A stretch of DNA of 35,592 nt from positions 1 through 35,592 of the IMG/VR virus record IMGVR_UViG_3300036985_003579. The stretch is one strand, 5' to 3'. The position numbers were made by a program, and so were the translations under genes. The DNA is from a virus. Of the stretch, positions 1 to 35,592 are shown piece after piece (position 1 is the stretch's first letter; each line of letters opens with the position of its first letter). The notes under the pieces were generated by a model. The model did not search any database. It was not told the origin of the DNA and saw only the letters and a list, made by a program, of their open reading frames with translations.

Positions 1-549
1 CGTTTCCAGGTTGAGGCCGCGATCATCAACGGAAATGGCGTTGGAAAACCCCAGGGTATCCTGCAATCAAATGCGTACTACGAACTCGCTCGCGTTGATG
101 CGAACGAAATTGACGCGACTGATGTTAGTAATATGTGGGCGCATCGCTACCTGGGAGCCAACGATTACGTTTGGTTCATCAATCCCATGATCTTCCCGCA
201 GTTGCAAACCATGTCTGTTGGACAGATGCCAGTGTACACACCTCCTGGCGGTTTCAGCGCAATGCCATACGGCTTCCTATTTGGACGCCCTGTCATTGAG
301 ACCGAGTACAATCCCTCGCTCGGAATCAGCGGCGATATCTTGCTCGCATCCCCATCGCAATATGCTCTCATCAGCAAGGGTGGCGTGCAGGCCGCAAGTT
401 CCATCCATGTTCAATTCGTCACCGATGAAACCGCATTCCGGTTCGTATATCGCGTTGACGGCGCGTCAACGTGGAACGCAAAGGTGCCTTCGTACTACGC
501 ATCCAGCGACTATTTCAGCCCATTTGTTGGCCTTCTGGCCTCATCCTAA
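1..549 (+). CDS. Major capsid protein, HK97 fold, C-terminal part (5' end outside window)
   Basis: The frame is open from base 1 to a TAA at 549 (182 residues), with no start codon that fits the family, so the N-terminus lies left of the window. The first residues read AAIINGNGVGKPQGIL, the glycine-rich signature found in the middle of HK97-type capsid proteins. It is followed by a P-loop/E-loop style region (TMSVGQMPVYTPPGG, then FGRPVIETEYNP), and the C-terminal strand ends in FRFVYRVDGASTWN. This is the P-domain and A-domain half of the shell subunit that assembles into the icosahedral head. A ribosome site for the next gene follows directly, as expected in a head operon. The missing part should contain the N-arm and possibly a scaffold (delta) domain or a preceding protease gene. 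Confidence 0.93.
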   Translation, partial: RFQVEAAIINGNGVGKPQGILQSNAYYELARVDANEIDATDVSNMWAHRYLGANDYVWFINPMIFPQLQTMSVGQMPVYTPPGGFSAMPYGFLFGRPVIETEYNPSLGISGDILLASPSQYALISKGGVQAASSIHVQFVTDETAFRFVYRVDGASTWNAKVPSYYASSDYFSPFVGLLASS

Positions 550-568
550 CGAAAGGAGGATATAAACC

Positions 569-1069
569 ATGAACGGAATTAGATATGCCGAAGGATTAAA
601 AGTCCTCCCAGTACTCGCCCCGGTAGCGTTCACCACTACCTCGATTAATACCGAGGCTGTAGATATGGGTGAAAACCATTGGGCAACCTTCCTGCTCAAC
701 TTCGGGCAGATGACCTCAGACAGCACAGACACCGTGACCGTCACCGTAGTTTGCTCAAGTGTTGATACCTCGGCGACCGGCGAGTGCATTGATTTTGCGT
801 ACCGCCTATCCGCCGCAGTTGACACCGACCTGATGGGAGCAATTACCGCAGGCACTACAGACGGCGTGGCTGTTACCGCCATTAGCGATGCCACGTTGCT
901 AATCATTGACGTTGACGCATCCAAGATGGTCAACAAGACCGGAGTAACGCCCGGCAGGTACCTGACGCTGGAGCTCGCTCCAAGCGCCGAGATGGCGTCG
1001 GGCGTCGTTGGCGTTATTGCCGTGCTCGAACCTCGTTATCCAGGGAATGCGATCCCATCGACCACCTAA
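569..1069 (+). CDS. Predicted virion protein directly after capsid gene (decoration-type candidate)
   Basis: A 166-residue product beginning 20 bases after the capsid stop, with a strong GGAGG ribosome site at about 556-560. The protein is rich in Thr, Val, Ala and Asp, has almost no basic residues and looks all-beta (for example TDTVTVTVVCSSVDTS, then YLTLELAPSAEM). No enzyme motif is visible. Genes in this position next to HK97-type capsid proteins often encode head decoration or minor structural proteins, so a virion role is inferred from location and composition only. A strong GC hairpin follows at 1082-1104, which could separate high expression of capsid plus this gene from the connector and tail genes. 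Confidence 0.7.
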   Translation: MNGIRYAEGLKVLPVLAPVAFTTTSINTEAVDMGENHWATFLLNFGQMTSDSTDTVTVTVVCSSVDTSATGECIDFAYRLSAAVDTDLMGAITAGTTDGVAVTAISDATLLIIDVDASKMVNKTGVTPGRYLTLELAPSAEMASGVVGVIAVLEPRYPGNAIPSTT

Positions 1070-1081
1070 AGTAGGCTAGTA

Positions 1082-1104
1082 GGGGGGAGGTAAAATCTCC
1101 CCCC
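1082..1104 (+). terminator. GC-rich hairpin after the capsid/decoration pair
   Basis: Eight G/A-rich bases (1082-1089) pair perfectly with 1097-1104 around a 7-base A/T-rich loop. The stem is almost all G-C. It sits in the only real gap between the capsid pair and the connector gene, but only a weak T-rich stretch follows, so it may be an attenuator or an mRNA 3' stabiliser rather than a full terminator. The left arm contains GGAGG, so it is not a free ribosome site. Confidence 0.4.
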
Positions 1105-1122
1105 GATGGATTTGTAAACACT

Positions 1123-1752
1123 ATGGCAGATTATTGCAGTAGTTCAGATATCAAGAGCGATATCCCAGACTCCCCCCTCGCCAGCACAACCGATACCACG
1201 TACGACACAGCGTTAGCAACATTCATAACCGCTGCCTCGCGCCTTATCGACAAGGAAGTTGGGCGGGAACCTAATTACTTCGCGTCAACTGACAGCCAGA
1301 CAAGGTATTTCGATGGTTCGGGCGAGGTTACGCAGGAAATAGACGAGTGCCATACCCTGACAAGCGTTGCGGTGTCCGAGAGCGGCGGCACAGCGGCCGC
1401 AGATTACACGGCATGGACACTGGACACTGATTATTACGTATGGCCGTATCAGTATGCCGCCTTAGGCGTGCCAATTTGTAGACTGATTGCAGACTGGAAT
1501 GGAAACAAGAATGTGTTTGCCCCGTTCAGGAAGGCGCTAAAGATAGTTGGTCAATTTGGCTATTCAGCGCTGCCGCCCGACGATATCAAAATGGCAACAA
1601 AGATACAGGCTGTTCGTTTATTCGCACGCGCTAAACAACTTTATCAGGATGCAGGAGCATCAGCCCAGACCGGGCAGCTAATTTACGCACAGTCGTTGGA
1701 TCCTGACATCAAGGAAATATTACGCGGTTACTGCATAGGCAACATGATATGA
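1123..1752 (+). CDS. Head-tail connector protein (HK97 gp6 / phage_connect-type)
   Basis: A 209-residue protein with the usual features of the first head-tail adaptor: an N-terminal helical segment starting with residues like SSSDIKSDIP and LATFITAASRLIDKEVGREPNYF, then a beta segment (RYFDGSGEVTQEIDECHTL), then helices with VRLFARAKQLYQD. It would dock under the portal ring and begin the neck. The start is ATG at 1123; no strong Shine-Dalgarno is visible close by, and the upstream hairpin may matter for its expression. It overlaps the next small gene through ATGA at 1749-1752. Its place right after the capsid genes agrees with the assignment. Confidence 0.75.
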   Translation: MADYCSSSDIKSDIPDSPLASTTDTTYDTALATFITAASRLIDKEVGREPNYFASTDSQTRYFDGSGEVTQEIDECHTLTSVAVSESGGTAAADYTAWTLDTDYYVWPYQYAALGVPICRLIADWNGNKNVFAPFRKALKIVGQFGYSALPPDDIKMATKIQAVRLFARAKQLYQDAGASAQTGQLIYAQSLDPDIKEILRGYCIGNMI

Positions 1753-1916
1753 TCGGCAAAATGGAGGTAAAAATACTGCCGGAGGACGGCGTTATGCTAT
1801 CAAACCTCATACGCGTTTTGGACGTATCAGATCCAGCGCGGCCTGAGGATTTACGCCATGTCATAATCAGGTTCGTTATAGGCAAGATTATCTTGAGGAT
1901 ATTCAAATGGGCATAG
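1749..1916 (+). CDS. Small 55-residue neck-region protein of unknown function
   Basis: A short gene whose ATG overlaps the connector stop (ATGA, 1749-1752) and whose TAG at 1914-1916 overlaps the start of the next gene by 10 bases. Coupling at both ends argues that it is translated. The product is basic and helical: an N-terminal MIGKMEVKILPEDG segment, a middle DVSDPARPEDLRH, and a C-terminal hydrophobic/basic helix RFVIGKIILRIFKW. No family is recognised. By position it could be a head-closure or assembly accessory protein, but that is a guess. Confidence 0.6.
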   Translation: MIGKMEVKILPEDGVMLSNLIRVLDVSDPARPEDLRHVIIRFVIGKIILRIFKWA

Positions 1917-2332
1917 TAGACACAACTATTGCAAGGTTACAGGTTTTAGCGGCGGCATGCGACGGCATTAAGGCCGCACCAACTTATCCAGTAGACGACG
2001 CTGGCGTTTTACCAATGGCCATAGCACATATTGGCAGCGGAACAGGCCAGCAGGTAAACGCAACGGATACCAAGTTTATCGCAAATATCAACGTCGACTT
2101 CCACTTCGACCGTCAGATACTGCGATTGACGTATCAGCGCATTGATGCGTTGATACCTGAGTTCGTGCAACGATTGGGAGGAGATCCTACTTTGGCAAGT
2201 TCGGTCTCCACCATCGTTTACCCTGTGACGTTCACGGTCCAGCCAGCTGAATGGGATGCGATCATCACCCAGATGGTCACGTTCGTCGTGCCTATCAAGT
2301 TCAGCATATTGACCCCAACGGTGACGCCATGA
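1907..2332 (+). CDS. Putative tail terminator / tail completion protein
   Basis: A 141-residue protein. The N-terminal helix (TTIARLQVLAAACDGIKAAP) is followed by alternating strands and ends in a strand-rich segment (VTFVVPIKFSIL). This alpha/beta layout and length match tail terminator or minor tail proteins that cap the tail tube, and the position between connector and tail tube genes is right. I see no diagnostic motif, so the assignment rests on gene order and general shape. It overlaps the previous small gene by 10 bases and the next gene by ATGA at 2329-2332. Confidence 0.5.
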   Translation: MGIVDTTIARLQVLAAACDGIKAAPTYPVDDAGVLPMAIAHIGSGTGQQVNATDTKFIANINVDFHFDRQILRLTYQRIDALIPEFVQRLGGDPTLASSVSTIVYPVTFTVQPAEWDAIITQMVTFVVPIKFSILTPTVTP

Positions 2333-3465
2333 AAGAAATACTGGTTATCATGGGTTCGCACCCGCGCACGCGAGACGAGTTCGACTGGACGCGCACTGAT
2401 TGCGATATCGTTGTGTTCAACGAGGCCATGAAACAGGATTGGGTAAAGCGCGCTGATTATGTTATGCAGCTGCACCTTCCCGTTATCTGGCGCAATCCAG
2501 GTAATCGTAATGACGCTAACCATTATGAGTGGTTAGCGTCAGGAAATACGCCGATCATATACATGCAGGAACAATACGACGACGTGCCAAGGTCTGCGAA
2601 ATATCCCATTGACGAGGTATGCAAGATGGGAAGAAACTACATCACGTCGTCGGCAGCGTATTCAATAGCGCTGGGCGTGCATCTGGGTTATCAGAAAATT
2701 GAGATATACGGCACCGAGATGGAGACTAATACCGAGTACCAATATCAGCGCCCAGGGGTAACGTATTGGATAGGATTTGCAGAGGGCGCAGGCGTAGAGG
2801 TAGACTTCCACGGTAATTTGCTGAAGTCTCCCCTTTATGGATACGAAGGTGATATTAAATTCCCATACGCGTATTTCGACGAGCGAATTGCAGAGTTGCA
2901 GGTATCTGCAATGTCTGCCATGAAAACGTATAACGACGCGCGCGATGCGGCAAACGTTATTATGTCTGAGTACACGCGCACCGGTAAAGACCCGCAGGAA
3001 GTTATAAAACTATTACAACGCCAGGTAGAATTAGGCGCAATGTTTGGTCTGCATGATGGCGCAAGGCAAGAAGTAATGCGCTATAAGAACAAGGCAGACG
3101 TGCAGATCAAGGCTACCAACGATTACCTATTCTCAAGGCAGGAATTTGAGCATGCCGTTTCATCGTTCGTAAAGCAGCGTGATAGTTCAATCATAACGGC
3201 GACAAGAATGGCAGAGGAATGTCAGCGATCGTTCAAGGAAGTTCAGGACACCGGAAATACGCAGAAGCGACGTTTTAGGATGGAGAAGTTTACCAAGATC
3301 GTTATTGCGTATGTGCAGGAGAGTGTAAAAGTTGGCATGTACGACGGAGCAATGAAGGAAAATAAATTATTTATAGCGACTCTTGATAACTACACGCGCA
3401 TGGCCGGCGGCGAGAAGTCAGAAGAAGTTCTGCGCGAAGCCGCAAGGCAGGGGGAGGCGATATGA
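2329..3465 (+). CDS. Rossmann-like MptE/DUF115-type protein with helical C-terminal half
   Basis: The start is placed at ATG 2329, which overlaps the previous stop (ATGA); a more upstream ATG in frame would overlap that gene by 80 bases. The product is 378 residues. Residues 1-180 look like a Rossmann fold: EILVIMGSHPRTRDEF, then CDIVVFNEAM, then SSAAYSIALGVHLGYQKIEIYGTEM. The last motif (a conserved Ser, then a strand ending in IYG-E/D-M) is what phage MptE-like/DUF115-like and sialyltransferase-related proteins show. From about residue 200 the protein is strongly helical and charged. The neighbouring gene is a glycosyltransferase, so a role in sugar transfer to a virion protein or to DNA is plausible but inferred. 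The gene also contains a perfect 12-bp inverted repeat (2511-2541). Confidence 0.55.
   Translation: MKEILVIMGSHPRTRDEFDWTRTDCDIVVFNEAMKQDWVKRADYVMQLHLPVIWRNPGNRNDANHYEWLASGNTPIIYMQEQYDDVPRSAKYPIDEVCKMGRNYITSSAAYSIALGVHLGYQKIEIYGTEMETNTEYQYQRPGVTYWIGFAEGAGVEVDFHGNLLKSPLYGYEGDIKFPYAYFDERIAELQVSAMSAMKTYNDARDAANVIMSEYTRTGKDPQEVIKLLQRQVELGAMFGLHDGARQEVMRYKNKADVQIKATNDYLFSRQEFEHAVSSFVKQRDSSIITATRMAEECQRSFKEVQDTGNTQKRRFRMEKFTKIVIAYVQESVKVGMYDGAMKENKLFIATLDNYTRMAGGEKSEEVLREAARQGEAI
2511..2541. repeat. Perfect 12-bp inverted repeat inside a coding region
   Basis: Bases 2511-2522 (TGACGCTAACCA) are the exact reverse complement of 2530-2541, with a 7-base spacer. The repeat lies inside the MptE-like gene and codes for the segment around NDANHYEWLAS. 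No T-run follows, so it is not a classical terminator. Confidence 0.8.
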
Positions 3466-4313
3466 GAATAGGGCGCAATCCACTGACCGACAGAACATAT
3501 CCGGGCATGCCAACCAGGGTCATTACGATGATCACCCACCTTCCTAATCAAGAAGGGTACCACGAGAACAGGCTGGAGGTCGTCAAGGTAAGCCTACTAT
3601 CCATGCGAGCGGGCGCACCTTCTGATGCAGCTACAATGATATTTGACAATGGATCATGCTCTGCGCTGACCGATTGGCTGAGGGAAGAGTACAAACCAGA
3701 TACGCTCGTGCTGTCTCCGAACATTGGCAAGTCGTCTGCCAGGGCATCGTTGGCGCGCATGGCGCGAACAGACGCGGTCATAACGTTTTCCGATGACGAC
3801 ATCCTGTTCTATCCAGGATGGTTTACCGCGTCGTTAGAGTTGTTAGAAAACTTTCCGAACGTCGGGAAGTGCTCATGCTATCCTGTCAGAACACAGGCTA
3901 GATGGGGATGCGAAACAACAAAGAAATGGGCCAAAGAAAACGGGAAACTTGAAGTTGGCAAGTTTATATCAGAGGAAGAGGACTTTGACTTTTGTACCAG
4001 CATTGGGCGCGAGTATCCATGGCACAAGGATTATACAGAGAAGGACGTGGAAAATCGAGTGACCTATAGCGGAATAACTGCCTACTGCGTGGCGCATCAC
4101 TGTCAATTTATGGCCTACGCCGGGCGCATAGTGCCGTTTTGCGTTAGAACAGAATCATATATGCACGACGAGAAACCGTTTGACATTGCGGTAGACAACG
4201 CAGGATATTTACAACTGACAACAGTCCAACGATACGCCAGGCATATCGGCAACGTGATTGATACTAAAGTTGCGAAAGAATTAGTTAATATGGAAATATT
4301 GGAGGTCGCATGA
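3462..4313 (+). CDS. GT-A type glycosyltransferase (GT2-like)
   Basis: A 283-residue protein coupled to the previous gene by ATGA. It begins with RVITMITHLPNQ and MIFDNGSCSALTDW, the nucleotide-sugar-binding start of GT-A folds. It then carries LSPNIGKSSARASLARMARTDAVITFSDDD, in which D111-D113 form the metal-binding DXD motif, followed by LFYPGW as in GT2 enzymes. The second half has His/Cys-rich segments (CVAHHCQFMAY) that may form the acceptor site. It should transfer a sugar from an activated donor. The location between tail genes suggests that a virion protein or receptor-binding component is modified; DNA as target cannot be excluded. Ends in ATGA overlap with the next gene. Confidence 0.75.
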   Translation: MRIGRNPLTDRTYPGMPTRVITMITHLPNQEGYHENRLEVVKVSLLSMRAGAPSDAATMIFDNGSCSALTDWLREEYKPDTLVLSPNIGKSSARASLARMARTDAVITFSDDDILFYPGWFTASLELLENFPNVGKCSCYPVRTQARWGCETTKKWAKENGKLEVGKFISEEEDFDFCTSIGREYPWHKDYTEKDVENRVTYSGITAYCVAHHCQFMAYAGRIVPFCVRTESYMHDEKPFDIAVDNAGYLQLTTVQRYARHIGNVIDTKVAKELVNMEILEVA

Positions 4314-4507
4314 GATACACGGGACATGGATTTATAAAGGGAATACCGGCGAGAGACTTAACTGACGCCGAAGTGAAAAAGTTTGGCAAGGAGCGATTGC
4401 TCGCATCGGGAATTTATATTGAGAAACGACCTGCCAGGGTGCAGGTGATCAAGGAGGCATCAGATGGCGAATGGAATCAAAGCATTAAGACAGATCCAGA
4501 CCAGTAG
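4310..4507 (+). CDS. Small conserved-looking phage protein (GIPARDLT motif)
   Basis: A 65-residue product starting in ATGA overlap with the glycosyltransferase and overlapping the tail tube gene by 44 bases. The N-terminal half reads FIKGIPARDLTDAEVKKFG, a pattern I have seen in short proteins placed among phage head/tail genes (G-[IV]-PARDLT, then an acidic helix). Function unknown. The C-terminal 20 residues are dictated by overlap with the next gene and its ribosome site, so they may be unconstrained. Confidence 0.55.
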   Translation: MRYTGHGFIKGIPARDLTDAEVKKFGKERLLASGIYIEKRPARVQVIKEASDGEWNQSIKTDPDQ

Positions 4508-5480
4508 GGAATCTACGCAGGGTACACCCTCAACCGACTACAGCGTTTGGAGAGGCATCGGCACGCTGCAGGACGCGCGGGAGCCTGTATGGCCGACTGA
4601 GGATATCGGCATTTTCGGCGGCACTGATAGGCAGTATTTCCCGAAGTTGGGGGCCGCATTGTCCATGGATGAGATCGAGGCGACGTATGAGCAGCTGCCC
4701 CATATCATGGACGCGGCAATCAGAAACGCCACGCCAACGACCGATACGGGATCGGCATATATTAGAACATATACCTGGCCTATTCAGTCCTCTGATACGT
4801 TCACGTCGACAGACTTGCAAACATATAGTTTTAAGTGCGGCGATAACAACGAAGTCGAAAAATTCAGTTTTGCGTTTGTAACCGACTTCGTTCTATCAGG
4901 CGCAGCGGGCGAGGCGTGGAAAATAACCGCCAACTGGTCTGGCCGTGAAGTGGCAAACGATTCTGATGGTTTTGTCAGCGTTACCATCCCCACCGTTGAG
5001 GAAATGCTATTTAGCAAATCCAAACTATACCTGGACGCGACGAGCGATACCATTGGTACAACTCTGATAAGCGACACGCTTCTAAATGCAACGGTAAATG
5101 TTACGGATGGTTGGCAGGCTGTCCATACCGCATCGGGCAGAACAGATTTCTCGTTTATCAAACAGGTCATGCCTGAAATAAAACTTGATGTTACGTTTGA
5201 GCACAATGCAACTGCGACGGCCGAGAAGGCATATTGGCGCGCAGGAACAGCGCGGTTGTTACGAATAAAATGTGAAGGGTCAGCGCTTGCAACTGCGGGA
5301 TCTGCCTACACCTACAAAACGATGAATATCAATCTCGCCGGCAAGTGGGATTCGTTCGAGAAAATCGATGAGGTGGACGGGAACGACGTTGTTACCGGGC
5401 ACTTTATCGCCAGGTATAACTCGACGTCTGCCTTATTCGCATCATTCGTAATTGCAAATGAGGTCGCCGCAATGCCATGA
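4464..5480 (+). CDS. Major tail (tube) protein
   Basis: A 338-residue protein with ribosome site AAGGAGG near 4450-4456. It is beta-rich, starting with IKALRQIQTSRESTQGTPS, the usual N-terminal arm of tail tube proteins, then WRGIGTLQDAREPVWPTEDIG. Later it has strand-turn repeats such as YSFKCGDNNEVEKFSFAFVTDFVLSG, ITANWSGREV and the closing ITVEF-like strand MNINLAGKWDSFEKIDEVDGN. This is the pattern of lambda gpV/SPP1-like tube subunits that polymerise around the tape measure. Position just before the gpG/gpGT pair and tape measure is diagnostic. It overlaps the next gene by ATGA (5477-5480). Confidence 0.85.
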   Translation: MANGIKALRQIQTSRESTQGTPSTDYSVWRGIGTLQDAREPVWPTEDIGIFGGTDRQYFPKLGAALSMDEIEATYEQLPHIMDAAIRNATPTTDTGSAYIRTYTWPIQSSDTFTSTDLQTYSFKCGDNNEVEKFSFAFVTDFVLSGAAGEAWKITANWSGREVANDSDGFVSVTIPTVEEMLFSKSKLYLDATSDTIGTTLISDTLLNATVNVTDGWQAVHTASGRTDFSFIKQVMPEIKLDVTFEHNATATAEKAYWRAGTARLLRIKCEGSALATAGSAYTYKTMNINLAGKWDSFEKIDEVDGNDVVTGHFIARYNSTSALFASFVIANEVAAMP

Positions 5481-5734
5481 ACCTAAACATAACAGAAGAA
5501 GCACTTGACCAATTGACATGGGAACAATGGGAACTGTTTGATACCATTGACGAAAAACCTAATTATCGTAAGGCGCGCGAGATAATGTCACTGTTTGTGG
5601 ACGGAATGAGCAAAGAAGATGGCATGAGTGCGCTTGGAAAGTTGAAAACGTCTGAAATGAAGGATGTATTTGAACAGTTCTCCAAAAGAATTAGAGAGAT
5701 GGGCGCCGTAAACCCTACGAAAGGCGGCAGCTGA
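5477..5734 (+). CDS. Tail assembly chaperone, gpG-like
   Basis: An 85-residue acidic, helical protein (QLTWEQWELFDTIDEKPNYRKAREIMSLF) between the tail tube and tape measure genes. This is the place and size of the lambda gpG-type chaperone that coats the tape measure during tail assembly. The frame ends at TGA 5732-5734. The -1 frame continues for another 68 codons to 5937, which points to a G/GT frameshift pair. Confidence 0.8.
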   Translation: MNLNITEEALDQLTWEQWELFDTIDEKPNYRKAREIMSLFVDGMSKEDGMSALGKLKTSEMKDVFEQFSKRIREMGAVNPTKGGS

Positions 5735-5937
5735 TTGCCTGGGCGGGAGCGTCCAGCGGGGCTAAGCCGCCTTCATGGGTGAACGTGCTAATGGCGTCAG
5801 AGGATTGGGGCACTCCGCCCTGGTTGATAACAGGAGAGACAGGATTGACGTCAAGGAGAATATGGCTGCGGCGCTGGAGCGAGTATAAATACCACACCCA
5901 GAAGGCGCAGGAAATTAGGATAAAAAATGGCAGATAA
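5695..5937 (+). CDS. T part of gpGT-like tail chaperone, expressed by -1 frameshift from 5477
   Basis: In the -1 frame relative to the gene starting at 5477, the last stop is TAG at 5692-5694 and the frame is then open to TAA 5935-5937. It overlaps the tape measure start by 11 bases. The product after the shift reads LIAWAGASSGAKPPSWVN, then SEDWGTPPWLITGETG, then RRIWLRRWSEYKY; the WGTPPW...TGE pattern is like T-domains of other phages. A shift must happen between 5695 and 5734. No textbook X-XXY-YYZ heptamer is present. The best candidate is the GAAAGGC at 5719-5725, which would give a fusion of about 153 residues. No good ribosome site is seen for independent initiation. Confidence 0.7.
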   Translation, partial: RDGRRKPYERRQLIAWAGASSGAKPPSWVNVLMASEDWGTPPWLITGETGLTSRRIWLRRWSEYKYHTQKAQEIRIKNGR

Positions 5938-7120
5938 CGAAATCGATATCGTAATCACGGCATCCAGCAGCGCCGAAAAGGTGATTGCTGGAATATTTAA
6001 CGTGCTGTCAGATGTGATTGATGGCGTCAGCAAACTGACTGACGAGTTTATCGATTACGGGGATCAGGTAAAAAAGCTGTCTGTGTTCACGGGCATGAGC
6101 AACGAAGAAACGTCACGCATGATCCAACTTGCCGACGATGCATTTGTTGAGTTCAGCACGCTGCAAATGTCTGCGCGGCTATTGGCAGACAAAGGGATTG
6201 CGCCAAACGTTGAGAGTATGGCCAGACTGTCAGACCAATTCCTCAGATTAGCGCCAGGCTTGGCGCGGAGTCAATTCCTGATGGATAATTTTGGCCGCGC
6301 AGGAATGGAAATGGGCAAGATAATGGAACTCGGCGGCGAGAAAATAATGGGGATGAGCGCCGCAATATCCCAGAGCATGATCGTAGACGATGAAAAGTAC
6401 GCTCGCATCCTAGAGATGAAACAGGCACAGGATGAATTTAATGACTCTGTTCAAGGAATGCGGTTTGAGGCAGCCGATAAAATGCTGCAGGTGTACAAAG
6501 AGATGCCGCAGTGGCTGCAAAAAGTTACACTCGGGACTATTGCGCTGCAAGATGCAGGAATGCTGCAAGGAGTCGCCGGATTACTGATAAGTCTCAGTTC
6601 GCTGAAGAATCTATTGCCGTCGTTGACGACGGCACAGTTAGCGTTTGCAGGGTCATTATGGGCTACCGTTGCGCCGATATTTATTATGGTCACCGCGGTT
6701 GGAGCGATGTTCGTAGCGTTTCACAGATTTTTCAGTATGCTAATCTCCATGGTACAAACATTGAATAAACTCGGCGGCGGCGCTGCAGTTTTGGAATTTT
6801 TCCGGTTAGCTAATCCTATGGCGTTGATGTTCCCGGGATTGACACAGAAAAAGGGCGTTGGCCCAACATTAGGAACTAACAGCGGGGGGTTATATGCCAA
6901 GGGCGGCACCGTCTTTGGGTCATCCTCTTATATCGTTGGTGAACGTGGTCCAGAACTTTTCACGCCTTCAGGCAACGGCACGATAACGCCAAACAGTAGA
7001 TTAGGCGGTAGCGGCGGTACTGTGGTAATAAATTACCAACCAACCTTTTCCCTGGCAGATAGATTCGAACTTGAGACGAGGCTAAGGCCTATCCTACTCA
7101 ACGCCATGAGGGGGGCATAA
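5927..7120 (+). CDS. Tail tape measure protein (short)
   Basis: A 397-residue protein starting 11 bases before the end of the T frame. The N-terminal half is helical and polar (IDIVITASSSAEKVIAGIFNVLSDV). A hydrophobic block lies around residues 235-275 (LAFAGSLWATVAPIFIMVTA), as in tape measures that insert in the host membrane. The C-terminus carries the classical GGTVFGSSSYIVGERGPELF motif followed by TPSGNGTITPN. Tape measure length sets tail length; at about 1.5 Angstrom per residue 397 residues would mean a short siphovirus tail of roughly 60 nm. The order chaperone-tape measure-distal tail is standard. Confidence 0.88.
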   Translation: MADNEIDIVITASSSAEKVIAGIFNVLSDVIDGVSKLTDEFIDYGDQVKKLSVFTGMSNEETSRMIQLADDAFVEFSTLQMSARLLADKGIAPNVESMARLSDQFLRLAPGLARSQFLMDNFGRAGMEMGKIMELGGEKIMGMSAAISQSMIVDDEKYARILEMKQAQDEFNDSVQGMRFEAADKMLQVYKEMPQWLQKVTLGTIALQDAGMLQGVAGLLISLSSLKNLLPSLTTAQLAFAGSLWATVAPIFIMVTAVGAMFVAFHRFFSMLISMVQTLNKLGGGAAVLEFFRLANPMALMFPGLTQKKGVGPTLGTNSGGLYAKGGTVFGSSSYIVGERGPELFTPSGNGTITPNSRLGGSGGTVVINYQPTFSLADRFELETRLRPILLNAMRGA

Positions 7121-9622
7121 GTGGCTAAGTGGGGCGATGGGTGGCGCTGGCACGGCGGAACTTTATGGGGCGGTACCGGCGTAGCGTCAGATCCATTTTC
7201 GGGCGATGTTGTATGGATAGTCAATATTGATTGGGCCGGGACAGGCGCAGTAAACGAGTCCGATTACACCCGCAATATCGATATCAAGCGCGGGCGCGAG
7301 CACTATATCAATACCATTGGATCTGGATTTGAGCGGATGAGGCCAGGGCGGGCGTCAATCCTCATGGACAATTCGTCTGGCAGATTCGATCCATATAACA
7401 CGGCGAGCGCGTTGTACCCGAATGTCCTCCCTGGGCGTAAGGTGCAGATCAGCGTTTATGACGTTGCGACTAAGATAACGCACGTCAGATTTACAGGCCA
7501 TATCACAGACATTCAGCCGTCGTCTGGAATCAACGAAGTTACCATAACATGCGAGGATGGTATGCGCTGGCTGGCAGATGCTGATTATTCTTCCGGCGTC
7601 ATTTATGCTAAAACAACGAGCGAGGCTATCAACCTGGTATTGTCATTTGTCAACTGGCCATACGCTCGCAATATACAAACGTCGCTGCAGCCATTACAGG
7701 TATTTGAACCCGGGAACGGCGCCGCGCTTGACATTATTCAGGAGTTAGCAGAGGCTAACTTAGGCGTGTTCTTTATCGACCGATTTGGTAATGCGACATT
7801 TTATCCTGTCAGTTATACGACGACTACCAGCCACAGCATCGATCAGTCAACGTTATTACGCGAGATACGTATAAAACAGCCATGGGAGACGATCAGAAAC
7901 AAAATACGTGTTATCGCCAACAGGAAAGGGAAACGCCCCGCGTCTGCGATATGGACAATGGCGGGGGTGGAGACATTCGCGACCGGCGAGTCCAAAACAT
8001 TTGGAGCTCAGTTTTCTTCAGCAGACAGCCTGACTGTACAGACGTTGACGGCAAACACATTGTCAAACGGTGCCGGTGCTGACGTGTCAGGCAATTTTAC
8101 TGTTGGCAAAACGTCAGTAACGGCAACGGAATGCACGCTGACGGTCACAAATGGCAGCGGCGCAGCAGCGTATCTTCTGGCTCTGCGCCTTGTGGGAAAC
8201 GCCATTGTATCGGCGCCGGAGGTGAAGGCGTCAGACGATACGACGTCAATAGCTACCTATGGCCCGAGATCGTTTGTCCTTGACAACACATGGCTGCAGG
8301 ATAGAGCATTTGCCGCGGCATACGCGACTATGCTGAAAAACCATTTGAAGGTGCCTCACAAGGATCCAATTATTCAGATACAGGAGAGGCCGTCAATTCA
8401 ACATCCTATTGACCTTTACGATAAGGTCGTTTTGGGAGCGCACAACTTAGGTATCGAGAGCAGCGATTCGACAACATTCACCGTTGGCGGCATTGACGAG
8501 AAATGGCTGAGCGACACCGGCCAGAGCGTGGTAACGACGTTGTATTTGCAAACTGTGTTGTATGACAATACGGTCATAACGCCAGATCCGTTTGACCCGG
8601 GCGCGTTGCCTGACGTTCCGTTTCCTGACACGCCGTATTGGTATGATCCCTATACGCCGAGCGATCCCTATGTACCCGATAGCCCGGATATACATCCGGA
8701 TCCCACGAACGCATGTTTGGCGGTAGGCGCATTTGCGACCGTACCCGCATGGATAAAACCAGTCGCCTCTCCCGCAGTTCACCTGACCGCAACAAATCTT
8801 AGTCATATTATGTATTATCCTTGCACGCTGAGACCTGCTAACGCTCTAAACAAATCATACCTTGCGATACACATGGATTCGTTCACGGGCGGAAATCCAA
8901 CATGGACCGCATCGTTTACAACAAACTTTTTGAAGGTTACCGCGATTGACGCCGGCGGCGCAGATATATGTAATTCGACGCTAACGGTCGCTGCCAATGG
9001 CATGAATACTGCGTACGCGTGGTTTTTGCCGCCTGCGGCTATTGAGGTTGCTGGGTTTAAGGTAACGAAAACGGAATGGAGTGGTATTGCTGGAATCGAA
9101 TCGTCTGATTATACGTCAACATCAGATGGATACATAGATACAATATCTCCTCCAATAAGTCAATGGGTAACTGGAGACGGACTTCCGGAGGATGCGAATG
9201 CGTATAAATCTGGAGGGAAACTATATCTTAATGGGCCGCCTAACAGGTCATGGCGCTGGTATCCTCCGGTTACAATGGCACCAGTTAATGCCGTATCATA
9301 CGCGTCATGCTGGATATTCGGGACATCAAATGATACACTACATTGGTTCCCAGTATATACTGACGGTTATTGGCCTATAGGAACTCAGTATGTCGCCGTA
9401 CCGGTAAATGAACAAATAACCTGTTACGATGATAGGGGGTGGGGATACCCAATATCTGTTGTTAATTTTTCTAATCAAGCCTATAGTAGCGGCGATCTAT
9501 CATGGATTAATAATATAATTCTGGGGGGTTGGACGTTGCCATATCCGCCAGGACCATCAGAGTCAATGATTTATTTATATGACATGACCGTGTCAAATGT
9601 GTGCGCAACAGGTATTTTATAG
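7121..9622 (+). CDS. Large tail tip / baseplate hub-type protein
   Basis: An 833-residue protein that starts with GTG at 7121, directly after the tape measure TAA. Residues 1-170 (DWAGTGAVNESDYTRNIDIK, then RASILMDNSSGRFDPYN, then FTGHITDIQP and TCEDGMRWL) look like the distal tail/hub proteins that follow the tape measure. Residues 170-480 continue in hub-like style (AEANLGVFFIDRFGNATFYP). A Pro/Asp/Tyr-rich linker (YDPYTPSDPYVPDSPD) at about 500-530 joins a C-terminal beta-rich domain. The 3' part from about 9060 is visibly more AT-rich than the rest, suggesting that the C-terminal, probably surface-exposed domain was exchanged separately. Confidence 0.75.
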   Translation: MAKWGDGWRWHGGTLWGGTGVASDPFSGDVVWIVNIDWAGTGAVNESDYTRNIDIKRGREHYINTIGSGFERMRPGRASILMDNSSGRFDPYNTASALYPNVLPGRKVQISVYDVATKITHVRFTGHITDIQPSSGINEVTITCEDGMRWLADADYSSGVIYAKTTSEAINLVLSFVNWPYARNIQTSLQPLQVFEPGNGAALDIIQELAEANLGVFFIDRFGNATFYPVSYTTTTSHSIDQSTLLREIRIKQPWETIRNKIRVIANRKGKRPASAIWTMAGVETFATGESKTFGAQFSSADSLTVQTLTANTLSNGAGADVSGNFTVGKTSVTATECTLTVTNGSGAAAYLLALRLVGNAIVSAPEVKASDDTTSIATYGPRSFVLDNTWLQDRAFAAAYATMLKNHLKVPHKDPIIQIQERPSIQHPIDLYDKVVLGAHNLGIESSDSTTFTVGGIDEKWLSDTGQSVVTTLYLQTVLYDNTVITPDPFDPGALPDVPFPDTPYWYDPYTPSDPYVPDSPDIHPDPTNACLAVGAFATVPAWIKPVASPAVHLTATNLSHIMYYPCTLRPANALNKSYLAIHMDSFTGGNPTWTASFTTNFLKVTAIDAGGADICNSTLTVAANGMNTAYAWFLPPAAIEVAGFKVTKTEWSGIAGIESSDYTSTSDGYIDTISPPISQWVTGDGLPEDANAYKSGGKLYLNGPPNRSWRWYPPVTMAPVNAVSYASCWIFGTSNDTLHWFPVYTDGYWPIGTQYVAVPVNEQITCYDDRGWGYPISVVNFSNQAYSSGDLSWINNIILGGWTLPYPPGPSESMIYLYDMTVSNVCATGIL

Positions 9623-9631
9623 GAGGCAGTT

Positions 9632-10504
9632 ATGCCACTCACCGCAAGCTATCCAGGAGCAATAAAATCATTCAGCGAAGTCACGGACGGTGTGACCGAA
9701 ATGACCAGCACGGACATCAATCCCCCGTATGCTGAAATTACAGCGATCGAGACGGAACTTGGCACAGATCCCGCGGGTACTGCGACCGACGTTAAAACGC
9801 GTCTTGCCAAAACGTTAGACGGTGCCGGCTATTTACATTTTGCAGCTAAGTCAGCGCTGACATTATCGTCTGGCGCCATTACCGTTACGCAGAACTGGCA
9901 CACGATAACGTCAGAGACTGCGGCAGTAGACGACCTTGACACGATCACGGCCAGCACGATCGGCACAACGGACACGGCAGACGGATTTGTGCTATTCCTG
10001 AAAATGGCGGTTAGTACATACGCGATAACGCTGAAACACAATACCGGTAACATTATTTGCCCAGGCGCTGCAGATATTGTCCTTTCGGATAACGCGCAGG
10101 TTGTTTGCCTGATTTATGACAACACCAACGAAAAATGGTTAGCGCAGGTATCGCCATCAAACGCAGGCCTCTTGAACGATACCAACACATGGTCGGCAAT
10201 CAATACGTTCTCGACGGGTATCAATTTCGCCTATACAACGTCGTCGGCAGATTTGACGCTGACGACTGCGCATTACTGTGTTGATGTTACAACAGGAGCT
10301 GCAAATAGGACAATAACATTACCTGCTGTATCAGGAACAAACGGACGAGTATATATTATCCGCAAAGCGGATGCGGCGGCCACGACAGTTATTATTGATG
10401 GCAATGCAAGCGAAACAATCAACGGCGCAACTACAAAAACATTGACGACCCAATATGAAACTGCTACGATCATGTCAACTGGGGCTGCATGGATAGTAAT
10501 CTAA
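9632..10504 (+). CDS. Tail fibre / receptor-binding type structural protein
   Basis: A 290-residue protein with a strong GGAGG site at about 9621-9626. The opening LTASYPGAIKSFSEVTDGVTEMTSTDINPPYAEITAIETELGTDP-type helix is common at the N-terminus of phage fibre subunits that bind the tail tip (motif cited in parts: SYPGAIKSF, then YAEITAIETELG). The rest is beta-repeat-like: LTLSSGAITVTQNWHTITSE, then a C-terminal TITLPAVSGTNGRVYIIRKAD, NGATTKTLTTQYETATI segment typical of fibre shafts/knobs. No enzymatic motif. First of four fibre genes in a row. Confidence 0.7.
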   Translation: MPLTASYPGAIKSFSEVTDGVTEMTSTDINPPYAEITAIETELGTDPAGTATDVKTRLAKTLDGAGYLHFAAKSALTLSSGAITVTQNWHTITSETAAVDDLDTITASTIGTTDTADGFVLFLKMAVSTYAITLKHNTGNIICPGAADIVLSDNAQVVCLIYDNTNEKWLAQVSPSNAGLLNDTNTWSAINTFSTGINFAYTTSSADLTLTTAHYCVDVTTGAANRTITLPAVSGTNGRVYIIRKADAAATTVIIDGNASETINGATTKTLTTQYETATIMSTGAAWIVI

Positions 10505-10505
10505 T

Positions 10506-11480
10506 ATGACATACGTATCTCCAGATAGTGAAATTCTATACCTTACAAGCCTAACGAAATCAGGCATTGCAACGTACCTTGATTTGCAAAAGCCTCCAAT
10601 GACGGCTAGCGTTGAAGTCGAATCTACACAAGCCGTGGCGTCGAGTGACGGAGAAGTATTGGTAAAGGCGTTCGTGTCGCCAGCTTTGGGGATTGAGGAG
10701 ATGCCTTCTGGTAATTTTATATTCAATATTTATGGCGCAGTAGACGCGGCAGCAGGGGCAAGCGAACTTGTTGGCAGGATATATCAGAGAACATTAGCAG
10801 GGGTCGAAACAGAAAAATTTTATTTTACAACCGGGGAAATAAACAATCTTACGGCGACGTTATTCGCGGTAACCGAATCTACTACTGATTTTGTTACATC
10901 AATAACGGATCGTCTTGTACTGAAGATTTATGCCAAAACAGATAACGCCACAAATATAACATTATCGTTATTTTATATGGGTGATCCGCATCAATCGCGC
11001 TTTGCAATGCCGGTAAATATTACGAAAGTTACTGGCGGTGATATGATTGCCGCATTATATGATCCTGATTATGACGGTATAACGACATCGTCAACAGATT
11101 CTGGCGGAGGACATACCATCCAGGATGCAGGCGCAGCAATGACGCAGCGTTCAAACTTGAACTTCATAGGTGCGACGGTTACGGATGACGCAGGGAACGA
11201 TGCTACTAAGATAACGATTACTGGCGCGGGACATACCATCCAGGACGAAAGCACGGATTTGCCAAACGAGACTTACCTCAATTTTACAGGCGCAGGGATT
11301 ATTGCTTATGATACATCAAGCGATACCGCGACTGATATTGAGGTGGATTTCAATGTTCATTCTAACGAAATTGTATCCGGAAAAACATTGACAATTGACG
11401 CTGGTACCACTGCGGTTGTAGGCGGGCCGCTTACCATATCCGGTGACTTAGTACTAAATGGGAGCATAGTAATCTTATGA
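10506..11480 (+). CDS. Tail fibre protein with HTIQD...LNF repeats
   Basis: A 324-residue protein starting one base after the previous stop codon. Residues 1-190 form a beta-rich domain without a recognised family. Then come two copies of a fibre repeat, GHTIQDAGAAMTQRSNLNF and GHTIQDESTDLPNETYLNF, each followed by GA-[TG]-hydrophobic and an Asp-rich turn. The DNA of the two copies is also similar (about 11108-11125 and 11229-11246). The same repeat occurs in the fibre gene at 12753. The C-terminus (TIDAGTTAVVGGPLTISGDLVLNG) is a beta-helix-like shaft. ATGA overlap with the next gene at 11477-11480. Confidence 0.68.
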   Translation: MTYVSPDSEILYLTSLTKSGIATYLDLQKPPMTASVEVESTQAVASSDGEVLVKAFVSPALGIEEMPSGNFIFNIYGAVDAAAGASELVGRIYQRTLAGVETEKFYFTTGEINNLTATLFAVTESTTDFVTSITDRLVLKIYAKTDNATNITLSLFYMGDPHQSRFAMPVNITKVTGGDMIAALYDPDYDGITTSSTDSGGGHTIQDAGAAMTQRSNLNFIGATVTDDAGNDATKITITGAGHTIQDESTDLPNETYLNFTGAGIIAYDTSSDTATDIEVDFNVHSNEIVSGKTLTIDAGTTAVVGGPLTISGDLVLNGSIVIL

Positions 11481-12460
11481 GCGACGGGACATTGAGATTA
11501 TCGGAGCGAAGTTCTGTTCCTGCAACACCTGAGGCGAATACCTGGGGCGTATATGCTACAAGTGATGGAATATATTCCATTGACGACACAGGCGCAACGG
11601 TTGTTTTAGCGGCATCATCTGACTATTTACCTATTATTAATACCGCCAGTAGATACGCTATGAATGGGCGACTTACCTTGTTATCCGGAACGCCCGTAAC
11701 GACATCAGATTATGCGACAACCGATGCGACAACAATTTATCTTACTCCTTACATGGGAGATGAGATAGGGTTGCACGACGGTTCTACTGATATAACAGCA
11801 TGGACAACATATTCTCTCAGCAACGAACCGCATATCCACCTCGATTCGACAACGGATTATACATCATCAGATAATTTCGACATTTGGGCATATCCTACAA
11901 CTGATTCGGTTGTTGAATTGGCATCAACTAAGTGGACTAATGACACAACCAGGGCAACTGCATTGACTACGGTATCTGGTGTATATTGCAAAACAGGTGC
12001 AACTAATTATAGGTATATTGGCACCATAAGGATGCTTGCGGAGGGACAATGCGAAGATAGTGTCCTTCGCCGTTTTGTATGGAATTATTATAATAGAGTG
12101 AAAAAAATATTAATTACGGCTGAGTCAACAGGACACACTTATAATGGGGGACAAAGGCTTTGGAATAACTCATTAACGAATAATAGAGTGAGTGCGGTTA
12201 TTGGATTGGAAGATAATTATTATACAGCGGTCTTTAAAACCATTATAAATAGCGGAGGAAACGCTCAAGTACACGTAGGGAACGTCAGTGCAAGTTTTGG
12301 ATTCCCGGCGATAGAAAGCTACGTACCGTATATTAGTGGAATGTTTGCAACAATTAATGCGTTGCAAACGCTTGGATATAATGACTATTGTTTATGGGAA
12401 TTTGCTAGCGTGTCATCACTTTGGTACAGCATGAATTTTAGAATATTAATGGATGCGTAA
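11477..12460 (+). CDS. Tail fibre protein, paralogous N-terminus to the 12753 gene
   Basis: A 327-residue protein. Its first 45 residues (LRLSERSSVPATPEANTWG, VYATSDGIYSIDDTGA) match the pattern at the start of the gene at 12753 (ITISEQASEPSSPAAGKWN, LYSTSDGLNIQDSAGA), which indicates a shared attachment module. The remainder is beta-rich and Thr/Ser/Tyr-rich, with no family recognised. The coding DNA is clearly more AT-rich (many ATA, AAT, TTA codons) than the structural genes upstream, which suggests recent acquisition of this receptor-binding region. Confidence 0.62.
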   Translation: MSDGTLRLSERSSVPATPEANTWGVYATSDGIYSIDDTGATVVLAASSDYLPIINTASRYAMNGRLTLLSGTPVTTSDYATTDATTIYLTPYMGDEIGLHDGSTDITAWTTYSLSNEPHIHLDSTTDYTSSDNFDIWAYPTTDSVVELASTKWTNDTTRATALTTVSGVYCKTGATNYRYIGTIRMLAEGQCEDSVLRRFVWNYYNRVKKILITAESTGHTYNGGQRLWNNSLTNNRVSAVIGLEDNYYTAVFKTIINSGGNAQVHVGNVSASFGFPAIESYVPYISGMFATINALQTLGYNDYCLWEFASVSSLWYSMNFRILMDA

Positions 12461-12462
12461 TA

Positions 12463-12765
12463 ATGATAAACGTAACTAAACTTACAAACGACCTTATTAA
12501 CGCTGGAATTGTAACCTGTGGGTGCAACTCAAATGGCGTCGTGTGGGACGATGACAATAACGACATATCAAAACGTCCTGATGTTGCCATGATAATCGCC
12601 AACCACGACCCTACACCAGACCCTGAACCGCCAAGCGATAAGGAATTGATATTAGCTTTACAGGCACAGGTAGCAATACTGACTAAGACCGCTAGTAAGG
12701 AAGGATTGACGAGTGAGGAATTAGCAACTTTAGGAGTTGTGGAGGAGAAACTATGGCAGGAATAA
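12463..12765 (+). CDS. Small tail-fibre-associated protein, unknown function
   Basis: A 100-residue protein between two fibre genes, overlapping the next by 13 bases. The start MINVTKLTNDLINAGIVTCG followed by NSNGVVWDDDNN and MIIANHDPTP resembles short proteins commonly found next to phage fibre genes (helix, AGI turn, Asp-rich strand, AxHDPT). The C-terminal half is a coiled-coil-like helix (DKELILALQAQVAILTKTA). It could be a fibre chaperone or a small structural subunit; the sequence does not decide. Confidence 0.5.
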   Translation: MINVTKLTNDLINAGIVTCGCNSNGVVWDDDNNDISKRPDVAMIIANHDPTPDPEPPSDKELILALQAQVAILTKTASKEGLTSEELATLGVVEEKLWQE

Positions 12766-14060
12766 TCACAATCAGCGAACAGGCTTCTGAGCCATCATCT
12801 CCGGCAGCGGGGAAGTGGAATTTATACTCCACGTCTGATGGGTTGAATATCCAGGATAGCGCAGGGGCTAATGGATTATTGCCATTATTATCAGGCACGG
12901 CTACCGAATATTTAGACGGTACAGGGGTGTTCTCGACGCCGGCTGTAGGTGGTGGTCATGTAATACAGACCTCCGGGTCGAGTATGGCGTCTCAACCAAA
13001 TCTTAATTTTATCGGGGCAGATGTGACGAATAACACGAGCGGAAGCGCAACGGATGTCAGGATGCCCGCGGCCCCTGCTCAATACGAACGTGACATTGTT
13101 TGGGCGGGTAGCGTGACGACCGTCACAACCCCGAACAAACTGTGGGTCAATGTCAACGACAAACTGCGGATATTGGCAGCTCAAACCACCCTGGCTTTAG
13201 GCACTGCCGCGTCTTGGGATACCGTAGCTGGCACAGACTATACCACTGCAGCCAATCGGGCGGGCAAAGATTTCTATATATATGCCTGTGATGATAATGT
13301 ATTGGCGCCTACTCTCAAATTATCTGTAAACTCTACAACTCCAACTGGCTACAATGCTGCCACCTCCCGCAAAATCGGCGGGTTCCATTGTCTCTGCGTG
13401 GACGTTGGGCATATTGTAGGGCATACGCTAGATAATTACGTTGCCGGAGATATTCTGCCTGCCAGCGTTTGGGACTTGAAACATCGACCACGTAACCAGA
13501 AACCAGAGGGCATGGTATGGAGCGCAAAAGCAAATATATGGGTGGATATATACCTGATGAGTGGTACGGGTACATCTACTCTATCCGTCAACGGCGGAAC
13601 AATCAGCGATAACCGCAACTGGATGGACTTCGTTGATGACGCTGCGGCAGTGGGCAAAAGATTGCTGAGAGACTATGAATTTCAGGTTGTGGCACAGGGA
13701 ATAACCGAGGGCGTTAATATTCACGACTCCGCTGATCCTGGAACGACTGGGGGACATATTGACACCAATCATGTCCGTATACTCAGCAACATCGGCTGCG
13801 AGGATCTGGCTGGAGTTATGTGGCAATGGCTGGATGAACAGAGTTTCCAGTATGCCTCCACAGCTTCTTTCGGATGGGTTAATCAAACTGGTGGTAAAGG
13901 ACAACTACTATTACAGGGAGCAACAGCTGATGTGAAGTTGCTTGCGGGCGGTAATTGGGGTGGTGGCGCGATTTGCGGTTCGCGGGGCCGTGGTGCGCAT
14001 GTCTATCGCTGGAATGCGGGTACGAGTATTGGCGGGCGTGGAGCTTGCAATGGAGAATAA
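12753..14060 (+). CDS. Receptor-binding fibre protein with C-type-lectin-like, DGR-variable-type C-terminus
   Basis: A 435-residue protein. It begins with the attachment module shared with the 11477 gene, then one copy of the fibre repeat (GGGHVIQTSGSSMASQPNLNF at about 65-85). A central domain contains IYACDDNVLAPTLKLSVN and KIGGFHCLCVDVGHIVGHTL. Residues about 345-435 resemble major tropism determinant/C-type lectin receptor-binding domains: CEDLAGVMWQWLDEQSF, GKGQLLLQG, then LLAGGNWGGGAICGSRGRG and GTSIGGRGACN at the very end. In DGR target proteins this final stretch is the variable region, normally written with Asn codons in the template. Here the positions expected to be Asn are Gly, Ile, His, Val and Ser with T or C in the third codon base. 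The protein is the likely host-range determinant. Confidence 0.72.
   Translation: MAGIITISEQASEPSSPAAGKWNLYSTSDGLNIQDSAGANGLLPLLSGTATEYLDGTGVFSTPAVGGGHVIQTSGSSMASQPNLNFIGADVTNNTSGSATDVRMPAAPAQYERDIVWAGSVTTVTTPNKLWVNVNDKLRILAAQTTLALGTAASWDTVAGTDYTTAANRAGKDFYIYACDDNVLAPTLKLSVNSTTPTGYNAATSRKIGGFHCLCVDVGHIVGHTLDNYVAGDILPASVWDLKHRPRNQKPEGMVWSAKANIWVDIYLMSGTGTSTLSVNGGTISDNRNWMDFVDDAAAVGKRLLRDYEFQVVAQGITEGVNIHDSADPGTTGGHIDTNHVRILSNIGCEDLAGVMWQWLDEQSFQYASTASFGWVNQTGGKGQLLLQGATADVKLLAGGNWGGGAICGSRGRGAHVYRWNAGTSIGGRGACNGE
13950..14051 (+). other. Candidate diversity-generating-retroelement variable region (VR)
   Basis: The last 37 codons before the stop follow the pattern GGNW-xx-GA-x-CGSR-x-R-x-A-xx-YRWNA-x-T-x-IGGRGACN. 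At each of the nine x positions the codon is GGT, GGT, ATT, GGC, GGT, CAT, GTC, GGT or AGT. Each of these can be reached from AAT or AAC by changing only the two adenines. This is the footprint of adenine-specific mutagenic retrohoming. I could not find a template repeat or reverse transcriptase gene in the window, so activity is not shown. Confidence 0.5.
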
Positions 14061-14083
14061 AGTCTGTATAACAGGAGATTGAC

Positions 14084-14428
14084 ATGAGAGGTTACCCGAA
14101 ACACTTAAACAGCAAGGCAGACTATGAGTATGTGCTGGAGCATTACCCCGAGCAGGGGAAGAAGGCGTATCAGGAATTATTGGGCACACAAAAGGAATGG
14201 TTGAGCGTTGGAAAGATAGCCGAGGTCGTTGATGGCAAACCAGTCGAAGCACCTATTGGAGAAGCGGAGCCGTTGGCATCCGGAATTGAGGATGCTACCC
14301 ACAAAGTTGTGACCAGTGAATCGGCAGATAAGACCGAGAGTTATCAGTATGAATATAAGGTTGACCCAAATTGCCGTATGTCTCAGTTGGGGATGACAGA
14401 GGCTGAGGTGTTAAAGGGGGTGAAATGA
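14084..14428 (+). CDS. Small protein downstream of the receptor-binding gene (GYPKHLNSKADYEY motif)
   Basis: A 114-residue protein with ribosome site AGGAG at 14072-14076. The N-terminus MRGYPKHLNSKADYEYVLEH resembles a family of short proteins located right after fibre genes in many phages ([GF]-[YF]-PKH-x-[NA]-[ST]-K-x-D). The middle is acidic and low in complexity; the C-terminus YEYKVDPNCRMSQLGMTEAEV ends in a helix. Function unknown. Position suggests an accessory to the receptor-binding protein or part of the tail tip. ATGA overlap with the endolysin gene. Confidence 0.5.
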   Translation: MRGYPKHLNSKADYEYVLEHYPEQGKKAYQELLGTQKEWLSVGKIAEVVDGKPVEAPIGEAEPLASGIEDATHKVVTSESADKTESYQYEYKVDPNCRMSQLGMTEAEVLKGVK

Positions 14429-15279
14429 TACTTGGAAATGATTGCAGTTCTTGGCAACGGAGCAACCCCCGCACTAACGGCGATGTAGATTTTCACAAGA
14501 TGAAGCAAGCGGGAAGCAATTACTGCTTCTTCCGGGCGCAGTTTGGCATCCGTGAGGACGTTGATTACATAACATACATGTCAGATAGCAAAGGTATCCT
14601 CGCTCGTGGCGCATATTACTACCCCATCACGCAGTATGACATTGATGACCAGACAGCACGGTTCTGCGCTCTCCTAAAATCAGATAAGGGCGAGATGAAA
14701 CCTGTACTGGACGTGGAGAAATATAAGGGGACAGTTCACAATGCGAGCCAGTTACGAAATGCCTGCCTACAAATTGAGGCTAAACTTGGAGTAAAGCCCA
14801 TGATATATACAGGCTACTACGTGTGGCGTGATGATGTCAAAGGCAACAAATCGTGGGCAAAAGACTATGACCTGTGGATAGCGAACTATGGCGTAGATAA
14901 GCCCTCCATCCCTGCGCCTTGGACTGACTGGACATTTTGGCAGACCTCCGAGGGCAAGGGACGTGGTTTAGAATTTGGAGTTGAATCGTTAGATATAGAC
15001 ATGGACTTATACAATGGCGACGAGATTGCGTTTGCAAAATATTGCGATGGTGACATCCCGATACCTGACACACCACCACCACAAGGTGAATTTATCTTGA
15101 CTGCCACCTGCGAAATGAACGTGCGGTCAGGGCCTGGTGTCAGATATCCCAGAGTAGCGACGATTGCCAATCGGGCTACTGTCATGCCGATTGGCATTGG
15201 TGGATCTGATGCCTGGGTAGAGATTGCGAAAGATCTCTGGGTGTGCGCCAAACAGGGTGATACGGTATATCTAAAATGA
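14425..15279 (+). CDS. Endolysin: GH25 muramidase with SH3-like wall-binding domain
   Basis: A 284-residue protein. Residues 1-205 are a GH25 (Chalaropsis-type) lysozyme: LGNDCSSWQ with catalytic-site D6, PVLDVEKY with D96 and E98 (the DxE pair), YTGYYVWRD, and DYDLWIANYG; SLDIDMDLYNG closes the barrel with D190/D192. It cleaves the beta-1,4 bond between MurNAc and GlcNAc in peptidoglycan. After a Pro-rich linker (PIPDTPPPQG) residues 222-284 form a bacterial SH3-like domain (ATCEMNVRSGPGVRYPRVATI, with the NVRSGPG signature). No signal peptide is seen, so release needs a holin. It overlaps both neighbours by four bases. Confidence 0.92.
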   Translation: MILGNDCSSWQRSNPRTNGDVDFHKMKQAGSNYCFFRAQFGIREDVDYITYMSDSKGILARGAYYYPITQYDIDDQTARFCALLKSDKGEMKPVLDVEKYKGTVHNASQLRNACLQIEAKLGVKPMIYTGYYVWRDDVKGNKSWAKDYDLWIANYGVDKPSIPAPWTDWTFWQTSEGKGRGLEFGVESLDIDMDLYNGDEIAFAKYCDGDIPIPDTPPPQGEFILTATCEMNVRSGPGVRYPRVATIANRATVMPIGIGGSDAWVEIAKDLWVCAKQGDTVYLK

Positions 15280-15473
15280 TCAAGGCGATGACCATAAAAC
15301 CGCTAGAGTTGGCAAAGATGTTCCACGAGCAGTACGAGAGACTTGCTTCACGTTACGGATACGAGACAAGAGACGAAACTAAAATATTCGATCCCGAGAG
15401 TAGTAACGGAAAACTTATGATAGCAGTTTGTAACTGTATATTAGCAGAATTAAATATGCACGATGGAGGATAA
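15276..15473 (+). CDS. Small conserved-type phage protein next to endolysin
   Basis: A 65-residue protein in ATGA overlap with the endolysin. The sequence LAKMFHEQYERLASRYGYETRDETK, then NGKLMIAVCNCILAEL, fits a short phage family that I recognise by its [WF]HE-x-YE-x-LA-x-x-[FY]-GYETR core. It is often encoded near lysis or replication genes, but its role is unknown. The end of this gene contains the ribosome site (GGAGGA at 15466-15471) of the next one. Confidence 0.6.
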   Translation: MIKAMTIKPLELAKMFHEQYERLASRYGYETRDETKIFDPESSNGKLMIAVCNCILAELNMHDGG

Positions 15474-15475
15474 TT

Positions 15476-16291
15476 ATGGCATACAACACGAGAGCAAGAG
15501 GCATCTGGGTAGACGGTGATGACGAGATTACCGCAACCGAATTGGCACCGTATGATTTTCTGATTGCGAAAGTGGGAGACAAGTTCCATAACAACGTCCA
15601 GTCGGCGTACGAAGCGAAGATCCCGCTGATCATGTTCTACCAGTTTCGACCAGAGATTTGGCTGGGCAGCTCGCTCAACGAGGCCAGTTGGCCAGCTGAT
15701 CAGAACGTCTGCCTTAGTGAGTGCAGAAATTGGATAATGTCTGGCGGAACAAAGAGGGCTATTCATGGGTTGATGATAGACTGTTCAGACCCGATGCCAC
15801 AGAATCAATCCGATGCAGTATGGCTTACCAGACCAGCCAAGAAGTTTTTCGATGACTTGTGGAATGAGTTCAAGATGCAGAGTTTCTTGTACCTGAACCG
15901 CAATCCGATTACTCTGCTCGGTAAAACACAGACTGGCAAGGACACGCTGTACGGATTTGTGGCTAGCCAGGACGGCATTAGTACGACAACGTTTGTGCCT
16001 GTGGATATGAACGGATTGCCCGTCGAGTCCGCAAAACCGATCATGGATTACAACAACACTAAGACATGGTTCTGGCTGTACCGGCTGATCGGCAAACGTA
16101 TCCTATCGCTGTACATGCAGGGCACGAAGGCAGCGTTGTATTCAGAATTAGGATTCAGCGCCGCTACACCTATTCCACCAGTAGATCCCGGAGTGCCGGT
16201 CGTCCCGGGCGGCACAGATTTCACGGCAGTAAACGCTAAATTAGACACGTTGATCGCAATGATGTCCAGGATCAACGGGAAATTCACATAG
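15476..16291 (+). CDS. GH25-like TIM-barrel protein, divergent
   Basis: A 271-residue protein with an ordinary ribosome site. The order of elements resembles a GH25-type barrel: ARGIWVDGDDEITATELAPYDFLIAKVGDKF, AYEAKIPLIMFYQFRP, IHGLMIDCSDPM, a YLNRNP strand and KPIMDYNNTKTWFWLY. The Asp at the end of strand 1 and the LMIDCSD strand are present, but the strict DxE catalytic pair is not obvious, so it could be a relaxed or inactive hydrolase. A Pro/Gly-rich linker (TPIPPVDPGVPVVPGG) precedes a C-terminal helix. It may be a second lysin or a tail-tip associated protein. (Cited segments are each short parts of the protein.). Confidence 0.5.
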   Translation: MAYNTRARGIWVDGDDEITATELAPYDFLIAKVGDKFHNNVQSAYEAKIPLIMFYQFRPEIWLGSSLNEASWPADQNVCLSECRNWIMSGGTKRAIHGLMIDCSDPMPQNQSDAVWLTRPAKKFFDDLWNEFKMQSFLYLNRNPITLLGKTQTGKDTLYGFVASQDGISTTTFVPVDMNGLPVESAKPIMDYNNTKTWFWLYRLIGKRILSLYMQGTKAALYSELGFSAATPIPPVDPGVPVVPGGTDFTAVNAKLDTLIAMMSRINGKFT

Positions 16292-16302
16292 GAGGGCGCA
16301 TA

Positions 16303-16977
16303 ATGGATTTACACGCTATATTACTGGAAATTGAGCAGCACGGATTGCCACTAGTCATGCTAGTCATGATTATCGTTGTATGGTTCATCCCCTGGGTGAG
16401 GTCTATGCAGGGTTCGTCTAATAGAGCCTCTTCTCCAACAGATTTAGAGACAGAGCAATTTGAAAAATCTGTCATATACGATATGGAGATTACTCAAGCA
16501 ATAACAGACATTTTAGAAGAATTTGGGGCACAATGGGCAGTTCTCTGGCAATTCCATAATGGAGTAATCAGTACAGCAGGAGTTCCCTTTATGAAGATGA
16601 GCGTGACACATGAAGCTACTGCTCCTGACTTTGAACCCAGAGGTGCACCCTATATCAACATCCCTATAAGTATATTCTCCGATGCCCTGCAAGCCCTACA
16701 AAAGACTCCCATACTATATGTCACATTAGAGGGAAAGTATGCCAGTATAGCAAACATTTATCGCAGAGAAAAAGTACACCATGGGTACTACATCAGAATA
16801 CTAAACGAGAAAGAAAGATTAATTGCGGCGCTATCACTAACTTACGCTAAGCCCCATAAGATTTCTGAAGAAGATTATTCTAAAGTAAATGGGTACGCTA
16901 ATAGAATTAGTATACTATTAGCAAAGTTAGCAGTATCCTACCCTAAGAAACAGAGAAGTACGGATAGAAAATCCTAA
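16303..16977 (+). CDS. Membrane-anchored GAF-like domain protein
   Basis: A 224-residue protein with ribosome site GGAGG at about 16291-16295. Residues 13-34 (HGLPLVMLVMIIVVWFIPWV) form a transmembrane helix. After a Ser-rich linker comes a domain with WAVLWQFHNGVISTAGVPFM and SVTHEATAPDF, then LYVTLEGKYASIANIYRRE and a closing helix. This resembles GAF-like domains seen in a group of phage proteins with the FHNG...[GA]-[IV]-PF-x-[KR]-MS-x-THE core. It sits in the lysis region. A role as sensor or regulator of lysis at the membrane is possible but unproven. The same frame continues after the TAA for 13 codons (LEEEVKYLREKNK) to a second TAA. Confidence 0.6.
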   Translation: MDLHAILLEIEQHGLPLVMLVMIIVVWFIPWVRSMQGSSNRASSPTDLETEQFEKSVIYDMEITQAITDILEEFGAQWAVLWQFHNGVISTAGVPFMKMSVTHEATAPDFEPRGAPYINIPISIFSDALQALQKTPILYVTLEGKYASIANIYRREKVHHGYYIRILNEKERLIAALSLTYAKPHKISEEDYSKVNGYANRISILLAKLAVSYPKKQRSTDRKS

Positions 16978-17028
16978 CTCGAGGAAGAAGTCAAGTATCT
17001 GAGAGAAAAAAATAAATAACCTGGTAGT

Positions 17029-17280
17029 ATGAAAATTGACAAGTGGATCAGGAGAGACCGGAAACGCAATAAACGATATAAATATCCCGTTGATGGCGCA
17101 GGATTGAAGGATGTTCAGCGGATACAACAGGAGCGCGCAAAACTTAAACGTAAGTCAGAGGTCGCGCCGCAATATAAGCGCCGGGAATTCCCGTATAAGT
17201 TTTGCTCAACGTCAATTTGTGCACCTGCGAGTCATCCTTGTACAGGATACCATTACAAGAATCTAAAACCGCCTTGCTGA
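17029..17280 (+). CDS. Small basic phage protein, 3' part overlaps rusA on the other strand
   Basis: An 83-residue frame. The first 45 residues (MKIDKWIRRDRKRNKRYKYP, VDGAGLKDVQRIQQERAKLK) are strongly basic and resemble short phage proteins of the type K-[FW]-x-[RK]-R-x-x-[KR]-R-x-x-x-x-VDG-x-x-x-x-x-x-Q-x-x-x-x-RAK. The remaining residues lie antisense to the end of rusA and show no such pattern, so only the 5' part is convincing. It ends the late + strand operon, which converges on the early - strand operon without a clear terminator between them. Confidence 0.4.
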   Translation: MKIDKWIRRDRKRNKRYKYPVDGAGLKDVQRIQQERAKLKRKSEVAPQYKRREFPYKFCSTSICAPASHPCTGYHYKNLKPPC

Positions 17281-17515
17281 GATTGTCTAGATCCTTTTTC
17301 CGTTTATCCGGCAGTATGAACAAAATATCCATGTCGACATGCTCGGTGATCATCTCGTAATTAGCCAGCCGCATCGCTTCGGCACATTCCCAGGCAACGA
17401 CTTCCTGCCACGCCTTGACTGCGGGGTCTGTGTGGCCGTGGCCGTTACCGTCATAGATAAACGACTGCTTTGATATTGGCGTTCCTTCAACGCTAAATGA
17501 TATGCCGTAGGTCAT
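17144..17515 (-). CDS. rusA: RusA-type Holliday junction resolvase
   Basis: A 123-residue protein. The N-terminal strand ISFSVEGTPISKQSF is followed by a helix, and the active site is PDKRKKDLDNLSKAVLDSCN, with D70, D75 and D77 plus KDDSQV (D94, D95). These acidic residues coordinate Mg2+ in RusA enzymes, which cut four-way junctions as dimers. In phages the enzyme resolves branched replication and recombination intermediates before packaging. It is coupled to the HNH gene upstream by a 4-base overlap (17512-17515) and is the last gene of the early operon. Confidence 0.9.
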   Translation of the reverse strand: MTYGISFSVEGTPISKQSFIYDGNGHGHTDPAVKAWQEVVAWECAEAMRLANYEMITEHVDMDILFILPDKRKKDLDNLSKAVLDSCNGILYKDDSQVHKLTLSKTYTGIPGAYIAARPLTYV

Positions 17516-17793
17516 AATTGCCTCAACTTATCTCTTGCAGTCATCATAAATGGATGCCTTGCCTTGTGGCAATCCACACATAAAACTTTCAAATTAGAAG
17601 GATGATTGGTACCACCTTCTGATAGTTCAAGTGCATGATGGATGTGGCACTTGTGCAGTTCCACAACATCGAAGCAGTAGCCACAAATGCCCTCGTCTCT
17701 CACATAAACGTATTGCCTTATCTCGCGCCATTCGCGAATTGGCATTCTGCTGTACCAAGGATAAAGTTTTCCGTTTATTTCAAAAGTATCCAT
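17512..17793 (-). CDS. HNH endonuclease, small
   Basis: A 93-residue protein with a complete HNH/zinc arrangement: RDEGICGYCFDVVELHKCHI (C37, C40), HIHHALELSEGGTNHPSN (H52-H53 and the GG-x-N turn) and LKVLCVDCHKARH (C72, C75, H76). It follows a repeat-rich non-coding leader and is translationally coupled to rusA. Free-standing HNH enzymes in such positions either act in DNA packaging/recombination or are homing nucleases; gene order next to rusA favours a role in DNA processing, but neither can be excluded. Confidence 0.85.
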   Translation of the reverse strand: MDTFEINGKLYPWYSRMPIREWREIRQYVYVRDEGICGYCFDVVELHKCHIHHALELSEGGTNHPSNLKVLCVDCHKARHPFMMTARDKLRQL

Positions 17794-18077
17794 GCCTTAC
17801 CTCGCCGTACCGGAACCAGCCACGCCAAACACGCCAAACATTACCTTGCTCCAGACCGCCACACCACGCCTATTCCTCAAAGCCGTTCCCTTGCCTTGCC
17901 TTGCCTCGCCGCGCCTTGCCTTGCCTTGCCGCGCCTTGCCCCTCCCATCAACGCCGTCACCTCACCTGACATGCCCACACCATTACCATAAAAACAGAAC
18001 CTTGCCTAAACAAACCTTGCCTAAACAAACCTTGCCTGGCATAACCCAGCCGTGCCATTCCGAACCCTTGCCACAAA
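17794..18077 (-). repeat. Low-complexity GGCAAGG-type repeat leader (non-coding)
   Basis: This gap lies between two - strand genes and has no convincing gene on either strand. On the - strand it is built from GGCAAGG/GGCAC/GGCGCGG pieces: a dense block of 5-bp units at 17885-17942, and two and a half copies of a 15-bp unit (CTTGCCTAAACAAAC on the + strand) at 18001-18037. The repeats run up to the ribosome site and ATG of the HNH gene (GGTAAGGCATGG). Strand slippage during replication would explain their growth; whether they have a function is open. Confidence 0.75.
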
Positions 18078-18656
18078 TTATTTCACCAATTCAAACTTGG
18101 TGACCATGAACCTGCCAAACTTCGGTCGGTAATCGCCAATGCCGACAGCCTTACCCGCAAGCGTTAGAACATCGTTCACCGTCTCGAAGTTTACCTCATC
18201 GTCAATGACGTTAATTAGGAACGATAATTCCCATCCAGGCTTGAATGTTGGGCGAACACGGACAACGCGCGCTCTCATTACAACAACTGGACGTAAATCA
18301 AGATACAACTTCTTATCGGCATCCGCATCAAGTTCTTCTGGAACTTCAACGCCGTGTAATATCTCAACCGGATCAATAAACACGTTTGCAGAAAACAAAT
18401 CTTTGTATGACTTTCCGCGCTTTCCGGTGACCTTGAAGGAAACAGCAGACTTCACCATCGCGCCTTCAATGTGACTTGAAGGTTGATATACCTGACCGGA
18501 TGCCGTTGTATAAAGATAGTCGCGCCATTCCTGGCTGTAATCCTTCGCTCCGGTAGACTTTTTGTTACCCTTCGACATCGTTGCTAAATCGGGTAACGGA
18601 AATCTGTGTTGCATAAGTGGTGCTACGCCTTTTATCGTGCAGTCTATTTGATACAT
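18078..18656 (-). CDS. Unknown early phage protein (LMQHRFP ... GDYRPKFGRF)
   Basis: The start is set at ATG 18656, which has the ribosome site TAAGGAG 8 bases upstream; an in-frame ATG at 18707 lies inside the structured leader. The product has 192 residues. It opens with MYQIDCTIKGVAPLMQHRFP, has a middle TASGQVYQPSSHIEGAMVK, and ends with GKAVGIGDYRPKFGRFMVTK. Alternating strands and helices with G-x-[RK]-P and FGRF near the C-terminus recall RRM/RAMP-like folds, but I cannot assign a family. It has its own promoter and a three-helix crossing leader (18684-18786), so its expression is probably controlled separately from the small genes upstream. The context (HNH, rusA) suggests DNA or RNA binding. 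Confidence 0.7.
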   Translation of the reverse strand: MYQIDCTIKGVAPLMQHRFPLPDLATMSKGNKKSTGAKDYSQEWRDYLYTTASGQVYQPSSHIEGAMVKSAVSFKVTGKRGKSYKDLFSANVFIDPVEILHGVEVPEELDADADKKLYLDLRPVVVMRARVVRVRPTFKPGWELSFLINVIDDEVNFETVNDVLTLAGKAVGIGDYRPKFGRFMVTKFELVK

Positions 18657-18683
18657 TGGACTACTCCTTATCGCTATAACAAA

Positions 18684-18786
18684 AGTCCGTTGTCCTGCCT
18701 TCGCCAACTTTGTTCAAGAAGTGGGAGGTTAGCAGAACAACGGACTCTTATTGGCGAATAAAAAAACCACCCGAACTTCTTGAACA
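18684..18786 (-). ncRNA. Structured 5' leader, element 1: three crossing helices
   Basis: On + coordinates six arms occur in the order A 18684-18698, B 18700-18708, C 18711-18722, A' 18732-18746, B' 18750-18758, C' 18775-18786. A pairs with A' (15 bp), B with B' (9 bp) and C with C' (12 bp). The only non-complementary positions in A and B are C/A on the + strand, which become G-U pairs in - strand RNA. C' starts at the predicted transcription start and A ends 28 bases before the ATG at 18656. The crossing order cannot be a set of ordinary nested hairpins. It could be a pseudoknotted fold or a switch between alternative hairpins. Confidence 0.6.
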
Positions 18787-18791
18787 CTTAC

Positions 18792-18820
18792 ATTATACCA
18801 CGCAATACAACTTATAGCAA
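18792..18820 (-). promoter_or_regulatory. Promoter for the 18656 gene
   Basis: Read on the - strand: TTGCTA (-35, 18815-18820), 17-base spacer, then TATAAT (-10, 18792-18797) preceded by TGG, giving an extended -10 (TGGTATAAT). The start would fall at about 18785, at the first base of the C' arm of the structured leader. Confidence 0.7.
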
Positions 18821-18841
18821 CAGGTTCTTTCATAATAGCCG

Positions 18842-18994
18842 TCATCGTGGTTTCGCATTGTACTCCTTCGCAATTGTATATACTCGCCACAACGATAATC
18901 CGTATCGCTCCGCTATCACCTTCACTGGCACGCCTGCGCGGCGCATGGTGACGATTGTTTCGTTGCGCTGCCGGAACCAGCCTGTGGACTTCAT
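18842..18994 (-). CDS. Small helix-turn-helix protein (50 residues)
   Basis: A short gene with the ribosome site GGAGGTGGAG directly before ATG 18994, the same cassette as in the neighbouring small genes. The product MKSTGWFRQRNETIVTMRRA then GVPVKVIAERYGLSLWRVYTI is a clear helix-turn-helix: the first helix ends at MRRAG, VKVIAERYGLS forms the helix-turn, and LWRVYTIAKEY is the recognition helix. It should bind DNA and could regulate early phage promoters, perhaps those at 18792, 22322 or 24675. Last gene of the small-gene run that starts at 20286. Confidence 0.65.
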   Translation of the reverse strand: MKSTGWFRQRNETIVTMRRAGVPVKVIAERYGLSLWRVYTIAKEYNAKPR

Positions 18995-19012
18995 CACTCC
19001 ACCTCCTTCGGT

Positions 19013-19336
19013 TCAGACAATTCTCCGCCGTTCAACTCCGTGGCTTGGAAAATTGCGCTCGTACTGCAATGCTGTTTCAAGCTCTGCGATGCGCTTATTG
19101 CAATTAAGTAGTTTGCATATTTCCAACTTAAGAGTAGTAATCTCTTCCCTCTGTCTGGTTATTGCTCTATCACGCATCATTACATCCTGTTCTAATTTCA
19201 CCACGCTAATATCGCTAATGAGTTTACGGATATAGATTATGTCATCATCATCCTGTATAACATCTGTCCATGATGTGTCTGCGCCGTCACCGAGTTTATC
19301 CCATTGCAGATACAGTATTTCAGGTGGTTGTTTCAT
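19013..19336 (-). CDS. Small early protein, paralogue of N-terminus of the next gene
   Basis: A 107-residue protein. The start is ATG 19336, coupled to the previous stop by TGATG. The N-terminus PPEILYLQWDKLGDGADTSW, then DDDDIIYIRK, follows the same layout as the gene at 19336-19680 (KIIYLQGDIDCGEGEVSWC, then EDDDTEYIQM). The C-terminal half is a long charged helix (KLEQDVMMRDRAITRQREE), probably coiled coil. The [IW]-[YW]-LQ ... [ST]-W ... DD-x-x-YI pattern occurs in many small phage proteins; its function is unknown. Confidence 0.6.
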   Translation of the reverse strand: MKQPPEILYLQWDKLGDGADTSWTDVIQDDDDIIYIRKLISDISVVKLEQDVMMRDRAITRQREEITTLKLEICKLLNCNKRIAELETALQYERNFPSHGVERRRIV

Positions 19337-19680
19337 CACACCAACTCCGGCGGTTGCGGCAGGGGTCGCCAATGGGTGACGTCATTTATCCAGCCACCTG
19401 ATGACATCCATTCACCATATCCAAATATTGAAGGAAATGTAACAATGCCATTTGTTGCATTTACCCATATTTGTTCATCCGGCAACCTCTCGCTGACAGG
19501 TATCCAGCGGTTAGCTGCTTCAAGCTCTGCGATGCGCTTTTCCAGCTTCTTGTACTCTGTCATTTGGATGTATTCGGTATCGTCATCCTCTATTTTGTCC
19601 GAACACCATGAGACCTCGCCTTCTCCACAATCAATATCGCCTTGCAGGTAAATTATTTTTGGCATCTTCTTTTTTGCCAT
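19336..19680 (-). CDS. Small early protein with YLQ domain, coiled coil and DUF551
   Basis: A 114-residue protein, ATG 19680, ribosome site GGAGGTGGAG. Residues 1-35 carry the YLQ...EVSWC...DDDTEYI module, followed by a short coiled coil (EYKKLEKRIAELEAANR). The C-terminal part (NRWIPVSERLPDEQIWVNAT ... VTHWRPLPQPPE) is a DUF551 domain, recognised by the WIPVSERLP start and the HWRPLPxPP end. DUF551 proteins are frequent in phages and of unknown role. The coiled-coil core KRIAELE also appears in the 19013 and 20080 genes. Confidence 0.75.
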   Translation of the reverse strand: MAKKKMPKIIYLQGDIDCGEGEVSWCSDKIEDDDTEYIQMTEYKKLEKRIAELEAANRWIPVSERLPDEQIWVNATNGIVTFPSIFGYGEWMSSGGWINDVTHWRPLPQPPELV

Positions 19681-19835
19681 CACTCCACCTCCTTGATAAT
19701 GTTTCCTCGCTCGTCAACTTGCACCGATGTTACTGGTGGTCTCATCGCCTCCAGTTCGCAATCCTCTTGAATCGCATAATAAGCATACGCTCCACCCGTG
19801 CCACAAGTATCGACCAACACATGCACATACAGCAT
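19680..19835 (-). CDS. Small early protein, 51 residues
   Basis: The gene starts at ATG 19835 in TGATG coupling with the upstream gene and ends in TGATG coupling at 19680, with the GGAGGTGGAG cassette before its start. The product MLYVHVLVDTCGTGGAYAYY then AIQEDCELEAMRPPVTSVQV and DERGNIIKEVE has no recognised family. The last 21 codons are closely matched by the segment 20024-20083, so part of this gene was duplicated. Coupling and ribosome site make translation likely. Confidence 0.6.
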   Translation of the reverse strand: MLYVHVLVDTCGTGGAYAYYAIQEDCELEAMRPPVTSVQVDERGNIIKEVE

Positions 19836-20023
19836 CACTCCACCTCCTCATTCATCGCATCAATTGCCTGCTCGATAATTTCCCTGTGGTCCCATGCGTT
19901 ATGGATAATAACTAGATTGGCACCAACAACCTCAATGGTAGGCTCGCATGGGCAGTCTGTCCCTGTAAGGTTATGTTCCTTGAGCTCGTTGACAGGATAG
20001 ACATGTACATCGTTGTCGCTCAT
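19835..20023 (-). CDS. Small conserved-type early protein (VHVYPVNELKEH)
   Basis: A 62-residue protein. ATG 20023 follows the GGAGGTGGAG cassette. An in-frame ATG at 20083 would instead couple to the upstream stop (ATGA), adding 20 residues copied from the end of the neighbouring gene. The core NDVHVYPVNELKEHNLTGTD, C-x-C-x-P, then VGANLVIIHNAWDHREIIEQ is typical of a short phage family often found in early regions. Two Cys (CPC) and two His may bind a metal. Role unknown. Confidence 0.65.
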   Translation of the reverse strand: MSDNDVHVYPVNELKEHNLTGTDCPCEPTIEVVGANLVIIHNAWDHREIIEQAIDAMNEEVE

Positions 20024-20083
20024 CACTCCACCTCCTTTTCTATTTCCTCGCTCATCAACTGACACCGAGATTACTGGTCTCAT
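20024..20083 (-). repeat. Diverged duplicate of the 3' end of the 51-residue gene
   Basis: On the - strand this 60-base segment reads ATGAGACCA...GTGTCAGTTGATGAGCGAGG...GGAGGTGGAGTG and matches the end of the 19680-19835 gene (from about 19745) with a few substitutions and a short deletion. It carries the same GGAGGTGGAGTGATG junction. It looks like the scar of a duplication that copied a ribosome-site cassette. Confidence 0.65.
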
Positions 20084-20286
20084 CGCTCCCAACTCCAAAT
20101 ATGTGCCAGCATCGTTTTGGTGGCAAGCTTGTAAGTCTCAAGGCGCCGTTCGGCATTGCAAGCGCGTTCTTGCTGATGGTCGTACTGCCTCATGCACTCG
20201 GCATAACTGGCTTCAAGTTCTGCGATGCGCTTCTCGGCATCCAGCGCACGTTGTTTCCACTTTTCCGTTAGCGGGTATTCGCTCAT
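20080..20286 (-). CDS. Small coiled-coil early protein
   Basis: A 68-residue protein. The start is set at ATG 20286, which overlaps the helicase stop by ATGA. The sequence is almost entirely helical and charged: EKWKQRALDAEKRIAELEAS, then ECMRQYDHQQERACNAERR, with heptad spacing of A/L/I. No enzyme motif. Translational coupling to the helicase suggests use during replication, for example as a helper or inhibitor, but this is only inference. Confidence 0.6.
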   Translation of the reverse strand: MSEYPLTEKWKQRALDAEKRIAELEASYAECMRQYDHQQERACNAERRLETYKLATKTMLAHIWSWER

Positions 20287-21530
20287 TTCGCCTCCACGCA
20301 ATAAAATCGTTGTTGCGGTTGATTAAACATTACTTTCACGCTCCCGACTTGCCCATCCCTATATTTCGCAATCAACAATTCCGTTGGCGATATGGTCAGC
20401 GCGTTCCCGTTGTAATAATCCTCGCGATATAAAAATACTACCTGGTCAGCGTTCTGTTCTAACTCTCCGCTATCCCTCAGATCTGATAGCGTCGGTCGTT
20501 TGTTGTCGCCGCGATGCTCAACTCCTCTATTCAACTGCTGCGCAAACATAACGCAACAGTTAAATTCTTTCGCAATCTGTTTTCCGCCCCAACTGATGGC
20601 GCCTAATCGCCTTATTTCGTTATCGCCTTTATCGGATAGCAGCGATAAGTGATCAATAATCACAATGTCGGCCTTCGTCTGCGCTGTCATTTTCCACACA
20701 TCATCCATGGTCTGCCGGCTGTTATCGTCAACGATCAACTTGTTATCCAACGCATCAATTAACCGGACATTCTCTTTCTCCAGGCGCTGCATCTCTAGCG
20801 GATTGAGCTCTCCTTTCCGCACCTTCTGCCAGGTGAGGCCAGCATACCCGCAGCAAATACGCGCCCATAGCTGACGCCGTGACATTTCCAGGCTGATGAC
20901 CAACACCTTCCTGCCGTTTCGCGCATTGTGTTCCGCAATGTTGGCCAGGATCGCGGATTTACCCATACCAGGGCGGGCGGCCACCAGTGTCATTGTGCCC
21001 CGTTCTAATCCACCGGTCCGCATGTCAAAGTCGCTTATTCCGGTATAAATGGTGTCAATCTTGCCGTTCCAAATTGAGTCATAAAATTCCAATCCTATCT
21101 CGGCCGCATTTAGCGCAGTATTGTGCCCGGTGGTGCGCTCGTTCAACTCGGCCATTGTTTTTGTCAGCAGCACATTGTCACGGTCCATAACAGCGCGCGC
21201 CAGGTTGGGCAGTTTGATTGCGTAATTCATGTACCTATCATCCTCAGCTATCTGGTTAGCGTATGAGGTATATTCCATACTGCTTATTATTTGCGCCTGG
21301 GCATCTATCAATTCACTGTAAACTTCCGCCGTAATCGCCGCCTCGGTTGGCTGCTTGCCGTCAATAACAAGTTGCCAGAACTGCCGGTAATGTTCATCGT
21401 GGAATTGCTCAGGTCGCAGCCAACCGCAATCGTGTATCACGGTTTCAGGAGCCTGGATGAATAAGCACGCGCAGAATAACTTTTCTACCGCGCGCTTGTG
21501 GACCATCGTTGTCTGAATTAGGTCTGTCAT
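20283..21530 (-). CDS. Replicative DNA helicase, DnaB family
   Basis: A 415-residue hexameric-type helicase. The N-terminal helical domain (AVEKLFCACLFIQAPETVI ... PEQFHDEHYRQFWQLV) matches DnaB-N. The C-terminal RecA-like domain has Walker A AARPGMGKS (184-192), VLVISLEMSRRQL, Walker B IVIIDHLSLL, and the later DLRDSGELEQNADQVVFLYR and KYRDGQVG motifs. It unwinds the fork 5' to 3'. It is coupled to the initiator gene by ATGA (21527-21530), an O-P-like arrangement, which suggests loading at the iterons inside that gene. No primase domain is fused, and no polymerase is seen, so host enzymes are probably recruited. Confidence 0.93.
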   Translation of the reverse strand: MTDLIQTTMVHKRAVEKLFCACLFIQAPETVIHDCGWLRPEQFHDEHYRQFWQLVIDGKQPTEAAITAEVYSELIDAQAQIISSMEYTSYANQIAEDDRYMNYAIKLPNLARAVMDRDNVLLTKTMAELNERTTGHNTALNAAEIGLEFYDSIWNGKIDTIYTGISDFDMRTGGLERGTMTLVAARPGMGKSAILANIAEHNARNGRKVLVISLEMSRRQLWARICCGYAGLTWQKVRKGELNPLEMQRLEKENVRLIDALDNKLIVDDNSRQTMDDVWKMTAQTKADIVIIDHLSLLSDKGDNEIRRLGAISWGGKQIAKEFNCCVMFAQQLNRGVEHRGDNKRPTLSDLRDSGELEQNADQVVFLYREDYYNGNALTISPTELLIAKYRDGQVGSVKVMFNQPQQRFYCVEAK

Positions 21531-22228
21531 AATATCTTTAACTCCGGGTAGATTGTTTCGCGTTTTGGCTTGTAATAATTAGTTTGTGTTCGTTTAGCAA
21601 CATTGAATTTAACCGACTTCAATATTTGAGATGCTCCGTATGCTGCTTTTTGATTATCCTTGTAAAAAGATAACGCAGCGATTATGTCATCCTTGATAAC
21701 GCCTAATTTCACAAATTCATCAATTGCTATCATATCCTTAGATGTTGATGGATACCCTATCATAGTTTCAACAAGGTCAATCATTTTCTCAAATTCAGGA
21801 TTTTCCTTATTATTATTATCTTCGGTTAACTGATGGTTAATTGATGGATATGGTGCACTGGGGTTCACTAGGGTAGTGCACTGGGGTTCACTAGGTAGTG
21901 AACCAGGGTTCACTACCCCCTCCGCCACAGGTAGTGCACTGGGGTTCACTACCCCCATATATGGCGTTAATACCTGGTACATGTTACTTGTTGGATCACC
22001 GCGTTTATCCCACCGTTTTTCTCTGGTTATATTACCTGAACACTCAAGTTTTTCTAATAGGTTGATGATGTATCGTTTTCCTAATCTAGTTTTTCTTGAC
22101 AGTGTATCAATACTTGGCCAACAATGCCCCGTATCATTTGCGCTGTCCGCCAGTGCAAGGAGCAATAATAATTCAGATCCCTTTTGGTCTCCGTTTTCCC
22201 ACACCCACGACATAAGTTTAATACTCAT
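21527..22228 (-). CDS. Replication initiator protein (HTH_36-type, lambda O-like)
   Basis: A 233-residue protein, ATG 22228 with ribosome site GGAGG. Residues 1-85 form a winged helix-turn-helix of the HTH_36 type: SWVWENGDQKGSELLLLLAL, ADSANDTGHCWPSIDTLSRK, GKRYIINLLEKLE. Residues about 95-135 are a Pro/Asn/Ser-rich linker, VVNPSALP...VVNPGSLPSE...LVNPSAPYP, encoded by the iterons. The C-terminal domain (IDLVETMIGYPSTSKDMIAI ... ALSFYKDNQKAAYGASQILK) is DnaD/helicase-loader-like in layout. It should bind the repeats in its own gene and bring in the DnaB helicase encoded next. Confidence 0.82.
   Translation of the reverse strand: MSIKLMSWVWENGDQKGSELLLLLALADSANDTGHCWPSIDTLSRKTRLGKRYIINLLEKLECSGNITREKRWDKRGDPTSNMYQVLTPYMGVVNPSALPVAEGVVNPGSLPSEPQCTTLVNPSAPYPSINHQLTEDNNNKENPEFEKMIDLVETMIGYPSTSKDMIAIDEFVKLGVIKDDIIAALSFYKDNQKAAYGASQILKSVKFNVAKRTQTNYYKPKRETIYPELKIL
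21853..21951. repeat. Four iterons: probable replication origin inside the initiator gene
   Basis: The 18-base unit GTGCACTGGGGTTCACTA occurs at 21853-21870, 21876-21893 and 21934-21951, and a variant (GTGAACCAGGGTTCACTA) at 21898-21915. Steps are 23, 22 and 36 bases, so three units lie about two helical turns apart. Each unit is a near palindrome; the variant has perfect 7-base arms. An AT-rich stretch (about 21800-21850) lies beside them and could be the unwinding element. The layout matches lambda ori within gene O. Confidence 0.8.
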
Positions 22229-22249
22229 ACTTACCTCCGTTAATTAGAA

Positions 22250-22310
22250 CTCCCCTTCCAGTGAGTGAGCACCGAAAGGGGAAATTCGATTTGTCAGGCC
22301 GATCTCACTA
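22250..22310 (-). ncRNA. Structured 5' leader, element 3: two crossing helices
   Basis: Arm A 22250-22259 pairs with A' 22274-22283 (10 bp). Arm C 22259-22265 can pair with C' 22304-22310 (7 bp; the base at 22259 is shared between the two). As in the other two leaders, C/A positions on the + strand become G-U pairs in - strand RNA, and A ends 22 bases before the ATG at 22228. No B helix is found, so this is a shorter, H-type pseudoknot-like version and the least certain of the three. Confidence 0.4.
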
Positions 22311-22321
22311 TCAGCATAATC

Positions 22322-22330
22322 ATTATAACA
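22322..22330 (-). promoter_or_regulatory. Extended -10 promoter for the initiator/helicase operon
   Basis: TGTTATAAT on the - strand (extended -10). No good -35 box is found 16-18 bases upstream, where the T-tract of a terminator lies. It would start transcripts at about 22315 and drive the initiator, helicase and small genes down to 18842. Confidence 0.55.
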
Positions 22331-22351
22331 TACATTTTGCCTCCGGTAATA

Positions 22352-22394
22352 AAACACCCCTTAAGCGTGTGGTGGCACGCCTAAGGGGATGTTT
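22352..22394 (-). terminator. Rho-independent terminator after the ParB/three-Cys gene
   Basis: Arms 22357-22369 and 22376-22388 form a 13-bp stem (one G-U in - strand RNA), extended by A-T pairs outside a one-base bulge, with a 6-base loop. On the - strand it is followed by TTTTATT. It lies 36 bases after the stop of the 22430-23653 gene and just before the next promoter. Confidence 0.85.
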
Positions 22395-22429
22395 ATATGA
22401 TAATACAAATCCACCAATTTGTAGGGACA

Positions 22430-23653
22430 TTATAATGCAATTGGATATTCTCGCAAAGGCCGGCAATTAGGTTTCCAATAGACCTTACACCCTCCATCAT
22501 GGGCTGCGTCCGTCAAACTCTTGACCCATTTATATTCTGGCTGCTTCTCCGGTTCTTGTGTACTCTTGCTTTGCGCGCCAATAATAACCCAATCAAGAAT
22601 TGAATAATCGCTAAACGTTATTTGTTCTAACATTGGTTCACAGGAAACAAACCGGACGCTGGCACTCACTTGACGCATCGCGTCTTCAGTAGGAGTTACC
22701 CTCACCTGCCTATCAACTGATGCGCCCACCCATGCGTTATTAGGAAACTGAATGCTTGTTAATCTACGCGGGTTCTTCGTCAGGAATATAAATATCCATT
22801 GCGGATTAGATTCAACGACTTTCATAACTTTACTAATCCACTCATTAGGAACCCATTCGCCAAACAGGTCTGCCATACTGCAAACAAACACTTTATTGCC
22901 TCCAGGTGAGTGCGGATCTGGATTGGTGTTCTTTGGTGCGGATAGTCTGTCTTCGTTGAACGTTGGATCAAACCCGTTAGGATTGAACCTATTTGCAATG
23001 TCCCGGGCGTAGCAATAAGTACACCCATAATTGCATCCGGTTACCGGATTCCATGACCAGTTTGCCCATTCTATATTGTCATTAGTGCGGTTGAATTGTG
23101 AAGTAGACTCGCGAGGAGGATACTCTATTTTCTTTTCTGGCTTCCCAATATTCGCCGTTTGCATCTCGTAGACTGTTCCGTTGCGCTCAACTAGTTTTGG
23201 TTCAGATTCGTATCTTGGAGAATTCCAAGATACATTGTTGCGCAATTCATCTACTAAATGATTGCTCACCTTGCACCTTCTGGCAATCTCGCTGTCACTC
23301 CATTTATTCCATTCTGGATCATTCAGCGCCCTCTCAACGGATCGTCTTTTGTCATAATTAGAGCGTCTCATTCCATGGTCATTGTTCGCTCCAAGAGAAT
23401 ACAGGATTGCGTCTCTTAGCCCGCCATTGCGAACATCAGCGTCAATCTCTTGCCTCTTTGCAACTTTAGCGGCATTTACTCTGTGCCACCCATCGGCCAG
23501 GTAATATGCGTTGTTTTCGCGGAACACTATCACAGGTGGGAACACCGCATTGGCTACCATGTCATTCGCATATTCTTGAATGATGTTTGAATCAAGAACG
23601 GTTCTGGGCTGCGCTTGTGGATCCATCGTTATGTTATTAATTTGTATTTTCAA
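22430..23653 (-). CDS. ParB-like domain fused to three-Cys radical-SAM-type protein (Gp37/Gp68, DUF5131)
   Basis: A 407-residue two-domain protein. Residues 1-145 are ParB/Srx-like: ITMDPQAQPRTVLDSNIIQE, FPPVIVFRENNAYYLADGWH with the DGWHR motif (54-58), and a helix-turn-helix-like SDSEIARRCKVSNHLVDELR. Residues about 190-407 are the phage Gp37/Gp68 (DUF5131) domain: WSWNPVTGCNYGCTYCYARD with a CX3CX2C cluster at C207, C211 and C214, then VFVCSMADLFGEWVPNEWI, FLTKNPRRL, VSCEPMLEQI and WVIIGAQS. The cluster is the one that binds a 4Fe-4S centre in radical-SAM enzymes. It is coupled by ATGA to tcmP (23650-23653), the usual partner. Substrate and reaction are unknown. Confidence 0.85.
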   Translation of the reverse strand: MKIQINNITMDPQAQPRTVLDSNIIQEYANDMVANAVFPPVIVFRENNAYYLADGWHRVNAAKVAKRQEIDADVRNGGLRDAILYSLGANNDHGMRRSNYDKRRSVERALNDPEWNKWSDSEIARRCKVSNHLVDELRNNVSWNSPRYESEPKLVERNGTVYEMQTANIGKPEKKIEYPPRESTSQFNRTNDNIEWANWSWNPVTGCNYGCTYCYARDIANRFNPNGFDPTFNEDRLSAPKNTNPDPHSPGGNKVFVCSMADLFGEWVPNEWISKVMKVVESNPQWIFIFLTKNPRRLTSIQFPNNAWVGASVDRQVRVTPTEDAMRQVSASVRFVSCEPMLEQITFSDYSILDWVIIGAQSKSTQEPEKQPEYKWVKSLTDAAHDGGCKVYWKPNCRPLREYPIAL

Positions 23654-24543
23654 TTCTCAACTCCATGTAAAACACAATGACATTCATGACAAATTGCGAT
23701 TACCTTCTCTGGATAATAAGATAAGTGGTGGCACTCGGACACTTTTTCTGTTCCGCACTTCTCGCATATGCCATTGCTCCTTTCAATAGCGATTTCTTTT
23801 AGCGAAGACACAAATAAATTCGGTTGATCCATGTTTGTGCGTTCCTTTTCTGTGTACGCAATTGTTCTGAATATTTCTTTTCCTTCGTTAGATTGTAGGT
23901 TATACATATTCAGCTTTTTCCATGTTGGATATTCTGTATAATTAGTCGCAAATAAAAAAGTCCATTGCCATTTGCCTTCTGGTCTTTGCACGAGCCAATT
24001 GCTTTTATCAATTCTATGAATAAAGTCTTGTAACGAGTTTCCGTTGCGCTTAATAGCCGTAGCGGGACAGCGTATTAATATGTCCATTTTAGGCAAATGT
24101 TTTGATGCGTTAGACAGCATATCAAAATTTGGAATACCGTTTGGGTCTGCATAAATTAGACCATATGAATACCTAGGAATACTTTTTATTATTTGTGGCA
24201 ATATTATCGCATTGTCTCCGGTATAAACGGTATGAGAATTGGCAAACTGTACCGCCGCTTTCAGGTATATTGTGTTGCCTGGTTCTATCTCAATAAATGA
24301 CGCAGAATATTTCATTTTATCTTGTATCTCTTGTAAGAATATTACAGGGGATCCCGGACAACCCTCCATGACATTGCTGCCGTCGCCGGCATACAGATCA
24401 ATATAATAAAATATTTGGGGTGCCCACTTATGCTTCGTTATAACTGACTTAACAATTGAAATTTGGGTATCAATTACGCACTTGAACCCAGCTTGTTTGT
24501 TCACCGTGCAAGTACTGTGGCCGATATTATTGTCTTTTGGCAT
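23650..24543 (-). CDS. tcmP: TcmP-like three-Cys-motif partner protein with C-terminal HNH-like zinc domain
   Basis: A 297-residue protein. Residues 15-245 resemble TcmP: KCVIDTQISIVKSVITKHKW, then YYIDLYAGDGSN (47-57, like motif I of SAM-dependent methyltransferases), SFIEIEPGN, VYTGDNA and LIYADPNGIPNF (129-140, a DPxG-like catalytic site). TcmP is named for its constant pairing with three-Cys radical-SAM proteins, which is exactly the neighbour here. Residues 255-297 add a zinc/HNH-like module: C260, C263, ECHHL (H272, H273) and ICHECH (C285, C288). It is the first gene after promoter 24675, with a structured leader. Confidence 0.78.
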   Translation of the reverse strand: MPKDNNIGHSTCTVNKQAGFKCVIDTQISIVKSVITKHKWAPQIFYYIDLYAGDGSNVMEGCPGSPVIFLQEIQDKMKYSASFIEIEPGNTIYLKAAVQFANSHTVYTGDNAIILPQIIKSIPRYSYGLIYADPNGIPNFDMLSNASKHLPKMDILIRCPATAIKRNGNSLQDFIHRIDKSNWLVQRPEGKWQWTFLFATNYTEYPTWKKLNMYNLQSNEGKEIFRTIAYTEKERTNMDQPNLFVSSLKEIAIERSNGICEKCGTEKVSECHHLSYYPEKVIAICHECHCVLHGVEN

Positions 24544-24564
24544 CCGTCCTCCTGGTAAAACAAA

Positions 24565-24667
24565 ACCCCGCCAACTTGCATTTTGCCTTACGTGTTCAGC
24601 GATCGGCAGTTCTATGCAAATTGACGGGGTGTTGTGGGCAAATTAAAAACTGCCTCGATCACTGAAC
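24565..24667 (-). ncRNA. Structured 5' leader, element 2: three crossing helices
   Basis: Arms on + coordinates: A 24565-24580, B 24582-24587, C 24594-24610, A' 24615-24630, B' 24637-24642, C' 24649-24667. A/A' gives 16 bp with two G-U pairs in - strand RNA (C/A on the + strand), B/B' 6 bp, C/C' 17 bp with one G-U pair and a two-base bulge. The order A-B-C-A'-B'-C' is the same as in element 1, but the sequences are unrelated. C' starts at the predicted transcription start, and A ends 22 bases before the tcmP ATG. Confidence 0.6.
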
Positions 24668-24674
24668 TACCTAT

Positions 24675-24703
24675 ATTATAACATCATATCTGCACATAAT
24701 CAA
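24675..24703 (-). promoter_or_regulatory. Promoter for the tcmP/three-Cys operon
   Basis: On the - strand: TTGATT (-35, 24698-24703), 17-base spacer, TATAAT (-10, 24675-24680) preceded by TGT (extended -10). It overlaps the end of the gene at 24684-24884. Confidence 0.7.
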
Positions 24704-24884
24704 CAATCACTTTCAGCGCAATATCATAATCGTCAGGCTCAAGGTTCCAACTTGTAAGGTAACTTTTAGCGCGTTCATAGTCGCGATAACTGTGCGATTG
24801 GTGACGGATGCCTAATTGGTGACACAGCCACACCGCGCGATGTTCAATCGGTAATACTTTTTCGTCTGCGATTAGGTTTATCAC
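24684..24884 (-). CDS. Small early protein, 66 residues, unknown
   Basis: GTG start at 24884 overlapping the previous stop by GTGA. The product (HRAVWLCHQLGIRHQSHSYR, then YERAKSYLTSWNLEPDDYD, VIVDYVQI) is helical with no known motif. Its 3' end overlaps the promoter at 24675-24703. Coupling to the upstream gene supports translation; the function is unknown. Confidence 0.6.
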   Translation of the reverse strand: MINLIADEKVLPIEHRAVWLCHQLGIRHQSHSYRDYERAKSYLTSWNLEPDDYDIALKVIVDYVQI

Positions 24885-25054
24885 GCCGGCACCTCAAAGT
24901 ACCAATAATGCTGGTAATTCCACACCCGCCCAGGCTCCTTGTCAAACTTGTGCCTGAACATTTTTGCTGCGCTGTCCTCGTTCGCGTGGCTGACAACATA
25001 GAACTTGACGTCGCGGGGAAGTTGGAACACGTTGTCAACTTTTATAATTTCCAT
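24881..25054 (-). CDS. Small early protein, 57 residues, unknown
   Basis: ATG 25054 overlaps the stop of the pentapeptide-repeat gene by one base (TAATG), and the stop at 24881 overlaps the next start (GTGA). The product MEIIKVDNVFQLPRDVKFYV, then VSHANEDSAAKMFRHKFDKE and WNYQHYWYFEVPA has alternating strands and a helix. No family is recognised. Coupling at both ends makes it a credible gene. Confidence 0.6.
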   Translation of the reverse strand: MEIIKVDNVFQLPRDVKFYVVSHANEDSAAKMFRHKFDKEPGRVWNYQHYWYFEVPA

Positions 25055-25671
25055 TAGTAATTCTCCGCTTCAATGCGTGTGAGGAAGAAATGGATACCGC
25101 CGCCGCACTCTTCCCACCGATCATCGTTCCACTCGTCACAGGTAACTCGTTTTCCAACCTCATAAATAAAATTATCGTTGTGGTTTGAAAAACCCTGCGC
25201 GACCGGTTTATCACCGTCCCAAATCTCGATAACATCGGCAAACTCACAGCGGCATTTGCGCCCCGTTGCATTTGACCGTTTTGCTTCTGGAGGAATGCTG
25301 ATTTTACAGACGAGATTTTTTGACAGTTTTTTCCACCCTGTTTTGGTCTCGTCTGTTGCTATCGTTGTCGTGCCAATAACGATGGCTGGTATATTTTTGG
25401 CACCCCTCAGGTCGGCACCCCTCAGGTCGGCCCTTTCCAGGTCGGCCCTTTCCAGGTCGGCACCCCTCAGGTCGGCATTCCTCAGGTCGGCCCTTTCCAG
25501 GTCGGCCTCCCTCAGGTCGGCCTCCCTCAGGTTGGCACCCCTCAGGTAGGCATTCGTCAGGTCGGCCTCCCTCAGGTTGGCACCCATCGCGAAGGCGCGG
25601 CTACCTTCTGGATTATTCTGCAACCACAAAAGGTGTTTTTCAATCACAACTTTCAATTCGTCGTTTGTCAT
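25054..25671 (-). CDS. Pentapeptide-repeat protein with C-terminal DUF5758-like domain
   Basis: A 205-residue protein. Residues about 30-92 consist of A-[DN]-L-x-x pentapeptides (ANLREADLTNAYLRGANLRE, then ADLERADLRNADLRGADLER), about 12 units forming a right-handed beta-helix. Residues 120-205 (CKISIPPEAKRSNATGRKCR, then EVGKRV, then CGGGIHFFLTRIEAENY) match the DUF5758 layout, with the GIHFF-x-TR-x-EA end. Related repeat proteins can mimic DNA or bind gyrase, but here the role is unknown. A hairpin at 25681-25709 lies upstream and its arm includes the ribosome site. Confidence 0.8.
   Translation of the reverse strand: MTNDELKVVIEKHLLWLQNNPEGSRAFAMGANLREADLTNAYLRGANLREADLREADLERADLRNADLRGADLERADLERADLRGADLRGAKNIPAIVIGTTTIATDETKTGWKKLSKNLVCKISIPPEAKRSNATGRKCRCEFADVIEIWDGDKPVAQGFSNHNDNFIYEVGKRVTCDEWNDDRWEECGGGIHFFLTRIEAENY
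25395..25590. repeat. 15-bp tandem DNA repeats encoding pentapeptides
   Basis: Imperfect CAGGTCGGC[AC]... units of 15 bases, about 12 copies, in phase with the reading frame. The high DNA identity between units suggests recent copy-number change by slippage or unequal exchange. Confidence 0.85.
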
Positions 25672-25717
25672 TTTATTATTCCTGCCAGCCTATAATCCCG
25701 ACTGGCGGGGTATGTAG

Positions 25718-26089
25718 TTAAATCTTACGAATACTTACTGAGGGTAATCCCTCTGACCTGGCCGACTTTAGCTGCGGTATCACAGCCATCATGCCCTCGA
25801 GCAGTTTGCCGTCCCATGACACTCGTGGCTTGGACCATACGGCCATGAGATTAGCGCCTCTGACAGTGGCACCTTCTTTCAGCACCTCATCCTTGACCTT
25901 CTGTTCCCAAAATAGGATATTCTGCGCAACGGCCTCGCCTTTCATCTGGAACTCGTAATCGATATCAGCAATCTCGGCTCGGATCTCCGGTGTCAATATC
26001 AGGTCGATCTGTTCCTGCTTCTGGATACCGAGGAGCGCCTGCGCTGACTGGAACTCAGCTAACTCGTTGAGCAATCGAATTGCGCTCAT
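25718..26089 (-). CDS. RecT-associated phage protein, unknown
   Basis: A 123-residue protein coupled to the annealing-protein gene by ATGA. The first part is helical (LLNELAEFQSAQALLGIQKQ, then EIRAEIADIDYEFQ). The second part (GATVRGANLMAVWSKPRVSW, then DGKLLEGM, then SARSEGLPSVSIR) has the G-x-[ST]-V-[RK]-G ... [KR]-x-RVSWD-x-K-x-LEG pattern that I know from small phage genes near recombination genes. Exact role unknown; an accessory or inhibitor of nuclease in recombination is possible from position. Confidence 0.6.
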   Translation of the reverse strand: MSAIRLLNELAEFQSAQALLGIQKQEQIDLILTPEIRAEIADIDYEFQMKGEAVAQNILFWEQKVKDEVLKEGATVRGANLMAVWSKPRVSWDGKLLEGMMAVIPQLKSARSEGLPSVSIRKI

Positions 26090-26883
26090 TTAGTTGCTCT
26101 TGATGCGATGATCGCCCTGGCAGCGGCGATCTTGTAGTTGCGGCTCGCAACCTGAACATCATCTTTGTCGGTCTTGTTTTTCTTTACCATGGCGTTGATC
26201 ATCAGCGCCAGTTTGTCGGTTGGCAGGTCGTTGTACAGCGTGCCCTCGCTGTTGGTCACCGTTACGGCCATGTCAATAGGCATCCCTGTGCCGGTATTGG
26301 TGCTGCTGGTGTCAGCGACTTCGCCGCCCAGGTCGATAGCCTCATCGAGGGCCTGGGTGACAGCTGGCGCGGGCAAGGCGGGCAAGTCGATAATGTCGCC
26401 GTCCTGATTGACGTCGGCGCCCAATTCCTCCGGTGTGTAAACTGCCGCTCCCATAAAAATATCAGGGGTAAACCATCTCACACCGTTGGACATTGCCCTG
26501 GCAAATAACATATTGCGTGGGAACTTGTCCAGGTTCTTGGTGCCTGCCTTCTTCGCGTCCTCCAGGTTGAAGGTTGAGGTGCCAATATCTTTTCCATTCT
26601 GAAGGAATGTAATCGAGCATTCCTTGTCGCTCATTGCGTTTACCTTGTAATCGTATTTCCCGCCGCCCTTGACGGCAGCCGCCATCAGGTTCGCGCCGAC
26701 CGAGGGCTTCCCCTGGATAATATAGACGCCCGTCATGCTTGCGAACGGGCCGAATCCCATCTCTGATCCAGCCATAATTTTTACAAGGGCCTGAGCTGCA
26801 TCATGGGTATCGGTGAAAAACCCTGATTTGGCCATTGCTGTCGCCGCTGTCGACATATCCGAAATTGTCATGCTCTTATCCAT
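26086..26883 (-). CDS. Phage RecT-like single-strand annealing protein
   Basis: The start is set at ATG 26883, which follows AAGGAG; an in-frame upstream ATG overlaps the previous gene by 83 bases. The product has 265 residues. The core AAQALVKIMAGSEMGFGPFA, SMTGVYIIQGKPSVGANLMA, CSITFLQNG, FNLEDAKKAG, KFPRNMLFARAMSNGVRWF, TPDIFMGAAVYTPEEL is the signature of RecT-type phage recombinases. They coat single strands and anneal homologous DNA. The C-terminal third is a linker plus a helical domain (KLALMINAMVKKNKTDKDDV). No matching exonuclease gene is seen beside it. Confidence 0.82.
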   Translation of the reverse strand: MDKSMTISDMSTAATAMAKSGFFTDTHDAAQALVKIMAGSEMGFGPFASMTGVYIIQGKPSVGANLMAAAVKGGGKYDYKVNAMSDKECSITFLQNGKDIGTSTFNLEDAKKAGTKNLDKFPRNMLFARAMSNGVRWFTPDIFMGAAVYTPEELGADVNQDGDIIDLPALPAPAVTQALDEAIDLGGEVADTSSTNTGTGMPIDMAVTVTNSEGTLYNDLPTDKLALMINAMVKKNKTDKDDVQVASRNYKIAAARAIIASRATK

Positions 26884-27139
26884 TACAATGCTCCTTATCC
26901 CATAGTTCCTGCCACATCCTGCGGCAGGTTGATTCGCACAGCATCGCCTCGTCGCCAATACGGCGCGCCTCAGCGTGCTTTGTTTCCTCGTCGACCCTCT
27001 TCCCCCTGATCGACTGCCAGTACATTTTCCATACTGCAGCGGTAGCGGCCTCTGCGGCGATTATTGCCGGGGTCGCGCACGCGACACTCTTGATCAGGTT
27101 CACTTCTGTTTGCTCCTTCATCATATCCCACGCATTCAT
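26876..27139 (-). CDS. Small early protein, 87 residues, unknown
   Basis: ATG 27139 in ATGA overlap with the previous gene; its end overlaps the annealing-protein start by 8 bases. The product (MNAWDMMKEQTEVNLIKSVA, IIAAEAATAAVWKMYWQSIR, then ESTCRRMWQELWDKEHCNG) is helical, with an Ala-rich middle that could be an amphipathic or weak membrane segment. No family recognised. Confidence 0.55.
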   Translation of the reverse strand: MNAWDMMKEQTEVNLIKSVACATPAIIAAEAATAAVWKMYWQSIRGKRVDEETKHAEARRIGDEAMLCESTCRRMWQELWDKEHCNG

Positions 27140-27351
27140 ATCGCCACCACCGGTCGCATGTCAGCGGCTGCCTGTTCGCGTCGCTCGTACCAGCGCGTCA
27201 CGTCCCGACCGCAGGCCCGGCAGTAGACGTGGTCGGCCTGGTCATCTATCACGTCACCGGCGATAAACCTGATACTGCCCGTAACGTCGAAGGCCAGCCG
27301 ATCAGCTGGGTGTTGGCATTTCTGTGCGTATAACATGAATTTAGCGCTCAT
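27136..27351 (-). CDS. Small early zinc-ribbon-like protein
   Basis: The start is set at ATG 27351, preceded by GGGGGAG; the product has 71 residues. MSAKFMLYAQKCQHPADRLA is followed by strands and DHVYCRACGRDVTRWYERRE. C-x-H near the N-terminus and C-x2-C near the C-terminus could bind one zinc ion. No specific family. It overlaps the next gene by ATGA. Confidence 0.6.
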   Translation of the reverse strand: MSAKFMLYAQKCQHPADRLAFDVTGSIRFIAGDVIDDQADHVYCRACGRDVTRWYERREQAAADMRPVVAI

Positions 27352-27580
27352 GGTATATTCTCCCCCGCCTGCTGTGTTTATACTCAAAATCCTGAGTTGC
27401 CTCAGGTGTGATTGCCTCTGGCGTCCAAAGCATTCTATCTGCCATGGCTTGCGCCATAACGGCGTCAAAATTATTGTCGTCTGGATGGCACATAAGGTTG
27501 TTATCCATTTGTTGGATAGTTACAACCTCAAATCCAGACGCTTTTGCGATTATTTCCAATTGCTCCGCCGATAATTTCAT
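27341..27580 (-). CDS. Small early protein, 79 residues, unknown
   Basis: The most likely start is ATG 27580, which has AAAGGA 10 bases upstream; in-frame ATGs at 27613 and 27679 have poorer ribosome sites. The product MKLSAEQLEIIAKASGFEVV, then CHPDDNNFDAVMAQAMADRM and EYKHSRRGRIYHER is helical with a basic tail. Its 3' end overlaps the next gene by 11 bases. Function unknown. Confidence 0.5.
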   Translation of the reverse strand: MKLSAEQLEIIAKASGFEVVTIQQMDNNLMCHPDDNNFDAVMAQAMADRMLWTPEAITPEATQDFEYKHSRRGRIYHER

Positions 27581-27680
27581 TTCAATATCCTTTTGATAAT
27601 TTGTCTGTCTCATTAAATATACGCCGTTTAGGTGCGCCGGTATAGTGACATTACGCTTAATTATGGCGCAGAATGTCATA

Positions 27681-28067
27681 TTAGCTATTATAATTATTTA
27701 GATAATCGATAAATGCCCTTGCATACTCTCGATCAAAAATAGCTAGCCTTAAATTACAGCTTTGGCACAAAAGACCCCTTACATTTCCAGTAGAATGATT
27801 GTGGTCAACTTCCAAATCTTGCCATTTTTCGCAACCGCATATCAGGCATTTGCCGTTTTGATTATTTACCATATCTTCGAAAATTTGTGGATCAACCCCA
27901 TATCTGTATTTTCTGTTTCTTTCGAGGGGCGTCATGGGGTTGCCCTTGTTGTATACCCTGGATCTGCTCCCTTCAGGATAAAACGTCTCCTCGTATTCGT
28001 CCGAAGATACGCCGTGCTTTTTCATAAAAAGATATTTTTTATTTCGTTCATACCCAGTTCTTGACAT
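27681..28067 (-). CDS. HNH endonuclease, recombination endonuclease VII-like
   Basis: The start is set at ATG 28067 (MSRTGYERNKKY), which follows GAGGAG; the product has 128 residues. The domain RYGVDPQIFEDMVNNQNGKC, LICGC, DLEVDHNHSTGNVRGLLCQS, CNLRLAIFD is the endonuclease VII signature, with zinc ligands C74, C77, C101 and C104 and the active-site DH at 88-89 and H91. T4 endonuclease VII resolves branched DNA; smaller phage relatives may nick or be mobile. It is the first gene of the early - strand operon, downstream of the promoter at 28094-28122. The window thus holds two HNH genes and a TcmP-linked HNH module. Confidence 0.87.
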   Translation of the reverse strand: MSRTGYERNKKYLFMKKHGVSSDEYEETFYPEGSRSRVYNKGNPMTPLERNRKYRYGVDPQIFEDMVNNQNGKCLICGCEKWQDLEVDHNHSTGNVRGLLCQSCNLRLAIFDREYARAFIDYLNNYNS

Positions 28068-28093
28068 ATTATTCTCCTCTGATAATTTGTAAT

Positions 28094-28122
28094 ATAGTAA
28101 CACATGTTAGTTATATAGTCAA
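28094..28122 (-). promoter_or_regulatory. Putative promoter of the leftmost early operon
   Basis: On the - strand: TTGACT (-35, 28117-28122), 17-base spacer, TACTAT (-10, 28094-28099). The -35 matches consensus in five of six bases. It would drive the endonuclease VII-like gene and following genes. Confidence 0.5.
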
Positions 28123-28238
28123 CTATTCGGATATTCCGATAAGCTCCGTGCAGGCCACTATTAAACACGTTCAACGCGCGTGATTTTCGACTATCAGGAG
28201 CGATTTATATAACGAAAACGCAATATCTACCATACTGA
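28123..28238. promoter_or_regulatory. Divergent control region between early and late operons
   Basis: This 116-base stretch separates the two divergent promoters and has no credible gene. It contains a short symmetric site, TCGGATATTCCGA at 28127-28139, with 5-bp arms, and further weaker inverted repeats (GCTCC/GGAGC around 28143 and 28198). These are candidate operators for phage regulators. Confidence 0.4.
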
Positions 28239-28266
28239 TTGTAATATCCCAATTATGACGTATAAT
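28239..28266 (+). promoter_or_regulatory. Promoter of the late + strand operon
   Basis: TTGTAA (-35, 28239-28244), 16-base spacer, TATAAT (-10, 28261-28266). The ribosome site AAGGAGG follows at 28278-28284. It is the only promoter recognised for the terminase-head-tail genes. Confidence 0.65.
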
Positions 28267-28288
28267 GAGTTAAATCAAGGAGGACTAA

Positions 28289-28537
28289 ATGCTATTACAA
28301 TCAAGGAAATTTTGGATCATGCTCATAGACGTAATCGTTTCCCTAGTGGCCTACTTCACCGGAAAATATACATCACCGGAAACCAGTAAGGATATATTAT
28401 TTCTTATCGGATCGCTTCAGCCTATCATACTTTTAGTTGTTGGTTCGATCACAGCTCAGAACATTGAGGGTATCAAAGCGGCCGCAGACGTTGAGCAGGC
28501 TAAAGCGTACGCCGCTGTGGAGAATAAAGTAACTTGA
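28289..28537 (+). CDS. Two-helix membrane protein, holin-like
   Basis: An 82-residue protein, strong ribosome site. Hydrophobic segments at about residues 8-26 (FWIMLIDVIVSLVAYFTG) and 37-55 (ILFLIGSLQPIILLVVGSIT) give two transmembrane helices, followed by a polar helix (AADVEQAKAYAAVENK). The size and topology fit small phage holins, and the phage has an endolysin without signal peptide, so it needs one. It is however far from the endolysin and first in the late operon, so the assignment is tentative. Confidence 0.55.
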   Translation: MLLQSRKFWIMLIDVIVSLVAYFTGKYTSPETSKDILFLIGSLQPIILLVVGSITAQNIEGIKAAADVEQAKAYAAVENKVT

Positions 28538-28740
28538 CCGACGACGACGCGGTAGCGATTAGATTCTCTGCGACTGTGGCAAAGATTCAGACCATGATTG
28601 ATGGGGGACTCAGGCTAACCTTGGACATTGGGCCGATAAAGCCGGAGACGATCATCCAGTTGATAGATGCGAGGAAGCCGGGCGTCGTTCTTGAGGTGGC
28701 GGCAGTGGCCATTAAAGCGGATAAACAGGATAAGTGGTAG
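28534..28740 (+). CDS. Small protein before terminase, 68 residues
   Basis: TTG start at 28534 overlapping the previous stop (TTGA). The product TDDDAVAIRFSATVAKIQTM, IDGGLRLTLDIGPIKPETII, then ARKPGVVLEVAAVAI shows a strand-rich core. Similar short genes (VAKIQT-x-x-DGG-x-R-[LI]-T-LD) occur upstream of phage terminases; the role is unknown. Confidence 0.55.
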   Translation: MTDDDAVAIRFSATVAKIQTMIDGGLRLTLDIGPIKPETIIQLIDARKPGVVLEVAAVAIKADKQDKW

Positions 28741-28757
28741 TGAGATATTGAAACCTT

Positions 28758-29093
28758 ATGGCCCCTAAAAAACTAACCAGTGCAAAGAAAGTTAGACAAG
28801 TCCTTAAAGACAATCGGGGTCTGATTGCGTTATCCGCTGACGATTTAAACGTTTCCTATAACACGATCAGAAAGTTTATTGATGCTGATCCGGTGTGCCT
28901 GGACATTATCCGGCAATCCAAAGAGAAGCGTCGCGACCGGGCAGAACGCAGACTTGACGACATGATAGACAACGGGGAGGCCTGGGCGATAAGCTTGACG
29001 TTGAAGGGTGATCCGTCTAGGGGATATTCTGATAAGTTAGACATGACAAGTGGGGGAGAGAAGATTGTTGTCAAACTGGTGACAGATGGCTGA
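28758..29093 (+). CDS. Terminase small subunit
   Basis: A 111-residue protein immediately before, and overlapping by 8 bases, the large subunit. The N-terminal part holds a helix-turn-helix (GLIALSADDLNVSYNTIRKF), then basic helices (RQSKEKRRDRAERRLDDM), then a C-terminal strand (GEKIVVKLVTD). This is the usual pattern of TerS, which binds the packaging site and positions the large subunit. Similar small subunits in this style carry the GRGYS/GRGY-like turn seen here as DPSRGYSDKL. Confidence 0.75.
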   Translation: MAPKKLTSAKKVRQVLKDNRGLIALSADDLNVSYNTIRKFIDADPVCLDIIRQSKEKRRDRAERRLDDMIDNGEAWAISLTLKGDPSRGYSDKLDMTSGGEKIVVKLVTDG

Positions 29094-30324
29094 AGTCGAG
29101 ATACATGACGAGGTATTTAATAAGGCGTACCTGCCATACCTGGAGGATGTGACGCCATTGCAAATATACTTTGGCGGCGCATCCTCGGGCAAGTCAGTAT
29201 TCCTCGCGCAGCGCTGTGTCTTTGATTTGCTGCAGGCAGGACGCAACTACCTTGTGTGCCGCCAGGTAGGCCGGACAATTCGCGGATCAGTTGCGCAGGA
29301 AATCAACAAGGTCATTGACACGTGGGGTATGGCGCGGCTATTTACCATAAATAAAACGGACGGAACGATCACCTGCCACAATGGATACCAGTGCATATTC
29401 AGCGGGTTGGATGACGTTGAGAAACTGAAATCTATAACCCCGGCGCATGGCGTGATCACTGACATTTGGGTGGAAGAATCGACCGAGATTGAGCCGGCGT
29501 CCTTCAAGCAGTTAGAGAAGCGTCTCCGAGGTGGAAGCGAAAAGATAGCAAAGCGATTAACATTGTCATTTAATCCGGTAGTGCAGTCCCATTGGATTTA
29601 CCAGGAGTATTTCAGCAAGTTGGCCTGGGCGGACAATCAAAAAGATTATCGCGACGAGGACATGGTTATCCTCAAGACAACATACCTTGATAATCGTTTT
29701 TTGACAAAACAAGACACCAAACGATTAGAGGGGGAGAAGGATAGCTATTATTACGCCGTATATACCAGAGGCGACTGGGGGATTTTAGGCAATGTCATAT
29801 TCACTAATTGGCGCGTTGAGGACTTATCGGCAATGCAAGACCAGTTTGTCAATCACCGGCACGGCCTTGACTTCGGCTTTAGCAGTGATCCTGCCGCCTT
29901 GTGGGTATCGCACTACGACAACAAGACCAAGACCATCTATATCTATGACGAATTTTACGAAAGGGGATTGACGAATGACATATTGGCCGAGGAAATCAAG
30001 AAAAGAATAGGGTCTAATTATGTTGTATGCGACAGCGCTGAGCCCAAGTCTATTCAGGAGCTCAACAACGCTGGCATAAATGCGAAGCCTGCGCGCAAGG
30101 GCAAGGACAGCATAAATTATGGTATTCAATGGCTGCAGCAGCAGACTATTGTTATTGGGAAAAATTGTGTTGCGGCGAAAAATGAGATCAGCACGTACCA
30201 TTGGAGACAGGACAAGGACGGAAATGCCATAAGGCAGCCGTCGGACAAAAACAATCATTTGATAGACGCCATGCGCTATGCCTATGAGGACGACAGCGGC
30301 GGCGGATTATGGTTAATGAGTTAA
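29086..30324 (+). CDS. Terminase large subunit (ATPase and nuclease)
   Basis: A 412-residue protein. Motor domain: Walker A YFGGASSGKS (28-37), the LVCRQVGRTIRGSV strand and arginine region, Walker B IWVEESTEI, coupling motif LTLSFNPV. Nuclease domain: HGLDFGFSSDPAALW with the first catalytic Asp, VVCDSAEPKSI with the second, and NHLIDAMRYAYED with the third acidic site. This is the PBSX/Terminase_3 type that cuts concatemers and pumps DNA into proheads. GC content and codon use are like those of the flanking head genes. Confidence 0.95.
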   Translation: MAEVEIHDEVFNKAYLPYLEDVTPLQIYFGGASSGKSVFLAQRCVFDLLQAGRNYLVCRQVGRTIRGSVAQEINKVIDTWGMARLFTINKTDGTITCHNGYQCIFSGLDDVEKLKSITPAHGVITDIWVEESTEIEPASFKQLEKRLRGGSEKIAKRLTLSFNPVVQSHWIYQEYFSKLAWADNQKDYRDEDMVILKTTYLDNRFLTKQDTKRLEGEKDSYYYAVYTRGDWGILGNVIFTNWRVEDLSAMQDQFVNHRHGLDFGFSSDPAALWVSHYDNKTKTIYIYDEFYERGLTNDILAEEIKKRIGSNYVVCDSAEPKSIQELNNAGINAKPARKGKDSINYGIQWLQQQTIVIGKNCVAAKNEISTYHWRQDKDGNAIRQPSDKNNHLIDAMRYAYEDDSGGGLWLMS

Positions 30325-30334
30325 GGAGGATACT

Positions 30335-30985
30335 ATGGCAAACGTTTCCACAGGTCAAGAAGGGGTAACAGCAATCGCGGCATTGGTAAGAAATAAAACA
30401 ATCGGTATCGCGGGCGATGGCACAGCCACGTTATCGATTGAAAACATGATGGGTGATGCAAGCACGCGAGTATTATCCACACTAGAGTATGAGCATCACG
30501 AAATACACGCAGGCAGCCATTTCTATTTTACTGACGCGCAAACCATCAACGCCGCCAGTTCAGACGCCGTTGATTATTTGATGGTCGTACCCAACACAAT
30601 CAAATGGCCTCACATGACTTTTGACGTGGACGGGGTGGCTATCACAAGTTTCGCGCTATACGAGGATGTCAGCAATATGTCCTCGGATGGCTGGACGCAG
30701 GAAACGGCATACAACAACAACCGCAATAGCTCCGCAGATCCGACACTGGAGATATGGTCAAAGGTTGGCAGTTCAGACCCGTCAACAGATTACGGCAACG
30801 GCATCCCCATTTTCGAATTTGCCAGTGGAGCCGCCACACAACAATCTAGAACGCCAGCCAGAGTAACAGCATCAAGGGAAATAATATTAGGTCAGGGCGT
30901 AAAATATGTACTGCGGGTAATTAGCGGATCAGCCGGGAACCTGTGTAATACATTTATCCGTTGGTATGAACACACAAACCTTTAG
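30335..30985 (+). CDS. Structural protein between terminase and portal (YEHHEIHAGSHFYFTD)
   Basis: A 216-residue protein with ribosome site AAGGAGG. The segment TLEYEHHEIHAGSHFYFTDA, followed by strands (TFDVDGVAITSFALYEDVSN) and a C-terminal ILGQGVKYVLRVISG and RWYEHTNL, resembles a group of phage virion proteins with a [DE]-YEHHE-IH-[SA]-G core. They are thought to be minor head or decoration proteins. The all-beta character fits. The location between terminase and portal supports a virion role. Confidence 0.65.
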   Translation: MANVSTGQEGVTAIAALVRNKTIGIAGDGTATLSIENMMGDASTRVLSTLEYEHHEIHAGSHFYFTDAQTINAASSDAVDYLMVVPNTIKWPHMTFDVDGVAITSFALYEDVSNMSSDGWTQETAYNNNRNSSADPTLEIWSKVGSSDPSTDYGNGIPIFEFASGAATQQSRTPARVTASREIILGQGVKYVLRVISGSAGNLCNTFIRWYEHTNL

Positions 30986-30994
30986 GGAGGTCTT

Positions 30995-32593
30995 ATGAAT
31001 AAATTTATATTCACCGATGGGGTGAAGAGTATCGACCTCCCACAATATCCTAACGAGGCCTGGCATTTTTACAGTGAGGAACCGGAGAAAAAAGAGGACT
31101 TCTACGCTACCGTTGCGGCAGTATTCAGAGCAGTTAACCTGACCGCATCAGCAACGGCGCATATTCCGTTCGCGTTGGTGAAACAATCCGGACGTGATTA
31201 TGATACGTCTGACGCGTGGCAAAACAAGGTTGGATTTATGCCAAATCCTACTGAACTGATACGATTGTGGCGCATGTCGTTGACCATGACCAATTCAGCA
31301 TACGGTTTCATGGAACAGGTAAAGGGCAAGGGCAAAAACTTACGTTATATTGTGCCGCAGACCATTACGCCTATCGTAGACGTCAACGGATTGAAATCGT
31401 TTAAGCGCACGCTGGGCACAGCGACTACCGAATATCCCGTTGGCCTGAAATGCCCTATCTTCTACATGTGGCGCATGGATCATACGACCGAGATGCTGCC
31501 CGCTAAGGCGACTGAGTTCAGAGCGATGATGGCTGCTGCCGGAGTATTGTATTATGCCGATTATTTCGTCGAGTCGTTTTTCAAACGCGGCGGGATAAAG
31601 CCGACCATGCTAGTGTTGAAGGGCATGACAACGAAAGAAAACATCGAGCGCCTTGAGGGCATTTGGGACAAGGTCGTTAGAGGGTACTATAAATACCTGG
31701 GCAAGATATTCCAGGGCGTAGACGCTGGCGGCGGGCTTGAGGCCCAGACCATCGGCGAGGGCGTCGACACACTGAAAGACCAAAACTTGACGAATAGCAA
31801 GATTGCAGATGTGGCCATGTCAATCGGTATGCCGTTATCGCTGCTATTAGCCAACAGCAATAATTACGCGACTGCCATGGTTGAATACAAGGGATGGTAT
31901 GAAAACAGCCTTGGCCCCTGGTGCGATTTCATGGACGAAACTATGACAGAGCAGTTGTTCAAGCCGTTGGGCCTGCGCTGGGAATCTCGACCTGAGATGA
32001 CTGATCCGGGTCAGGAAGATGAAGTGGCAAGAAGCGGAGCCTACTCAACTTACGTCAGCGCAGGTATGCGGCCTTCAGTAGCGGCGCAGGTAGTTGGCAT
32101 TGAGCTGCCTCCGGGAATGGAATACGTGGATTTGGACCCGGAGGAAGATCCTGAGACCGTTATTGATTCTGATGTTGAGGATGAAGTATCCTCATCTGAT
32201 GACGAATCGAGCGATACAGAAGATGATATACCCGCTAAATTCATTCCAAACCTAGACCAGTTGCACGAGATGGAATTATGGCGAAAGTTCGCCTTCCGCA
32301 GATTGCACAAGGGAGAGCCTCTAACGTTCGCGTTCGAAGTGAGAACGTTACCTGACGATGTGGCCTCTTCGATACGAGAGGCGTTGTCCATCGTCAATTC
32401 AGAGGACGGCATCAAGGCGGCGTTCAACGTTGACGAGCCCGTAAGCGCACCGGCTCCAATCAGGTCTGACATTATGGCGTTGGCTGATGCAATCAATCGC
32501 GCTGCCGAACTTGCCGAATCGGAAGAGTCTAAAATATTGGCAGAGTCAATCGAGGTCATTGGCGATGATCAACTTTCAACAAGCGATAATTGA
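30995..32593 (+). CDS. Portal protein (HK97/SPP1-like)
   Basis: A 532-residue protein with ribosome site GGGAGG. The body reads like an HK97-family portal: VAAVFRAVNLTASATAHIPF, PTELIRLWRMSLTMTNSAYG, TTEMLPAKATEFRAMMAAAG, FFKRGGIKPTMLVLKGM, IADVAMSIGMPLSLLLANSN. It forms the dodecameric ring for DNA entry. From residue about 390 an acidic, Ser-rich tail (VIDSDVEDEVSSSDDESSDT) and a helical extension follow, so it is longer than the typical core portal. It overlaps the next gene by 29 bases. Confidence 0.88.
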   Translation: MNKFIFTDGVKSIDLPQYPNEAWHFYSEEPEKKEDFYATVAAVFRAVNLTASATAHIPFALVKQSGRDYDTSDAWQNKVGFMPNPTELIRLWRMSLTMTNSAYGFMEQVKGKGKNLRYIVPQTITPIVDVNGLKSFKRTLGTATTEYPVGLKCPIFYMWRMDHTTEMLPAKATEFRAMMAAAGVLYYADYFVESFFKRGGIKPTMLVLKGMTTKENIERLEGIWDKVVRGYYKYLGKIFQGVDAGGGLEAQTIGEGVDTLKDQNLTNSKIADVAMSIGMPLSLLLANSNNYATAMVEYKGWYENSLGPWCDFMDETMTEQLFKPLGLRWESRPEMTDPGQEDEVARSGAYSTYVSAGMRPSVAAQVVGIELPPGMEYVDLDPEEDPETVIDSDVEDEVSSSDDESSDTEDDIPAKFIPNLDQLHEMELWRKFAFRRLHKGEPLTFAFEVRTLPDDVASSIREALSIVNSEDGIKAAFNVDEPVSAPAPIRSDIMALADAINRAAELAESEESKILAESIEVIGDDQLSTSDN

Positions 32594-33254
32594 TGCCGTT
32601 GCGCTGGTGCCAAGTGTCAAAGAATATTTGACAGTTGGCGCCTTGAAAACAATTGGCCAGTACGACAGGCAGTTGTGGGATTACAGCCTCGCATTGTACC
32701 GGGGCGGGGATCCTGGCATATTCATCGATCAGTTTGCCGCGGCAATATCCAATCAACTCACGCGCGCGTGGCACCAGGGTGCGGACAGCGTTGGCGTTGC
32801 GAAGGAAGACATGACCGAGGAGGATAAAGATTACCTGACCGCTATCATAGACTCGGAGTATGATCACGTTCTGGATTTGGCAGCGGATATTGAGGCGGCG
32901 CAGGCTGGAACGCTGGAAGAGTTCAGATCGCGATTTGTACCCAGGATTGATATGTGGGTGCTGAGATATACCGACGTTGTCAACCAGGCCAAGGTGTACT
33001 TTGGGGGAAAGACGCGCATGGTGTGGACATTGGGAGCGACCGAGGAACATTGTATAACCTGTGCCGCGCTAAATGGGATTTGCGCGTTTGCGGAAGAATG
33101 GGAAGAGGCAGGTGTATATCCGCAGAACGCACCCAACCAGGCTCTCGCCTGCGGGGGTTGGAGGTGTGATTGCTCGCTTGAGGTTACAGATAAACGCCGT
33201 TCACCAGGCGCATTAGGGCGTATTATGGATGCGGCCATATTGGCGAATACATGA
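32565..33254 (+). CDS. Minor head protein, Mu gpF / SPP1 gp7-like
   Basis: The start is set at ATG 32565 within the end of the portal gene; the product has 229 residues. The helical first part (FQQAIIDAVALVPSVKEYLT) is followed by the gpF-type C-terminal domain: VWTLGATEEHCITCAALNGI, NQALACGGWRCDCSLEV. The pairs C-x-x-C and C-x-C with the WTLG...HC-x-x-C spacing are the zinc-binding-like signature of this family. These proteins sit inside or beneath the portal. ATGA overlap with the next gene. Confidence 0.8.
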   Translation: MINFQQAIIDAVALVPSVKEYLTVGALKTIGQYDRQLWDYSLALYRGGDPGIFIDQFAAAISNQLTRAWHQGADSVGVAKEDMTEEDKDYLTAIIDSEYDHVLDLAADIEAAQAGTLEEFRSRFVPRIDMWVLRYTDVVNQAKVYFGGKTRMVWTLGATEEHCITCAALNGICAFAEEWEEAGVYPQNAPNQALACGGWRCDCSLEVTDKRRSPGALGRIMDAAILANT

Positions 33255-33724
33255 TCACGGCTAAACTCAGAGGGGCTGAAGAAGTGAACGCATTCCTGAA
33301 GGCGTTACCGCATGGGAGCATGAAGGCTGCCGTTGCGGCAATGGCTAAATACATGATAGGCGACGATTACCATGGGCTGAGACATTATCCAGCGCGAGTG
33401 CATCATGGACCAGGCAATCCCTACAAATGGCAATCCGATAAACAGCGCCGGGCGTACTTTGCTACTGACGGATTTGGCAAGGGGATCCCGTATCGCCGCT
33501 CAGGCAAGCTCAAAGAAGGTTGGCGGTCGAGCGCAGATCCCTACCGCAAGACGTTGTTTAACCGCGTGCCGTACTCGCAATATGTTATGGGCAATCGTCA
33601 GCAGTTAGGGCATTTGGCTGACAAGTGGCGCCGCATAAAACAGGTCATGGCAACCAACATTAAGGGGGGCATGGCGGCAGCGACAAAGGCCGTCGCATTG
33701 TGGATAAAATCCAAGGGGAAATAG
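33251..33724 (+). CDS. Basic virion assembly protein, HK97 gp10-like candidate
   Basis: A 157-residue protein coupled to the minor head gene. It begins MITAKLRGAEEVNAFLKALP, then KAAVAAMAKYMIG, and has many Arg, Lys, His and Tyr residues (HYPARVHHGPGNPYKWQSDK, then YRRSGKLKEGW). The start (short strand, then a long helix) and the R-x-G-x-L-x-[ED]-GW motif are like HK97 gp10/neck proteins. Usually such genes lie beyond the capsid gene; here it lies after the minor head protein, so the assignment is tentative. Confidence 0.5.
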   Translation: MITAKLRGAEEVNAFLKALPHGSMKAAVAAMAKYMIGDDYHGLRHYPARVHHGPGNPYKWQSDKQRRAYFATDGFGKGIPYRRSGKLKEGWRSSADPYRKTLFNRVPYSQYVMGNRQQLGHLADKWRRIKQVMATNIKGGMAAATKAVALWIKSKGK

Positions 33725-33789
33725 CGAGAAACATTAGAATTAGATGAGAATAGCGAAAAATAATGCGCCAAAAGGTGTATTATTTACGT

Positions 33790-34974
33790 ATGAACTGCCG
33801 CGCATGTGACAAAAATGACTTCGAGCTGCTGCTAGACTTCGGGGATCAACCATTGGCAGGGGGATTCATAACGCAGGAAGAGCTCCCCGACGAGAAGCTA
33901 TATCCATTATCGATTTATATTTGCCGCGATTGCGGCCTGGTCCAGACGTTTGACGTTATCCCCCCTGACGTACTCTTCAAGAATTACCTGTTCGCGTCGA
34001 GCACCGTTTCGCAGTTGGTGACACATTTTGCTAACTACGCCACTTGGATAAAAGACAGATTTGACCCTCGGCTGGTTGTAGAGTTTGGGTCGAACGACGG
34101 CGTGCTGTTATCACCGTTGAGCAAGTTAGGCATCCAGGCTGTTGGCGTTGATATATCGGAGAACATATCCGGCATCGCAAGGGGAAAGGGATTGCGCACT
34201 GTCACAGGATATCTTAATTGTGATATGGCAAAAGATATCGTGCGCAAACACGGCAATGCTGATATTGTTACTGGATCTAATGCCTTCCCCCACAATAATA
34301 AACCAGGCGAAATACTTGACGCCGCTAAAATATTGCTAAAACAGGATGGGTATCTGTGCCTTGAAATGATGTATGCTGGTAGCCTGCTAGAAAAATGCCA
34401 ATGGGACAGCATGTACCACGAGCACCTGTCTTACTTCAGCCTGACGACGTTGGATTTGCTATTGATGCGCTATGGTTTCCATGCGGTCCATGCCGAGATC
34501 GTGCCGATGCATGCTGGCAGCCTGCGCGTAGTGGCGGCAGCGAATAGGGATGAGGAACCCGATAGTACTGTTTATAAAATGTTAGATGCAGAAACAAATG
34601 AGGGAGTTACCGGCATAAACAAATGGCGTGAATTTGCCGCTAAGGCCAAACGTCAGATAAAAGTGACGAGGGAAGTATTACACGAATTAGAGTGGGCGAA
34701 TCGCATTTGGGCGTATGGGGCATCAGGTAGAGCGACGATGTGGCTGAACAATTCCAACTTGGATTATATTGAGGCAATCGTCGACGAAAGCCCCTTGCGC
34801 GCGGGCAAGTGCATGCCGGGTGTTCATATTCCTGTTGTGCTTCCTGATGCGACGATGGCATTGGCAGACTATTGTTTAATTCTAGCCTGGAATTATGCTG
34901 AGCAAATAATGCGCAAGGAGAGCTGGTATAAAGGCATTTGGGTTATACCTGCCCCGGAGCTGAAATTCTTATGA
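33790..34974 (+). CDS. Sugar C-methyltransferase-type enzyme (Methyltransf_13/14 layout)
   Basis: The start is set at ATG 33790, at the zinc domain; an upstream in-frame ATG at 33763 would add nine residues. The product has 394 residues. Zinc-binding N-terminus: MNCRAC (C3, C6) and ICRDCG (C45, C48). SAM-binding domain: LVVEFGSNDGVLL (95-107), VGVDISENI, IVTGSNAFPHNNKPGEIL, YLCLEMMY and DSMYHEHLSYFS. C-terminal domain: RIWAYGASGRATMWLNN and YIEAIVDESPLRAGKCMPG. This is the architecture of NDP-hexose C-methyltransferases, which add a methyl group to a sugar ring carbon. In a phage it suggests a modified sugar, perhaps for the glycosyltransferase at 3462. It is coupled to the next gene. Confidence 0.8.
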   Translation: MNCRACDKNDFELLLDFGDQPLAGGFITQEELPDEKLYPLSIYICRDCGLVQTFDVIPPDVLFKNYLFASSTVSQLVTHFANYATWIKDRFDPRLVVEFGSNDGVLLSPLSKLGIQAVGVDISENISGIARGKGLRTVTGYLNCDMAKDIVRKHGNADIVTGSNAFPHNNKPGEILDAAKILLKQDGYLCLEMMYAGSLLEKCQWDSMYHEHLSYFSLTTLDLLLMRYGFHAVHAEIVPMHAGSLRVVAAANRDEEPDSTVYKMLDAETNEGVTGINKWREFAAKAKRQIKVTREVLHELEWANRIWAYGASGRATMWLNNSNLDYIEAIVDESPLRAGKCMPGVHIPVVLPDATMALADYCLILAWNYAEQIMRKESWYKGIWVIPAPELKFL

Positions 34975-35591
34975 CCGTAGAGTTACATTGCGGCGATTGT
35001 TTGGAATATATGCGAACCATGCCGGATAAGAGCGTGGATGCGGTGATAACCGATCCACCGTATGGTATAGCTGATATTTGGAAAGGTGGTGCATCTTGCG
35101 GCTGGGGTGTTGCTAGACTAGCAACACCCCAGCGTAACAGTTGGGACGTAAAGCCTAGCAAGTCGGTATTCGATGAGATATTCAGGATAGCCAACAAAAT
35201 CGTAATCTGGGGCGGGAATTATTTTGAACTTCCCACATCACGCGGATGGCTTATATGGACAAAACCAGAGCGCGGGTTCAGTTTGTCAGAGGCTGAGTTA
35301 GCATGGACAAATATTGAAATGCCGATGCGTGTTTACGCCTGTCATCGAAGCGATACGGGCAGGGAGCACCCAACACAAAAACCATTGTCGCTTATGAAAT
35401 GGAGTTTTGAAACAGTAAAAGTATCATCAGGAAATACCATCTTCGACCCATTCATGGGATCAGGCACAACTGGTGTCGCCTGTGTTCAAACAGGGCGCAA
35501 TTTTATAGGTTGCGAGATTGACCCACAGTATTTCAAGATAGCAGAAAAACGTATACATGACGCACAACAACAGTTGAGGTTAGGAATATGA
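34971..35591 (+). CDS. DNA adenine-N6 methyltransferase, beta class
   Basis: The start is set at ATG 34971, overlapping the previous stop by ATGA; the product has 206 residues. The catalytic motif IV DAVITDPPYGIAD (DPPY at 28-31) is near the N-terminus and the SAM-binding motif I FDPFMGSGTTGVACVQTGRN is near the C-terminus. This order defines the beta class. The middle (IWGGNYFELPTSRGWLIWTK, EHPTQKPLSLMKW) resembles phage orphan methylases. It probably protects phage DNA from host restriction. The segment around GWGVARLATPQR is encoded by a perfect palindrome (35101-35133). Its stop overlaps an ATG at 35588 that begins another gene cut by the window edge. Confidence 0.9.
   Translation: MTVELHCGDCLEYMRTMPDKSVDAVITDPPYGIADIWKGGASCGWGVARLATPQRNSWDVKPSKSVFDEIFRIANKIVIWGGNYFELPTSRGWLIWTKPERGFSLSEAELAWTNIEMPMRVYACHRSDTGREHPTQKPLSLMKWSFETVKVSSGNTIFDPFMGSGTTGVACVQTGRNFIGCEIDPQYFKIAEKRIHDAQQQLRLGI
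35101..35133. repeat. Perfect 16-bp palindrome inside the DNA methylase gene
   Basis: Bases 35101-35116 (GCTGGGGTGTTGCTAG) are the exact reverse complement of 35118-35133, with one A between. It encodes the segment WGVARLATPQR. A long perfect hairpin in coding DNA is unusual; no T-run follows. Confidence 0.85.
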
Positions 35592-35592
35592 C

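Follow-up and report, generated by a model that had tools for sequence, protein, structure and literature searches.

A structured leader RNA with three crossing helices and a terminator-like end upstream of two phage genes

Described leader RNAs and the tcmP leader

In classical attenuators, an early helix overlaps the arms of the terminator in sequence. Complementarity within one phage transcript is also known from the C4 antisense RNA of P1 and P7 and from the CI RNA of P4, in which upstream segments are complementary to downstream ones. HK022 carries two similar put RNAs (putL and putR) downstream of early promoters, which are antiterminators of ~70 nt each and fold into two stem-loops (PMC9378689). 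In T4, gp32 binds a pseudoknot located 67 nt upstream of its own start codon (PMC3014915). For pseudoknots of the ABCABC (pseudotrefoil) class, 51 RNAs averaging 74 nt have been listed (PMC3390330).

Here, we focus on a leader termed element 2 (E2) in a virus record of 35,592 bases, called the window below. E2 and its promoter are read on the minus strand. The promoter (24675-24703) consists of the -35 hexamer TTGATT (24703-24698), a 17-nt spacer and the extended -10 element TG.TATAAT (24680-24675), in agreement with an earlier reading of the sequence alone. Between this promoter and the start codon of tcmP, six arms follow in the order C'-B'-A'-C-B-A. Arm C' (24648-24667) starts 7 nt downstream of the -10 element, at about +1 of the predicted transcript, and is divided by a 2-nt bulge into 24667-24657 and 24654-24648. 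A U-rich spacer (TTTTT, 24643-24647), present too in the related leaders E1 and L003 described below, connects C' to arm B' (TTTGCC, 24637-24642). Arm A' (24614-24635, 22 nt) forms the 5' arm of a terminator-like hairpin. Within 2 nt of A', arm C (24594-24611) begins, composed of 24611-24605 and 24604-24594, and is followed by arm B (GGCAAA, 24582-24587) and by arm A (24560-24581, 22 nt), the 3' arm of the terminator-like hairpin. The end of A coincides with the U-tract TTTTGTTTT (24557-24565), after which the Shine-Dalgarno site AGGAGG (24548-24553) and the ATG of tcmP (24543) follow.

The first gene behind E2, tcmP (23650-24543, minus strand), encodes a TcmP-like protein of 297 aa that matches TIGR04474 with an E value of 4e-13 and 49.8 bits, which is below the cut-off of 53. 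This protein has a C-terminal Cys/His-rich segment and adjoins a ParB_N-DUF5131 fusion resembling radical SAM mobile pair A (22430-24543, minus strand).

Helix C of E2 comprises 18 bp (11+7 around the 2-nt bulge), helix B 6 bp and helix A 22 bp with one mismatch. The coordinates and arm order of the sequence-only reading hold, whereas its helix lengths of 16, 6 and 17 bp are better replaced by these values, its A arm having stopped before the U-tract. Each of the three helices crosses the other two, which results in the ABCABC order, and the pairing of A, B and C is backed by covariation. The RNA folding z-score of E2 is -3.5. The transcribed strand reaches a pairing score of 73.9 compared to 61.8 for the complement in E2, and of 75.2 compared to 62.3 in E1. 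This advantage of 12-13 points is expected if RNA is what pairs, and it bears out the G-U asymmetry toward minus-strand RNA that had been noted before.

Conservation and covariation of the helices

A second copy, element 1 (E1; 18678-18786, minus strand), precedes a gene for a 192-aa phrog_4652 protein (18078-18656). The operon behind E1 (17144-18656, minus strand) encodes this protein without known function, an HNH nuclease and a RusA resolvase. The viral contig L003 carries a relative of the E1 gene with 85% identity, and an E1 orthologue is found directly upstream of its ATG. E1 and E2 contain the same helices at distances from the predicted transcript start that agree within about 3 nt. 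Counted from this start, helix C occupies positions 2-12/67-77 in E1, 4-13/67-76 in the L003 orthologue and 4-14/67-77 in E2. Helix A occupies positions 36-57/89-110 in E1 and 36-57/90-111 in both the L003 orthologue and E2. In all three leaders, a gap of 16-24 nt separates the end of the structure from the ATG, and the Shine-Dalgarno site stays free.

The arms of the two elements had been described as unrelated in sequence, which does not hold. The E1-E2 alignment score of 32 lies far above that of shuffled sequences (7.7 +/- 4.4), none of 500 shuffles scores as high, and E1 and E2 are therefore paralogues. Judged by their sequences, the arms of the two paralogues are diverged from one another by compensatory change. 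Among 45 pairs compared between E1 and E2, 20 have changed on both sides and still pair, four have changed on one side and two involve a non-pair. Hence, compensatory change within one genome is confirmed, but as E1 and E2 are paralogues, comparing them describes one family and not two independent inventions. Between E1 and L003, eight pairs show changes on both sides.

In an alignment of helices A and B made from sequence only, 97.5% of the cells are paired and nine pairs carry double changes; none of 500 shuffles matches either value, and slid registers of these helices are only 38-55% paired. When helix C is added, with a register that is off by one column in E2, the covariation still exceeds all shuffles. 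In a mechanical scan for two crossing helices, E2 and E1 are the top two minus-strand matches in the window. When 4.96 Mb of loci, counting both strands, were scanned with a filter for U-tail and geometry, four sites scored at least 60, compared to none in two dinucleotide-shuffled copies. Crossing inverted repeats do arise randomly at lower scores, and the helices might in principle reflect such chance complementarity. We regard this as practically negligible given a score unreached by any shuffled sequence, a covariation above all 500 shuffles and all slid registers, and an orthologue in another virus. The E1/E2-type leader is a real, evolutionarily conserved RNA structure.

A terminator-like end and the predicted order of folding

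At its end, just upstream of the Shine-Dalgarno site, helix A carries a conserved U-tract, like an intrinsic terminator. The leader contains a partly GC-rich hairpin with a stem of 22 bp directly followed by this U-tract, and the U-tract scores of E1, L003 and E2 fall into the top 0.04-0.5% of positions, with E2 in the top 0.04% on its strand. The A:U pairs holding the U-tract show no double change compared to eight in the remainder of helix A, suggesting that the U's themselves matter. Both the U-tract score and the unchanged A:U pairs fit an intrinsic terminator.

It is unlikely that the leader acts mainly after transcription, with the helix at +1 and the pseudoknot upstream of the Shine-Dalgarno site blocking 5'-end-dependent decay or tuning ribosome loading. 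A stabilizer of this kind would agree with a C' arm that in every case begins at the predicted first nucleotides and with a structure that stops short of the ATG and spares the Shine-Dalgarno site, but it would not account for a U-tract preserved in a helix A that is otherwise free to change. The sequence-only reading had likewise proposed control of stability or translation. This proposal keeps its place among the alternatives, but the conserved U-tract, which had been missed, points to transcription attenuation rather than to stability or translation alone. Helix A might also serve mainly as a site at which RNase III cuts to trim the leader, as its 22 bp correspond to about two helical turns and thereby to a suitable substrate. 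We consider this highly improbable because helices B and C and the U-tract would have no explanation.

Also missed before was that helix C is predicted to fold first. In folding of growing prefixes, the best structure from about nt 74-80 to 98 is C'/C, at about -25 to -29 kcal/mol, and A'/A becomes best at about nt 104 in E1, L003 and E2. The predicted sequence of events is thus that the 5' end of the leader first folds around A' and that a terminator-like hairpin with C in its loop arises later. On the transcript, C' comes first, from the predicted +1 onward, and A precedes the Shine-Dalgarno site and the ATG. Our tentative reading is that the phage has two paralogous copies of a leader attenuator that acts on transcription in cis, in which the 5' end of the transcript might pair into the terminator loop and thereby govern read-through. 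Starting from the computed features (three helices, compensatory change, location between promoter and Shine-Dalgarno site, conserved U-tract and predicted folding order), we infer that the hairpin would terminate transcription, that C'/C would oppose the hairpin and that a factor or condition would set the choice.

In such an attenuator, RNA polymerase would start at or beside C'. As the leader grows, C' would pair with C and B' with B, enclosing A' in the loop of the C'/C hairpin. On emerging, arm A could then join A' in a long hairpin, GC-rich in part and ending in a U-tract, i.e., an intrinsic terminator immediately upstream of the Shine-Dalgarno site. With C'/C (and B'/B) formed in time, the topology would hinder full winding of A'/A and transcription would read through into tcmP. 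As A' lies in the closed C'/C loop, full winding of the 22-bp A'/A helix should be hindered before RNA polymerase has released A. If C' were occupied or folded late, A'/A would form and transcription would stop.

The early helix, the later U-tract hairpin before the Shine-Dalgarno site and the predicted switch of the best fold as the RNA grows resemble attenuators with an intrinsic terminator. In contrast to these, the early helix of E2 contains no terminator-arm sequence but pairs the 5' end with the terminator loop, and exclusion would be topological. An early helix overlapping the terminator arms in sequence is not found in E2, where C and A abut without overlap. Since their arms do not overlap, helices C and A are not exclusive by sequence, and one pseudoknot may hold both simultaneously. 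A stronger form of the attenuator reading is that the phage RNA family controls transcription by topology alone, with an early 5'-end pseudoknot that locks the terminator 5' arm in a closed loop without shared sequence, and with paralogues that evolved different arms so that each leader acts only on itself. We consider this stronger form rather unlikely. The attenuator reading is weakened by the small number of secure members (three) and by the weak U-tract (top 2.3%) of a distant case in the contig L089. If it is correct, the element would be a conditional terminator whose antagonist has no sequence overlap with the terminator, and it would point to leader RNA modules being copied into several operons by phages and then readjusted.

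Like the put RNAs of HK022, E1 and E2 are two sequence-related RNA elements of one phage that lie behind promoters and presumably act on transcription. However, the element of ~110 nt has three mutually crossing helices and its own terminator-like hairpin at the end; a put-type fold of ~70 nt with two nested stem-loops was not found. Since the element shows neither an overlap in sequence as in classical attenuators nor a fold of two stems as in put, we assign it to neither class. The pairing order of E1 and E2 is that of ABCABC pseudoknots, although with far longer helices, which may not all be present at the same time. The T4 gene 32 leader is similar in that its pseudoknot, too, lies in the leader of a phage mRNA and upstream of the Shine-Dalgarno site. 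The T4 leader, however, is a simple pseudoknot of one gene bound by that gene's own product, whereas the three-helix topology and U-tract described here precede two unrelated genes. The different gene products behind E1 and E2 argue against autoregulation of the gene 32 type.

A phage or host protein might nevertheless read the shape of the pseudoknot and, comparable to gp32 or put, repress translation or modify RNA polymerase. For such an operator speak the shape retained by two sequence-diverged copies, the likewise two similar put RNAs downstream of early promoters in HK022 (PMC9378689) and the binding of gp32 to a leader pseudoknot (PMC3014915). We judge it quite unlikely, as the short U-rich spacer is the only conserved unpaired sequence and no candidate binding protein was identified.

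The complementarity between upstream and downstream segments of one phage transcript and the terminator-like hairpin at its end would also suit a trans-acting leader RNA that is released by termination and pairs with other leader copies, similar to the C4 RNA of P1/P7 and the CI RNA of P4. In E1 and E2, however, the Shine-Dalgarno site is unmasked, the arms of the two copies have diverged yet still pair in cis, so that cis pairing and not sequence is conserved between copies, and the covariance model of C4 antisense RNA (RF01695) gives no match at the gathering threshold or among permissive ones. Taken together, this makes a trans-acting role very improbable.

Among the three members E1, L003 and E2, only the short U-rich spacer is conserved outside the helices. 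A metabolite riboswitch was rejected because there is no conserved unpaired core. A response to a ligand, as suggested by the sequence-only reading, is thus unsupported and unlikely for these leaders. A type III toxin-antitoxin system was rejected as well, since the leader has no tandem RNA repeats and the downstream genes encode TcmP-like and phrog_4652 proteins.

Distribution of the element and further features of the window

Searches of Rfam at gathering and permissive thresholds returned nothing credible for the element. In line with the proposal of an undescribed, structured leader RNA of phages in which the crossing topology is shared, these data and the copy before the orthologous gene in L003 suggest a new phage leader family of unusual topology, with a putative mechanism proposed from the predicted structure. 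E1 and E2 probably belong to a small family of RNA on/off switches that has not been described before. A model search of related contigs had been proposed, and a covariance model of helix A run over 0.98 Mb of them found E1, the L003 orthologue and E2 and, weakly, the complementary strand of two of these. DNA similarity searches with E2 in phages and plasmids and with E1 in phages found nothing. The element is absent from other relatives of the E1 gene (L004, L005, L215), and a survey of 120 viral stretches with strong promoters yielded no new convincing case. The family therefore looks rare, or limited to a phage group poorly sampled by collections.

In addition to the three secure members, L089 is a probable member, while L183 and L211 are doubtful. 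In a descriptor scan, L089 (2982-3102) shows all three helices including a long helix A, with different spacing and no clear Shine-Dalgarno site. The scores of L183 (60.9) and L211 (54.3), each with helices C and A only, are near the best shuffled scores of 57.5 and 53.1. Both combine a -10-like hexamer with a C arm that abuts A', a U-tailed hairpin and a Shine-Dalgarno site; helix B was not found in the same order, and they remain candidates only. Among the leaders of 65 prophage genes for an L089-type replication initiator, eight matches compared to 6.75 in shuffles indicate no enrichment, which weakens L211. Families that conserve mainly the pairing order tend to escape sequence-based RNA discovery. 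The support here comes from two paralogues and one orthologue, extensive compensatory change and a rare three-way crossing topology.

The leader-like hairpin of L183 (10913-11025, minus strand) lies upstream of a GIY-YIG gene, and GTGGTGGTCAAA after its arm C matches the complement of TTTGTCCACCAC, located just 5' of TATAAT, at 11 of 12 positions.

Two further leaders in the window (22427-22225, minus strand) contain plain hairpins whose complementarity to the 5' end is weak (p = 0.05 and 0.13) and were not counted. In this replication-operon leader (22225-22430, minus strand), two plain terminator-like hairpins are each located directly upstream of a Shine-Dalgarno site (CCGGAGG and CGGAGG), and a possible ORF of 13 codons lies between them. 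The replication-initiator gene (21527-22228, minus strand) contains four copies of the imperfect palindrome TAGTGCACTGGGGTTCACTA at 21848-21956. The lambda O gene contains origin iterons, and by analogy the four palindromes are probably origin iterons as well.
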